This document shows, in pieces, positions 1-55,719 of a stretch of 55,719 nt of DNA. The stretch's first letter is position 1. Each line of letters begins with the position of its first letter. The position numbers and the translations under genes are program-made. The notes beneath the pieces were generated by a model. The model ran no database searches. It had not been told where the DNA came from and saw only the letters and a list, made by a program, of their open reading frames with translations. The stretch comes from an uncultured Gammaproteobacteria bacterium (lineage in GTDB: Bacteria > Pseudomonadota > Gammaproteobacteria > UBA4575), in contig CAJQLY010000048.1 in assembly GCA_905479295.1 (NCBI GenBank), forward strand, positions 1 through 55,719, read 5' to 3'.

Positions 1-1
1 T

Positions 2-697
2 AACATGAACGGTGTAACTTTCCGTGTTGCTACAACTAACGCTAACCAGACTGGTTCTGGTGAAGAAGTTGCTGTAACAGGTCAAGCCGGCGCTACTGAA
101 CTAGATCCACGTATCTGGTCTATGGGTATTGCATACGAAACTACTCTAGCTTCAGGTGACAACCTATGGTTAGCAGCAACTTACCAGTCTCACGACGAAT
201 GGTCTGCTGTAACTTACTCTTGTGACGATTCAGACGACAAGTCTTACCGTCTAGCCGGTCGTTACATCAAGCAATGGGGTAACGGTCAATCAACTCAAGT
301 TTCTGCAATGTGGGAAACTCTTGAGTACGATTGGGAAGGCTGTGTAAGCGCTCCTGCTTCTATGGCCGCTGTTACAACTGGAAACGATGTAGACGTAGAA
401 CGTGATGCATTCATGATTTCTGCTAAGCAAACTTTCGGTAACGGTCTCGACATGCGTTTCTCTTACATGGACGCAGACAAGCTAGAAGTTAGCGGTTCAG
501 ATCTTAATGATTCTGACGCTAAGGCTTACAACATCGGTATGTTCTACACAATGCCGGCTGGTACAGAGCTACGCCTAACCTACTCTAAGGTTGATAACGA
601 AGACGCTTCTAACTACGACTTCGGTATCGGTGGTTCAGGTGCTGCAGTTGGTAAAGATGCCAAGATGTGGGCACTAGGTATCGTTCAGTGGTTCTAA
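2..697 (+). CDS. Outer-membrane porin, C-terminal part (5' end outside window)
   Basis: The reading frame is open at the window edge, so this is the C-terminal ~230 residues of a longer protein; the first in-frame ATG (position 5) need not be its start. The sequence alternates short polar/aromatic beta-strand stretches with Gly/Asp/Asn-rich turns and ends in GIVQWF. A C-terminal phenylalanine is the usual signal for BAM-dependent insertion of outer-membrane beta-barrels. This matches Gram-negative trimeric general porins, which let small solutes diffuse across the outer membrane. Two cysteines (in TYSCDD and EGCVSA) could form a loop disulfide. Codon choice is strongly biased, as in highly expressed genes, and a strong terminator follows. 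The exact porin family and substrate preference cannot be told from this part. Confidence 0.85.
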   Translation, partial: NMNGVTFRVATTNANQTGSGEEVAVTGQAGATELDPRIWSMGIAYETTLASGDNLWLAATYQSHDEWSAVTYSCDDSDDKSYRLAGRYIKQWGNGQSTQVSAMWETLEYDWEGCVSAPASMAAVTTGNDVDVERDAFMISAKQTFGNGLDMRFSYMDADKLEVSGSDLNDSDAKAYNIGMFYTMPAGTELRLTYSKVDNEDASNYDFGIGGSGAAVGKDAKMWALGIVQWF

Positions 698-723
698 GTT
701 AGAACCCCTGTCGTACCAAAAAG

Positions 724-752
724 CGGGCATCTTCGGATGTCCGTTTTTTTTT
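724..752 (+). terminator. Rho-independent terminator of the porin gene
   Basis: An 8-bp stem (724-731 with 736-743, one G-U pair) closes a TTCG tetraloop and is followed directly by nine T residues (744-752). It starts 27 bases after the porin stop codon. This is a textbook intrinsic terminator and is seen directly in the sequence. Confidence 0.93.
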
Positions 753-798
753 GCCTACGATTTAATTCAACTTTCGCGCTATTTAGTGATAACTCAAA

Positions 799-827
799 TT
801 GAGAAGTTACCCAAAACCCTCTACACT
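799..827 (+). promoter_or_regulatory. Predicted sigma70 promoter for the secreted protein gene
   Basis: TTGAGA (799-804) and TACACT (822-827) are separated by exactly 17 bases, each matching five of six consensus positions. The predicted transcript would start near 834, about 50 bases before the ATG at 886. The porin terminator lies just upstream, so the next gene needs its own promoter. Prediction only. Confidence 0.55.
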
Positions 828-885
828 TTGCCGCTTGATTCCTAAACATTGCGGTCATTAAGCCGCTCATCAGGCCATAAATACC

Positions 886-1701
886 ATGCGTAAACTGATC
901 CCTGTATTACTCCTTATTCTTAGTCCGATCACGGCCTTTGCAGAATGTACGCCAGATACGGTGCAGTTCTATCTGGATAAAGGCTTTACGCCAGACCAAA
1001 TCACCAAACTTTGCAGCCTCAGTGGCGCTAGTGAGAAAAAAAGCACTTATAAGCCTTACCAAAAGCCTGTAGTTGTCTACCAGGAAGGCTATGCCGGCGG
1101 CGTCAATGCTGATCTACGTAAGGCAGTGCAGGAAATTCGTGGCTCTATTGATGCCCGCTCGGTCGATGTCACCGACACCCATTTAAACTACATCACCCGC
1201 CAATGTGTGGTCGCAGGTAACTCACCTGAGGCTGAGCAACGCGTAGTGAAGTGTGTCGATGTGGCCTTTTCAGTCGCACGTGACGGCCTACGTGTGGTTG
1301 AATCAGGCGCTGGCATGCTCTTTTTTGGTCAGCAAAAACTGGATATCACATCATCGGCAATCGAGCGTAAATACGTCACTGCCGACCCATGGGCCGCATT
1401 TGCACCAGACATTCGCTTTTTACTACAACGAAAGTTTGAGTCTATGGAGCAGGGCAATGACACTACTATACCGTTACGTAAGGGCGTCCAGATTGGACAG
1501 CTTGTTAGCGCCATTCGCACCTTAGCGGCTGCAGACGAGAATGCAGCAACCAATAGTAGTGAGGTCTCGCGCGTACTGAGCAACAATTATCAAGCACCGA
1601 CCGAAGAAGAATACGAAAGGCAACAGCGCCTAAAGGAACCCGCAAAGGAAGAAAAAGAGGGTGAAGAAAAGAAAAAGCGCTGGTGGAATCCCTTTGACTA
1701 G
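886..1701 (+). CDS. Secreted protein of unknown function
   Basis: I do not recognise this 271-residue protein. The first ~19 residues (MRK, a hydrophobic stretch, then AFA before Glu) look like a cleavable Sec signal peptide, so the product is probably periplasmic. The mature N-terminus has a CTPDTVQFYLDKGFTPDQI segment and another Cys soon after (TKLCS), suggesting a small disulfide-stapled motif. The middle (residues ~65-230) has two more cysteines (RQCVV, VKCVD) and looks like a globular alpha/beta domain. The C-terminus is very charged (runs of Glu and Lys) and ends in a Trp-rich RWWNPFD tail. It stands alone: the porin before it is terminated and gpmI converges on it. No catalytic motif is evident. 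Confidence 0.8.
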   Translation: MRKLIPVLLLILSPITAFAECTPDTVQFYLDKGFTPDQITKLCSLSGASEKKSTYKPYQKPVVVYQEGYAGGVNADLRKAVQEIRGSIDARSVDVTDTHLNYITRQCVVAGNSPEAEQRVVKCVDVAFSVARDGLRVVESGAGMLFFGQQKLDITSSAIERKYVTADPWAAFAPDIRFLLQRKFESMEQGNDTTIPLRKGVQIGQLVSAIRTLAAADENAATNSSEVSRVLSNNYQAPTEEEYERQQRLKEPAKEEKEGEEKKKRWWNPFD

Positions 1702-1711
1702 ACGCCTAGTC
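1696..1711. other. Small hairpin carrying both convergent stop codons
   Basis: A perfect 6-bp inverted repeat (GACTAG, 4-base loop ACGC, CTAGTC) contains the TAG stop of the upstream plus-strand gene (1699-1701) and the TAG stop of gpmI on the minus strand (1706-1708). There is no T-tract on either side, so it is at best a weak bidirectional transcript-end structure. Confidence 0.4.
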
Positions 1712-3247
1712 GCGCAAGATTAAAGACAACGCCTGCATTGCTTCAGGTTGCTCGATGTTCATCATATCCAGCAGCGTCGGTGAGACGTTGCTTAGGCCCT
1801 GACCACTCATTAGTTTGACTGGCCCACCACTATTAATAACGACACAGGGCACTGGATTAGTCGTATGTTGGGTGTGTGGCTCGCCAGTCATCGCATCCAC
1901 CATCTCATCGCAGTTGCCATGATCTGAGGTCAGCAGCACATTCACCTGATATTTTACCGCTGCATCTAACACTCGACCGACCTGCACATCCATTGCCTCT
2001 AATGCTGCAATAATGGCTTCCGGTACCGCGGTGTGACCAACCATATCGCCATTCGCAAAGTTCACAATAATCAGATGATCATCTTCATCTTCAATCACTT
2101 GAATCACTTCATCGGCAACTTCACGTGCACTCATCTCAGGCTTTAAATCGTAAGTCGCTACCTTCGGTGATGGTACCATCGCTCGGGTTTCACCATCATA
2201 GGGTGTCTCACGGCCGCCATTAATGAAGAAGGTAACATGCGGATATTTTTCAGTTTCAGCACAATGGAATTGCTTTAAGCCTAGATCACTAACCACCTGT
2301 CCTATCGTTACTTTTGGATGTTCTGTTGCAAAAATAACCGGACAATCAAAACCCTCGTGGAATACAGTCATCGTGCGCATAGCGACTAGACCACCATGAT
2401 CTCGTCTAAAATGATCAAAGTCTGCATCCATCAAGGCCTGACAGATTTGTCGGGTACGATCATTACGGAAATTGAAGAAGATGACATCGTCACCTTCAGC
2501 AATACGTTCGGTACCGCGAATCACCACGGGGTCGATGAATTCATCTGAACGCACTTCTTCATAAGAGGCGTTGATCGCCATACGTGCACTACTAGCCGTT
2601 GGCATATCTTCATCGCTGGTCAATACACGCCATGCCTTTTCGGTACGCTCCCAGCGTTGATCACGATCCATCGCATAATAGCGACCTAACACCGAATGAA
2701 TTTCACCTTTTGCCGCTTCTAGGTAAGGCGTAATTTCATCTAAGTAGCGCAGTGCGCTAATCGGATTGGTATCGCGACCATCGGTAATCATATGCAGGGC
2801 TGGACGAACACCATGCTGCTTACACATTTCAAGCAAGGCTTGCACATGGCGAATATGTGAATGCACGCCACCATCAGAGACTAAGCCCAGCAAGTGTATC
2901 GGGCGCCCTCGACTTTTAGCTGACTCCAGAGCACCTACAATCTGTTGGCTACTAAAAAAGGTACGGTCATCAATCGCATTATTAATATGGACTAAGTCTT
3001 GGTGCAGGATATTGCCACAGCCGAGAGTAATGTGGCCAACTTCAGAGTTGCCCATTTGTCCCTCAGGTAACCCAACCGCAGCGCCCGAGGCCTGCAGAGT
3101 GGTGTAGGCATAGCGCTCTACATATTCATCCAGACGCGGCATACGTGCCTCCTTAATGGCGTTATGTTCACCGTCATCATTAACCCCGAAGCCATCCAGG
3201 ATTATTAGCAAAGCCCGCTTTGCTGTTTTATTATTTTGAGCGTCCAA
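1706..3247 (-). CDS. gpmI: 2,3-bisphosphoglycerate-independent phosphoglycerate mutase
   Basis: This enzyme interconverts 3- and 2-phosphoglycerate in glycolysis and gluconeogenesis using two Mn(II) ions and a phosphoserine intermediate, in the cytosol. The 513-residue length is typical. Visible signatures are the N-terminal metal site LIILDGFG (residues ~13-21), the catalytic-serine motif GNSEVGH (Ser68), ITDGRDT, FNFRNDR, and the late metal-binding segments NFANGDMVGHT and LTSDHGNCDEM. Family assignment is secure. It is the last gene of a minus-strand run, seven bases after tatC, so it may be co-transcribed with the his-tat genes. It ends against a convergent gene with only a few bases between the stops. 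Confidence 0.97.
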   Translation of the reverse strand: MDAQNNKTAKRALLIILDGFGVNDDGEHNAIKEARMPRLDEYVERYAYTTLQASGAAVGLPEGQMGNSEVGHITLGCGNILHQDLVHINNAIDDRTFFSSQQIVGALESAKSRGRPIHLLGLVSDGGVHSHIRHVQALLEMCKQHGVRPALHMITDGRDTNPISALRYLDEITPYLEAAKGEIHSVLGRYYAMDRDQRWERTEKAWRVLTSDEDMPTASSARMAINASYEEVRSDEFIDPVVIRGTERIAEGDDVIFFNFRNDRTRQICQALMDADFDHFRRDHGGLVAMRTMTVFHEGFDCPVIFATEHPKVTIGQVVSDLGLKQFHCAETEKYPHVTFFINGGRETPYDGETRAMVPSPKVATYDLKPEMSAREVADEVIQVIEDEDDHLIIVNFANGDMVGHTAVPEAIIAALEAMDVQVGRVLDAAVKYQVNVLLTSDHGNCDEMVDAMTGEPHTQHTTNPVPCVVINSGGPVKLMSGQGLSNVSPTLLDMMNIEQPEAMQALSLILRD

Positions 3248-3254
3248 TGATTAT

Positions 3255-4199
3255 TTATTCTTTGTTGGTGTTACTTTCATTATCTTCGTCAGCCTGCGCT
3301 ATGGTTTGGCGCAACGTATTACTACTAGCTATCTTATTTTCAGAGGCCTCTGTTTCAGCTTCTTCAATCGCATCTAATTCTGCTTCCATTTCTGCTTCCG
3401 TCATCTTCTCGAAGCGACTTTCATTATTATTCTCTTCGCTAGTATTTGCTGTATTTTTTTGCACTACTCTCGACATTAATAGCCCTAATTCAAACAATAA
3501 CCATACAGGTATTGCTAGTAATACCTGTGAGATCACATCTGGTGGTGTCAGCAACATACCAAGAACGAAGGCCGCTACTATTACATAAGAGCGGGCATTT
3601 GATAATGCCTCTACAGTGGTTACACCGGTCCTGACCATCACAAAGGTGAAGACTGGCACTTCGAAAGCGATACCGAAGGCGAGAAACATCTTAATGACAA
3701 AATCTAAGTAGCGTGAAATATCGGTCATCATAGTAACGCCATCTGGTGTTACTCGAGTAAAAAAGCCAAAGACCAATGGGAAAACAACAAAATATGCGAA
3801 TACCATGCCGAGATAAAACAGCAGGGAGCTGGATACCAGCAGCGGCATCACTAACCGTTTCTCATGACGATACAGGCCGGGTGCAACAAATGACCACAGC
3901 TGGTAGAGCGTCCATGGAATTGCAATAACAAAGGCTAGTAGCAAGACCAGCTTAAAGGGAGTTAAAAAGGGTGAGGCAACATCAATCGCTACCATCGTGC
4001 TTTGTGCTGGTAAATGACGCAGTAGCGGTTCGGCAACAAAAGAATAGAGCTCATTAGCAAAGGGTAGCAGTGCAACCAGAATCACTGCTAGGCCAGCCAC
4101 GATCCTAATCATACGATCACGCAATTCCATTAAATGCGTCACGATCGAGTCCTGCTTTTTGCTATTTGTCTCTGAGCCTGTATCGGTCTTGTCAGACAT
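3255..4199 (-). CDS. tatC: Sec-independent (twin-arginine) translocase subunit TatC
   Basis: TatC is the polytopic inner-membrane subunit that recognises twin-arginine signal peptides of folded proteins. The protein begins with a conserved MELRDRMIR-type cytoplasmic segment (E26-R29 region) and has six hydrophobic helices up to about residue 240, including the family-typical FVAPGLYRHEK loop and LTPPDVISQ near the last helices. Its ATG overlaps the tatB stop codon (TAATG), indicating translational coupling. At 314 residues it is longer than the ~250-260 usual for the family. The excess is a hydrophilic C-terminal tail (residues ~245-314) rich in Glu, Asn and Thr, predicted to be cytoplasmic. 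Confidence 0.96.
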   Translation of the reverse strand: MSDKTDTGSETNSKKQDSIVTHLMELRDRMIRIVAGLAVILVALLPFANELYSFVAEPLLRHLPAQSTMVAIDVASPFLTPFKLVLLLAFVIAIPWTLYQLWSFVAPGLYRHEKRLVMPLLVSSSLLFYLGMVFAYFVVFPLVFGFFTRVTPDGVTMMTDISRYLDFVIKMFLAFGIAFEVPVFTFVMVRTGVTTVEALSNARSYVIVAAFVLGMLLTPPDVISQVLLAIPVWLLFELGLLMSRVVQKNTANTSEENNNESRFEKMTEAEMEAELDAIEEAETEASENKIASSNTLRQTIAQADEDNESNTNKE

Positions 4200-4558
4200 T
4201 ATGATTCTGATTTTCCAGTTGGCGAAGTTTGGCTAGTGGACTTGGTTGCTTCTTCTGCCACTGCATCAGCTAGGGTAGGGTCAGTAAAACTTTTTACATC
4301 GGTTTCTACATCTTGCTTAGTTTCACTCAGAATACTACGCAGTTCGGAAATTTCAGATTGCTGCTTTTCCAGCATCTCTTTTAACTCAGCAGATTTCAGC
4401 TCACTCTCGATATCTGCTCGCACGCTAGCAAAGTAACGTCGCAACTTACCTAAAAAGCGGCCCAGCTTAATCGCTAAGGCAGGTAACTTATCTGGCCCAA
4501 CGACCACTAAAGCTACAATACCAACGATAGCAAGTTCCCAGAAACCAAAATCAAACAT
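4199..4558 (-). CDS. tatB: Sec-independent translocase subunit TatB
   Basis: A single N-terminal transmembrane helix starting MFDFGFWELAIVGIVALVVV is followed by the hinge GPDKLPALA and a long amphipathic, charged helix (to ~residue 95), then a Ser/Thr/Glu-rich tail. The acidic-free start and the GPDKLP motif (TatA has FGTKRL here) identify TatB, which with TatC forms the substrate-receptor complex. The length of 119 residues is normal for a short TatB. It lies between tatA and tatC and its stop codon overlaps the tatC start. Confidence 0.94.
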   Translation of the reverse strand: MFDFGFWELAIVGIVALVVVGPDKLPALAIKLGRFLGKLRRYFASVRADIESELKSAELKEMLEKQQSEISELRSILSETKQDVETDVKSFTDPTLADAVAEEATKSTSQTSPTGKSES

Positions 4559-4586
4559 TAGTGCTTACTGCCTAGTTTACTAATGG

Positions 4587-4757
4587 CTATTTTTTATCTG
4601 AGTCGGCATCATCTTCTGTGCCTTCTTTTTTCATTGCAGTTTTAAAACTACGTAACGCACCGCCGACATCACCACCAATATTGCGCAAACGCTTGGTGCC
4701 AAATAGTAATAAGACGATTGCGAGTACAATCATTAACTGCCAAATACTAATTCCCAT
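4587..4757 (-). CDS. tatA: Sec-independent translocase subunit TatA
   Basis: This short gene encodes 56 residues: [20 protein letters not shown], then [19 protein letters not shown] and an acidic tail ending DSDKK. One hydrophobic helix, the FGTKRL hinge and an amphipathic helix with FK motif are the TatA/E hallmarks. TatA oligomers form the transport conduit or membrane-thinning assembly. It precedes tatB by 28 bases on the same strand, giving the canonical tatABC order. It is at the short end for TatA (usually ~60-90 residues), but all core elements are present. Confidence 0.93.
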
Positions 4758-4824
4758 TTTTATACTCCATTCTCAAACACTGCTTACGTGATAACGGTAA
4801 TACCGATCACATGAAACTGTGTAT

Positions 4825-5148
4825 TTACTTGCTACGACTGGCCTTCTCTTCATGTCCAGAGATACCAAAGCGTTGATTTAATTCTTCTAGGACGTCTTCA
4901 CTGCTCAAGCCCTTTTGCACCAATAAGACCATGCAGTGAAACCAAAGATCAGCAACTTCTTTAACCAAGGCGATTTCATCTTCACCTTTTGCTGCAATAA
5001 TTACTTCGGCTGACTCTTCACCCACCTTCTTCAGAATTTGATCTAAACCCTTGGCATAAAGGCTAGCCACATAGGAATTATTTGGATCGGCTGCAAGCCG
5101 CTCACGAAGGACCTGTTGCAAGGCTGACAAGGTGTCTGACTGGGCCAT
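4825..5148 (-). CDS. hisE: Phosphoribosyl-ATP pyrophosphatase
   Basis: HisE hydrolyses phosphoribosyl-ATP to phosphoribosyl-AMP plus pyrophosphate, the second histidine biosynthesis step. The 107-residue protein has the all-alpha MazG-like signature: SYVASLYAKGLDQILKKVGE, EESAEVIIAAK and ELADLWFH-like KEVADLWFHCMVLL, with the acidic metal ligands. It is a stand-alone HisE, not fused to HisI as in enterics. It follows hisF directly, with an 83-base gap in which no hisI is found, and precedes tatA, matching the hisE-tatABC link seen in pseudomonads. Confidence 0.95.
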   Translation of the reverse strand: MAQSDTLSALQQVLRERLAADPNNSYVASLYAKGLDQILKKVGEESAEVIIAAKGEDEIALVKEVADLWFHCMVLLVQKGLSSEDVLEELNQRFGISGHEEKASRSK

Positions 5149-5231
5149 CGGTTACCGTCTAGTTTCTAAAGATTGAGCAAGAAAGGATACCATAGCCAGT
5201 GGTGCAGAGAGAATGCCCAACAGACTCACGT

Positions 5232-6005
5232 TTAATCACGCATAGTAATGCCTTGGCTCTGCATATGCGCCTTGGCTTGGTCGATTGAATATTCACCAAA
5301 ATGGAAGATACTGGCAGCCAATACTGCGTCTGCATGGCCCTCTATGACACCTGCACTCAGGTGTTCCAAGCAACCTACACCACCTGAAGCGATTACTGGC
5401 ACTGACACTGTATCACTGATGATACGCGTTAATTCTAAATCAAAGCCCTGTTTCGTACCGTCTCTGTCCATACTTGTGAGTAATAATTCACCGGCACCAT
5501 AATCACACATCTTTTGCGCCCACTGAATAGCATCGATACCAGTGGCATTACGGCCACCATGGGTAAAGATCTCCCAGCGATTCGCTTCAGCATCAAGCGA
5601 TACCTTTTTGGCATCAATCGAGACCACGATACATTGTGAACCAACCCGTTCAGCTGCTTCACGCACAAAATTAGGATCGCGCACAGCCGCGGTGTTGATA
5701 CCAACCTTATCTGCGCCGGCGTTGAGTAATTTACGAATATCTTGAATGCTGCGAATACCACCACCGACCGTCAGTGGAATAAACACCTCAGAGGCCACTT
5801 GCTCGACCACATGCGCCATCGTCTCGCGCTGATCAGAGCTAGCAGTAATATCTAGAAACGTGATCTCATCGGCACCTTCACGGTCATAGCGCTTAGCCAC
5901 TTCCACCGGATCACCAGCATCACGGATATCGACAAACTGTACACCCTTAACAACGCGACCGGCATCAACGTCTAAACAAGGGATGATCCGTTTTGCCAGC
6001 GGCAT
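5232..6005 (-). CDS. hisF: Imidazole glycerol phosphate synthase cyclase subunit
   Basis: HisF is the (beta/alpha)8-barrel that uses ammonia from HisH to turn PRFAR into imidazole-glycerol phosphate and AICAR. The N-terminus [37 protein letters not shown], and [18 protein letters not shown] with the catalytic Asp residues are all present. I place the start at the ATG at 6005, which gives the standard N-terminus and 257 residues; an upstream in-frame codon at 6029 would overlap hisA and add eight residues unlike the family. It lies five bases after hisA. Confidence 0.96.
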
Positions 6006-6010
6006 ACTTA

Positions 6011-6751
6011 CTAACCTGCCTGCTGACAATTGGCAATAGACTGCGCTTCGGCCAAATCTATAGTGCCTTCATACAATGCTCGGCCAACCACAACGCCGAC
6101 AATGCCTTCTTCATCAGTTGCACAAAGACGCTCAATATCACCACGATCAGTAACACCGCCAGAAGCGATCACTGGGATGTGAATGGAGGCCGCCAGCTCA
6201 ACAGTCGACTCAACATTCACACCCTGCATCATGCCGTCACGACTGATATCAGTGAAGACGATGGATGCAACACCATCAGATTCAAAGTGCTGCGCCATAT
6301 CAATCACATCGTGGTGCGATAGTTTTGACCAGCCATCGACTGCAACTTTGCCATCCTTCGCATCAAGACCGACAATAATGTGGCCGGGGAATTCTAAACA
6401 GAGGTCTTTCACTACATGTGGTGCAGTGATTGCACGGGTGCCAATAATCACATATTGCACACCGGCATTAAGGTAGTTTTGCACTGTGTCTTCATCACGA
6501 ATACCACCACCAATTTGAACCGGAATATTAGGATGGTTAGCGGCAATCTCTTTAACGATATCAAAGTTACGTGGCGCACCATCTAAGGCGCCATCAAGAT
6601 CAACCAGATGAATTCGTTTCGCACCTTCATCTACCCAGCGTGCAGCAACTGCAACTGGATCTTCTGAAAATATAGTTTCATCATCCATACGGCCCTGGCG
6701 TAATCGTACACAGCGTCCATCTTTAATATCAATCGCAGGAATAATAATCAT
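6011..6751 (-). CDS. hisA: ProFAR isomerase (phosphoribosylformimino-AICAR-P isomerase)
   Basis: HisA opens the ribose ring of ProFAR by an Amadori rearrangement to give PRFAR. It is a (beta/alpha)8-barrel of 246 residues, the usual size. Visible signatures are [20 protein letters not shown] with the catalytic Asp8, [10 protein letters not shown]-like [11 protein letters not shown], and [14 protein letters not shown] with the second catalytic Asp. It is the paralogue of the adjacent HisF. It lies 12 bases after hisH. Confidence 0.97.
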
Positions 6752-6763
6752 AAAACTCTCTCG

Positions 6764-7402
6764 TTAGGCTCCACGCCATTGGATGAAATTCGCCAATAGG
6801 CGCAGTCCATTGCTGGCACTTTTTTCTGGATGGCATTGCATAGCAAAAACATTATCGCTTGCAATAACTGATGCAAACTCTAGGCCGTAGTCAGTACGGC
6901 CAATCGCATACTCAGAATTTGTCGGTTGCACAAAATAGCTATGCACAAAGTAAAAATAACTGTCTTGGGGAATGCCTGACCACAATGGATGTTCTTGCTT
7001 TTGTTGAATTGCATTCCAGCCCATATGTGGGACTTTAATTTTTTCTTGCGGATCAACATGGCGACGAAAGCTTTTGACAGATCCTTCGTAGAGGCCAAGG
7101 CATGACGTACTATCATTCTCTTCACTCTGCTCAAGCAATACTTGCATGCCCATGCAGATACCAAGAAATGGTTTTTCGCTAGCTGCCTTGCGAATGACAC
7201 TGGCTAGATTGAGTTGATTCAAGGCTTGCATGCAATCAGCAGCAGCACCTTGTCCAGGAAACACGACACGATCAGCTGAGGCAATCTCAGCACTATCTTG
7301 GCTAATAACAACCTCGGCTTGACCTTTGGCAGCGTGTGCCAAGGCGCTGCACACAGAGTGCAGATTACTCATGCCATAATCGATAACTACAATTTTTTGC
7401 AC
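6764..7402 (-). CDS. hisH: Imidazole glycerol phosphate synthase glutaminase subunit
   Basis: HisH is the class I glutamine amidotransferase partner of HisF and supplies ammonia through the HisF barrel. The nucleophile Cys sits in PFLGICMGMQVLLE (residue ~83), and the His and Glu of the triad are in FAMQCHPEKSASNG near the C-terminus. The N-terminus VVIDYGMSNLHSV is typical. The 212-residue length fits. It sits between hisB and hisA, so subunit stoichiometry with HisF is probably set by the shared operon. Confidence 0.97.
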   Translation of the reverse strand: MQKIVVIDYGMSNLHSVCSALAHAAKGQAEVVISQDSAEIASADRVVFPGQGAAADCMQALNQLNLASVIRKAASEKPFLGICMGMQVLLEQSEENDSTSCLGLYEGSVKSFRRHVDPQEKIKVPHMGWNAIQQKQEHPLWSGIPQDSYFYFVHSYFVQPTNSEYAIGRTDYGLEFASVIASDNVFAMQCHPEKSASNGLRLLANFIQWRGA

Positions 7403-7421
7403 AACTGTTTCCGTGCCTAGA

Positions 7422-8015
7422 CTAGAGGTGTCCCTTAGTCGAAGGTAGTTTATCTAACATGCGTGGATCGATCTCACAGGCATAGCGCAAAGCACGACCT
7501 AAACCTTTAAAGATTGTTTCTGCAATGTGGTGGGCATTAGTGCCACGGATATTATCAATATGCATGGTCACTTGCGCGTGATTACAGAAGCCCTGTAAAA
7601 ACTCGATGATTAAATCAACGTCAAAGTCACCGATACGTGCACGTGGATATTCAACCTCATAGGTCAAACCTGGGCGACCAGAGAAATCAATCACAACACG
7701 ACTCAATGCCTCATCCAAAGGGACGTAGGCATGACCATATCTACGAATGCCTTTTTTATCCGACAGGGCCTTAGCAAAGGCCTGACCCAGTGTGATACCG
7801 CTATCTTCTACCGTATGGTGGGCATCGACTTCAAGATCACCTTTGGCGTCTAACTGAATATCGAACTGGCCGTGACGTACGATCTGATCCAACATGTGAT
7901 TTAGAAAAGGAATGCCAGTTTCTATAGAACCTTCACCTTGGCCATCAATATTTAGCTCAGCCGTAATTTGGGTCTCTAGCGTATTTCGTTCAATTTTTGC
8001 GTGACGGGATGCCAT
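7422..8015 (-). CDS. hisB: Imidazoleglycerol-phosphate dehydratase
   Basis: This monofunctional HisB (197 residues) dehydrates imidazole-glycerol phosphate to imidazole-acetol phosphate, a Mn(II)-dependent step. It has the duplicated metal-binding motifs [11 protein letters not shown] and [16 protein letters not shown], plus FLNHMLDQI. It lacks the N-terminal histidinol-phosphatase domain of enteric bifunctional HisB. I choose the ATG at 8015 ([17 protein letters not shown]), which aligns with the usual N-terminus; an in-frame TTG at 8027 is the alternative. It is the first his gene in this run, 47 bases after dtd. Confidence 0.96.
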
Positions 8016-8062
8016 AGTCTTTTTCAATAGAAGAGTGGGTTGCGATGCAATATGTCATTTCT

Positions 8063-8503
8063 TTAACTTACCTTTAAAGAAAAGGTTACTGGGCCATCAT
8101 TGACCAATGAAACCTGCATATCTGCGCCAAAAATACCTGTAGTTACTCTACTATATTCTGTTTTCGCATGCACACATAATTGCTCAAAACAGGCCTTTCC
8201 TAGCGCAGCTTCGGGGTTTTTGCTAAAACTAGGACGATTACCTGAGGCGGTGTCAGCGACCAAGGTAAACTGCGGTACCAATAATAGCGCACCCTCAGTT
8301 TGCTCTAAGCCCAGGTTCATCTTGCCAGCGGCATCGGCAAAAACACGATATGCCAATAGGCGTTGTGTCATGCGCTGTATCTGTTTAGTACCATCACCCT
8401 GCTCAATACCAATCAATGCCAGCAGACCATTATCGATACTAGCAATCGTTTCTCCCTCTACCATGACACTGGCCTCTGTCACTCTCTGAATCAGGCTAAT
8501 CAT
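8063..8503 (-). CDS. dtd: D-aminoacyl-tRNA deacylase
   Basis: DTD removes D-amino acids (and glycine mischarged on tRNA-Ala) from tRNAs, a translation proofreading function. The 146-residue protein starts MISLIQRVTEASVMVEGE and has the two cross-subunit active-site motifs PQFTLVADT (SQFTL family motif) and NDGPVTFSLKV (GP-cisPro gate) at the C-terminus. Length and motifs are diagnostic. It lies 13 bases after pip on the same strand. Confidence 0.95.
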   Translation of the reverse strand: MISLIQRVTEASVMVEGETIASIDNGLLALIGIEQGDGTKQIQRMTQRLLAYRVFADAAGKMNLGLEQTEGALLLVPQFTLVADTASGNRPSFSKNPEAALGKACFEQLCVHAKTEYSRVTTGIFGADMQVSLVNDGPVTFSLKVS

Positions 8504-8515
8504 TAAGATTTTCTC

Positions 8516-9469
8516 TTACGTCAGCTCATCGGCTAAACGATCTGTACTGCGGATCAATGCATCGACCATTTCATCTTCAGTTGCTGAATGACCGCTATTA
8601 GGCGCGATAATTAGTTCAGCCTTGGTCCAGCGCTGATGTAAGGCATAGGCCTGCTCCACTGGACAAACCACGTCATAGCGGCCATGCACAATGGCACCAG
8701 GAATATCGGCTAAACAATCGGCATCACGTAATAATTGGTCTGGCTCTAAGTAGGAATCATGCATGAAGTAATGGCATTCGATACGCGCCAAACTCAGGGC
8801 AGTATGGGCATCACCAAAATGATCGATTACCGTATCCTTCGGCCGTAGTGTTGATGTCCGACCCTCCCAAATAGACCAGCGCTTAGCCGCTTCTAGCTGC
8901 TGCTCTGGATCATCACCAGAGAGGCGTTGATGGTAGGCACTGACCATATCACCACGCTCTGCCGCAGGAATGAATGACTCATAGTCCTGCCAATAGTCAG
9001 GAAAAATAGCGCTAGCACCGTCTTGATAAAACCATTGGATATCGCGTTTGCGACAGAGAAAAACACCGCGTAGCACTAAGCCCATAACCTTTTCTGGGTA
9101 CTGTTCAGCATAGGCCAATGCCAATGTTGAACCCCAAGAGCCACCAAACACTACCCATTGATCAATGTTCAGCTCGACTCGTAGCTGCTCTATATCCGCA
9201 ATCAGGTCCGGCGTCGTATTATTTTCGGTGGAGGCGTGTGGCTTTGAACGACCGGCACCACGTTGATCAAACAAGATGATTCGATAACGCTCTGGATCAA
9301 AAAAACGTGGATGGTAGTCTTCACAGCCGGAGCCAGGGCCACCGTGTAAGAAGACTACAGGCAAGCCATTAGGATTACCGTATTCAGCCACCCATAATTG
9401 ATGTGGCTGACCAACCGGGAGATAGAATTCACGCGTTGCTTGGGCCTGTGGATAGAATGTACGCATCAT
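8516..9469 (-). CDS. pip: Proline iminopeptidase (alpha/beta hydrolase)
   Basis: This 317-residue serine peptidase removes N-terminal proline from peptides. The alpha/beta-hydrolase fold is marked by the oxyanion region FLHGGPGSGCEDYH, FDQRGAGRS, and the nucleophile elbow FGGSWGSTLALAYAEQ (catalytic Ser). The likely acid is in GRYDVVCP and the catalytic His in PNSGHSATE. These match the S33 family. Two consecutive ATG codons (9469 and 9466) are both possible starts. A terminator for the preceding operon lies immediately upstream, so transcription probably begins in the short gap. Confidence 0.92.
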   Translation of the reverse strand: MMRTFYPQAQATREFYLPVGQPHQLWVAEYGNPNGLPVVFLHGGPGSGCEDYHPRFFDPERYRIILFDQRGAGRSKPHASTENNTTPDLIADIEQLRVELNIDQWVVFGGSWGSTLALAYAEQYPEKVMGLVLRGVFLCRKRDIQWFYQDGASAIFPDYWQDYESFIPAAERGDMVSAYHQRLSGDDPEQQLEAAKRWSIWEGRTSTLRPKDTVIDHFGDAHTALSLARIECHYFMHDSYLEPDQLLRDADCLADIPGAIVHGRYDVVCPVEQAYALHQRWTKAELIIAPNSGHSATEDEMVDALIRSTDRLADELT

Positions 9470-9495
9470 ATAAAGTAGTCGCTATCGGGAAGTAG

Positions 9496-9527
9496 AAAAA
9501 AGCCCCAAATCATTATTGCATTGGGCT
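9496..9527 (-). terminator. Rho-independent terminator of the ntr/trk operon
   Basis: Reading the minus strand, AGCCCAA and TTGGGGCT form a stem (one G bulged) with an 8-base loop, followed by six T residues. It sits between the methyltransferase stop (9588) and the pip start (9469). It therefore should end the long minus-strand unit that begins at def or fmt. Confidence 0.8.
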
Positions 9528-9587
9528 GGAAAAGCAATAGGTGGCTAGCATTTGATTGATATCCATAAAGTTCTAGTAACGCGGTTA

Positions 9588-10202
9588 CTAAGGACGTTGC
9601 GCTATGATCATCGCTTGATTACGAAACCCCTGCGTCGTATCACCCTGCAAACCATCCTCTCGATAAAGCAGGATATGTAGTCCTGCACAGTGTCTTAATA
9701 ATTCGTTTTCAGCTAAGCGATAAGCATTGTTACTAGGCCCACTAGCGCCTAGACGCTGTTGCGTGAAGGTCTGGTAGAACAGCAATCCGCGTGGACGTAA
9801 GGCCCGAAGCAAAGATGGTAGCAATGGACGGTAGAGATAATGACTGACAACAATGACATCAAAGCTACTATTATTGAGTCTTTCACTTTGCTGCTCTGTT
9901 TCATTTTCTAAGTTGCGGCAACAACAACTAATAGCAAGCTGTTGTTGCTCTGCATAGGTACTGAGTTTAGTCATCGCGACACTGGATAGATCAATCGCAC
10001 TGACTTCAAGTCCAGCTCGTGCAAGATGAATTGCATTGCCACCAAGGCCACTAGCCAAATCTAAAGCGCTGCCTCGACTAGGCAATAAATGGCTATTTTC
10101 AATTAGTACTGCAGAGGGCTGCGCATCGGCACACTCTAGTACCGCAAAGCGCTGATCCCATTTTTCTGACGGCAGACTCACTCTATATTTAGCGTTAGTC
10201 AC
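9588..10202 (-). CDS. Class I SAM-dependent methyltransferase, substrate unknown
   Basis: The Rossmann-fold motif I SALDLASGLGGNAIHLARAG, a motif-II-like EVSAIDLSSVAM and a motif-IV-like FDVIVVSHYLYRPLL show a SAM-dependent methyltransferase of the small TehB/UbiE-like group. The substrate is not predictable. The frame stays open into trkH, so the start is uncertain. A GTG at 10202 overlaps the trkH stop by eight bases (GTGACTAA) and gives ~204 residues, while a codon at 10247 would overlap trkH by 53 bases. The region SEKWDQRFA near the N-terminus is typical for these enzymes. Last gene before the terminator. Confidence 0.8.
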   Translation of the reverse strand: MTNAKYRVSLPSEKWDQRFAVLECADAQPSAVLIENSHLLPSRGSALDLASGLGGNAIHLARAGLEVSAIDLSSVAMTKLSTYAEQQQLAISCCCRNLENETEQQSERLNNSSFDVIVVSHYLYRPLLPSLLRALRPRGLLFYQTFTQQRLGASGPSNNAYRLAENELLRHCAGLHILLYREDGLQGDTTQGFRNQAMIIAQRP

Positions 10203-11649
10203 GCCAGAAAAATGGCGTGAAGATAACCAATAGAGTAAATATCTCAAGACGACCTAAGAGCATGCCGAGGCATAGCATCAGTTTGTTTACTTCACTTAAG
10301 CTGGCATAGTTCTGACTGACTTCACCTAGACCAGGGCCTAAGTTATTCAAAGTGGCTGCCACTGCAGAATAGGCCGAGACATGATCGAGACCAGTCGCAA
10401 CCAAGAACAACATCATGCCCAGAAAAATTGCAAGATAGGCAAAAAGGAATCCCCAGACTGCTTCCATAACACGTCCTTCCACCGGCTTCTTACCAATCTT
10501 CACCGCAAACTGCCCGTTTGGATGAACTAAACGACGTAGCTCGCGCATCCCTTGTTTGAACAATAGTAAGACACGGATAACCTTCATACCGCCACCTGTT
10601 GAGCCAGCACAACCACCAACAAAACTGAGCAAGATAAGTAGCATCGGTAAGGCTGCTGGCCAGCTTGAAAAATCAGCCGAAGTAAAACCTGTAGTGGTGC
10701 CAATAGAGACCACTTGAAAAACGCTCTTGGTCCAAAGTGTAAAGCCATCAGAAAAAATCTGTGCATTTTGTAGGATCAATGCTGCCAATAGCGACACACC
10801 AATTAGGAGCATTGCATAGACCCTAAACTCAGTGTCATTCCAGTAAGCAGAAAACTTACGGCTGCGCCAAGCGACAAAGTGCAAACCAAAGTTAGCACCT
10901 GAAATCAGCATAAATAAAATGGCAATCCATTCGATAGCGCTACTATTAAAATAGCCCATATTGGCATCGTGAGTCGAAAAACCACCAATCGCTATCGTTG
11001 AGAAGCTATGACAGACCGCATCAAAAAAACTCATGCCAGCGATCCAGTAGGCATAAGCACAGACCACGGTTAAGAACAGATAGATATACCATAGTGCTTT
11101 CGCCGTCTCGGTAATACGTGGTGTTAACTTATTATCTTTAACTGGCCCCGGAGTCTCTGCACGATAGAGCTGCATGCCACCAATGCCTAACATCGGCAAA
11201 ATAGCGACAGCCAAAACAATGATGCCCATACCCCCTAACCATTGCAGTTGCTGACGATAATATAAGAGTGATGCAGGCAAATCATCAAGCCCAGTCAGTA
11301 CCGTTGCACCAGTTGTCGTCAGGCCAGAGAGAGATTCAAATAAGGCATCAACCAGCGATACTTCTATTGCAGCTGAAAAATATAAAGGTAAGGCACCAAA
11401 ACTACCAAGTACGGTCCAAAACAGAACCACCACTAAGAATCCATCACGTAAGCGCAGATCAGCACGCTGACTTCGATGCGGTAACCAGAGCACAACACCG
11501 GTGATAAAGGCAGATAAAAACGCGAGGCCGAAGGTGTATAGACTATCACTCTCAGCGAAGTATTCACCAACCAATAACGGTGGTAACAGGGTCAAGCTAA
11601 AGAGCATAAGCAGCTGACCCAGTATGCGTTGGATGACGGCTCCTTGCAT
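10195..11649 (-). CDS. trkH: Trk potassium uptake system membrane subunit TrkH
   Basis: TrkH is the ion-conducting subunit of the low-affinity K+ uptake system. The 484-residue protein has multiple hydrophobic helices with the pore-loop segments of the Trk/Ktr/HKT superfamily: SLSGLTTTGATVLTGLDDLP, FSTIAIGGFSTHD, SIGTTTGFTSADFSSWP and TLNNLGPGLGEV, each carrying a conserved filter glycine. It lies 15 bases downstream of trkA, which encodes its regulatory gating subunit. The C-terminus ends LEIFTLLVIFTPFFWRD, as in enteric TrkH. Confidence 0.96.
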   Translation of the reverse strand: MQGAVIQRILGQLLMLFSLTLLPPLLVGEYFAESDSLYTFGLAFLSAFITGVVLWLPHRSQRADLRLRDGFLVVVLFWTVLGSFGALPLYFSAAIEVSLVDALFESLSGLTTTGATVLTGLDDLPASLLYYRQQLQWLGGMGIIVLAVAILPMLGIGGMQLYRAETPGPVKDNKLTPRITETAKALWYIYLFLTVVCAYAYWIAGMSFFDAVCHSFSTIAIGGFSTHDANMGYFNSSAIEWIAILFMLISGANFGLHFVAWRSRKFSAYWNDTEFRVYAMLLIGVSLLAALILQNAQIFSDGFTLWTKSVFQVVSIGTTTGFTSADFSSWPAALPMLLILLSFVGGCAGSTGGGMKVIRVLLLFKQGMRELRRLVHPNGQFAVKIGKKPVEGRVMEAVWGFLFAYLAIFLGMMLFLVATGLDHVSAYSAVAATLNNLGPGLGEVSQNYASLSEVNKLMLCLGMLLGRLEIFTLLVIFTPFFWRD

Positions 11650-11664
11650 TATCTAGATCCTAAA

Positions 11665-13038
11665 TTAAATGAAAGTCGCGCTGACTTGAAACAGTCGCTC
11701 AACTTCGTGGATACGGTCTTTCTCTGATAAAAACATAATCACGTGATCATCCGCTTGAATCAAAATATCAGGGTGTGAAATCATCATTGTCCCTTCACGC
11801 ACAATTGCACCAATGTGGGTGCCCTTGGGTAGCTTAATCTCTTCAATCCTACGACCGACTACTTTGGATGTCTTTTTATCACCATGTGCCACCGCTTCAA
11901 TTGCTTCTGCCGCGCCTTTACGTAACGAGTGCACAGCAACAATATCGCCACGACGAATATGTGCGAGTAGGGCGCCGATGGTAACTTGCTGTGGCGAGAT
12001 CGCAATATCAATCATGCCGCTCTCAACTAACTCGACATAACTTGGTCGGTTAATCAGAGACATGGTTTTACGAGCACCTAACCGTTTAGCCAACATAGCA
12101 GATAAGATATTCGCCTCATCATCATTAGTAAGCGCACAGAAGATATCAACATTCTCAATATTCTCCTCCAATAAGATATCTTCATCGGCAGCATCACCTC
12201 GAAGGACAATAGTCTTATCCAAGATCTCAGAGAGGTATCGTGCACGATCAGGATCACGCTCGATCAGTTTCACCCGATAATTTTGTTCTAGAATCTGTGC
12301 CAGCTGTAAACCGATATTACCGCCACCCGCTATCAAAATGCGTCGATTAGGCTTATCTACACCCTGCAATGCAGAGGTTACTTTATTCGCCTGCTGAGCC
12401 GCTGTTACAAAAAATAATTCATCACCAGTTTCAACACGCGTTTCATCGGTAAAGGCTACAGCCTCTCGCTTACGATAGATCGCAACAATAGAAAAGTCAT
12501 AGGCGGCATATTCACGTGCAAGATCAGCCAAAGTCTTACCAGTGAACCGGCTATCTCGGCTCACACGTGCCGCGACCAGCTGTACTTTGCCATCTGCAAA
12601 ATTAAGTACCTGCAATGCACCAGGATGATCGATCAGGTTTTTAACGTACTTTGAGACTAATAACTCTGGACTAATCAGCAAGTCTACAGGCATCGCTTCT
12701 TGTACAAATAGGTCTTGGTAATTGAGGTAATCACTTGCCCTCACGCGCGCAATTTTAGTTGGCGTATGAAATAGGGTATAGGCTACTTGGCAGGCCACTA
12801 TATTCGTCTCATCACTATTAGTGAGAGCAACGATCATGCTGGCATCATTAGCCCCAGCACGTTCGAGTACACTTGGATGTGAGGCATGACCTTGCACTGT
12901 TTGTAGATCAACCCGATCTTGAATCTCATGTAAAAGATTCGCGTTCTGATCAACCAAGGTAATGTCATTTGATTCACTAGCCAGACTAAGTGCTAATGAT
13001 CCACCAACCTGCCCAGCACCCAATATTATTATTTTCAT
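11665..13038 (-). CDS. trkA: Trk potassium uptake system NAD-binding subunit TrkA
   Basis: TrkA is a cytoplasmic peripheral protein that gates TrkH in response to nucleotides. It is a tandem of two RCK modules. Each has a Rossmann NAD-binding core (IILGAGQVGGSLALSLA at residue ~3 and ILIAGGGNIGLQLAQILE at ~233), and each is followed by a TrkA-C domain. The 457-residue length equals the family norm. It is encoded between ntrX and trkH, an arrangement frequent in gammaproteobacteria. Confidence 0.97.
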   Translation of the reverse strand: MKIIILGAGQVGGSLALSLASESNDITLVDQNANLLHEIQDRVDLQTVQGHASHPSVLERAGANDASMIVALTNSDETNIVACQVAYTLFHTPTKIARVRASDYLNYQDLFVQEAMPVDLLISPELLVSKYVKNLIDHPGALQVLNFADGKVQLVAARVSRDSRFTGKTLADLAREYAAYDFSIVAIYRKREAVAFTDETRVETGDELFFVTAAQQANKVTSALQGVDKPNRRILIAGGGNIGLQLAQILEQNYRVKLIERDPDRARYLSEILDKTIVLRGDAADEDILLEENIENVDIFCALTNDDEANILSAMLAKRLGARKTMSLINRPSYVELVESGMIDIAISPQQVTIGALLAHIRRGDIVAVHSLRKGAAEAIEAVAHGDKKTSKVVGRRIEEIKLPKGTHIGAIVREGTMMISHPDILIQADDHVIMFLSEKDRIHEVERLFQVSATFI

Positions 13039-13076
13039 TCTGCTTTTGATCCAATCATGACAATTTAATTATCATC

Positions 13077-14402
13077 TTATTGTTTTGAGTTTATACCCAA
13101 TGCACGAAGTTTACGGTAAAGATTTGTACGCTCCATGCCGACCACTTCAGCTAACCGCGTGACACTGCCATCTACTTTTTCTAACTGACGCACTAAATAG
13201 TGCTTTTCAAATGCTTCACGTGCCTCACGTAATGGAAGATTAAATAGACTATCTAAACCCCCACTTGTGTTAATTCCTGGCTCTTGTTGTGACTGTAATA
13301 ACTGCTGCACTTCTTTTAATTCAATTTCTTGTTCGCCACCAATGATCAACAGCTGCTGTAGCACACCTTTCAGTTCAGTTAAATTTCCTGGCCAGTGATG
13401 GTGTAAAAATGCATTTTGTGCAGCAATAGAACATTTACGATAGGGGTAATTCTCATTAGAGCAGAAATAGTCGATGAAATGATTTATTAAATCAGGAATA
13501 TCTTCTTTATGCTCGCGCAATGGCGGCAAGTCTATACGTAACATACCAAAACCTATTTGAAATAGGCTCAATACTTTCTTTGATGCTTGGTCACTTATAC
13601 CGACCGTCAAGCGAACGTTAAAACGCTGGAATACGTCTGCATCGTGTAACTGTTGCAATAAATCAACCAACCGCTGTTGTATTGGGTCATTGATAGCATT
13701 GAAGTGCTCCAGATAGATAGCACCGGCCTGGTTTTTACGAATACTTTCTATTAACTCGCTTTTGATCGCCGCCCATGCAATATCACTACCATCAAGCTCA
13801 TTAAAACGCTTATAGGAAATTACCAGTAAAGGCTGGTTGGAGCGCTCACTTAACTGATGTATATAGTGTGCAAGGCTGCCTCGACCACTACCTTCCTCAC
13901 CCTGCAATAAAATTGATGCGTTTTGCTTAGCACAACGCTTGCAATTAGCAATCAACTCTTCAACTACTGGACTGGAGCCTACTGGCATCAACCAATCAGC
14001 ACCTTTATCTTCATGTGCTGATTCTTTCTGTGGATGGGCATCTAAGGCTTTACGCGCAGTGCTAATGAGCTTTGCTGTCGTCAGTGGCTTTTCTATAAAA
14101 CCAAAAGCACCTAAACGAGTCGCCTCTACTGCTGTTTCAACTGTGCCATGGCCTGACATCATGATGATTGGACAATCAACTTTTTGCTCTTCTTTCCATT
14201 CTTTTAACAGAGTAATGCCATCTTGATCAGGCATCCAGATATCAAGTAAGACTAAATCATATTGCGTATTTGAAATCTGCTCACAGGCACTCTTTGCATT
14301 CTCAGCAATACTAACCTTGTAGCCCTCATCACTTAATATTTCACTCACCAAGGAGCAAATATCAGGTTCATCATCGACTACTAAAATTCTTTCTACTGCC
14401 AT
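13077..14402 (-). CDS. ntrX: NtrX-type response regulator with degenerate AAA+ domain
   Basis: Three domains are visible: an N-terminal receiver (residues ~5-120, phospho-acceptor Asp54 in VLLDIWMPD, KP at ~105), an AAA+ sigma54-interaction-like domain (~140-370), and a C-terminal Fis-type helix-turn-helix (GSVTRLAEVVGMERTNLYRK). The central domain is unusual. The Walker A region reads GEEGSGRG (168-175) with Arg for the ATP-binding Lys, the Walker B region reads GAIYLEHF rather than an LDE(I/V) form, and the GAFTGA sigma54-contact loop is missing. It therefore probably binds DNA and answers NtrY without acting as a sigma54 ATPase. Its ATG overlaps the ntrY stop (TAATG). Confidence 0.88.
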   Translation of the reverse strand: MAVERILVVDDEPDICSLVSEILSDEGYKVSIAENAKSACEQISNTQYDLVLLDIWMPDQDGITLLKEWKEEQKVDCPIIMMSGHGTVETAVEATRLGAFGFIEKPLTTAKLISTARKALDAHPQKESAHEDKGADWLMPVGSSPVVEELIANCKRCAKQNASILLQGEEGSGRGSLAHYIHQLSERSNQPLLVISYKRFNELDGSDIAWAAIKSELIESIRKNQAGAIYLEHFNAINDPIQQRLVDLLQQLHDADVFQRFNVRLTVGISDQASKKVLSLFQIGFGMLRIDLPPLREHKEDIPDLINHFIDYFCSNENYPYRKCSIAAQNAFLHHHWPGNLTELKGVLQQLLIIGGEQEIELKEVQQLLQSQQEPGINTSGGLDSLFNLPLREAREAFEKHYLVRQLEKVDGSVTRLAEVVGMERTNLYRKLRALGINSKQ

Positions 14403-16591
14403 TACTCTTGACCTATATTGCGATCGGCAAATGCCGCTGAAGAATTATAGCTTGGCAATCGAATCAGTATCATCGCACCACCACATGTTCGATTACTCAC
14501 TTGAATAATACCATTATGTTCTTCAATAATTTTTTTCACAATCGCAAGACCTAGGCCATTACCTCTTTGCTTTGTTGTCATATAGGGATCAAAAGCCTGG
14601 CTTAACATTTCTGGCGAGAAACCTTGGCCATTATCGAGTAGCTCAATTGTGATATAAAGCTTGTTTAAATAGAGCTGAGCGCCAGCACTAATTTGTATCT
14701 GACAGTGCGTATCTATCGCCGTAGCTTCCATCGAGTTCTTAATTAAATTATGCAGCACTTGGCGTAAGCGACCTGAGTCACCACGTACAAATAACGTTTC
14801 GGAATTCAAGTTTAAATCCAGCCTGATTTTCTGTGCATTACCTTTGTATAACTCTGCAATATTGCGAATCAAATCATTAATATCTAAAGGCTTACTGTCG
14901 ATCAGTGGCATCCGTGCATAGGCAGAAAAATCATCGACCATCAGCCCCATTGATTCTACCTGTTGCACGATAGTATGCGTTGCCCTATCCACCAAGTCGG
15001 CCTGATCTGGCTGTAACACTGGTAGTAACTTTCGGCGTAGGCGTTCAGCGGATAATTGAATTGGGGTCAATGGATTCTTAATCTCATGTGCTAAGCGTCT
15101 AGCGACTTCACCCCATGCGCTATCACGCTGGGCTTGCAGTAATGTTGTTATGTCATCAAAAACCAGTACATAGCCACGCTTAGATGCATCTTCACCCAAT
15201 AGCTTTACACTTTTACAAAGAATAGTCTTACGTCCTTCAGAGGTAAAGATTTCTAATTCTTTCTGCCACTCTTCCGATGTTTGTCGTAGCTGGGTAACAA
15301 CTGAGAGAGTGAACGTTTTTAAAAAATCATGCCGAGTACCCACATGCATCAGTGGCTTATCAATGAAACCTGTAATATCGATTCCTAGAATCTGGCTGGT
15401 GGCTGCATTTGCAGTTTTTATTTGTAGCGACTCATCCAGACTTAAAACACCTGAAGACAAGTGCTCTAAAATTTTATGTAAATAGAGCCGTTGATTATCA
15501 ATGATGCGCTGACTAATTACCGTCGTATCCCGTGCCACAGATAGACGTTCTGTCATACGATTAAATGAGGCTACCAGCATGCCTAGATCATCACTTTGTC
15601 GTACCGAGATTTTTTTATGATACTGGCCTGCAGCAACTGCTTTAGTGCCTTCCACCAATTCTCGAACTGGAGAAACTAATACACGCGAAAAATAGAAGGC
15701 GGTAAATACTGCAAACAATATACCTAGGGCTAAAACCAAGGTCAGAATCAGAATGAAATTCTGCTTTAACGGCCCACGCAAATAGATGAGTTCATTATAT
15801 TGACCGAATGCTGTTTGCACATTATTAGTGAGTTCACTGATACGATCAGAAATTGGATAAATAAATTGTAGGTACTGAAACTCAGTAGCATTTAATTCTG
15901 GTGGCATCGAAAATACTAAGCGTATATGTAAGCCCCCATCACCAATAGGCTCCATAGCGACATAATTTTCACCACTGTTAAGTCGCTGTAAAATACTTTC
16001 ATCTAATAATACCGGCACATCAGTATTTGGCTCTGAACTTCCCGATGCGATAATACGATTATTAGAATCAAATAAAACAATTTCATCAGCATTACTGGTG
16101 CTGAGTAGTTCATTAATAGTTAGTGTGGCATTGAAGGAATCATTACCCTCAAATTGCTTAGATAAGGGCTCCGTCTGTTGGCTTAGACTTCGGATATGCA
16201 TATCCAAAGAAGAACGGCTCAAGCTCACTGCATCTTGCAAGGCCTTTTCAACCTTCACATCAAACCAACTATCTACACCCTCTTCAACCAGCCAAATCGA
16301 GAAGGTATAAACAATAAGTACCGGCATGCTGGCAATAACTACAAATGACCAAACCAGCCGCAGGGTCAATCTAGAACCAGGCTCCTTGCGCTTTAACTGG
16401 CGCTTTAATTGGTTCGCGTTATACCCAATCAGCGCAACAAACAACAGCAACAAAACTGAGTTGATGGGTAACAGCCAATTATGTAAGCGGCCAAAGTAAC
16501 TGCCATTTTGAGTTGCATCTGCTATTAATAAGACGGCCGCTACCAGAGACACAAAGAGTATGGCAAGCCAAACCTTACCGCTACGCCCCAT
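14402..16591 (-). CDS. ntrY: NtrY-type membrane sensor histidine kinase
   Basis: The 729-residue kinase has two N-terminal hydrophobic helices, a third near residue 85-105, a periplasmic sensor region (~110-270), a helix near 275-300, and a HAMP domain (~300-350, VSPVRELVEGTKAVAAGQ). A PAS-like segment (~370-480) and a HisKA domain with phospho-acceptor His502 (RRLAHEIKNPLTPIQLSAERL) follow. The HATPase_c domain has N (LHNLIKNSMEA), DNGQGF and GNGLGLAIVKKI boxes. This is the NtrY architecture (nitrogen/redox-linked sensing in other bacteria). It is translationally coupled to ntrX downstream and overlaps the DUF4390 gene by 11 bases upstream. Confidence 0.93.
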   Translation of the reverse strand: MGRSGKVWLAILFVSLVAAVLLIADATQNGSYFGRLHNWLLPINSVLLLLFVALIGYNANQLKRQLKRKEPGSRLTLRLVWSFVVIASMPVLIVYTFSIWLVEEGVDSWFDVKVEKALQDAVSLSRSSLDMHIRSLSQQTEPLSKQFEGNDSFNATLTINELLSTSNADEIVLFDSNNRIIASGSSEPNTDVPVLLDESILQRLNSGENYVAMEPIGDGGLHIRLVFSMPPELNATEFQYLQFIYPISDRISELTNNVQTAFGQYNELIYLRGPLKQNFILILTLVLALGILFAVFTAFYFSRVLVSPVRELVEGTKAVAAGQYHKKISVRQSDDLGMLVASFNRMTERLSVARDTTVISQRIIDNQRLYLHKILEHLSSGVLSLDESLQIKTANAATSQILGIDITGFIDKPLMHVGTRHDFLKTFTLSVVTQLRQTSEEWQKELEIFTSEGRKTILCKSVKLLGEDASKRGYVLVFDDITTLLQAQRDSAWGEVARRLAHEIKNPLTPIQLSAERLRRKLLPVLQPDQADLVDRATHTIVQQVESMGLMVDDFSAYARMPLIDSKPLDINDLIRNIAELYKGNAQKIRLDLNLNSETLFVRGDSGRLRQVLHNLIKNSMEATAIDTHCQIQISAGAQLYLNKLYITIELLDNGQGFSPEMLSQAFDPYMTTKQRGNGLGLAIVKKIIEEHNGIIQVSNRTCGGAMILIRLPSYNSSAAFADRNIGQE

Positions 16592-17162
16592 CTTTTATAA
16601 CCTCAACAACTCGCCAGCCACTGACTGGCCGCCAATCCTTTGTAAAATAACTTTGCACTCGCAAAGGGAGCGGCAACTCATCGTTAAGTAGTTTTGCACG
16701 TGCTTGCAAGTAATAGTCACCGTCCTCAGTAATAGAAGATTGATAGCCTAAAGATAGTCTGTCAGCCTTACCCATAAAAGCTAGGGCAGCTCGTAAACTT
16801 ACGAAGCTACGTTCTGCCTGTAAATGAGGTTCACGTACAATAAATTGTTTGAGCAAGGCATAGTATTTAATATCAAAGTTTTGACTGCTGCTGAGAATGA
16901 GCTTGTCAGGCAAAACATTCCGCTTTCGCAATAGCTCAAAAGTTGTCTGAAAATGCATAACAATCCCATTCTCCAAAGCCTGAATGATTTTCTTATCCAG
17001 CTCATAATCGATCTGACAACTTACCTGGATCTGACCAGACACAAAATCAAAAAAGAGCCGGCTGACTCGAAGTTGATCGGCATAAACAGATTGAGCACTG
17101 AGCAGTAGTAACGCAAGCAAAGGCCATCGCTTAATATACCTTAGAGGTTTACGCTCAAACAT
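16581..17162 (-). CDS. DUF4390 exported protein
   Basis: About 193 residues, with a basic N-terminus and hydrophobic stretch ending SVYA, consistent with a signal peptide or anchor; the rest would be periplasmic. The sequence after it (RVSRLFFDFVSGQIQVSCQI, LENGIVMHFQTTFELLRKR) matches the DUF4390 family, which has no established function and usually sits beside ntrYX. The ATG at 17162 overlaps the fmt stop (ATGTTTGA); a GTG one codon upstream is an alternative. It overlaps ntrY by 11 bases, so fmt-DUF4390-ntrY-ntrX look translationally coupled. An accessory role for NtrY sensing is a reasonable guess only. Confidence 0.85.
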   Translation of the reverse strand: MFERKPLRYIKRWPLLALLLLSAQSVYADQLRVSRLFFDFVSGQIQVSCQIDYELDKKIIQALENGIVMHFQTTFELLRKRNVLPDKLILSSSQNFDIKYYALLKQFIVREPHLQAERSFVSLRAALAFMGKADRLSLGYQSSITEDGDYYLQARAKLLNDELPLPLRVQSYFTKDWRPVSGWRVVEVIKDGA

Positions 17163-18108
17163 CACCTAAAGATTCACCTTGTAAGGAGCGTGAATGGGAA
17201 AATTGTGCCGCGGTCATTTGTTTTTTTCCTGCCGGTACCAATTCTAAGATGCGTAAACACTGGTCGCCTGTCTGCACCAATATACCCTCTGCATCTGCAC
17301 CCAATATAGTGCCCGCCGAGACCTTACTTTCCTCAGTTCCAGCAGACGCTGCAACAGACACTCGAGTAAGACCCAAACGCTGACTACCTAGTATGGTGTA
17401 GCACCCTGGCCACGGATAATAAGCACGCTGGCGACGTTCAATTTCACTCGCTGGCAAAGTCCAATCGACTAAGCCATCTTCCTTTTTCATCTTACCGCAA
17501 TAGACTGCATCAGCCTCATCCTGATCGATGGGGGTTACATCTAAGGCAGAAACCCGTTCCATCGCTTGCAGCAACAACGGGCCACAGAGGGGTAATAACT
17601 TATCGTGTAAGGTTTGGCTATTATCAGCAGATGTAATGGCACATGAGCCCATAGCCCAAACAGCACCAGCATCCATCCGCTTAACCATTTGCATAATCGA
17701 GATACCCGTCTCGTGATCATCGGCCAAAATAGCATGATGAATCGGAGAAGCACCGCGCCACCGAGGTAGCAACGAGGCATGGATGTTGATACAACCATGT
17801 CGCGGTAATGTTAATAGGTTATTGCTAAATAATTGGCCATAGGCAGCTACTACCATTAGATCTAAATTTAGCGCCTTCAGTTGTGCCAAACTCTCTTCAC
17901 TATTGATATTAGATGGCTGCAAAACAGGCAAGCCTAAATCTAGAGCAGCTTGTTTAACCGGACTAAAGCCAAGCTTTTGACCACGCCCAATGCGTCGATC
18001 AGGTTGGCTAATAACGGCGAGCACTTGATGCCCACTAGCCGCTAGGGCCTGTAGTGCAGGCACTGCAAATTCAGGGGTGCCCGCATAGGCGATACGCATT
18101 TCAGGCAT
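17155..18108 (-). CDS. fmt: Methionyl-tRNA formyltransferase
   Basis: Fmt formylates initiator Met-tRNA using 10-formyl-tetrahydrofolate. The N-terminal catalytic domain has RIAYAGTPEFAVPAL, the folate/active-site segment GCINIHASLLPRWRGASPIHHAIL (Asn-His of the catalytic triad within it), and GDHETGISIM-like DDHETGISIMQM with the Asp. A C-terminal OB-like tRNA-binding domain follows from ~residue 205. The 317-residue length is normal. Starts at 18108 or three codons later (18099) are both possible. It follows def by 26 bases. rsmB, often the next gene, is absent here. Confidence 0.96.
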   Translation of the reverse strand: MPEMRIAYAGTPEFAVPALQALAASGHQVLAVISQPDRRIGRGQKLGFSPVKQAALDLGLPVLQPSNINSEESLAQLKALNLDLMVVAAYGQLFSNNLLTLPRHGCINIHASLLPRWRGASPIHHAILADDHETGISIMQMVKRMDAGAVWAMGSCAITSADNSQTLHDKLLPLCGPLLLQAMERVSALDVTPIDQDEADAVYCGKMKKEDGLVDWTLPASEIERRQRAYYPWPGCYTILGSQRLGLTRVSVAASAGTEESKVSAGTILGADAEGILVQTGDQCLRILELVPAGKKQMTAAQFSHSRSLQGESLGDV

Positions 18109-18134
18109 GTCTTTAGGCTTTCTCGTTAGGGCAG

Positions 18135-18671
18135 CTAACTCGCACTGCTGTGCGAATCATCATTCGATGGCGATTTACTCGACGGGGTTTTTTCTAACTT
18201 TTTCTTAATACGCTGCCGCTTAAGTGGTGACAAATAATCTACGAACAACTTACCTTCTAGATGATCCATCTCATGCTGAATACAGACCGCCAGTAACTCA
18301 TCAGCCGCAATCTCTTGTTTTGCACCGTTTTCATCTAGTGCTTCGACCACAATCCGCTCTGCACGAGTCACATTTTCGAAATAACCTGGTACAGAAAGAC
18401 AGCCTTCTTGCATCTCTTCACTACCTTCAAGCGTTCGAATTACAGGATTAATCAGGCAGATAGGCGCATCTTTCTCACTGGAGACATCAATAACAATAAT
18501 TTGTTGCTGAATATTGACCTGTGTTGCTGCCAAACCAATACCAAGGGCGTCATACATAGTCTCAAGCATATCACTGACGATCGCACGCACATCGGCATCC
18601 ACTGTAACCACTGGCACCGCCTTCAAGCGCAGGCGTGGATCTGGAAAATGCAAAATATCGAGTAAGGCCAT
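18135..18671 (-). CDS. def: Peptide deformylase
   Basis: Def removes the formyl group from nascent proteins, the counterpart of Fmt. All three signature motifs are present: [10 protein letters not shown] (motif 1), EGCLSVPGY (motif 2, metal-ligand Cys) and [15 protein letters not shown] (motif 3, HExxH-type metal ligands). I use the ATG at 18671 ([15 protein letters not shown]), the usual N-terminus, giving 178 residues; the in-frame TTG at 18686 is less likely. The C-terminal Ser-rich tail is not conserved. It is divergent from dprA across a 198-base gap. Confidence 0.96.
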
Positions 18672-18805
18672 AGTCTTTATAGTCAATGAGCGAAACTCCA
18701 GTCTAACCCACCTTGCGTAGTGATTCAGCCTCCTAATCTGCCTTTTACAGCGACTTTAACCCCCTTTAATGCGCACTTTTGCCTACTGATCACTGTGTGC
18801 AAGCA

Positions 18806-18824
18806 CTATGCGAGCTCAGCATAG
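18806..18824. other. Inverted repeat in the def/dprA divergent region
   Basis: CTATGC and GCATAG (6 bp, perfect) flank a 7-base loop containing GAGCTC. It is centred ~55 bases before the dprA start in the 198-base gap between divergent def and dprA. That gap must hold promoters for both directions, but I see no convincing -35/-10 pair. An operator role is possible but unproven. Confidence 0.3.
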
Positions 18825-18869
18825 CGACGTTAAATAGACTTTAATTCCCTCACTATCCGATGACCACAG

Positions 18870-20015
18870 ATGAGCTTAATTGAAGATTGGCTGTCACTTT
18901 CTCACCATAAAGGGCTAAATCGGGCCTTACTACGCCATATTGTTGAACATTTTAGTGAATTAGACCGACTTAAAGGGATAAATGATGCGCGGTGGCTAGC
19001 GACTGGCCTGAATACACAGGGAGTGACACGTATTAAACGCTCTCTCCACATCGGACCAGACCAAAAACGACTCAGCGCTGACCTCCATTGGTTAGAAAAA
19101 GACGCTACGCACCACCTGATTCCAATAAATAGCCGCCAATACCCTAGCTTACTTGCTCAAATCGAGGATCCACCCCTACTTATATATGGTGTCAGTAAAG
19201 ACCTCGAAAAAAGCCTACATGCACCCGCCCTAGCTATCGTTGGTAGCCGTAACGCCAGCCCCTACGGTATGGAGCTGGCAACTGAATTTGCTTATCAACT
19301 GGCACAGCGCGGCATAAATAGCATCAGTGGTATGGCCTATGGTGTCGATGCAGCGGCCCACCGCGGTAGTTTATTGTCTAGATACGCCACTACAGCCGCT
19401 ATTTTTGGCTGCGGTGTAGACCAGATCTACCCACGGCAACATATCGCCTTAGCGGCAGAAATCGCCCAGCATGGGGCCTTGGTCAGCGAATATTGTTGTG
19501 GCACAGCCCCCCGAAAAGCACATTTTCCTCAGCGAAATCGGATGATCAGCGGCCTATCCCATGGCACTTTGGTGATTGAGGCTGGTACACGCAGTGGCTC
19601 CCTTATCACCGCCAAGCTAGCCCTAGAACAGAATCGAGAACTATTTGCACTCCCTGGAAATCTACATAATCCATTGACTTGTGGATGTCACCACTTGATA
19701 CAGCAGGGAGCCAAACTAGTTACCTGTATCGACGATATTGTTGATGAGATTGCCTGTTTTAACGTGCTACAGCGGTCTAATACCTCTCCACAGGAGAAAC
19801 CCAGCATTCAAGACAGTAAGCAACGAATACTGTTAGCCTGGTTAAAATCATTACCGTTAACCGTTGATGCGGTTGCCAAAAAAAGTGGATTGACCACAGA
19901 ACAAGTTTGCTCCATGCTCTCGACATTAGAATTAAGCGGACAAGTTACTCGAGACAGAAGTGGTCGTTATCACGCTGTAGCAACAGGGAAAATCCATGAA
20001 AGAAAACGTACTTGA
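18870..20015 (+). CDS. dprA: DNA-processing protein DprA (Smf)
   Basis: DprA binds incoming single-stranded DNA and loads RecA during natural transformation. The Rossmann-like core is clear: PALAIVGSRNASPYGMELA, SGMAYGVDAAAHRG, TAAIFGCGVDQIYPRQH, FPQRNRMISGLS, VIEAGTRSGSLITAKLALEQ and LFALPGNLHNP. A short N-terminal SAM-like region (~1-90) and a C-terminal winged-helix DML1-like domain (~310-375) frame it. The 381-residue length is typical. It overlaps smg by 20 bases. With comF (27742-28482) it hints that part of a competence gene set is present, although both proteins also occur in non-competent bacteria. Confidence 0.95.
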   Translation: MSLIEDWLSLSHHKGLNRALLRHIVEHFSELDRLKGINDARWLATGLNTQGVTRIKRSLHIGPDQKRLSADLHWLEKDATHHLIPINSRQYPSLLAQIEDPPLLIYGVSKDLEKSLHAPALAIVGSRNASPYGMELATEFAYQLAQRGINSISGMAYGVDAAAHRGSLLSRYATTAAIFGCGVDQIYPRQHIALAAEIAQHGALVSEYCCGTAPRKAHFPQRNRMISGLSHGTLVIEAGTRSGSLITAKLALEQNRELFALPGNLHNPLTCGCHHLIQQGAKLVTCIDDIVDEIACFNVLQRSNTSPQEKPSIQDSKQRILLAWLKSLPLTVDAVAKKSGLTTEQVCSMLSTLELSGQVTRDRSGRYHAVATGKIHERKRT

Positions 20016-20472
20016 TGTTTTAACTTACATGTTTGAAAGCTACTTCTATGACGAAATTGATACCTTATTCAACCGTGAATCGATGTTAGAGGAGTTGGTT
20101 GAAGTTGGTTTTGATCACCACGACGTCAAACACGCCTTTGATTGGCTTGCCGATCTTCCTAGCTCCCATGAAGATCTTGCCCTGACTTCACCTACTCATC
20201 AGACCATCCGCATCTTTGATGCCAGTGAGCATGAAAAGCTGGATAGTGAATGCCGCGGTTACCTGTTGAAGCTAGAACAAATGGGTATATTTACACCGGC
20301 CAGCCGCGAACTTGTGATCGATCGAGTAATGGCCTTAGAGGCCGATGAAATCACTATTGAACAATTACGCTGGGTTAGTTTAATTGTGCTCTACAATTTA
20401 GCTAACTCTGACATTCCATATAGCTGGTTAGAAGATATTGTGATGGATTTATCCTCATCACATATTCACTAA
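19996..20472 (+). CDS. smg: Smg family protein (DUF494)
   Basis: A 158-residue acidic protein beginning MKENVLDVLTYMFESYFYDE, the family-typical N-terminus of Smg/DUF494. It has LEELVEVGFDHHDVKHAFDWL and a C-terminal half with ECRGYLLKLEQMGIFTPASRELVIDR that is conserved across gammaproteobacteria. Its molecular function is not established. It overlaps the 3' end of dprA and precedes topA, the normal dprA-smg-topA order. Confidence 0.93.
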   Translation: MKENVLDVLTYMFESYFYDEIDTLFNRESMLEELVEVGFDHHDVKHAFDWLADLPSSHEDLALTSPTHQTIRIFDASEHEKLDSECRGYLLKLEQMGIFTPASRELVIDRVMALEADEITIEQLRWVSLIVLYNLANSDIPYSWLEDIVMDLSSSHIH

Positions 20473-20528
20473 CTGCGTTTTCGTCTACTTTTGCTATGAC
20501 GAATTTACAGGCCCTGCGCTAAATCATC

Positions 20529-22955
20529 ATGAGTAAAAATCTCGTTATTGTTGAGTCTCCTGCGAAAGCGAAGACTATTGAAAAATATCTAGGTAAAGAT
20601 TTTCACGTATTAGCTTCCTATGGTCACGTGCGTGACCTGGTGCCAAAAGAAGGTGCCGTGGATCCTGATGACGCTTTTGCCATGAAATACGAGCTCATTG
20701 AGCGTAATGAAAAACATGTCCAGAATATTACCAAGGCATTAAAAAAAGCAGACAGCCTATTTCTCGCGACTGACCCAGACCGTGAGGGAGAAGCAATTTC
20801 TTGGCATCTATACGAGCTGCTCCGCGAAAAAAATCTGCTCAAAGAAAAACAAGTCCATCGTGTGGTCTTCTATGAAATTACCAAGACTGCGGTACAGCAA
20901 GCAATTGCCTCACCACGTGAGCTTGCAACTGACCTAGTCAGTGCGCAACAAGCTCGACGTGCATTGGATTACTTGGTTGGCTTTAATCTGTCGCCTTTAC
21001 TCTGGAAGAAGATTAAACGCGGACTATCAGCAGGTCGCGTACAAAGTCCGGCACTACGCCTACTGTGTGAACGTGAAGATGAGATTGAGAAATTCATTGC
21101 GCAAGAGTATTGGACAATTGAAGCTGACTGTAAAAAAGAAACACAGCCCTTTGTTGCCAAACTAACCCACTATGATGAGAACAAGCTCAGCCAGTTTGAT
21201 ATTAATAATGAAGAACAAGCACAGCTTGCACACAGCACATTAACAACCGCGGCTAATGGCGAGCTATTAGTCGATAAGGTTGATCGCAAAGAACGTCGTC
21301 GTAACCCATCAGCACCTTTTATTACCTCGACCATGCAACAAGAAGCGATTCGCAAACTAGGCTTTTCAGCGCAACGTTGTATGCGTGTTGCCCAGCAATT
21401 GTATGAAGGCATTGATTTAGGTTCCGGCCCTGTCGGCCTTATCACTTACATGCGTACCGACTCGATTGCATTAGCTGCAGAGGCCATCACTGAGATTCGT
21501 AGTCTGATCGCACAACGCTATGGCAAAGAGTCAGTGCCGGAGAAACCTCCGGTCTACAAAACCAAGTCAAAAAATGCACAAGAAGCGCATGAAGCGATTC
21601 GCCCAACATCCATACTGCATATTCCTCAGGAAATTAAAGCGCACCTAGATGATAGCCAGTACAAGTTATACCGACTGATTTGGAATCGAACAATCGCTAG
21701 TCAGATGATTCATGCCACGCTAAACATGGTTGCTATCGATCTAAAATGTGGTGATAAAAATACCTTCCGTGCAAATGGATCATCGATTAAAACAGCCGGC
21801 TTTATGGCTGTTTATCAGGAAGGTAAAGATGACAGCTCTGCCGAGCCTAGCGATGAGCGACTACTGCCCAACATGGAAGTCGGTGATAAAATTAAGCTCG
21901 CTGAGATTCGCACTGAACAGCATTTCACTGAGCCACCACCAAGATTCACTGAAGCTAGTTTAGTTAAGGCTTTAGAAGATTATGGCATCGGCCGACCATC
22001 GACCTATGCCTCTATTATCTCAACTATTCAAAACCGTGAATATGCCGAGATTGAGAGCCGTCGTTTCTTCCCAACCGATATAGGTCGCTTAGTCACCCGT
22101 TTCTTAACCAAGCACTTCACGCAGTATGTTGATTATGATTTCACTGCACGTCTTGAAGACGAGCTGGACGAAATCTCACGAGGTGAAAAAAGTTTAGTCC
22201 CTGTGATGGAAGCCTTCTGGCATCCGTTTGATGAACTAGTACGCGATAAAGAAGTATCAGTAACACGTGAAGAAGCCATAGAAGCCCGCGATCTAGGCAT
22301 GCACCCAAAATTGAACAAACCGGTCAGCGTACGTATGGGGCGGTATGGACCTTTCGTACAGGTAGGTACAAAGGATGATGAAGATAAGCCTCTGTTTGCA
22401 GGCTTACGTCCTGGGCAAAAAATGGATCAGATGGATCTAGAGCAGGCGTTGGAACTATTTAAATTACCACGAGATTTAGGCGAAACAGCTGAAGGTGAAA
22501 AAGTCACCACCAGCATTGGTCGCTTTGGCCCTTATGTGAAATATGGGAGTAAGTACGTCTCAATTCGTGGTGAAGATCCCTACGTGATTGAGCTTGATAA
22601 GGCACTTGAATTTATTGCCAAGAAAAAAGAAGAAGACGCCAATAAATTAATTCAAGATTTTCCTGATGATGGTATCCAGGTATTGAATGGTCGCTATGGC
22701 CCTTATATTACTGATGGATCAAAAAACGCCAAGATACCAAAAGACGTAGAGCCTGCAAGCCTGACCCTAGAACAGTGCAAAGAAATGATCGCCAATGCGC
22801 CAGTGCGTAAAGGACGAGGAGCGCCTAAAAAGAAAGCAGCGCCTAAGAAGAAAGCAGCGCCTAAGAAGAAAGCAGCGCCTAAGAAGAAAGCAGCGCCTAA
22901 AAAGAAAGCAGCGCCTAAGAAGAAAGCAGCGCCTGAAAAGAAGGATACTGAGTAA
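20529..22955 (+). CDS. topA: DNA topoisomerase I (type IA)
   Basis: TopA relaxes negative supercoils. The TOPRIM domain starts NLVIVESPAKAKTIEKYLG and has the acidic DPDREGEAI motif; the catalytic tyrosine is Tyr307 in GLITYMRTDS. Further core motifs are SAGRVQSPALRLLCERE, QEAHEAIRPT and GIGRPSTYASII. The C-terminal part has three GRYGPYV-type topoisomerase C-repeats (near VRMGRYGPFVQ, SIGRFGPYVK and LNGRYGPYIT), and no Cys4 zinc fingers of the E. coli kind. It ends in a lysine/alanine/proline tail made of six APKKKA units. The length is 808 residues. Confidence 0.96.
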   Translation: MSKNLVIVESPAKAKTIEKYLGKDFHVLASYGHVRDLVPKEGAVDPDDAFAMKYELIERNEKHVQNITKALKKADSLFLATDPDREGEAISWHLYELLREKNLLKEKQVHRVVFYEITKTAVQQAIASPRELATDLVSAQQARRALDYLVGFNLSPLLWKKIKRGLSAGRVQSPALRLLCEREDEIEKFIAQEYWTIEADCKKETQPFVAKLTHYDENKLSQFDINNEEQAQLAHSTLTTAANGELLVDKVDRKERRRNPSAPFITSTMQQEAIRKLGFSAQRCMRVAQQLYEGIDLGSGPVGLITYMRTDSIALAAEAITEIRSLIAQRYGKESVPEKPPVYKTKSKNAQEAHEAIRPTSILHIPQEIKAHLDDSQYKLYRLIWNRTIASQMIHATLNMVAIDLKCGDKNTFRANGSSIKTAGFMAVYQEGKDDSSAEPSDERLLPNMEVGDKIKLAEIRTEQHFTEPPPRFTEASLVKALEDYGIGRPSTYASIISTIQNREYAEIESRRFFPTDIGRLVTRFLTKHFTQYVDYDFTARLEDELDEISRGEKSLVPVMEAFWHPFDELVRDKEVSVTREEAIEARDLGMHPKLNKPVSVRMGRYGPFVQVGTKDDEDKPLFAGLRPGQKMDQMDLEQALELFKLPRDLGETAEGEKVTTSIGRFGPYVKYGSKYVSIRGEDPYVIELDKALEFIAKKKEEDANKLIQDFPDDGIQVLNGRYGPYITDGSKNAKIPKDVEPASLTLEQCKEMIANAPVRKGRGAPKKKAAPKKKAAPKKKAAPKKKAAPKKKAAPKKKAAPEKKDTE
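22821..22928 (+). repeat. 18-bp tandem repeat encoding the TopA lysine-rich tail
   Basis: Six tandem copies of an 18-base unit (GCGCCTAARAARAAAGCA) encode APKKKA repeats; a partial seventh follows with AAG changed to GAA (APEKK). Copies differ only at third-codon A/G positions. It is seen directly. The repeat is prone to slippage in steps of six residues without frameshift. Confidence 0.95.
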
Positions 22956-22961
22956 CGGCTG

Positions 22962-23498
22962 ATGTCTTCACTACGCATGGCTATCTCAGTGTTGCGCGCC
23001 GGTGGAATCATTGCGCATCATAGTGACACCGTGCTGGGCTTGGCCTGCCTACCAAACGCTACTAGTTTAGCGCGCTTGGCGCGTATTAAAATGCGCCCTC
23101 AGCATAAACCTTTCTTATTGCTAGCAGACTCGCTCACGCAACTAGCTGACTTTGTTGCAGAAGATTTCGCCTTAGAGTCTGCACTTACTGAACAGCCAAA
23201 ACCGACCACCTACTTAATTCAAGCTACCACTACTTGTCCAACTGCCTTAATTGGTCCTAGCCAACAGGTTGCAGTGCGCTTAAGTCAGCACCCAAATATC
23301 ACCGCTTTATCTCAGGCCGTTGGTGCCTTGGCCTCAACCAGTGCTAATCTCAGTGGACAGGATACAGCTTTGAATTTCATCGAATTACGTAAACAGTTTG
23401 GCCCAGAGTTAGACTATCTTTATGACAGCGGCAGCAGTGGTAGTGGCAAAAGTAGTCGCATCGTTGATCTAAAAACACAACAAATTTTACGCGCATAG
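22962..23498 (+). CDS. tsaC: Threonylcarbamoyl-AMP synthase
   Basis: TsaC (YrdC/Sua5 family) makes threonylcarbamoyl-AMP for the t6A37 modification of ANN-decoding tRNAs. At 178 residues it is the short TsaC form without the Sua5 C-terminal domain. Key features are the substrate-binding KMRPQHKPFLLL, VAVRLSQHPN, and ASTSANLSGQDTA near residues 125-137, which fits the family nucleotide-binding site. It sits between topA and hemF, a common gammaproteobacterial location. Confidence 0.93.
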   Translation: MSSLRMAISVLRAGGIIAHHSDTVLGLACLPNATSLARLARIKMRPQHKPFLLLADSLTQLADFVAEDFALESALTEQPKPTTYLIQATTTCPTALIGPSQQVAVRLSQHPNITALSQAVGALASTSANLSGQDTALNFIELRKQFGPELDYLYDSGSSGSGKSSRIVDLKTQQILRA

Positions 23499-23507
23499 GC
23501 ACGAGAT

Positions 23508-25437
<1,930 letters not shown>

Positions 25438-25450
25438 ATAGGTCCTAGAG

Positions 25451-26266
25451 ATGCAACAATTCGCAGTCATCGGCAATCCAATTGAGCACAGTAAGTCACC
25501 CCAGATTCATGCCGCCTTTGCCGCACAGGAAGGTATCACGATTGACTATCAGCGCGTGTTGGCAGACAGCGATCACTTCATTAGCACAGTCAATCAACTA
25601 CAAAAGCAGGGCTTAGTCGGGCTGAATGTCACAGTGCCCTTCAAAGTATTAGCACACGCCAACTGCACTGAACTGAACGCCTATGCCAAGGCTGCTGGTG
25701 CAGTTAATACCCTCTCGTTTAAACAGGGTGTCTGGCAAGGCGCCAATACCGATGGTATTGGTTTACTCCGTGACCTTGAAAAGAACATAGGCCTAGTCTT
25801 ATCAGGAAAACGTGTATTGATCATTGGAGCCGGTGGCGCTACTCGCGGTATTGTCTTACCTTTAATTGAAGCAGGCATCAGCGAGCTGTGTATTGCTAAT
25901 CGCAGCCTGCCGCGAGCCGAAGCACTGGCTACTCTGTTTTCTGATTATCCTCAGATCACAGCCTGCGTCTTAGATGAGGTCAAACAGGAAAGTTATGATC
26001 TGGTTATCAATGCAACTTCTGCTAGCCTTAATAATGAGGTCCCTGCAATTCCGGCCGCTGTGATTAGCAGCAATACATTATGTTATGACCTAGCCTATGC
26101 CAACCATGACACAGCCTTTATGCGTTGGGCTAAAACCCTGCAGGCACAGGGTTGTTACGATGGTCTAGGTATGTTGCTGGAACAAGCAGCAGAGTCCTAT
26201 TTTATTTGGCGTGGCTTTCGTCCAGATACGGCTAACTTATTTCCGATGTTACGCCCTCAAGCTTAA
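25451..26266 (+). CDS. aroE: Shikimate 5-dehydrogenase
   Basis: AroE reduces 3-dehydroshikimate to shikimate with NADPH in aromatic amino-acid synthesis. The substrate domain has GNPIEHSKSPQIHAAF and LNVTVPFKVLAH (catalytic Lys in VPFK). The nucleotide domain has VLIIGAGGATRGIVLPL, followed by basic residues after beta2 (NRSLPRA) that read the NADP phosphate. DGLGMLLEQAAESYFIWRG lies near the C-terminus. The length of 271 residues is normal. It ends eight bases from the convergent yrdA-type gene. Confidence 0.96.
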   Translation: MQQFAVIGNPIEHSKSPQIHAAFAAQEGITIDYQRVLADSDHFISTVNQLQKQGLVGLNVTVPFKVLAHANCTELNAYAKAAGAVNTLSFKQGVWQGANTDGIGLLRDLEKNIGLVLSGKRVLIIGAGGATRGIVLPLIEAGISELCIANRSLPRAEALATLFSDYPQITACVLDEVKQESYDLVINATSASLNNEVPAIPAAVISSNTLCYDLAYANHDTAFMRWAKTLQAQGCYDGLGMLLEQAAESYFIWRGFRPDTANLFPMLRPQA

Positions 26267-26274
26267 TTACCTAA

Positions 26275-26802
26275 TCAAGCACCTTCATGCATCTGCTTCA
26301 CTTTGACGTAGTGTTCAGCAGAGTAGCTTAGATACTTCAATTCACTATCAGTCAATTTCCGCACCGGTTTTGCCGGTCGTCCCAACCATAAATAACCACC
26401 TTCTAATTCTTTACCACTAGGCACTAAAGAGCCCGCACCAACCATTGCATTAGAGTGCACCACAGCATCATCAAGCACCACAGAACCAATGCCAATAAGA
26501 CAGGTGTCATGCAAAGTACAGGCATGCAGCACTACTGAATGACCTACTGTCACATCGTTGCCAATACGTAAGCAGGCCCCTTCACTGTATTCACCCTTAT
26601 GACTAACATGTAATACCGAACCATCTTGAATATTGCTGCGCTGACCAATCGTAATAGTATTAATGTCACCACGGATCACTGTCATTGGCCAGACTGAGCT
26701 ATCCTTAGCGATACTGACTTGCCCAATTACCAAGGCGGTCTCATCGACATAGGCGGTTTCGTCTATTTGTGGTTGATGTGTTTGAAAAGCCCTAATAGTC
26801 AT
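26275..26802 (-). CDS. Gamma-carbonic-anhydrase-family protein (YrdA-like)
   Basis: A left-handed beta-helix hexapeptide-repeat protein of the gamma-CA/PaaY/YrdA group. It has the metal-site histidines in VLHVSHKG, VGHSVVLHACTLHD, and a downstream GSLVPSGKELEGGYLWLGRPAKPVRKL. Starting at the ATG at 26802 gives ~175 residues (MTIRAFQTHQPQIDE), the family length; an in-frame upstream codon at 26862 would add 20 atypical residues. Three metal ligands look intact, so carbonic anhydrase activity is possible, but YrdA-type proteins often show little. The symbol yrdA is commonly used for such genes. Confidence 0.9.
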   Translation of the reverse strand: MTIRAFQTHQPQIDETAYVDETALVIGQVSIAKDSSVWPMTVIRGDINTITIGQRSNIQDGSVLHVSHKGEYSEGACLRIGNDVTVGHSVVLHACTLHDTCLIGIGSVVLDDAVVHSNAMVGAGSLVPSGKELEGGYLWLGRPAKPVRKLTDSELKYLSYSAEHYVKVKQMHEGA

Positions 26803-26888
26803 AATGCATCCAGTGTTAATATTCCTGAAAGTCGGTGAGCTGAAATATTGGTATGTCAGCATTTAAAAAATAATAGGCTAAAGTATAA

Positions 26889-27767
26889 GTGAAGAAACAC
26901 TACCAGATAAAACTTAATCTCTATGCTGAGTTAATTCGGCTAGATAAACCCATTGGCATTTATTTATTGCTATGGCCAACCTTATGGGCATTATTCCTTG
27001 CAGCTGATGGTCTACCTGCACTAGATGTTAGTCTGGTCTTTATCATTGGTGTGGTTTTGATGCGCTCTGCAGGCTGTGCGATCAATGATTTTGCTGATCG
27101 CAAAATTGACCCAAAGGTTGCACGTACCATGCAGCGACCGATCGCCAGCGGCCGCATCAGTGCAAAAGAAGCATTGGCTGTATTCACCGTGCTCAGCCTA
27201 GTTGCGTTTGCCTTAGCCTTACTGGTATTAAACGATTTAACTATACAAATGGCTTGGGTTGCTTTGGCTTTAGCTGCCAGTTATCCATTCATGAAGCGTT
27301 ATCATTTTCTACCACAGGTTCATCTAGGCCTGGCTTTTGCCTGGGCGATTCCGATGGCGGTGGCTGCTGTTAGCAATACTTTTCCACCTAGCTGGGCCTG
27401 GCTTTTATTTCTTGCCACCGTCCTCTGGACCACCGCTTATGACACGATCTATGCGATTATGGATCGTGAAGATGATATTAAGATTGGCGTACGATCAAGC
27501 GCAATCTTGTTTGGATCGGCTGATCGGCTGATCATCGCACTATTGCAAGCACTGACACTACTCAGCTTAGTTGCGGTGGGTTTACAGCTAGATCTACGCT
27601 ACTGGTACTTTATTTCACTGATTCTTGTTACTTGCTTGTTTTTCTATCAGCAATATCTAATCGCAGAATATGAGCCACAGGCCTGCTTACTCGCCTTTCA
27701 GAATAATCATTACGTCGGCTTATGTGTTTTTCTTGGCATTCTTATGAGCGACTGGTTGCCAGTTTAG
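26889..27767 (+). CDS. ubiA: 4-hydroxybenzoate octaprenyltransferase
   Basis: UbiA is an integral membrane prenyltransferase that attaches the polyprenyl tail to 4-hydroxybenzoate in ubiquinone synthesis. It has about nine hydrophobic segments and both Asp-rich motifs: NDFADRKIDPKVARTMQRP (first) and YDTIYAIMDREDDIKIGVRS (second). The 292-residue length is typical. The start is GTG at 26889 (MKKHYQIKLNLYAELIRLDK). ubiC, often adjacent, is not here. Its last 26 bases overlap the convergent comF end. Confidence 0.95.
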   Translation: MKKHYQIKLNLYAELIRLDKPIGIYLLLWPTLWALFLAADGLPALDVSLVFIIGVVLMRSAGCAINDFADRKIDPKVARTMQRPIASGRISAKEALAVFTVLSLVAFALALLVLNDLTIQMAWVALALAASYPFMKRYHFLPQVHLGLAFAWAIPMAVAAVSNTFPPSWAWLLFLATVLWTTAYDTIYAIMDREDDIKIGVRSSAILFGSADRLIIALLQALTLLSLVAVGLQLDLRYWYFISLILVTCLFFYQQYLIAEYEPQACLLAFQNNHYVGLCVFLGILMSDWLPV

Positions 27768-28482
27768 TCCGAGCTAAAGACCAAACCCATACCTGCTGTA
27801 CGCCAGCAGCTTTCAAATAACGACTAATCTCTTGTACGGTCGCGGCACTAGTAACGACATAATCGAATAAATTCACTACCTGATAGTCACAGGGGTGATT
27901 CAGAACAAAGGCATCAAGCACGTTGGATTGGCGTTCATGATGATTCAGTGTCACCTGCTTTTGTGTATTCCGGCAACGGCGAAGAAGCCCATAATCACAG
28001 TGGATCGGGTACCGTCGCGCTAATGCACGTAAATACTCATGATTAGGATTAAAGCCTCGTTGGCGGATACGTGCGGCATGACAAGGCACGGGGATAAAAA
28101 CGCTATTTTCGTCTATCTTCGGCAAAAATGCATCGAATAACCACATTAATGTCGGAATATAGTGCAATTCTGCTGAATATTTCAAGGCCGCTATAAGCTT
28201 GCGAGGGACACCCTCGTACCAATACGCTGCAAACAAACCATCAAAAGCTGGTGCATGCTGCAGACAGTAGCCACAGCTAACTGCCGTTTCTGCACTAGTT
28301 AAAGGCAAGCCACAGCGCCTGCAGCACTTAGCACAACGCGGCATTAGTCTGAGACAATCGGCACACAACTGAATACCATCGTAAGCCATACGACTACAGA
28401 CTAAGCAACGCTGAGGAAATAAGAAGTCTTGGAATGCTGCCAAGCCCATGATCACTGATTTCTTATCCGTTATTTTCCACAT
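27742..28482 (-). CDS. comF: ComF family protein with altered phosphoribosyltransferase motif
   Basis: A 246-residue ComF-type protein. The N-terminus carries Cys4-type zinc-binding clusters (CLVC, CADC, CAKCCRRC, CGYC between residues 26 and 73). It then has a type I PRTase-like domain with FIPVPCHAARIRQRGFNPNHE and the ...NTQKQVTLN... stretch. The usual PRPP loop (LVDDVxTTGAT) reads LFDYVVTSAAT here (205-215), so one acidic residue and the TG pair are lost and phosphoribosyl transfer is doubtful. ComF helps DNA uptake in competent species. Start alternatives are 28482 or 28449. It is divergent from bioB, a common arrangement. Confidence 0.88.
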   Translation of the reverse strand: MWKITDKKSVIMGLAAFQDFLFPQRCLVCSRMAYDGIQLCADCLRLMPRCAKCCRRCGLPLTSAETAVSCGYCLQHAPAFDGLFAAYWYEGVPRKLIAALKYSAELHYIPTLMWLFDAFLPKIDENSVFIPVPCHAARIRQRGFNPNHEYLRALARRYPIHCDYGLLRRCRNTQKQVTLNHHERQSNVLDAFVLNHPCDYQVVNLFDYVVTSAATVQEISRYLKAAGVQQVWVWSLARTKLATSRS

Positions 28483-28576
28483 TAGAATTTGACAAGCACC
28501 GGGCGCACGCTAGACTCAATACTCCATGCGACTTGAATCGCAACGCGCCTGTTTTTCACCTAACGACCGTACCTCT

Positions 28577-29533
28577 ATGACTGCAAAGAATACTTGGGAT
28601 TTAAAATCCGCTCTTGAAATTTACTCTCGCCCGTTCAATGATTTATTGTTCGAGGCCCAGAGCGTGCATCGCATTCACCATAATGCGAATACAATCCAAG
28701 CTAGCACGCTGCTCTCGATCAAGACAGGCGCCTGCCCTGAAGATTGTGCATATTGCCCACAGAGCGCACGCTATGACACCGGATTGGAGCGTGAGAAGTT
28801 ACTGCCCATAGAAGAGGTAAGAGAAGCAGCAAAAGCAGCCAAAGAATTAGGTGCTACACGTTTTTGTATGGGTGCTGCTTGGCGCAACCCAACTGACAAA
28901 AATCTCGAAAGTGTGATCGAGATGATTAAGGTTGTGCAAGAAGAAAAACTAGAGACCTGTGTCACTCTCGGCATGTTAAGTGACGCGCAGTCAAAGCGAC
29001 TAGCTAGCGCTGGCTTAGATTATTACAACCACAATCTTGACACCTCACCTGAGTTTTATGGTGAGATCATCACCACACGCGACTACCAAGATCGTATCGA
29101 CACCCTAGAGCATGTACGCCAAGCAGGTATCAATGTTTGTTCAGGTGGTATCTTGGGTTTAGGCGAAAGCCGTGAACAACGTGTCGGTTTATTGATACAA
29201 CTCGCAAACATGGATCCCGTACCAGAGTCAGTACCCATTAACCTCTTAGTACAAGTTGAAGGTACACCTCTATTTGGTACCGATGAGCTAGACCCATTTG
29301 AATTTGTACGCACGATTGCCACTGCACGTATCATTATGCCAAGCACCTATGTTCGCTTGTCGGCGGGTCGTGAAGACATGGATGAATCTTTACAGGCGCT
29401 CTGTTTCTTCGCTGGTGCCAATTCAATTTTCTATGGTGAAAAATTACTCACCACCTCAAACCCAAGTTATCAACAAGACATGCGTTTACTTGAACGTCTA
29501 GGTATTAACATAGAGGGTGCGGGCGGCCATTAA
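28577..29533 (+). CDS. bioB: Biotin synthase
   Basis: BioB is a radical-SAM enzyme that inserts sulfur into dethiobiotin. With the ATG at 28577 the [4Fe-4S] ligands of [13 protein letters not shown] fall at Cys53, Cys57 and Cys60, exactly the E. coli numbering, and the protein is 318 residues. An upstream in-frame ATG at 28526 would add 17 residues without family support. The [2Fe-2S] cluster ligands lie in CVTLGML and [12 protein letters not shown], and YVRLSAGRE supplies the Arg ligand. bioF follows after 18 bases. Confidence 0.96.
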
Positions 29534-29551
29534 GCTGTCGGCAGATGCCTC

Positions 29552-30706
29552 GTGAAGCTTGAGGAAATCCATGCTCAACTTAAACAATTAGACGAAAGTC
29601 AGAGCCTACGCACGCGCCGAACTTTAAATGGCCCACAGGGTGTGCAGGTCACGCTAGACGATAGCGACTATTTATCGTTTTGTAGTAATGACTATTTAGG
29701 GCTGGCTAATGACCCGCGCGTAGTCACTGCTGCCGTTGATGCCTTACAGCAGCATGGTGTCGGCAGCGGTGCCTCACAGATGATCAGTGGCTACAGTACG
29801 CAACATGCCTCCTTTGAAAAAGAGTTAGCGTATTTCTTAGGCGTTGAACGCGTATTACTATTTTCTTCCGGCTACCTTGCCAATCTTGGTGTGGTTAGCG
29901 CCTTGAGTTCGCGTCACAGTGCTGTCTTCAGTGATCGCTTAAACCACGCATCGTTAATCGATGCAGCCAAGCTGAGTGACGCCAAACATCAACGTTATCA
30001 CCACCGTGATCATCAGGGCTTAGAGCGGCTATTACAAAAAACTGACGCCACCAACAAACTTATTTTGAGCGATGGTGTATTTAGTATGGAAGGCAGTATC
30101 GCGCCATTAGCCGAGTTAATCGCATTAAAAAAAGAACATCATGCCTTACTCCTGATCGATGATGCCCACGGCCTTGGTGTGCTCGGTGAAAAGGGAATAG
30201 GTAGTGCAGAACAGCTCCAAGTAAACCCGGAAGATATCGATCTTTTAATCGGTACTTTTGGCAAGGCCTTTGGTAGTAGCGGTGCCTTTGTTGCCGGCAA
30301 GCACGACCTGCTTGAGTACATCATGCAAAAAGCACGTAGCCTAATTTATACCACAGCAGCACCTGCAGCCTTAATTGCTGCCTGCGCAAAAAGTTTAGAC
30401 ATTATTCAAAACGAACCAACACGAAGAGGGCGTTTACAAGATAATATCGCTTATTATCGGGAACAGATTAAGCGCTTACAGCAGCCCAGTTTAGACTCTA
30501 TCAGCGCTATTCAATCGATAGTCTTGGGTGATAATGACACGGTAATACGCCTTAGCCAGCAACTAGCAGCAGAGGGTATTTTAGTTTTACCAATTAGACC
30601 GCCAACTGTTCCAGCCAATAGCGCACGGTTGCGCATTACCTTAAGCAGTGAGCATTCTAAGGTAGATATTGATCGGTTAATTACTGCCTTACAGCAATAT
30701 TTATAA
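29552..30706 (+). CDS. bioF: 8-amino-7-oxononanoate synthase
   Basis: BioF condenses pimeloyl-thioester with alanine, the first ring-forming step of biotin synthesis. It is a PLP alpha-oxoamine synthase: FCSNDYLGLAND, GSGASQMISGYSTQH, DDAHGLGVLGEKG and the PLP lysine K238 in GTFGKAFGSSGAF. The 384-residue length is normal. The start is GTG at 29552. It follows bioB, but bioH, bioC and bioD, which often come next, are not in this window; the convergent radC gene follows instead. Confidence 0.96.
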   Translation: MKLEEIHAQLKQLDESQSLRTRRTLNGPQGVQVTLDDSDYLSFCSNDYLGLANDPRVVTAAVDALQQHGVGSGASQMISGYSTQHASFEKELAYFLGVERVLLFSSGYLANLGVVSALSSRHSAVFSDRLNHASLIDAAKLSDAKHQRYHHRDHQGLERLLQKTDATNKLILSDGVFSMEGSIAPLAELIALKKEHHALLLIDDAHGLGVLGEKGIGSAEQLQVNPEDIDLLIGTFGKAFGSSGAFVAGKHDLLEYIMQKARSLIYTTAAPAALIAACAKSLDIIQNEPTRRGRLQDNIAYYREQIKRLQQPSLDSISAIQSIVLGDNDTVIRLSQQLAAEGILVLPIRPPTVPANSARLRITLSSEHSKVDIDRLITALQQYL

Positions 30707-30717
30707 CAGCTGATTTT

Positions 30718-31389
30718 TCAAAGTAGTCCATGCTCTGCCATAGAATAGGTGTCTTCCCCCACAATGATATGATCTATCACAGTGACATCAATCAAGCCTA
30801 AAGCTTGTTGTAATCGTTCGGTAATCTGCTTATCGGCATTGCTTGGTTTGGTATTACCCGAAGGATGGTTATGCGCAAAAATAATCGCTGAGGCATTCAT
30901 TTTTAATACCAATTTAACAACCTCTCGTGGATAGACACTGGTACCACTAAGGCTGCCACGAAATAATTCCTCGTAGTGCAATAAATTCAAGCACACATCA
31001 AGCAAGATACAGGCAAATACCTCATGTTGTTTATGTCGTAGCTTTGTTGCCAAGTAGTTCATTACAGAGGCTGGATTATCTAGTAGTGGCTCCATTGCTA
31101 TACAACTTTCCATCGCACGTTCTGCAATTACTGCGATTACTGCAATCTGTGAATATTTGGCCATACCAATCCCAACAACCTGTTGTAGGTCAGCCCAGTC
31201 AGCATGCAAAATCTTTTGCAGACCCCCAAACTGATTAAGCAATAGTTGAGCTAACTCAACTGCTGAGCAATCACGTCGGCCATTACGCAATATTACGGCC
31301 AGCAGTTCTGCGTCAGAAAGACTCGCTGCACCACGTTGCAGTAGTTTTTCACGTGGGCGCAGCTGTTGTGGGAAATCCTCGATTAACAT
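30718..31389 (-). CDS. radC: RadC family JAB-domain protein
   Basis: RadC-family proteins have an N-terminal helix-hairpin-helix-like region (LQQVVGIGMAKYSQIAVIA) and a C-terminal JAB/MPN metalloprotease-like domain. The metal motif appears as IIFAHNHPSGNTKPSNAD with VIVGEDTYSMAE at the end. The 223-residue length fits. Despite the name, a DNA-repair role has not held up and the substrate is unknown. It is divergent from coaBC, as in many gammaproteobacteria. Confidence 0.94.
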   Translation of the reverse strand: MLIEDFPQQLRPREKLLQRGAASLSDAELLAVILRNGRRDCSAVELAQLLLNQFGGLQKILHADWADLQQVVGIGMAKYSQIAVIAVIAERAMESCIAMEPLLDNPASVMNYLATKLRHKQHEVFACILLDVCLNLLHYEELFRGSLSGTSVYPREVVKLVLKMNASAIIFAHNHPSGNTKPSNADKQITERLQQALGLIDVTVIDHIIVGEDTYSMAEHGLL

Positions 31390-31423
31390 GTCTTTAAATT
31401 ATGCTCCAAATTTAATAATGCTT

Positions 31424-31452
31424 TTAAGCAGGAACAGGCTTTCAGGTATACT
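31424..31452 (+). promoter_or_regulatory. Possible coaBC promoter very close to the start codon
   Basis: TATACT (31447-31452) is a strong -10 match; TTAAGC 17 bases upstream is a weak -35. Transcription would start about 31459, only a couple of bases before the ATG at 31461, and no ribosome-binding site is visible in front of it. Prediction; it could also be chance in a short divergent gap. Confidence 0.35.
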
Positions 31453-31460
31453 GTTGCACT

Positions 31461-32702
31461 ATGACATTACGAAATAAACAAATCGTCATTGCAGTCACTG
31501 GCGGGATTGCCGCCTATAAGACTGCCCAGCTCGTTCGCGAAGTACAAGCAGAAGGCGCACAGGTGCGTGTCGTCATGACCGCTAGTGCTACCAGCTTTGT
31601 TGCTGCAAAAACCTTTCAAGCACTTAGTGGCAGTCCTGTAGCAATCACAGACAATGGTTTATTTGATCAAGCTGGTATGGATCACATTACCTTGGCACGA
31701 TGGGCAGATCTGATTGTTATTGCACCAGCTAGTGCAAACAGCATAGCCAAGCTCATCCATGGTGAGGCTGATGAGCTGCTGTATGCCATGTGCTTAGCAC
31801 ATGAAGGGCAGGTTGCTATCGCACCAGCGATGAATCAACAAATGTGGTCCAATGTTGCGACGCAGGAGAATATCAATGGTTTGCGTAATAGAGGCTTTTT
31901 GATTTGGGGCCCGGCAGATGGGGCACAGGCCTGTGGCGAAGTCGGTCCTGGCCGCATGTTAGAAGTTTCTGAGCTACTGCAGTTAGTGCTAAGCAGGTTT
32001 GAAAACACAGCCTTTGCTGGCCAACATATTGTAATTACTGCTGGCCCTACACATGAAGCAATCGACCCGGTGCGTTATATCGGCAATCGCTCTTCAGGTA
32101 AAATGGGCTTTGCCCTAGCCGAGGCTGCACTAGCTGCAGGTGCACGCGTTACACTAGTCGCTGGGCCAACAGAACAAATATGTAGTCCGCGCATTCATGT
32201 TATCCATGTTGAGACTGCTGCTGAAATGCATCTAGCCGTTTTTCAACAGCTTGATGATTGTGATCTCTTTATCGCCTGTGCTGCAGTTGCCGATTATCGC
32301 GTGGCTAATATCGCAGCTGAAAAAATTAAAAAGCATAGTGAACACCTAAGCTTAGAGTTAGAACCTACTGAAGATATCTTACGTGATGTTAAACAAGCAC
32401 AGCCAAAGCTTTTTTGTGTCGGCTTTGCCGCTGAGACTGAACATACCATTGAATATGCACGCGATAAGTTAGTACGCAAAAAGCTGGATATGATTATTGC
32501 CAATCAAGTTGGCAGCAGTGAGCAGGGATTTAGTAGTGATTATAATGCGGTTGAAATATTGACTGCAGATAGCCAAGAAAGTATTGCGCGTATGCGTAAG
32601 ACCGCTCTAGCACCAAAAATATTAGACGCCATTCATCAACAGTTACTTAACCGCAAAGAAAACTCCAATGTCCGTTACCTCAAAAAGTCGCATTCAACTT
32701 AA
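31461..32702 (+). CDS. coaBC: Bifunctional phosphopantothenoylcysteine decarboxylase / phosphopantothenate-cysteine ligase
   Basis: CoaBC makes phosphopantetheine for coenzyme A. The N-terminal flavoprotein (CoaC) domain has [37 protein letters not shown] and the PAMNQQMW loop with the active-site region; a Cys-containing lid ([13 protein letters not shown]) follows. The CoaB domain from ~residue 190 begins [20 protein letters not shown] and has the [14 protein letters not shown] nucleotide motif and [10 protein letters not shown]. The 413-residue length is normal. Its 3' end overlaps dut by 35 bases. Confidence 0.96.
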
Positions 32703-33138
32703 AGTTTTAGATCCTCGTATTGGTTCAGAATACCCGTTACCTAGCTACGCCACTGAAGGTTCGGCGGGCATGGATTTACGTGCCTGCTTAGATCAAGCCC
32801 TATGTTTGAAACCAGGGGACTGTGAACTAATCCAAACAGGTATATCAATCTATATTCAAGGCCCAACACTAGCTGCCGTACTACTCCCACGTTCTGGCCT
32901 GGGGCATAAGCATGGCATCGTACTCGGTAACCTTGTTGGCCTGATTGATTCCGACTACCAAGGTCCCTTAATGGTCTCTATGTGGAATCGGAGTCAGGAA
33001 GATTTTACTATTGAGCCGGGTGATCGCATTGCACAGATGGTAATCCTTCCGGTGATTCAGCCAGAGTTTGATCTGGTTGATGAGTTTGTCGCCAGTGAAC
33101 GTGGTACCGGTGGCTTTGGTCATAGCGGTAAGAAATAA
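32668..33138 (+). CDS. dut: Deoxyuridine 5'-triphosphate nucleotidohydrolase (dUTPase)
   Basis: Dut hydrolyses dUTP to dUMP, keeping uracil out of DNA and feeding dTMP synthesis. The trimeric dUTPase motifs are all visible: [11 protein letters not shown] (1), [10 protein letters not shown] (2), [17 protein letters not shown] (3), [10 protein letters not shown] (4) and [10 protein letters not shown] (5, C-terminal flexible arm). The 156-residue length is typical. The start overlaps coaBC by 35 bases, the standard coaBC-dut coupling. Confidence 0.97.
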
Positions 33139-33141
33139 GCT

Positions 33142-35420
<2,279 letters not shown>

Positions 35421-35428
35421 CGACTACA

Positions 35429-35614
35429 TCACTGTTCAGGTGGACATTTTTGATCACTGTAAGAGCAAAATACACAGCAGTCACCCGGTAATGGCTTGAT
35501 CATTTGTTCGCAACGTTCACAGGGGCAAAAAGACAGGCAGGCATCAGTTGGCATCATAAGTTCTTGACGATGATGACAGTACGGGCACGCAAGTGTTGCT
35601 TTCAGTTGTGGCAT
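35429..35614 (-). CDS. GDCCVxC-motif small metal-binding-type protein
   Basis: Only 61 residues with nine cysteines: a CPYCHH pair near the N-terminus, CLSFCPCERCEQMIKPLPG, then GDCCVFCSYSDQKCPPEQ at the C-terminus. This matches the small GDCCVxC family, some members of which are selenoproteins; here all positions are ordinary Cys codons. The zinc-ribbon-like spacing suggests metal binding; function is unknown. It converges on argB. Nine G residues stand eight bases before its ATG, where the ribosome-binding site should be. Confidence 0.85.
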   Translation of the reverse strand: MPQLKATLACPYCHHRQELMMPTDACLSFCPCERCEQMIKPLPGDCCVFCSYSDQKCPPEQ

Positions 35615-35622
35615 AGGCTTGT

Positions 35623-35631
35623 CCCCCCCCC
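35623..35631. repeat. Homopolymer C9 (G9 on the coding strand) before the GDCCVxC gene
   Basis: Nine consecutive C on the plus strand, i.e. G9 on the minus strand, end eight bases upstream of the minus-strand ATG at 35614. It occupies the Shine-Dalgarno position. Seen directly; it is the longest C/G run I noticed in the window. Confidence 0.9.
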
Positions 35632-35703
35632 TGCCAACTATTCTGGCTAAAAAAGACAGTTAATACCGCAGCGAAACGCCTATTTGATAGCGTTTAAGTG
35701 ATA

Positions 35704-36333
35704 TTAAACCCCGTATTGATTACGGTATTCTGTCAATGCCTGCTGTTGTTCTGCCATGTTCGTCTGCACGTAACTAAGCAGGTCGTTTAATCCGGCAATT
35801 GCCAACACTGGAATCTGAAACTGCTGTTCTATTTCTTGAATAGCACTGGCGCCATTTGGACCTTTTTCCTGACGGTCTAAAGCGACGATTACAGCAACCA
35901 CTTCAGCATCGGAATCCTTAATGATGTCAAAACTCTCACGGATAGCAGTACCCGCTGTAATCACATCATCAGTGATCACTATTTTACCTGCTAAGGGGGC
36001 ACCAATTAAAAGACCGGCCTCACCATGTGTCTTTGCCTCCTTGCGATTAAAGGCGACCGCTACAGAGCGCTGATGCTGCTGATGTAGAGAAACTGAAATT
36101 GCAGTTGCTAGCGGTATTCCCTTATAAGCAGGGCCAAATAACATATCGAAGTCGATACCTGAATCAATCAAGCGTTGTGCATAAAATTCGCCTAATACAG
36201 CTAAGTGTTCACCCGTATTAAATTTACCTGCATTGAAAAAGTACGGACTGATGCGCCCTGACTTGAGAGTGAATTGTCCAAATTGTAATGCCTCGCTATG
36301 CATAGCGAATTCAACGAATTTTGAGGTTTCCAT
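35704..36333 (-). CDS. pyrE: Orotate phosphoribosyltransferase
   Basis: PyrE joins orotate to PRPP giving OMP in pyrimidine synthesis. The type I PRTase loop VVITDDVITAGTAIRESF, the N-terminal FTLKSGRISPYFFNAGKF, and FNRKEAKTHGEAG (catalytic loop Lys) are diagnostic. I choose the ATG at 36333 (METSKFVEFAM), which aligns with the usual start and gives 209 residues; an ATG at 36369 adds 12 residues. It is divergent from the ExoIII-like gene, as pyrE and crc are in Pseudomonas. Confidence 0.96.
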   Translation of the reverse strand: METSKFVEFAMHSEALQFGQFTLKSGRISPYFFNAGKFNTGEHLAVLGEFYAQRLIDSGIDFDMLFGPAYKGIPLATAISVSLHQQHQRSVAVAFNRKEAKTHGEAGLLIGAPLAGKIVITDDVITAGTAIRESFDIIKDSDAEVVAVIVALDRQEKGPNGASAIQEIEQQFQIPVLAIAGLNDLLSYVQTNMAEQQQALTEYRNQYGV

Positions 36334-36431
36334 AGTGCCTATACTGTGATGATAGTTATTAGGGTGCATGTTAAAATAAACACATAGTTTAAACGAATTT
36401 CCTTACATTCTCCTATATAGAAGCTAGCGCC

Positions 36432-37220
36432 GTGCCTAAAAAAATAAAAATAATTTCACTTAATGCCAATGGTATTCGAGCTGCAGCAAGAAAAGGTTTT
36501 TTTCAGTGGCTGGCAGCACAAAATGCCGACGTCGTTTGTATTCAAGAGACCAAGGCTCAATTTGATCAGCTACGAGATGACCCTCAATATCAACCTGAAG
36601 GCTATTATTGTTATTACGTTGATGCGATCAAAAAAGGCTATAGCGGTGTTGCCGTATACAGTCGAGAAAAGCCACTTAAGGTGATACCTAAACTAGGTGT
36701 GGAAGAATTTGATAATGAAGGTCGCTACTTAGAACTACAGTTTGAACGCTTTGCTGTCGTTTCTTTGTATGCGCCTTCAGGCTCATCCAGTGATGAACGC
36801 CAAGCGGCTAAGTTTCGTTTTATGGATATCTTTATGCCGCATCTCAAAAATTTAAAACGGCGTAAGAAGCCATATATTATTTGTGGTGACTGGAATATTG
36901 CACACAAAGAAATAGACCTTAAGAATTGGCGTGGTAATCGCAAAAATTCTGGCTTTTTACCTGAAGAACGAGCTTGGCTGGATGAGCTATTTAATCAGCA
37001 AGGTTATATCGACGTTTTCCGAGAAATTAATGATCAAGCCGATCAATATACTTGGTGGTCTAATCGTGGCCAATCGTGGGCTAATAATGTCGGCTGGCGT
37101 ATTGACTACCATATTGCTTCAGCAGAATTCAGTGGCCTTGCGAGTGATGCAGAGATCTACAAAGATCAACGCTTTTCAGATCATGCACCACTTATCATTA
37201 GCTATCGGTTAAATAATTAG
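36432..37220 (+). CDS. Exonuclease III family protein at the crc locus
   Basis: A 262-residue endonuclease/exonuclease/phosphatase-fold protein. Conserved catalytic residues are kept: ISLNANGIRAA (N11/N13), CIQETKA (E39, metal), YAPSGSS, ICGDWNIAHKEIDLKNWRGN and RFSDHAPLII (Asp-His). Its overall wording (FLPEERAWLDELF, YTWWSNRG, GWRIDYHIAS) is closest to the group including Pseudomonas Crc, and it is divergent from pyrE like crc. Pseudomonas Crc has lost the nuclease residues, so this one could be an active AP-endonuclease. The start is a GTG at 36432. The MFS gene begins at the base after its stop. Confidence 0.88.
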   Translation: MPKKIKIISLNANGIRAAARKGFFQWLAAQNADVVCIQETKAQFDQLRDDPQYQPEGYYCYYVDAIKKGYSGVAVYSREKPLKVIPKLGVEEFDNEGRYLELQFERFAVVSLYAPSGSSSDERQAAKFRFMDIFMPHLKNLKRRKKPYIICGDWNIAHKEIDLKNWRGNRKNSGFLPEERAWLDELFNQQGYIDVFREINDQADQYTWWSNRGQSWANNVGWRIDYHIASAEFSGLASDAEIYKDQRFSDHAPLIISYRLNN

Positions 37221-38516
37221 ATGAATACATTAATTTCGACTTTTAAGGTCTACTGGCAAAAACGCATCCTAGCCATGTTAGCTCTTGGCTTTTCTGCTGG
37301 TCTACCACTATTACTAGTCTTTGGTACGCTGTCTTTTTGGTTGCGTAAAGAAGGTATTGATCGCACGACTATTGGCTTCATTTCTTGGGTCGCTTTATTT
37401 TATGGTCTTAAGTTCCTCTGGGCACCGTTGGTCGATCATTTAAGGCTACCCCTACTGGCAAGATTATTTGGTCAGCGCCGGAGTTGGTTGTTGTTGGCGC
37501 AATGTGGTGTTTTACTCAGCCTCTTTGCTATGGGTAGTGTTGATCCTCAACAACACCTAGAGCAATTAATTCTGTTGGCTTTGGTTGTTGCCTTTTCCTC
37601 TGCAACACAAGATATTGCTTTGGACGCCTGGCGTATTGAATCTGCTCCAGTAGAAGAACAGGCCGCAATGGCGGCCAGTTATCAACTCGGTTATCGCCTG
37701 GGCATGATCTTGGCTGGTGGTGGTGCTTTTTCATTGGCCTATTTCTATGGCTGGTCTATCGCCTATCAAATGATGGCAGGCTTTATGTTAATTGGTGTAG
37801 TCACTACTTTACTAGTGAGTGAACCAGAACAAGCTAATATCAGTGATCTTACTAGTGCTACCGTCGGACGGATTCGACGTTGTGCCCAGTGGTTACGTAT
37901 TGCAGTAGCACAGCCCTTTGCTGATTTCTTTTATCGTAACGGCTGGTTTGGTCTAGTACTGTTAATTTTCATCGGTTGTTTCCGCCTAAGTGATATCACC
38001 ATGGGTGTGATGACAGGGCCTTTTTATGCCGATATGGGTTATACCGAATTACAGGTTGGCTTAGTCTCAAAAACTTTTGGTGTGGGCATGACTATTTTTG
38101 GCGCCTTGCTTGGCGGCCTGTTAGTCACACGCTTCAAGATTTTACCTATGTTGATTGTTTCCAGCATATTGGTTGTGATCACTAATCTGGTATTTGCTGT
38201 ACTAGCGACCAAGGCTCCCAGCACCATATTATTAGCCAGTGTCATTACTGCCGATAATATCAGTGGGGGTATTGCTGGCACTGTGTTCATCGCCTACTTA
38301 TCTGGACTAACCAACCGTCTCTACACCGCTACACAATATGCACTACTTAGCTCAGTGATGTTATTGCCGGCTAAATTTATAGGTGGGTTTGCTGGCGAGG
38401 TAGTTGATGCGATGGGTTATTTAATGTTCTTTATTTATTCTGCAGGGCTAGGCTTACCTGCCATTTTATTAGCTCTATGGTTAAGCACTCGTGAGCGGCA
38501 CACAGAAATAAATTAG
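37221..38516 (+). CDS. ampG: AmpG-like MFS permease (muropeptide transporter family)
   Basis: A 431-residue inner-membrane protein with about 12 hydrophobic helices. The signature SSATQDIALDAWRIE (residues ~128-142) and the N-terminal LGFSAGLPLLLVFGTLSFWL followed by FLWAPLVDHLRLP are typical of the AmpG family of anhydromuropeptide importers used in cell-wall recycling. The substrate is inferred from family only. It immediately follows the ExoIII-like gene (no spacer) and overlaps the convergent L,D-transpeptidase by four bases. Confidence 0.88.
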   Translation: MNTLISTFKVYWQKRILAMLALGFSAGLPLLLVFGTLSFWLRKEGIDRTTIGFISWVALFYGLKFLWAPLVDHLRLPLLARLFGQRRSWLLLAQCGVLLSLFAMGSVDPQQHLEQLILLALVVAFSSATQDIALDAWRIESAPVEEQAAMAASYQLGYRLGMILAGGGAFSLAYFYGWSIAYQMMAGFMLIGVVTTLLVSEPEQANISDLTSATVGRIRRCAQWLRIAVAQPFADFFYRNGWFGLVLLIFIGCFRLSDITMGVMTGPFYADMGYTELQVGLVSKTFGVGMTIFGALLGGLLVTRFKILPMLIVSSILVVITNLVFAVLATKAPSTILLASVITADNISGGIAGTVFIAYLSGLTNRLYTATQYALLSSVMLLPAKFIGGFAGEVVDAMGYLMFFIYSAGLGLPAILLALWLSTRERHTEIN

Positions 38517-39073
38517 GGCTTAATTGTGATCGGAGTACCATCGGCAACCATCGACCAAATTTCTAACATGTCTTGGTTCTCAACAGCAATGCAACCATCG
38601 GTCCAGTCAAACTGATCAAAACCTAAATGAATTCGCTCCACCCAACTACTAGGTTGGCCGTGAATCATAATTTCACCTCCTGGATCAATACCTGAGCGCT
38701 TTGCTGTACGCAACTGTTCTGGAGTTGGGTAAGAGACATGCAGTGAACGAAAGAACCGGCTAGCTGGGTTTCGCCAATCCAAAATATAGTCACCTTCTGG
38801 AGTTCTAGAGTCACCTTCTTGCTGTTTCTGCCCCAGCGGGTTTTTACCTAAAGCAATCCGGTATTCTCGTAAGGTGGTAGACCCACCCATTAAAAAAAGT
38901 TTGCGCGCCGCTTTTTCTACGATGACGTGTGTTACTTGAGATTTTTCAGCTTTTGATGTGGCTGGCATATACAATTTTGTTACTACTGGTTTCAATAAAA
39001 ATATATCACGATCATTAGCAAATACTACCTGTAGACACAACACTACAACTAACAGGGAATAGCCACACTTCAT
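38513..39073 (-). CDS. Exported L,D-transpeptidase family protein
   Basis: A 186-residue YkuD-domain protein with an N-terminal signal (MKCGYSLLVVVLCLQVVFA). The domain runs from HVIVEKAARKLFLMGG through IMIHGQPSS to the active-site Cys in WTDGCIAVENQDMLEIW. The His-Gly and Gly-Cys elements are those of enzymes that cross-link or detach peptidoglycan stem peptides. The WTDGCIAV form resembles YafK-like members. Specific activity is not predictable. It converges on the ampG-like gene. Confidence 0.9.
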   Translation of the reverse strand: MKCGYSLLVVVLCLQVVFANDRDIFLLKPVVTKLYMPATSKAEKSQVTHVIVEKAARKLFLMGGSTTLREYRIALGKNPLGQKQQEGDSRTPEGDYILDWRNPASRFFRSLHVSYPTPEQLRTAKRSGIDPGGEIMIHGQPSSWVERIHLGFDQFDWTDGCIAVENQDMLEIWSMVADGTPITIKP

Positions 39074-39110
39074 AAATTTCTCTTTATAACTTACTAAATA
39101 ATAACAGCGC

Positions 39111-39749
39111 TTAAACCTGGCTACGCTTACTTTTCAGCCACTTTAAAATAGGCTGCCATTGTTCTCTATCCATTGCACTTGCTGCTGGACCTAGCTCAAA
39201 GATACCCAAGCCACGATCAGCTGCACGGACATAATTTTGGCTATCTCGTAGCGTCGTTAGAAACGGTATCTTTTGTTTACTGAGAAACTCTTCAAGCTCA
39301 GCACTGATATTAGTAATGCTACGGCAACGATTAGCAATCAACGCGATCTTAGCTTTTTTTTGTGCTACTGGTGCGCAGCTTTTAATTTCTTTAATGAAGT
39401 TACTAGCTGCTCGCATATCAATCGGCGATGGTAATACGGGGATCAGTATGGTCTCTGCTTTTCGTACCAAGGTAGTCAGTTCTGCACCATGTACAGCGGC
39501 GGGCGCATCCAGTATGACGATATCGGTTTGACGCTTCACTCTGCCTGCATTACGTTGATAGCCAGCAATGCCTGTTATTGGTGGACGTGCAGAAGAACGT
39601 TCATTTAGCCAAGCTAAACTACTCGCCTGTGGATCGTAGTCAACCAAAGCTACATTATTTTGCTGACTAGCGAAGTAGCTTGCTAAATTAGTTGCCAAGG
39701 TTGTTTTACCTGAACCGCCCTTAGCATTTAACACCATGATATGACGCAT
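39111..39749 (-). CDS. Orphan ParA/MinD-family ATPase
   Basis: A 212-residue deviant Walker A ATPase: MVLNAKGGSGKTTLATNLAS (signature Lys in KGGSGKTT), a switch-I-like ALVDYDPQASSLAWL, and DIVILDAPA for Walker B. It lacks the N-terminal DNA-binding helix of chromosomal ParA and has no adjacent ParB; the canonical parA-parB pair is at 53381-55078. Such orphans position cargoes such as chemoreceptor arrays, pili or carboxysomes in other bacteria, but nothing here shows which. A good GAGAGG ribosome-binding site precedes the ATG. Confidence 0.88.
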   Translation of the reverse strand: MRHIMVLNAKGGSGKTTLATNLASYFASQQNNVALVDYDPQASSLAWLNERSSARPPITGIAGYQRNAGRVKRQTDIVILDAPAAVHGAELTTLVRKAETILIPVLPSPIDMRAASNFIKEIKSCAPVAQKKAKIALIANRCRSITNISAELEEFLSKQKIPFLTTLRDSQNYVRAADRGLGIFELGPAASAMDREQWQPILKWLKSKRSQV

Positions 39750-39853
39750 AACTAGAACCTCTCAATGTAAGATTTCTTGATAGAACCATTAATAGTCTGA
39801 ACTATGCCTTTAGTACAAACAAGATCCTACTCAGCTAAATTTTTGAAAAAGTA

Positions 39854-40624
39854 CTATATTTTAAACTCTGCAATCACCGGCGCATGGTCAGATGGACGCT
39901 CCCAGGCGCGAGGCGTCTTATCTATCCGGCTAAAACTACAGGCAGCACTTAATGCTGCACTGGCGAGTATCAAATCAATGCGTAAGCCTTGGTTCCTAGG
40001 AAATCCACCACTGCGGTAGTCCCACCAACTAAAACTAGCCTCTTCTTGCTCAAATTGACGAAAGGTATCACTGAACCCAAGCGCACATAATTTCTCTAGG
40101 GCTGAACGCTCTGGCTGACTACAAAGAATTATATTTTCATTCCATTTTTCTGGGTCATGTACATCACGCTCATCTGGGGCAATATTAAAATCACCTAGCA
40201 CAACCACTTGTTCATACCGGCTTTTTTCTTCTGCAATAAAGGCAGTGACCTTTTCTAGCCAATTCAATTTATAAGCATATTTCTCACTACCTACTTCAGA
40301 ACCATTCACGACATAAAGATTGATGATGCGAACACCTGAAATTGTTGCAGCTAGTATGCGCCGCTGGGGGTCATCAAGTTGTGGAATATCAGTAACAACA
40401 TCTTCTGGCTTTTGTTTTGCCAGTATAGCGACGCCGTTGTAGGTCTTCTGTCCGGAGAATACAACGCGATAACCAGCATCAAGAATTTCTTCTAATGGAA
40501 ATACTGGGTCTTGCGTCTTTGTTTCTTGTATTGCGAGTACGTCTACTGGGTTTTCTTCTAACCAGGTTAATACTTGAGGTAGACGCACACGTAGTGAATT
40601 TACATTCCAGCTAGCTATTTGCAT
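39854..40624 (-). CDS. xthA: Exodeoxyribonuclease III
   Basis: A 256-residue Mg-dependent AP endonuclease and 3'-exonuclease for base-excision repair. Catalytic motifs are IASWNVNSLRVRL (Asn), IQETKTQD (E34), VVLGDFNIAPDERDVHDP (Asp/Asn), SFSWWDYR and PSDHAPVIAEF (Asp-His). It is the second ExoIII-family gene in ~3 kb, and its motifs are more typical of authentic ExoIII than the crc-locus copy. It starts with ATG and is transcribed toward the ParA-like gene. gyrB lies just upstream on the same strand. Confidence 0.94.
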   Translation of the reverse strand: MQIASWNVNSLRVRLPQVLTWLEENPVDVLAIQETKTQDPVFPLEEILDAGYRVVFSGQKTYNGVAILAKQKPEDVVTDIPQLDDPQRRILAATISGVRIINLYVVNGSEVGSEKYAYKLNWLEKVTAFIAEEKSRYEQVVVLGDFNIAPDERDVHDPEKWNENIILCSQPERSALEKLCALGFSDTFRQFEQEEASFSWWDYRSGGFPRNQGLRIDLILASAALSAACSFSRIDKTPRAWERPSDHAPVIAEFKI

Positions 40625-40661
40625 GATGTTATCGGCTCGTTTTTATCTCAAGCTGTTGGGT

Positions 40662-40685
40662 AGCAGGGTTTTAACAATACCCTGC

Positions 40686-40686
<1 letters not shown>
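40662..40686 (-). other. Hairpin just after gyrB
   Basis: A perfect 8-bp stem AGCAGGGT/ACCCTGCT with a 9-base loop begins at the gyrB stop codon. No T-tract follows on the minus strand, so it is probably not an efficient intrinsic terminator, but it may protect or fold the gyrB mRNA end. Confidence 0.5.
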
Positions 40687-43094
<2,408 letters not shown>

Positions 43095-43115
43095 TCAGCT
43101 GCTCCTAAAGCATTA

Positions 43116-44186
43116 TTATAGCACTGCTTTAACCTGTTGATGTTCCACGTGGAACCAATTAACGGCATCTAAACTAGGGTATTTAACAGATTCTGCACTA
43201 ACCGTAGTGATTAAGGTCTGACTATCTAGTTCTTGTAACATCGACAAGATTCGTTCACAGCGAAGCGTATCTAACTCAGCAGGCAGTTCATCCACTAAAT
43301 ACAATGTTGTGCGTTCTTGCGTCTCATATAAATACAATGACTGCGCTAATCGCATAGCGACAGCTAATATCTTTTGTTGCCCACGAGAGCTACTTTTAGA
43401 AAATTTACGGCCTTGCCAGTAAATCTGTAGCTCTGCGCGATGTGGCCCAACACCGCTAAAATTAGGTAGTGGTTGTTGCTGTAACTCTAGCTGTAATTGC
43501 TCTGCTAAAGGTTTACCCTCCTTCCACCCCCCTTGGTACTGTAGATCGATCTCAGCACCCAAGGCTAATTCATCACAGATATAATTCACTAACGGGGTTA
43601 ATTCCTCACAATAATGACGTCGGTAGGCATCGATACGCTCGCCGCTCTCTGCCATCGGTCTATTCCAAGGACTCGCATCCATCTGTTCTTTCAAACATAA
43701 ATTTCGTTGCGCTAAGGCTTTGCTATAGATCTGCAGGTGTCTTCGGTACTCAGGTTCCACATGGAACATACCCCAATCTAAGAACTTACGGCGTTCTACA
43801 GGACCACCCATGACTAATTGGAAAGATTCTGGATGAATCGCTAACACAGGTAGTCGCTGCGCTAGCTCAGACCAACGCTTTACCACTTGGCCGTTACACT
43901 TAATCTGTGTGTCTTTTGAATCGCGTAGTACGCCTAGGCGATCGGCACTACCATCATCCTGTTGCAATTGAGCGGTAACCATGACCTTTTGCTGGTCATG
44001 CTGCACCATATCGCTGAATTGTGCACCACGAAAACTTTTACCACGACTGAGGAAATCGATTGCTTCTAAAATACTGGTTTTACCCGCCCCGTTTTGACCG
44101 TAAAAAACCGATATTCCAGGTTCCAGATCAAGTGTCAGGTCGTTAAAGCATCGCAGGTTTTGGAGTGTTATCTGACTAAGATGCAT
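43116..44186 (-). CDS. recF: DNA replication and repair protein RecF
   Basis: RecF is an SMC-like ATPase that helps load RecA at gaps. It has Walker A FYGQNGAGKTSILEAIDFLS (residues ~29-48), the signature region FSKSSSRGQQKILAVAMRLAQS and Walker B LYLVDELPAELD. The 356-residue length is normal. It starts seven bases after dnaN. Its C-terminal coding region holds a perfect parS-like palindrome (NWFHVE codons), and a second near match lies within the gene. Confidence 0.97.
   Translation of the reverse strand: MHLSQITLQNLRCFNDLTLDLEPGISVFYGQNGAGKTSILEAIDFLSRGKSFRGAQFSDMVQHDQQKVMVTAQLQQDDGSADRLGVLRDSKDTQIKCNGQVVKRWSELAQRLPVLAIHPESFQLVMGGPVERRKFLDWGMFHVEPEYRRHLQIYSKALAQRNLCLKEQMDASPWNRPMAESGERIDAYRRHYCEELTPLVNYICDELALGAEIDLQYQGGWKEGKPLAEQLQLELQQQPLPNFSGVGPHRAELQIYWQGRKFSKSSSRGQQKILAVAMRLAQSLYLYETQERTTLYLVDELPAELDTLRCERILSMLQELDSQTLITTVSAESVKYPSLDAVNWFHVEHQQVKAVL
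43141..43156. promoter_or_regulatory. parS site (ParB centromere), perfect palindrome, inside recF
   Basis: TGTTCCACGTGGAACC contains the 14-bp perfect palindrome GTTCCACGTGGAAC, the sequence known as the chromosomal parS in Pseudomonas. It lies within recF about 2.3 kb from the candidate origin, and a parA-parB pair is encoded about 10 kb away. ParB would nucleate here and spread. Confidence 0.9.
43753..43768. promoter_or_regulatory. Second parS-like site inside recF (one mismatch)
   Basis: GGTTCCACATGGAACA equals the reverse complement of the 43141 site except for one central base (A for G). It is 612 bases from the first site, also in coding sequence. Binding strength relative to the perfect site cannot be judged. 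Confidence 0.7.
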
Positions 44187-44193
44187 GTCTTAA

Positions 44194-45288
44194 CTAAAGA
44201 CGCATCGGCATAACAACAAACTGGGCTTGATCCGTAGTCGGTGTTTGAATCAATAGAGAGTTATTTGAATCCTGTAAGTAAAAGTGCACATCATTGGTAT
44301 TCAATATATTAAGTACATCCAATAGATAACTAACATTGAAACCAATCTCGATTTCAGGACCGTTATATTCGATTTCAATCTCATCCTGAGCTTCTTCTTG
44401 CTCTGGGTTATGCGCTTGAATTATTAAAGTGTTATTAGAAAAACTCAGTCGAATACCCCGATATTTTTCATTACTTAAGATCGATGCACGCATTAAAGAG
44501 GCCTTCGCTACTTCCCGGTCTACTACTGCAATGTATTGGTGATTCTGTGGGACCACGCGCTGATAATCTGGAAACTTGCCGTCAATTAGCTTGGTTACGA
44601 AGCGAATGTCGCCGATCTTGGCTAATAAGTGATTCCCAGAAAGTGCAATGTTAATGCTGTCATTATGCGCATTTAAAATACGCATTAACTCACCTACTGC
44701 TTTCCGTGGAACAATTACCTGTCGCTCATTCCCTTCACTGGCAAGCTCAACTGAAGATAAGGCTAAACGGTGTCCATCTGTTGCAACGGATCGTAAGGTT
44801 GCAGCTTGAGTCTCAAATAAGAGACCGTTCAAATAGTAACGAACATCCTGCTGTGCCATTGCAAAGGAGGTCTGTTCCATTAATCGCAACAAATCTTCCT
44901 TCGCAACTAATACTGAATCTTCAATCTCTAAGGCGTCAACTAATGGAAAATCATTTGCGGGTAAGGTGGCCAAAGAAAAACGACTTTTACCTGCCCTTAC
45001 TTCTGCTTTTTCACCAACACTAGAGAATTTAATCTCATTGCTTTCACTTAATGACTTACAGATATCTAAAAACTTTCTACCAGGAACAGTAATATCGTCC
45101 CCTTCGACCGCTACAGCCAAAGTAGCAGATAGTTCTAATTCTAGATCTGTCGCAGTGATAACTAAATTCCCATCGACATTGCGTAACAGTAAATTCGATA
45201 GAATAGGCATCGTCTGACGACGTTCAACAGCTCCAATAATCAGCTGTATCGGCTTAAGTAATTCTTCTCTGGAAGTCGAAAATTTCAT
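44194..45288 (-). CDS. dnaN: DNA polymerase III beta sliding clamp
   Basis: DnaN forms the ring-shaped clamp that tethers polymerase to DNA. The 364-residue sequence starts MKFSTSREELLKPIQLIIGAV, has the three-domain repeat, MPILSNLLLRN, VATDGHRLALSSVEL (domain II) and ends FVVMPMRL, part of the peptide-binding pocket. The spacing from dnaA is 205 bases rather than the close coupling of some relatives, because that gap is the likely origin. Confidence 0.98.
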   Translation of the reverse strand: MKFSTSREELLKPIQLIIGAVERRQTMPILSNLLLRNVDGNLVITATDLELELSATLAVAVEGDDITVPGRKFLDICKSLSESNEIKFSSVGEKAEVRAGKSRFSLATLPANDFPLVDALEIEDSVLVAKEDLLRLMEQTSFAMAQQDVRYYLNGLLFETQAATLRSVATDGHRLALSSVELASEGNERQVIVPRKAVGELMRILNAHNDSINIALSGNHLLAKIGDIRFVTKLIDGKFPDYQRVVPQNHQYIAVVDREVAKASLMRASILSNEKYRGIRLSFSNNTLIIQAHNPEQEEAQDEIEIEYNGPEIEIGFNVSYLLDVLNILNTNDVHFYLQDSNNSLLIQTPTTDQAQFVVMPMRL

Positions 45289-45341
45289 ATCTATAGTTAT
45301 AGAGTATTAGTATTGTTATTATTATTAAGCTACCACTATTT

Positions 45342-45350
45342 TGTGGATAA
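45342..45350 (-). promoter_or_regulatory. DnaA box, perfect consensus
   Basis: TGTGGATAA, the reverse complement of TTATCCACA, next to the most AT-rich stretch of the candidate origin. Confidence 0.85.
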
Positions 45351-45483
45351 CTAAATAATTCCGTTTAAAATCAATTATTTAACCGTTATTTTGCTGTGTA
45401 TATCAGGGTATAGTCTCAGCACAAATCAAGATAAGTCGGTGTAACTAAAAGCGAATATAAGGCTTACCCACTTCATCCCCAGT

Positions 45484-45492
45484 TTATCCACA
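45484..45492 (+). promoter_or_regulatory. DnaA box, perfect consensus
   Basis: TTATCCACA, immediately beside the dnaA stop codon and facing the other perfect box 133 bases away. Confidence 0.85.
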
Positions 45493-45493
45493 G

Positions 45494-46837
45494 CTAGCTG
45501 CTAAGTATACGTAATAGATTAACGTAATCGTCGTTTATTTTCGCATCCCCATCACGTAACTCAACAATCTTTTTACAGGCATGAAGAACGGTCGTGTGAT
45601 CACGTCCACCAAAGGCATCTCCAATCTCTGGCAGACTGTGACTAGTTAATTCTTTTGATAAGGCCATCGCCAGCTGTCGGGGGCGTGTAATTGAGCGACT
45701 GCGTCGGGCCGATAATAAATCTGCTATGCGGATTTTGTAGTATTCCGCTACCGTCTTTTGAATATTTTCTATAGTGACTAGTTTTTCCTGCAGACTGATA
45801 AGGTCATGTAATGCTTCTCGTGCAAATTCTATTGAAATTGCCTTCCCGGTAAATTGAGAGTTGGCGATGAGTCGACGTAAGGCACCTTCTAATTCACGGA
45901 TATTTGAACGAATCTTCTTTGCGACGAAGAATGCGACATCGCTGGGTAATTCTATGCCAGCAGCTTCTGCCTTACTTTGCATAATGGCTACACGAGTCTC
46001 TAATTCAGGTGGTTCAATGGCTTGGGTTAAACCCCAACCAAAACGAGACTTTAGCCGCTCCTCCAGTCCTTCAACCTCTTTAGGGTAGCGGTCACAGGTA
46101 ATAATAATTTGTCGCTGATCTTCTAGTAGGGCGTTAAAAGTATGAAAAAATTCTTCCTGTGAACGTTCTTTGCCCGCAAAAAATTGAATATCATCGATTA
46201 ATAAAGCGTCAACAGAACGGTAATGGCGTTTAAAATTATCGATTGCATTGTGTTGTAGTGCCTTAACCATATCCTGCACAAAGCGCTCTGAATGGAGATA
46301 AACTACGTGTGCGTTAGGTTTATGCTTAAGGATTTGATTACCAACCGCGTGCATTAAATGCGTTTTTCCAAGGCCGACACCGCCATAGATGAGCAAAGGG
46401 TTGTATGCAGTACCAGAATTATCTGCCACCTGCATGGCAGCGGCCTTAGCTAATTGATTGGATTTACCCTCAACAAAGCTATCAAACGTTGATGTTGAAT
46501 TAAGATTGCTGGAAAAAACCTGGCTAGTGGTTGGGCTGACGCTGATAGTTGGTGTTGCGACAATGGCGGCAGATGGCGCGTTAGTACTGGTAGAGGTACC
46601 AACGTTAATTAGTAACTGTTTACGACCAGCGGCGGTTGAATGTAGCTCTAAAACTTCCTGAATACGTGGGAAATAATGGTCTTTGACTCGATCCAGCACA
46701 AAACGATTGGGCGCAAATAGCTCTATTTGCTGCTCATCCTCCACTACTTGAAGTGGCCGAATCCAGGTATTTAATAGCTGCTCTGTAAGGTCTAGTTCTA
46801 AGGCCTGTAGGCATTTTGGCCAAACGATGTTCGTCAT
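45494..46837 (-). CDS. dnaA: Chromosomal replication initiator DnaA
   Basis: DnaA binds 9-mer boxes and melts oriC. The N-terminal domain I (~1-85, [20 protein letters not shown]) is followed by a short variable linker rich in Ser/Thr/Ala/Val (~90-115). The AAA+ domain has Walker [17 protein letters not shown] and Walker [14 protein letters not shown], and the DNA-binding domain IV has the signature [16 protein letters not shown]. The length is 447 residues. It is transcribed away from rpmH and toward the candidate origin. Confidence 0.98.
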
Positions 46838-46914
46838 AGGTTAGGGCGTCGTGTTCACAATGCGTAGTGTTCGTTTTATTCGGTAATATTACAACATCTT
46901 TCACGCATTAAAGA

Positions 46915-46943
46915 TTGACAAAATCGGGTAGTAGAATTAAGGT
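46915..46943 (+). promoter_or_regulatory. Possible rpmH-rnpA promoter
   Basis: A perfect TTGACA (46915-46920) lies in the 153-base dnaA-rpmH gap; 17 bases on is TAAGGT, a poor -10. A better-looking TAGAAT is only 11 bases away, too close. The -35 is convincing, the -10 is not. Confidence 0.35.
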
Positions 46944-46990
46944 TTGCGGCCCTTTTGCGGGCTAATGATTAAGTTACCGGACATATTCAG

Positions 46991-47125
46991 ATGAAACAGA
47001 CCTTTAATCCAAGTAATTTGCGTCGCGCACGTACCCATGGTTTTCGTGCACGCATGAAGACTCGTGGTGGTCGCGCAGTGATTCGCGCACGTCGTGCCAA
47101 GGGTAGAGCTCGTCTCTGTCCATAG
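46991..47125 (+). CDS. rpmH: 50S ribosomal protein L34
   Basis: A 44-residue, highly basic protein: [20 protein letters not shown], then [20 protein letters not shown] and RLCP. This is the complete L34 sequence; it is divergent from dnaA with rnpA starting three bases after its stop, the near-universal arrangement. The usual family ending is RLSA/RLTV-like, so the Cys is a small variation. It is a structural component of the large ribosomal subunit. Confidence 0.98.
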
Positions 47126-47128
47126 CCA

Positions 47129-47506
47129 TTGCTAGACAAAAATCGTTCTTTAGGCTTTCCCCGCCGTCTTCGTCTTAACGAATCGAGCGATTATCAGCGA
47201 GTATTTGCTGATCCTATTAAGCGTGCAGATTCCCTCTACACGCTATTAGCGACACCTAATAAGCTTGGCCATCCACGACTTGGCGTTATCGTCAGCAAGA
47301 AGAATGTCGCGAAAGCCAGTCAACGCAGTCGTATTAAACGTCAGGTTCGTGAAAGCTTTCGCTTACATCAACATGATTTGCCAGCCATCGATATTGCCGT
47401 AATATGCAAACGCAGTTGTGGTGCTACACTCAATCCTCAGCTCAGCAGCAGTTTGAAAAAGCTTTGGGACAAACTTAGCCAGCATGCTAGAAAAAGTAGC
47501 CATTAA
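47129..47506 (+). CDS. rnpA: Ribonuclease P protein component
   Basis: RnpA binds RNase P RNA and aids pre-tRNA 5' processing. It shows [30 protein letters not shown] and [15 protein letters not shown] (residues ~64-78). The conserved RNR element reads RSR here. The start is TTG at 47129 (GCC between it and the rpmH stop); no better ATG exists before the conserved region. The length is 125 residues. It overlaps yidD by 23 bases. Confidence 0.95.
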
Positions 47507-47717
47507 AATTATTCGTGGATATCAATTAGCAATTAGTCCTCTATTGGGGCCTAGTTGTCGTTTTTCCCCTACCTGTTCTGAATATGCGATCGACGCAATG
47601 CGGCAACATGGCTTCATAAAGGGTATAGTCCTGACCGTAATAAGACTCTCAAAATGTCATCCATTTCATGCGGGTGGTTTTGACCCAGTTCCAGACAATA
47701 AGACAAAGCAGAAATAA
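47484..47717 (+). CDS. yidD: Membrane protein insertion efficiency factor YidD
   Basis: The 77-residue YidD has an N-terminal amphipathic helix ([19 protein letters not shown]) and the family motif [20 protein letters not shown], followed by [14 protein letters not shown]. It helps YidC-dependent membrane insertion on the inner-membrane face. The start overlaps rnpA and the stop overlaps the yidC ATG (TAATG), giving a tightly coupled rnpA-yidD-yidC order. Confidence 0.96.
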
Positions 47718-49402
47718 TGGAAAATCAACGCTTCTTACTCTATACCGCTCTCGCCTTAGTGCTCTATTTAATTTGGACCAGCTGGCAGCAAGAAAATGAG
47801 ATAACACAATCCCCTGGTGTAACTGAAACAGCACAAATGAATAACCCAGTCGCTGGGCAGTCTGAGCTGTACCAAAACTTTGGGGTTCCAGCACCTATAG
47901 AGCAAGGCCAATCAGAGGCCTATGTGCCAGCTAAGTCGATAGCAAAATCAGTCGCTGCTACACCACGTGTAATAGTGCAGACAGATGTTTACCAGATGGA
48001 AATTGATCTGCGCGGTGCTGATATTCACCACTTAGAGCTATTGGACTATCCGGTTAGTCTGGATCAAGACAGTCAGCCTATGATTTTGTTAGATGACCGT
48101 AAAAAGACTTATATTCCGCAATCATTTTTCGTTCATGCAAAACGTGTAAATAATGATGTTTCAAAATTAGCACCAAGCCCAATGGCTGTTTTTCAGGCAG
48201 GTAAACTAAAGTATGAGATGGCAGATGGCGTAGATGAACTGGTCATTCCATTTACTTGGCGTAGTGAAAACGATGTTGTCGTAACAAAGAACTATCGTTT
48301 TACTCGCGGCAGTTATTTGATCAACGTGGATTACACCATTGAGAACCAAGGTAATAGTGTGTGGTCAGCGGTACAGTATCGCCAAATTCGTCATAGCTAT
48401 GCGAGCCAAGACATGGGCTTTTTTAAGCTGCCAACCTACACTGGTGCTGCCTACTTTGATGACAAATATCAAAAGCTATCTTTTGACGATATGCAGGAAG
48501 AGACTTTAGGTAAAACAGTCAATGGTGGCTGGATTGCTATGCTGCAACATTACTTCTTTAGCGCTTGGTTGGCGGAAGATTTAGAGAGCAATGTGGTTTA
48601 CTCACAGGTTGCGAAAAAAGAAGTGGGGACTGATTTTATTATTGGTGCACGCTCTGAGTTCATCCAAGTTGCCCCAGGGCAAGACCGCGAAATAAAAAAT
48701 CGACTTTATGTTGGCCCTAAGCTACAAAAAGTGATTGAAGATATTCATCCTGGCTTAGAACTAACTACCGATTACGGCATGTTCACGCCAATTTCTAAAC
48801 CTCTGTTCTGGCTTCTAGATTTTATTAACAATCTGGTTCATAACTGGGGTCTTTCAATTATTCTGGTTACGCTTTTAATTAAGATTTTGTTTTATCGTTT
48901 ATCGGCGACTAGTTATAAGTCAATGGCAAAGATGCGCAAAGTACAGCCTCGCTTCCAGGCATTACGTGAGCGTTATGCCGACGATAAGCAGAAGATGAAC
49001 CAAGCAGTAATGGAGTTGTATAAGAACGAGAAGATCAACCCACTCGGTGGTTGTTTGCCGATCTTGATTCAAATGCCAGTTTTCTTATCGTTATATTGGG
49101 TATTGATTGAGAGTGTTGAATTGCGCCAAGCGCCATTTATGTTTTGGATCCAAGATTTATCGATCAAAGATCCAACATATATCCTGCCGTTGTTAATGGG
49201 TGTGTCGATGTTTATCCAGTTCAAGCTGAACCCTAAGCCACCTGATCCAATGCAAGAAAAGATCTTTATGATCATGCCGGTATTTATGACCGTCTTTATG
49301 GCGACATTCCCGGCCGGATTAGTACTCTACTGGTTTGTTAACAACCTGCTCTCAATTTCACAGCAGTGGATGATTACACGTCAGTATGAGAAAGCATCAT
49401 AA
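47717..49402 (+). CDS. yidC: Membrane protein insertase YidC
   Basis: A 561-residue Gram-negative YidC with an N-terminal helix (RFLLYTALALVLYLIWTSW), a large periplasmic P1 beta-domain (~55-345), and a C-terminal five-helix insertase core. Core features are WGLSIILVTLLIKILFY, SYKSMAKMRKVQPRFQALRE, NPLGGCLPILIQMPVFLSLY and FPAGLVLYWFVNNLLSISQQ. It inserts inner-membrane proteins alone or with SecYEG. It overlaps yidD by one base and precedes mnmE. Confidence 0.97.
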   Translation: MENQRFLLYTALALVLYLIWTSWQQENEITQSPGVTETAQMNNPVAGQSELYQNFGVPAPIEQGQSEAYVPAKSIAKSVAATPRVIVQTDVYQMEIDLRGADIHHLELLDYPVSLDQDSQPMILLDDRKKTYIPQSFFVHAKRVNNDVSKLAPSPMAVFQAGKLKYEMADGVDELVIPFTWRSENDVVVTKNYRFTRGSYLINVDYTIENQGNSVWSAVQYRQIRHSYASQDMGFFKLPTYTGAAYFDDKYQKLSFDDMQEETLGKTVNGGWIAMLQHYFFSAWLAEDLESNVVYSQVAKKEVGTDFIIGARSEFIQVAPGQDREIKNRLYVGPKLQKVIEDIHPGLELTTDYGMFTPISKPLFWLLDFINNLVHNWGLSIILVTLLIKILFYRLSATSYKSMAKMRKVQPRFQALRERYADDKQKMNQAVMELYKNEKINPLGGCLPILIQMPVFLSLYWVLIESVELRQAPFMFWIQDLSIKDPTYILPLLMGVSMFIQFKLNPKPPDPMQEKIFMIMPVFMTVFMATFPAGLVLYWFVNNLLSISQQWMITRQYEKAS

Positions 49403-49429
49403 GCAGCCGTTAAGCTTACGGACACAACC

Positions 49430-50770
49430 GTGTTAAGTAGCGAAACTATAGCCGCCGTTGCCACAGCCAGTGGTAGCGGCGGTGTTGCTATTGTCCGACT
49501 CTCTGGACCGGATGCAGCGACCATTGCGGCACAGATCTGTGCCCGTGAAAAATTAACCCCACGTCATGCACACTATGTGCAGTTCTATAAAATTGATCCT
49601 CAGACTGAAGTAACGACCGGCCTTGTTATTGATATGGGCTTGGCGTTGTACTTTAAGGCGCCAAGTTCTTTTACTGGCGAAGATGTAGTCGAACTACATG
49701 CCCATGGTAATGCCATCGTCTGTGAACAAATTATTGCGAGTGCCTGTGTCTTGGGTGCACGTCGTGCGCGTGCTGGTGAATTCAGTGAACGTGCATTTCT
49801 TAATGGCAAACTACAACTCAACCAACTCGAAGCGATTGCTGATCTGATCAGTAGCAACTCAGAGCAGGCTGCGCGTTCGGCAGCACTCTCGATGCAAGGG
49901 GTGTTTTCTGATGAGGTGAATGCCTTACTGCAAAAATTAATTTATGTGCGTACTTTATTAGAGGCCGCTTTAGATTTCTCTGATGAAGATATTGAGTTTG
50001 CAGATCACGACCGTATTGAAAAAGAACTACGCTATACCTTAGAGCGACTTGCTGAGATTTATAAAGTAGCGGCCGAAGGTGCACGCATGCAGCGTGGTGT
50101 CACCGTAGTATTAAGTGGTGCACCCAACGTTGGTAAGTCTTCTCTACTCAACGCACTCTGTGCTGAACAACGTGCCATTGTGACACCGATTGCAGGTACT
50201 ACACGCGATCTGATTTCGGTAGACCTCAACATCAATGGCGTGCCAGTGACCTTAGTCGATACCGCTGGGATTCGTAGTGATGCGGGTGAGATTGAACGTG
50301 AAGGCATTGCCAGGGCTGAGACCGCATGCGCGCAGGCCGACCTAATTTTACAGGTGCTCGATAACAACCCAACAGATATAGATCAGTTGTCAGATTCAGA
50401 TGGCATTGTCGTTGTGAACAAGGCCGACCTATTAAGTGAACAGGCCTCACGTCTAGCCGGAGTGGTCTATGTTTCAGCCACCGAACGTACCGGTTTAGAT
50501 CAACTACGTTCGGCGATCGCCAAACGCTTAGACATCAGCAGTGATGATCAGCAAACCCCGTTTGCTGCTAGACAACGACACCTAGATGCGCTGCAACAGG
50601 CGCAGACCGCAATCGAGCGAGCGATGGCACAGCTGGCCCAAGCTGAGTTACCCGAGCTTATCGCTGAAGAGCTACGCTTGGCACAACAGAGCCTGGGTGA
50701 GATTACCGGTGAATTTACCCCCGATGATCTGCTCGATTACATCTTCCGTGAATTTTGTATCGGCAAGTAA
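49430..50770 (+). CDS. mnmE: tRNA modification GTPase MnmE
   Basis: MnmE (TrmE) with MnmG installs the 5-carboxymethylaminomethyl group on U34 of certain tRNAs. The folate-binding N-terminal domain (TIAAVATASGSGGVAIVRLSG) precedes a GTPase domain. That domain has G1 GAPNVGKSSLLNAL, G2 GTTRD, G3 DTAG and G4 NKAD, and the protein ends with the catalytic FCIGK. The start is GTG at 49430, and the length 446 residues. mnmG lies 73 bases downstream. Confidence 0.97.
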   Translation: MLSSETIAAVATASGSGGVAIVRLSGPDAATIAAQICAREKLTPRHAHYVQFYKIDPQTEVTTGLVIDMGLALYFKAPSSFTGEDVVELHAHGNAIVCEQIIASACVLGARRARAGEFSERAFLNGKLQLNQLEAIADLISSNSEQAARSAALSMQGVFSDEVNALLQKLIYVRTLLEAALDFSDEDIEFADHDRIEKELRYTLERLAEIYKVAAEGARMQRGVTVVLSGAPNVGKSSLLNALCAEQRAIVTPIAGTTRDLISVDLNINGVPVTLVDTAGIRSDAGEIEREGIARAETACAQADLILQVLDNNPTDIDQLSDSDGIVVVNKADLLSEQASRLAGVVYVSATERTGLDQLRSAIAKRLDISSDDQQTPFAARQRHLDALQQAQTAIERAMAQLAQAELPELIAEELRLAQQSLGEITGEFTPDDLLDYIFREFCIGK

Positions 50771-50843
50771 GGTCTTTAGAATCAATTTTTAGGTTTCCGC
50801 CGCATCATGCGATATATTGCAAGCCATCTAGAGCAGGATTAGA

Positions 50844-52736
50844 GTGCGCGCCATGCAACAGCAATTTGACGTCATAGTGGTCGGTGGTGGCCATGCCGGA
50901 ACTGAAGCAGCCTTAGCGGCGGCTCGTACCGGTGCGCGCACCCTATTACTGACACAAAATATTGAGACCATCGGCCAGATGAGCTGTAACCCAGCGATTG
51001 GTGGTATCGGCAAAAGTCATTTGGTACGTGAGATCGATGCCATGGGTGGTGCTATGGCCTTGGCCGCTGATGAAGCTGGCATTCAGTTTCGCGTGCTTAA
51101 CCGTCGCAAAGGCCCAGCGGTACGTGCAACACGCGCGCAAACCGATCGCAGCCTGTATCGACAGGCGATTCGTCGGATAGTTGAAAACCAAGAAAACTTG
51201 AGTCTGTTCCAACAGGAAGTTGAAGACCTGATTGTTGAGCAGGGCCGTGTCTGTGGTGTGCGTACTCGGATGGATCTAAGTTTTAGGGCTTCGGCCGTGA
51301 TCCTCACGGTGGGTACCTTTTTGGCCGGTCGTATTCATGTCGGTGCCGAAAACTATTCTGCTGGTCGTGCTGGTGACGCACCGTCTAATCCTTTAGCCGA
51401 GCGTTTACGTGAATTACCGTTTGAGGTGGATCGGCTAAAGACGGGTACGCCACCGCGGATCGATGGTAAGACGATCGATTATCAGCGGTTACAAGCGCAG
51501 CCTGGTGACCAGCCCCTACCCGTGTTCTCTTTTATGGGTAGCGTTAGTGATCATCCGCGGCAGGTGAATTGTCATATCACCTACACTAATAATCAGACAC
51601 ATGATTTTATTCGAGCCTCTCTACATCAGTCGCCGATGTACTCTGGTGCTATTAAAGGTATCGGGCCACGCTATTGTCCTTCGATTGAAGATAAGGTCAC
51701 ACGCTTTGCCGACCGGGAGCGCCACCAGGTCTTTTTAGAGCCAGAAGGTTTAGGCAGCCATGAGGTGTATCCAAATGGTATCTCCACCAGCCTGCCCTAT
51801 GCCGCCCAGCTACAGATGGTGCATTCGATTGAAGGCCTGGAAAACTGCCATATCACACGACCGGGCTATGCCATCGAGTACGATTACTTTGCACCTACCG
51901 GCCTGTATGCCAGCCTAGAAACTAAATCATTGCCTGGTCTTTATTTTGCTGGGCAAATTAATGGCACGACCGGATATGAAGAAGCGGCGGCCCAGGGTCT
52001 AATGGCTGGGTTGAATGCAGCCCGTGGGTCGCGTGGTGAAGCGCCTTTAGTATTGCGCCGTGATCAAGCCTACATAGGCGTTATGATTGATGACTTGGTG
52101 ACGCAGGGCACGAGTGAACCGTATCGAATGTTTACCAGCCGTGCTGAATACCGCCTACAGCTGCGTGAAGATAATGCCGATTTACGATTGACTGAGTTGG
52201 CGCGTGAGCATGCTCTGGTGGAAGATGCGCGCTGGCAGCGTTTTTGCTGGAAGCATGAAGCCTTGGCGCAGGAACAAAGGCGTTTAGAAACAACCTTTAT
52301 TCAAGCGGGTCAGTACAGTGATGAGCAGTGCATCGCGTTATTTGGCAGCGTGCTGGAACGAGAATATAGCGTGGCGTCATTACTCAAGCGACCGGCAACG
52401 GCATATAACGATTTACGTGTTCTCAGCGAATTGGCCCCTTTTCAAGAGGATGCCGAGCTGGTCGAGCAAATTGATATACAGGCGAAATACTCAGGCTATC
52501 TCAATCGACAGCAGGCTGAAATTGATAAATCGATACGCCTGGCCGAAATGAGTATTCCAGAAGGCTTTGATTACCAGCAAGTGCTTGGCTTTTCAAATGA
52601 GGTAAAGCAGAAACTAAGCGAACTAAAGCCACAAACGGTGAGTCAGGCTGCGCGTATCCCGGGTGTCACACCGGCCGCTGTTTCCCTGCTCTTAGTACAT
52701 TTGAAAGCCCGTAGCGCATTGCGCAATACTGCCTGA
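50844..52736 (+). CDS. mnmG: tRNA uridine-5-carboxymethylaminomethyl synthesis enzyme MnmG
   Basis: MnmG (GidA) is the FAD partner of MnmE. The Rossmann FAD motif [20 protein letters not shown] is at the N-terminus. [51 protein letters not shown] and the C-terminal helical tail [17 protein letters not shown] also match. The GTG at 50844 has an AGGA five bases before it; the ATG at 50853 (MQQQFDVIV) is an alternative. The length is 630 residues, as usual. Confidence 0.97.
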
Positions 52737-52755
52737 TTGGTTGGACCATAAGCGT

Positions 52756-53373
52756 ATGTCACAGCCATTAGATGTGCTGCTTTCGGCAGCCACCGCCCTC
52801 GATCTATCGTTAACCACAGAGCAGGTCCATAGGCTGTTGGCTTATCAACAGCTGATTCAGAAGTGGAACGGCGCCTATAATCTGGTTGGTACTTCAAACG
52901 ACATAGAGTTATTACAGAAACATTTGCTCGACAGCCTGTCGGTGATGTCAGATATCGAGCATGCACCGGTGTTGGATGTCGGCAGTGGTGCGGGTATTCC
53001 GGGTATTCCACTGGCAATTTGTAAGCCAGAGCTAGCCATTACACTGTTGGACTCTAACGGTAAAAAGACGCGGTTTATGCGCCAAGTGGTCATCGAGCTG
53101 GGCTTAAGTAATGTGCAGGTCGAACAAACACGTATTGAGCAGTATCAACCACAGCAAGCGCCACAGACCGTAGTTTGTCGGGCTTTTGCACCAACTGAAA
53201 AAGCGCTTAAGCTGCTGCAACCGGTGGTCGCCCAAGGTGGCGTCATCGTATTGATGTTGGGTCAGGCTCCAAAACAATTACCCACAAGCCCTGCTTTTTC
53301 TGAGATTATATCGAAGCAGGTGAACGTCCCAGGCTTGGCCTCTGAACGGAATCTACTGCTGGCCTATAAATAA
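52756..53373 (+). CDS. rsmG: 16S rRNA (guanine-N7)-methyltransferase RsmG
   Basis: RsmG (GidB) methylates G527 of 16S rRNA using SAM. Motifs are YNLVGTSND, HLLDSLSVMSDI, the SAM site VLDVGSGAGIPGIPLAICKP and TLLDSNGKKTRFMRQV. I take the ATG at 52756 (205 residues); a TTG at 52741 would extend it by five residues. Neither has a clear ribosome-binding site, consistent with coupling to mnmG. It lies between mnmG and parA, the standard order. Confidence 0.95.
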   Translation: MSQPLDVLLSAATALDLSLTTEQVHRLLAYQQLIQKWNGAYNLVGTSNDIELLQKHLLDSLSVMSDIEHAPVLDVGSGAGIPGIPLAICKPELAITLLDSNGKKTRFMRQVVIELGLSNVQVEQTRIEQYQPQQAPQTVVCRAFAPTEKALKLLQPVVAQGGVIVLMLGQAPKQLPTSPAFSEIISKQVNVPGLASERNLLLAYK

Positions 53374-53380
53374 GAGGACT

Positions 53381-54169
53381 ATGAGCAAAATAATCGCGAT
53401 TACTAACCAGAAAGGTGGTGTCGGTAAAACCACAACCACGGTTAATCTGGCGGCGACCTTGGCGGCGACTAAGCGCCGGGTGTTGCTTGTGGATATGGAT
53501 CCACAGGGTAATGCGACTATGGGATCGGCGTTAGATAAACGTCTGATTGAACATTCTGTCGGCGATGTCTTGCTTGGAGATATGGATATACGAGAAGGCA
53601 TGTTGGCCAGCGAACAGGTTGGTTATCATGTACTGCCATCGAATGGTAATTTGACCGCTGCCGAGGTGGGTTTATTACAAATGTCGGAACGTGAATATCG
53701 TCTGCAGCAAGCATTGCAGCAAGTTAGTGACGATTTTGATTATATTTTGATCGACTGTCCGCCCTCTTTGAATATGTTGACGGTTAATTCTTTGGTTGCT
53801 GCGGGCAGTGTCCTGATTCCAACCCAGTGTGAATATTATGCCCTGGAAGGTCTATCGGCCCTATTAGGCACGATTGAGCGTATACGCGAAGGTGCCAACC
53901 CTAATTTACAGGTCGAGGGTGTCTTACGGACTATGTTTGACCCTAGAAATAATCTCTCAAACGACGTTTCAGCACAGTTAATGGCGCATTTTGGTGATAC
54001 CGTCTATCGCACGATTATCCCTAGAAATGTGACTTTAGCCGAGGCCCCTAGTCACGGCTTACCGGTTATTCATTACGATAAAACTTCACGCGGTGCCCGC
54101 GCTTATTTAGCACTGGCAGGTGAAATGCTCCAACGTGAGGCCGCACTCACCGAAGCAGTTACGGAATAA
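53381..54169 (+). CDS. parA: Chromosome-partitioning ATPase ParA (Soj)
   Basis: ParA moves the ParB-parS complex, using ATP-dependent non-specific DNA binding. The deviant Walker A KGGVGKTTTTVNLAATLA, switch I VDMDPQGNATMGS and Walker B DYILIDCPPSLN are clear. At 262 residues it is the short chromosomal type, without an N-terminal HTH. It is preceded by an AGAGG ribosome-binding site, and parB begins three bases after its stop. The parS sites are in recF. Confidence 0.97.
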   Translation: MSKIIAITNQKGGVGKTTTTVNLAATLAATKRRVLLVDMDPQGNATMGSALDKRLIEHSVGDVLLGDMDIREGMLASEQVGYHVLPSNGNLTAAEVGLLQMSEREYRLQQALQQVSDDFDYILIDCPPSLNMLTVNSLVAAGSVLIPTQCEYYALEGLSALLGTIERIREGANPNLQVEGVLRTMFDPRNNLSNDVSAQLMAHFGDTVYRTIIPRNVTLAEAPSHGLPVIHYDKTSRGARAYLALAGEMLQREAALTEAVTE

Positions 54170-54172
54170 ATT

Positions 54173-55078
54173 ATGGCCGCTAATAAAAAGCGTAAAGGAT
54201 TAGGCAGTTTGGGCATCGATATCTTGTTATCAAGTCCAGCTAAGGTTGCCAGTAAAGCAGAAGAGCCGCTGCAAGCAACGTCGGCGAGTATGGCAGATCA
54301 GCTGAGTATCGCGATTGATTTAGTCGACCGCAGCCCATTTCAGCCGCGCCAGACGATGACCGATGAAGGTCTGCAGGAATTAGCCGACTCTATTCGTAGC
54401 CAAGGCCTGATTCAACCGATTGTTGTACGTAAAACAGCTGATCGTTATGAATTAATCGCCGGTGAGCGCCGCTGGCGTGCAGCGCAAATAGCAGGTCTGC
54501 AAGATATCCCTGCAGTGATCAAGCAGGCCGATGATCAAGCTGCAGCGGCAATGGCGTTAATTGAAAACCTACAGCGTGAAAACCTAAATCCAGTAGAAGA
54601 AGCGGTCGCTATCGCTAATCTCATCGCACAATTTAATTGGACGCATCAAGAAGTTGCCGAGGTGTTAGGAAAAGCCCGAGCCACTGTGAGTAATAGTTTG
54701 CGTCTGTTGGAATTGGCCGATAACGCACGGCAGATGGTGAATGATCGTCTTTTAAGTATGGGCCATGCCCGTGCATTGCTCTCATTGCCACTAGAGCAAC
54801 AGAATACAATAGCGAAAGAGATAGCAGCGAAGCAGCTTTCAGTGCGACAAACTGAGCAGTTAGTGAAAAAGTTGTTAGCACAGAGCGGTAAAAAGACTAA
54901 GCCCAGTGCTCTGGAAAAAGATCCAAATATCCAAGCATTGGAGAACCGATTGGCTGATCGGCTTGGTGCTGCTGTCGGGATACGTAGTAATGAAAAAACA
55001 GGTAAAGGCAAGATAGAGATCCCGTTTAATAGTTTAGATGAGCTAGACGGTATCCTAAATAAACTGAACAATGGCTAA
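54173..55078 (+). CDS. parB: Chromosome-partitioning protein ParB (Spo0J)
   Basis: ParB is a CTP-dependent DNA clamp that loads at parS. The N-terminal ParA-interaction region KRKGLGSLGIDILL is followed by a CTP-binding ParB/Srx domain with SPFQPRQTM and AGERRWRAAQIAGLQ, ALIENLQRENLNPVEEA and a helix-turn-helix (VAEVLGKARATVSNSLRLLEL). A C-terminal dimer domain completes it. The 301-residue length is typical. Its target sites are probably those at 43141 and 43753. Confidence 0.97.
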   Translation: MAANKKRKGLGSLGIDILLSSPAKVASKAEEPLQATSASMADQLSIAIDLVDRSPFQPRQTMTDEGLQELADSIRSQGLIQPIVVRKTADRYELIAGERRWRAAQIAGLQDIPAVIKQADDQAAAAMALIENLQRENLNPVEEAVAIANLIAQFNWTHQEVAEVLGKARATVSNSLRLLELADNARQMVNDRLLSMGHARALLSLPLEQQNTIAKEIAAKQLSVRQTEQLVKKLLAQSGKKTKPSALEKDPNIQALENRLADRLGAAVGIRSNEKTGKGKIEIPFNSLDELDGILNKLNNG

Positions 55079-55102
55079 AGGCTAATTTATTTGCGTCATT
55101 TT

Positions 55103-55120
55103 AGACCATCAGTCTGGTCT
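55103..55120 (+). other. Hairpin downstream of parB
   Basis: A 6-bp perfect stem AGACCA/TGGTCT with a 6-base loop, 25 bases after the parB stop and just upstream of the atp promoter. No T-tract follows, so it is not a convincing terminator. Confidence 0.4.
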
Positions 55121-55126
55121 CAGTGG

Positions 55127-55155
55127 TTGAGAATTTCATATCTACCCTTTATACT
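55127..55155 (+). promoter_or_regulatory. Predicted sigma70 promoter of the atp operon
   Basis: TTGAGA (55127-55132) and TATACT (55150-55155) are 17 bases apart, each a 5/6 consensus match. Transcription would start near 55162, upstream of atpI. The gap between parB and atpI is 118 or 154 bases depending on the atpI start. The strength and position fit the start of the atpIBEFHAGDC operon. Confidence 0.7.
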
Positions 55156-55232
55156 TCGCGCCGCAATGAACTCGAATATCGAGTATCAAAAGCGATTTGG
55201 CGAAAAATAGTCTCTTTGTAGCGCAGATAAAC

Positions 55233-55613
55233 ATGAGCGGTTTAAGATTCGGAAATTCGTCAAATATCGGAACCTTATTATTGGTTCAGATAGCATTAGT
55301 TGGAATAAGCTCCGTACTGATGTTAATGCTAGGTTCGGTGCAAGCTTTATCGTGGTTTATAGGCGGAGCAATCAGTATTGTTTCGAATGGTTATTTAGCG
55401 TTTAAGTTGATAAGTCGACGTAGCGCAGATCCGAATCGAGTGCTAGGCATGATGTATGCCGGCGAGATTGGAAAAATTGTTATAACAGCAACCCTGTTTG
55501 CGATTATTTTTGCAACACAGGCGTGGGTTCAGCCCCTAACATTGTTTTTGGGTTATACCGCGGCGCTTTTAGCGCACTGGCTATCGGCCATCGTTGCTGG
55601 CAACAGGAATTAA
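55233..55613 (+). CDS. atpI: F0F1 ATP synthase assembly protein AtpI
   Basis: AtpI is a small membrane protein that helps assemble the c-ring. It has four hydrophobic segments: LLLVQIALVGISSVLMLMLG, WFIGGAISIVSNGYLAF, IGKIVITATLFAIIFATQ and PLTLFLGYTAALLAHWLSAIVAG. I use the ATG at 55233 (126 residues); an in-frame TTG at 55197 (138 residues) is also open and neither has a clear ribosome-binding site. It is immediately before atpB, the standard first gene of the operon. Confidence 0.9.
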   Translation: MSGLRFGNSSNIGTLLLVQIALVGISSVLMLMLGSVQALSWFIGGAISIVSNGYLAFKLISRRSADPNRVLGMMYAGEIGKIVITATLFAIIFATQAWVQPLTLFLGYTAALLAHWLSAIVAGNRN

Positions 55614-55632
55614 GTAAACTAGGATTCATTAA

Positions 55633-55719
55633 ATGGCAGGCGACGTACTAACCGCTTCTGGTTACATTAAACACCACCTTCAGAATCTGACGTATGGTCA
55701 GAAGGCGAATGGTGAGTGG
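55633..55719 (+). CDS. atpB: ATP synthase F0 subunit a, N-terminal fragment
   Basis: The first 29 codons of atpB: MAGDVLTASGYIKHHLQNLT, then YGQKANGEW, running off the window edge. The segment YIKHHLQNLTYG is characteristic of proteobacterial subunit a, the proton-channel component of F0. It starts 19 bases after atpI. The rest of the gene and operon lie outside the window. Confidence 0.92.
   Translation, partial: MAGDVLTASGYIKHHLQNLTYGQKANGEW

Follow-up and report, generated by a model that had tools for sequence, protein, structure and literature searches.

The window, i.e., the whole stretch of 55,719 nucleotides analyzed here, comes from an uncultured gammaproteobacterium and carries recF flanked by gyrB and dnaN. 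Two parS-like sites lie within this gene, site C near the end of the RecF reading frame and site M in its middle (Table 1). An earlier note made from the sequence had placed both sites inside the recF coding sequence, about 2 kb from the origin, with parA and parB at 53-55 kb. These placements hold: the reading frame of 43116-44186 matches TIGR00611, parA and parB were located at 53381-55078, and the distance fits if oriC is the gap between dnaA and dnaN, in which TTATCCACA boxes stand at 45342 and 45484 (the number of TTATCCACA across the window is at chance level). An orphan ParA-like ATPase (39111-39749, minus strand) lies apart from the parA-parB pair and has no adjoining parB; its top NCBIfam match, ParA_partition NF041546, is under the cut-off.

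Table 1. Features of the recF, origin and parA-parB regions in the window
Feature	Position	Strand	Remarks
recF	43116-44186	-	356 aa; TIGR00611, 328 bits
Site C (C-terminal recF parS)	43141-43156	-	16-mer TGTTCCACGTGGAACC; core GTTCCACGTGGAAC at 43142-43155
Site M (middle recF parS variant)	43753-43768	-	16-mer GGTTCCACATGGAACA; core at 43754-43767
dnaN-dnaA gap, candidate oriC	45289-45493	n/a	DnaA boxes at 45342-45350 and 45484-45492
parA	53381-54169	+	PF13614
parB	54173-55078	+	ParB_N, HTH_ParB and ParB_C domains

In the frame of recF, site C is translated as W-F-H-V-E-H (RecF 344-349) and site M as M-F-H-V-E-P (RecF 140-145), the peptide FHVE being common to both. Compared with the 16-bp palindrome TGTTYCACGTGRAACA, site C has an exact 14-bp core and one outer mismatch, and site M has two mismatches, one of which falls in the 14-bp core, the other 13 core bases being intact. 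The earlier description of site C as a perfect parS is right for the core, which is a perfect palindrome, but not for the 16-mer, and site M, described as one central base off its own reverse complement, differs from it at four positions of the 16-mer (the central pair and both ends). The core of site M reads GTTCCACATGGAAC on the plus strand and GTTCCATGTGGAAC on the recF strand. The codon for His142 in this site is CAT in the window and CAC in relatives; the center on the recF strand is CATGTG, and CACGTG is intact at site C only.

Four matches to TGTTYCACGTGRAACA with up to three mismatches occur in the window, against a mean of 0.72 in the shuffled window (at least four in 2 of 100 shuffles). 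A search of the window's assembly (1.15 Mb, 77% complete, 60 contigs) with up to one mismatch, which the earlier note had proposed, yielded one exact GTTYCACGTGRAAC, namely site C, and three one-mismatch matches, site M among them. Looser matches carry no weight, because with up to two mismatches the total is about the same as in the reversed control (15 and 13, respectively). In Spo0J/ParB systems, the palindrome GTTYCACGTGRAAC is read by the helix-turn-helix protein ParB. The marks of a chromosomal parS are found here: the TGTTYCACGTGRAACA palindrome at both sites, with the above mismatches, few sites per genome near oriC (one exact in 1.15 Mb of a 77% complete genome), and parA-parB near oriC within the same genome. 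Compared with such parS in general, those of the window's class differ in that two of them lie in recF and have their codons fixed.

In Pseudomonas aeruginosa, recF contains parS1 and parS2 (PMC5521831, PMC3909081); parS1 is TGTTCCACGTGGAACC and parS2 is the perfect palindrome TGTTCCACGTGGAACA, and ParB binds to both (PMC4368675). Specific binding and spreading of ParB, a further mark of a chromosomal parS, are documented for this species (PMC4368675, PMC5098823). Statements on this species, here and below, follow excerpts of the cited papers. The window resembles P. aeruginosa in having two parS inside recF near oriC, with RecF 141-144 and 345-348 both framed as FHV[E/K], and its site C is a one-outer-mismatch site, as are parS1 and parS4. 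It differs in the core change of site M, by which one of the two CACGTG centers is not intact, and in that no counterparts of the further strong sites near oriC, parS3 and parS4, were seen in the window. Based on the numbering from oriC and on Pseudomonas-like loci, parS1 would correspond to site M and parS2 to site C; parS1 is identical to the commonest one-mismatch form of site M in the class, the imperfect base being C at position 16. In the excerpts of the literature searched, parS within recF is stated for P. aeruginosa only (the parS survey of Livny et al. 2007 was outside this scope).

Occurrence of the sites in the class

The class was sampled evenly with 185 genomes, of which 184 gave a RecF-like match and 152 a match over the family cut-off. 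The alignment contains 150 of these 152 (the window and 149 loci, L074-L222), the 33 genomes without RecF over the cut-off being excluded; the remaining two, presumably G108 and G147, each carry a divergent recF with a pair of parS at it. A site was counted as present when it was within two mismatches of TGTTYCACGTGRAACA at the aligned position. Another 58 loci, found by a genome search, were kept out of the class counts because that search was partly seeded by FHVE peptides, and only two of them (L016 and L017) were used, as near relatives of the window.

Site M is present in 128 of the 150 RecF genes and site C in 121 of 145 (five rows do not have the full 16-mer there). Both sites occur in 109 rows, exactly one in 28 and neither in 10, and three rows have site M and no data for site C. 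The spacing of the sites in the 109 two-site genes is 600-669 bp, with a median of 621 bp. Because the genomes are related, such counts are not independent trials. On a RecF tree built without the site columns (FastTree, a rough tree of a deep family), site M changes state 18 times (22 rows lack it) and site C 17 times, so that the absences are mostly scattered. Among the one-mismatch forms of site M, 46 of 56 have C at position 16; this base is the middle one of the codon that follows and makes it Pro (CCx) rather than His/Gln (CAx).

Across whole genomes, GTTYCACGTGRAAC was found in 157 of the 185 (333 sites in total; exactly two in 110 genomes) and is absent from 28, and the reversed-pattern control was nearly always zero. 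In the 150 recF genomes, 233 of the 291 sites are within the recF reading frame, and 84 genomes have exactly two sites, both in recF. The 28 genomes with one recF site contain at least two canonical sites in 16 cases, one in 10 and none in two; in seven one-site genomes (L095, L151, L163, L194, L157, L160 and L099), an extra site lies 4-32 bp beyond the recF stop. A clear ParB match was obtained in seven of the 10 genomes with neither site, and six of these seven have one to three canonical sites elsewhere, whereas G148 has none. In an alignment of 49 rows, RecF proteins share 27-46% identity with that of the window. Judged from these sequences, the embedding of parS sites in recF is a very old arrangement that is common to most of the class, and this class-wide scale is what is new relative to the known case of P. 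aeruginosa.

Codon choice at FHV[E/K]

FHVE could be a conserved motif of the RecF protein, its likeness to parS following merely from the peptide and from codon habits. Phe141 is invariant and His142 is kept in at least 90% of a 50-row RecF alignment, and Phe141 is conserved even in RecF proteins that have lost site M, so some protein constraint exists at this site. Synonymous positions, however, are fixed to a degree that the codon usage of the individual genes falls far short of explaining. At 124 FHV[E/K] peptides in position M and 118 in position C, with expectations taken from each gene's own codons, His is encoded by CAC in 235 of 242 cases (expected 103), Val by GTG in 237 of 242 (75), Glu by GAA in all 193 (101) and Lys by AAA in all 49 (30). 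In a scan of 163 RecF codon columns for synonymous bias, the top seven were all parS codons (143 V, 347 V, 142 H, 346 H, 140 V, 144 E and 348 E; z = 15.2-9.0), and the next column had a z of 8.2. The earlier note had suggested that codon choice here is doubly constrained and that recF codons be compared in relatives; across the class, the codons for F-H-V-E/K are indeed nearly fixed to the parS spelling at both positions. A coupling between the Phe codon and the E/K residue (Fisher p = 8e-9 for M and 0.0015 for C) was dropped as proof of selection on the palindrome, because base composition alone could produce it.

AlphaFold2 models the RecF of the window (mean pLDDT of 95.8) with the M peptide where a helix (129-143) ends and the C peptide within a strand (342-348), so FHVE would seem to have no common role in the fold. 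Neither position carries FHV in any of 20 RecF proteins from other classes of the phylum. In two genomes that have lost the usual middle site, L193 (at 4519) and L205 (at 4224), parS lies in recF in a different reading frame and encodes an unrelated peptide. Together with the genomes described below, which retain parS DNA without recF or lack the motif along with ParB, the synonymous codons and the frame shifts led us to reject FHVE as a protein motif, an explanation that we regard as very improbable.

Genomes without recF or without ParB

The set examined for loss of recF contained 38 genomes: the 33 that have no RecF above the cut-off, G108 and G147 with their divergent RecF, and three that bear recF (G060, G080 and G120). 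Canonical sites were found in 16 of the 33 and were lacking in 17. In 13 of the 16, the sites are inside the gap between dnaN and gyrB, which is about 74-274 bp long in 12 genomes and about 880 bp in one (L249); a RecF-like stretch was looked for in the L249 gap and not found. In L254 and L263, the sites adjoin gyrB and dnaN is outside the stretch. L250 has no dnaN-gyrB site, since its only canonical sites (7085, 7274 and 8199) lie next to parA-parB, within or at gidA and rsmG. The recF-less members of the class (L245-L248, L252, L253 and others) are like the window in having parS between dnaN and gyrB, often paired, but they differ in the absence of recF and in the distance between the sites, which is 26-43 bp in seven pairs versus the 600-669 bp of the recF pairs. 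Upstream of gyrB, L254 also contains a tandem array (1244-1858) in which a 43-bp unit recurs about 14 times, with an exact GTTTCACGTGAAAC in 12 of the repeats.

Two families, f158 (the one closest to Escherichia coli) and f157, served as controls for the loss of ParB. Nine genomes have a RecF with 76-96% identity to the E. coli protein; eight of them gave no ParB match and the ninth a weak one on a second contig, and the two f157 genomes gave none. Both sites are eroded in all of these genomes and in E. coli K-12: the M peptide reads FHN or FHHH, and the C peptide FTVEK, FAVDQ, FRVEQ or FRVEH, FQVD, or FEVN. At the RecF C-terminus of two ParB-less relatives of E. coli (L300 and L302), TGTTCCGCGTGGAACA is one base off parS and, to judge from its sequence, is likely a fossil centromere. 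Within a single genus, the sites are decayed in G163 (no ParB; 1.0 Mb in one contig) and both are kept in G025, which has ParB. Two fragmented drafts have sites yet no ParB match: G121 with a perfect C site, and G120 with one canonical site in recF and another outside it. The small order of G046, which is probably Francisella-like, was considered as a ParB-less control and not used; parS is absent from its 28 RecF loci, and the two genomes by which the class sample represents it gave weak ParB matches only. Six genomes of f160 (L304-L308 and L310), which appear from RecF identity, genome size and kinship to be Vibrio-like and which possess ParB, have lost site M and carry canonical sites elsewhere; their C site has CAT for CAC, with GTG and GAA kept.

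Core variants and the strength of site M

Six genomes have both recF sites but no canonical site, and in all six, which contain ParB, the cores of the two sites have changed in a matching manner. Both cores are CACATG in G022, CACGTA in G156, CATATG (palindromic) in G089 and CATGTG in G170; those of G003 are CACATG and CATGTG, a single site read in the two directions, and those of G029 are TACGTA and CACGTA. Such concerted changes, as read from the sequences, fit one protein reading both sites. A comparison of 52 ParB sequences (32 + 20) revealed that GHAR of the helix-turn-helix region is replaced by GHAK in G014, G156, G022, G029 and G008 (L342, L343, L351, L377 and L378); in four of the five genomes, one or both recF sites have an altered core. 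A single ParB residue as the cause is nevertheless contradicted by G014, whose cores are unaltered, and by G089, G170, G003 and G005, whose sites are altered despite a GHAR ParB; the association is a lead only. GKAR, the reading in the ParB of the window, also occurs in G041 and G175, both of which have intact sites.

These two members of the window's family also have CAC at His142, and so do the nearest relatives, L016 (97% RecF identity) and L017 (91%), in which both sites are intact. Because the nearest relatives keep CAC, CAT at His142 is a private synonymous change of the core. It might instead be an assembly or strain-level error in the metagenome bin, with site M really intact, as the CAC of L016 and L017 and the state of the assembly (77% complete, 60 contigs) could suggest; we consider this unlikely. 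Codons for the same residue differ from those of the window at 108 of 344 positions in L016 and at 141 of 322 in L017, and given the former number a single C-to-T change is unremarkable.

CAT and the base in the Pro codon together make the two mismatches of site M to the perfect 16-mer. In P. aeruginosa, binding by ParB is best at perfect sites, falls slightly with one mismatch and is weaker again in vitro with two, and an intact CACGTG core matters (PMC4368675); a two-mismatch parS-like sequence is unbound in vivo (PMC5098823). Since the change falls in this core, it is plausible, by analogy with these binding data, that site M is weaker for ParB loading than an intact site, as the earlier note had supposed. 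A more radical view is that site C alone acts in the window's genome and site M is a dead relic. One strong site near oriC is enough for segregation in P. aeruginosa (PMC4368675, PMC5098823), and the six Vibrio-like genomes without a middle site carry CAT in site C. The other 13 core bases of site M are intact, however, half-sites of GTTCCAC are bound in P. aeruginosa (PMC10419367), and G170, which has ParB and no canonical site, keeps the identical core variant at both recF sites, so that we hold the view of site M as dead to be possible but somewhat doubtful. From the sequences, site C would be the working centromere, and site M, probably weakened by the recent change from CAC to CAT but with one half-site intact, may be on its way out.

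Interpretation of both sites as part of a parABS system is strongly supported, and we assign a probability of about 0.93 to the reading that sites C and M are centromeres for the loading of ParB in the chromosomal ParABS system and have been inherited within recF since ancient times. The palindromes would be bound, strongly at site C, by ParB, whose gene is about 10-11 kb distant; ParB would load onto the flanking DNA, and ParA would move the loaded DNA along with the origin region. The DNA motif, rather than the RecF protein, would set, at two unrelated positions of the protein, the codons and part of the residues (FHV, then E or K). Since parS is inside recF, a bacterial centromere and a piece of protein code would share the same bases.

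It is also probable, although we hold this wider reading less firmly, that the ancestral centromere of the class was a parS pair in the dnaN-gyrB interval, carried in recF and dictating FHV[E/K] as long as ParB is present; such a pair would outlive the loss of recF, erode in the absence of ParB and change both cores in concert, presumably with the specificity of ParB. On this reading, the class-specific FHVE motifs of RecF would be a translated centromere, and annotators and structural biologists should not take FHVE in RecF of this class as a purely functional protein motif. In short, a cis-acting DNA site can apparently hold parts of a protein gene constant, both codons and residues, throughout an entire bacterial class, for which natural controls exist in the lineages lacking the protein gene and in those lacking the DNA-binding protein. 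Because one gene displays both sites, recF may serve as a ready comparative test bed for the co-evolution of ParB and parS.
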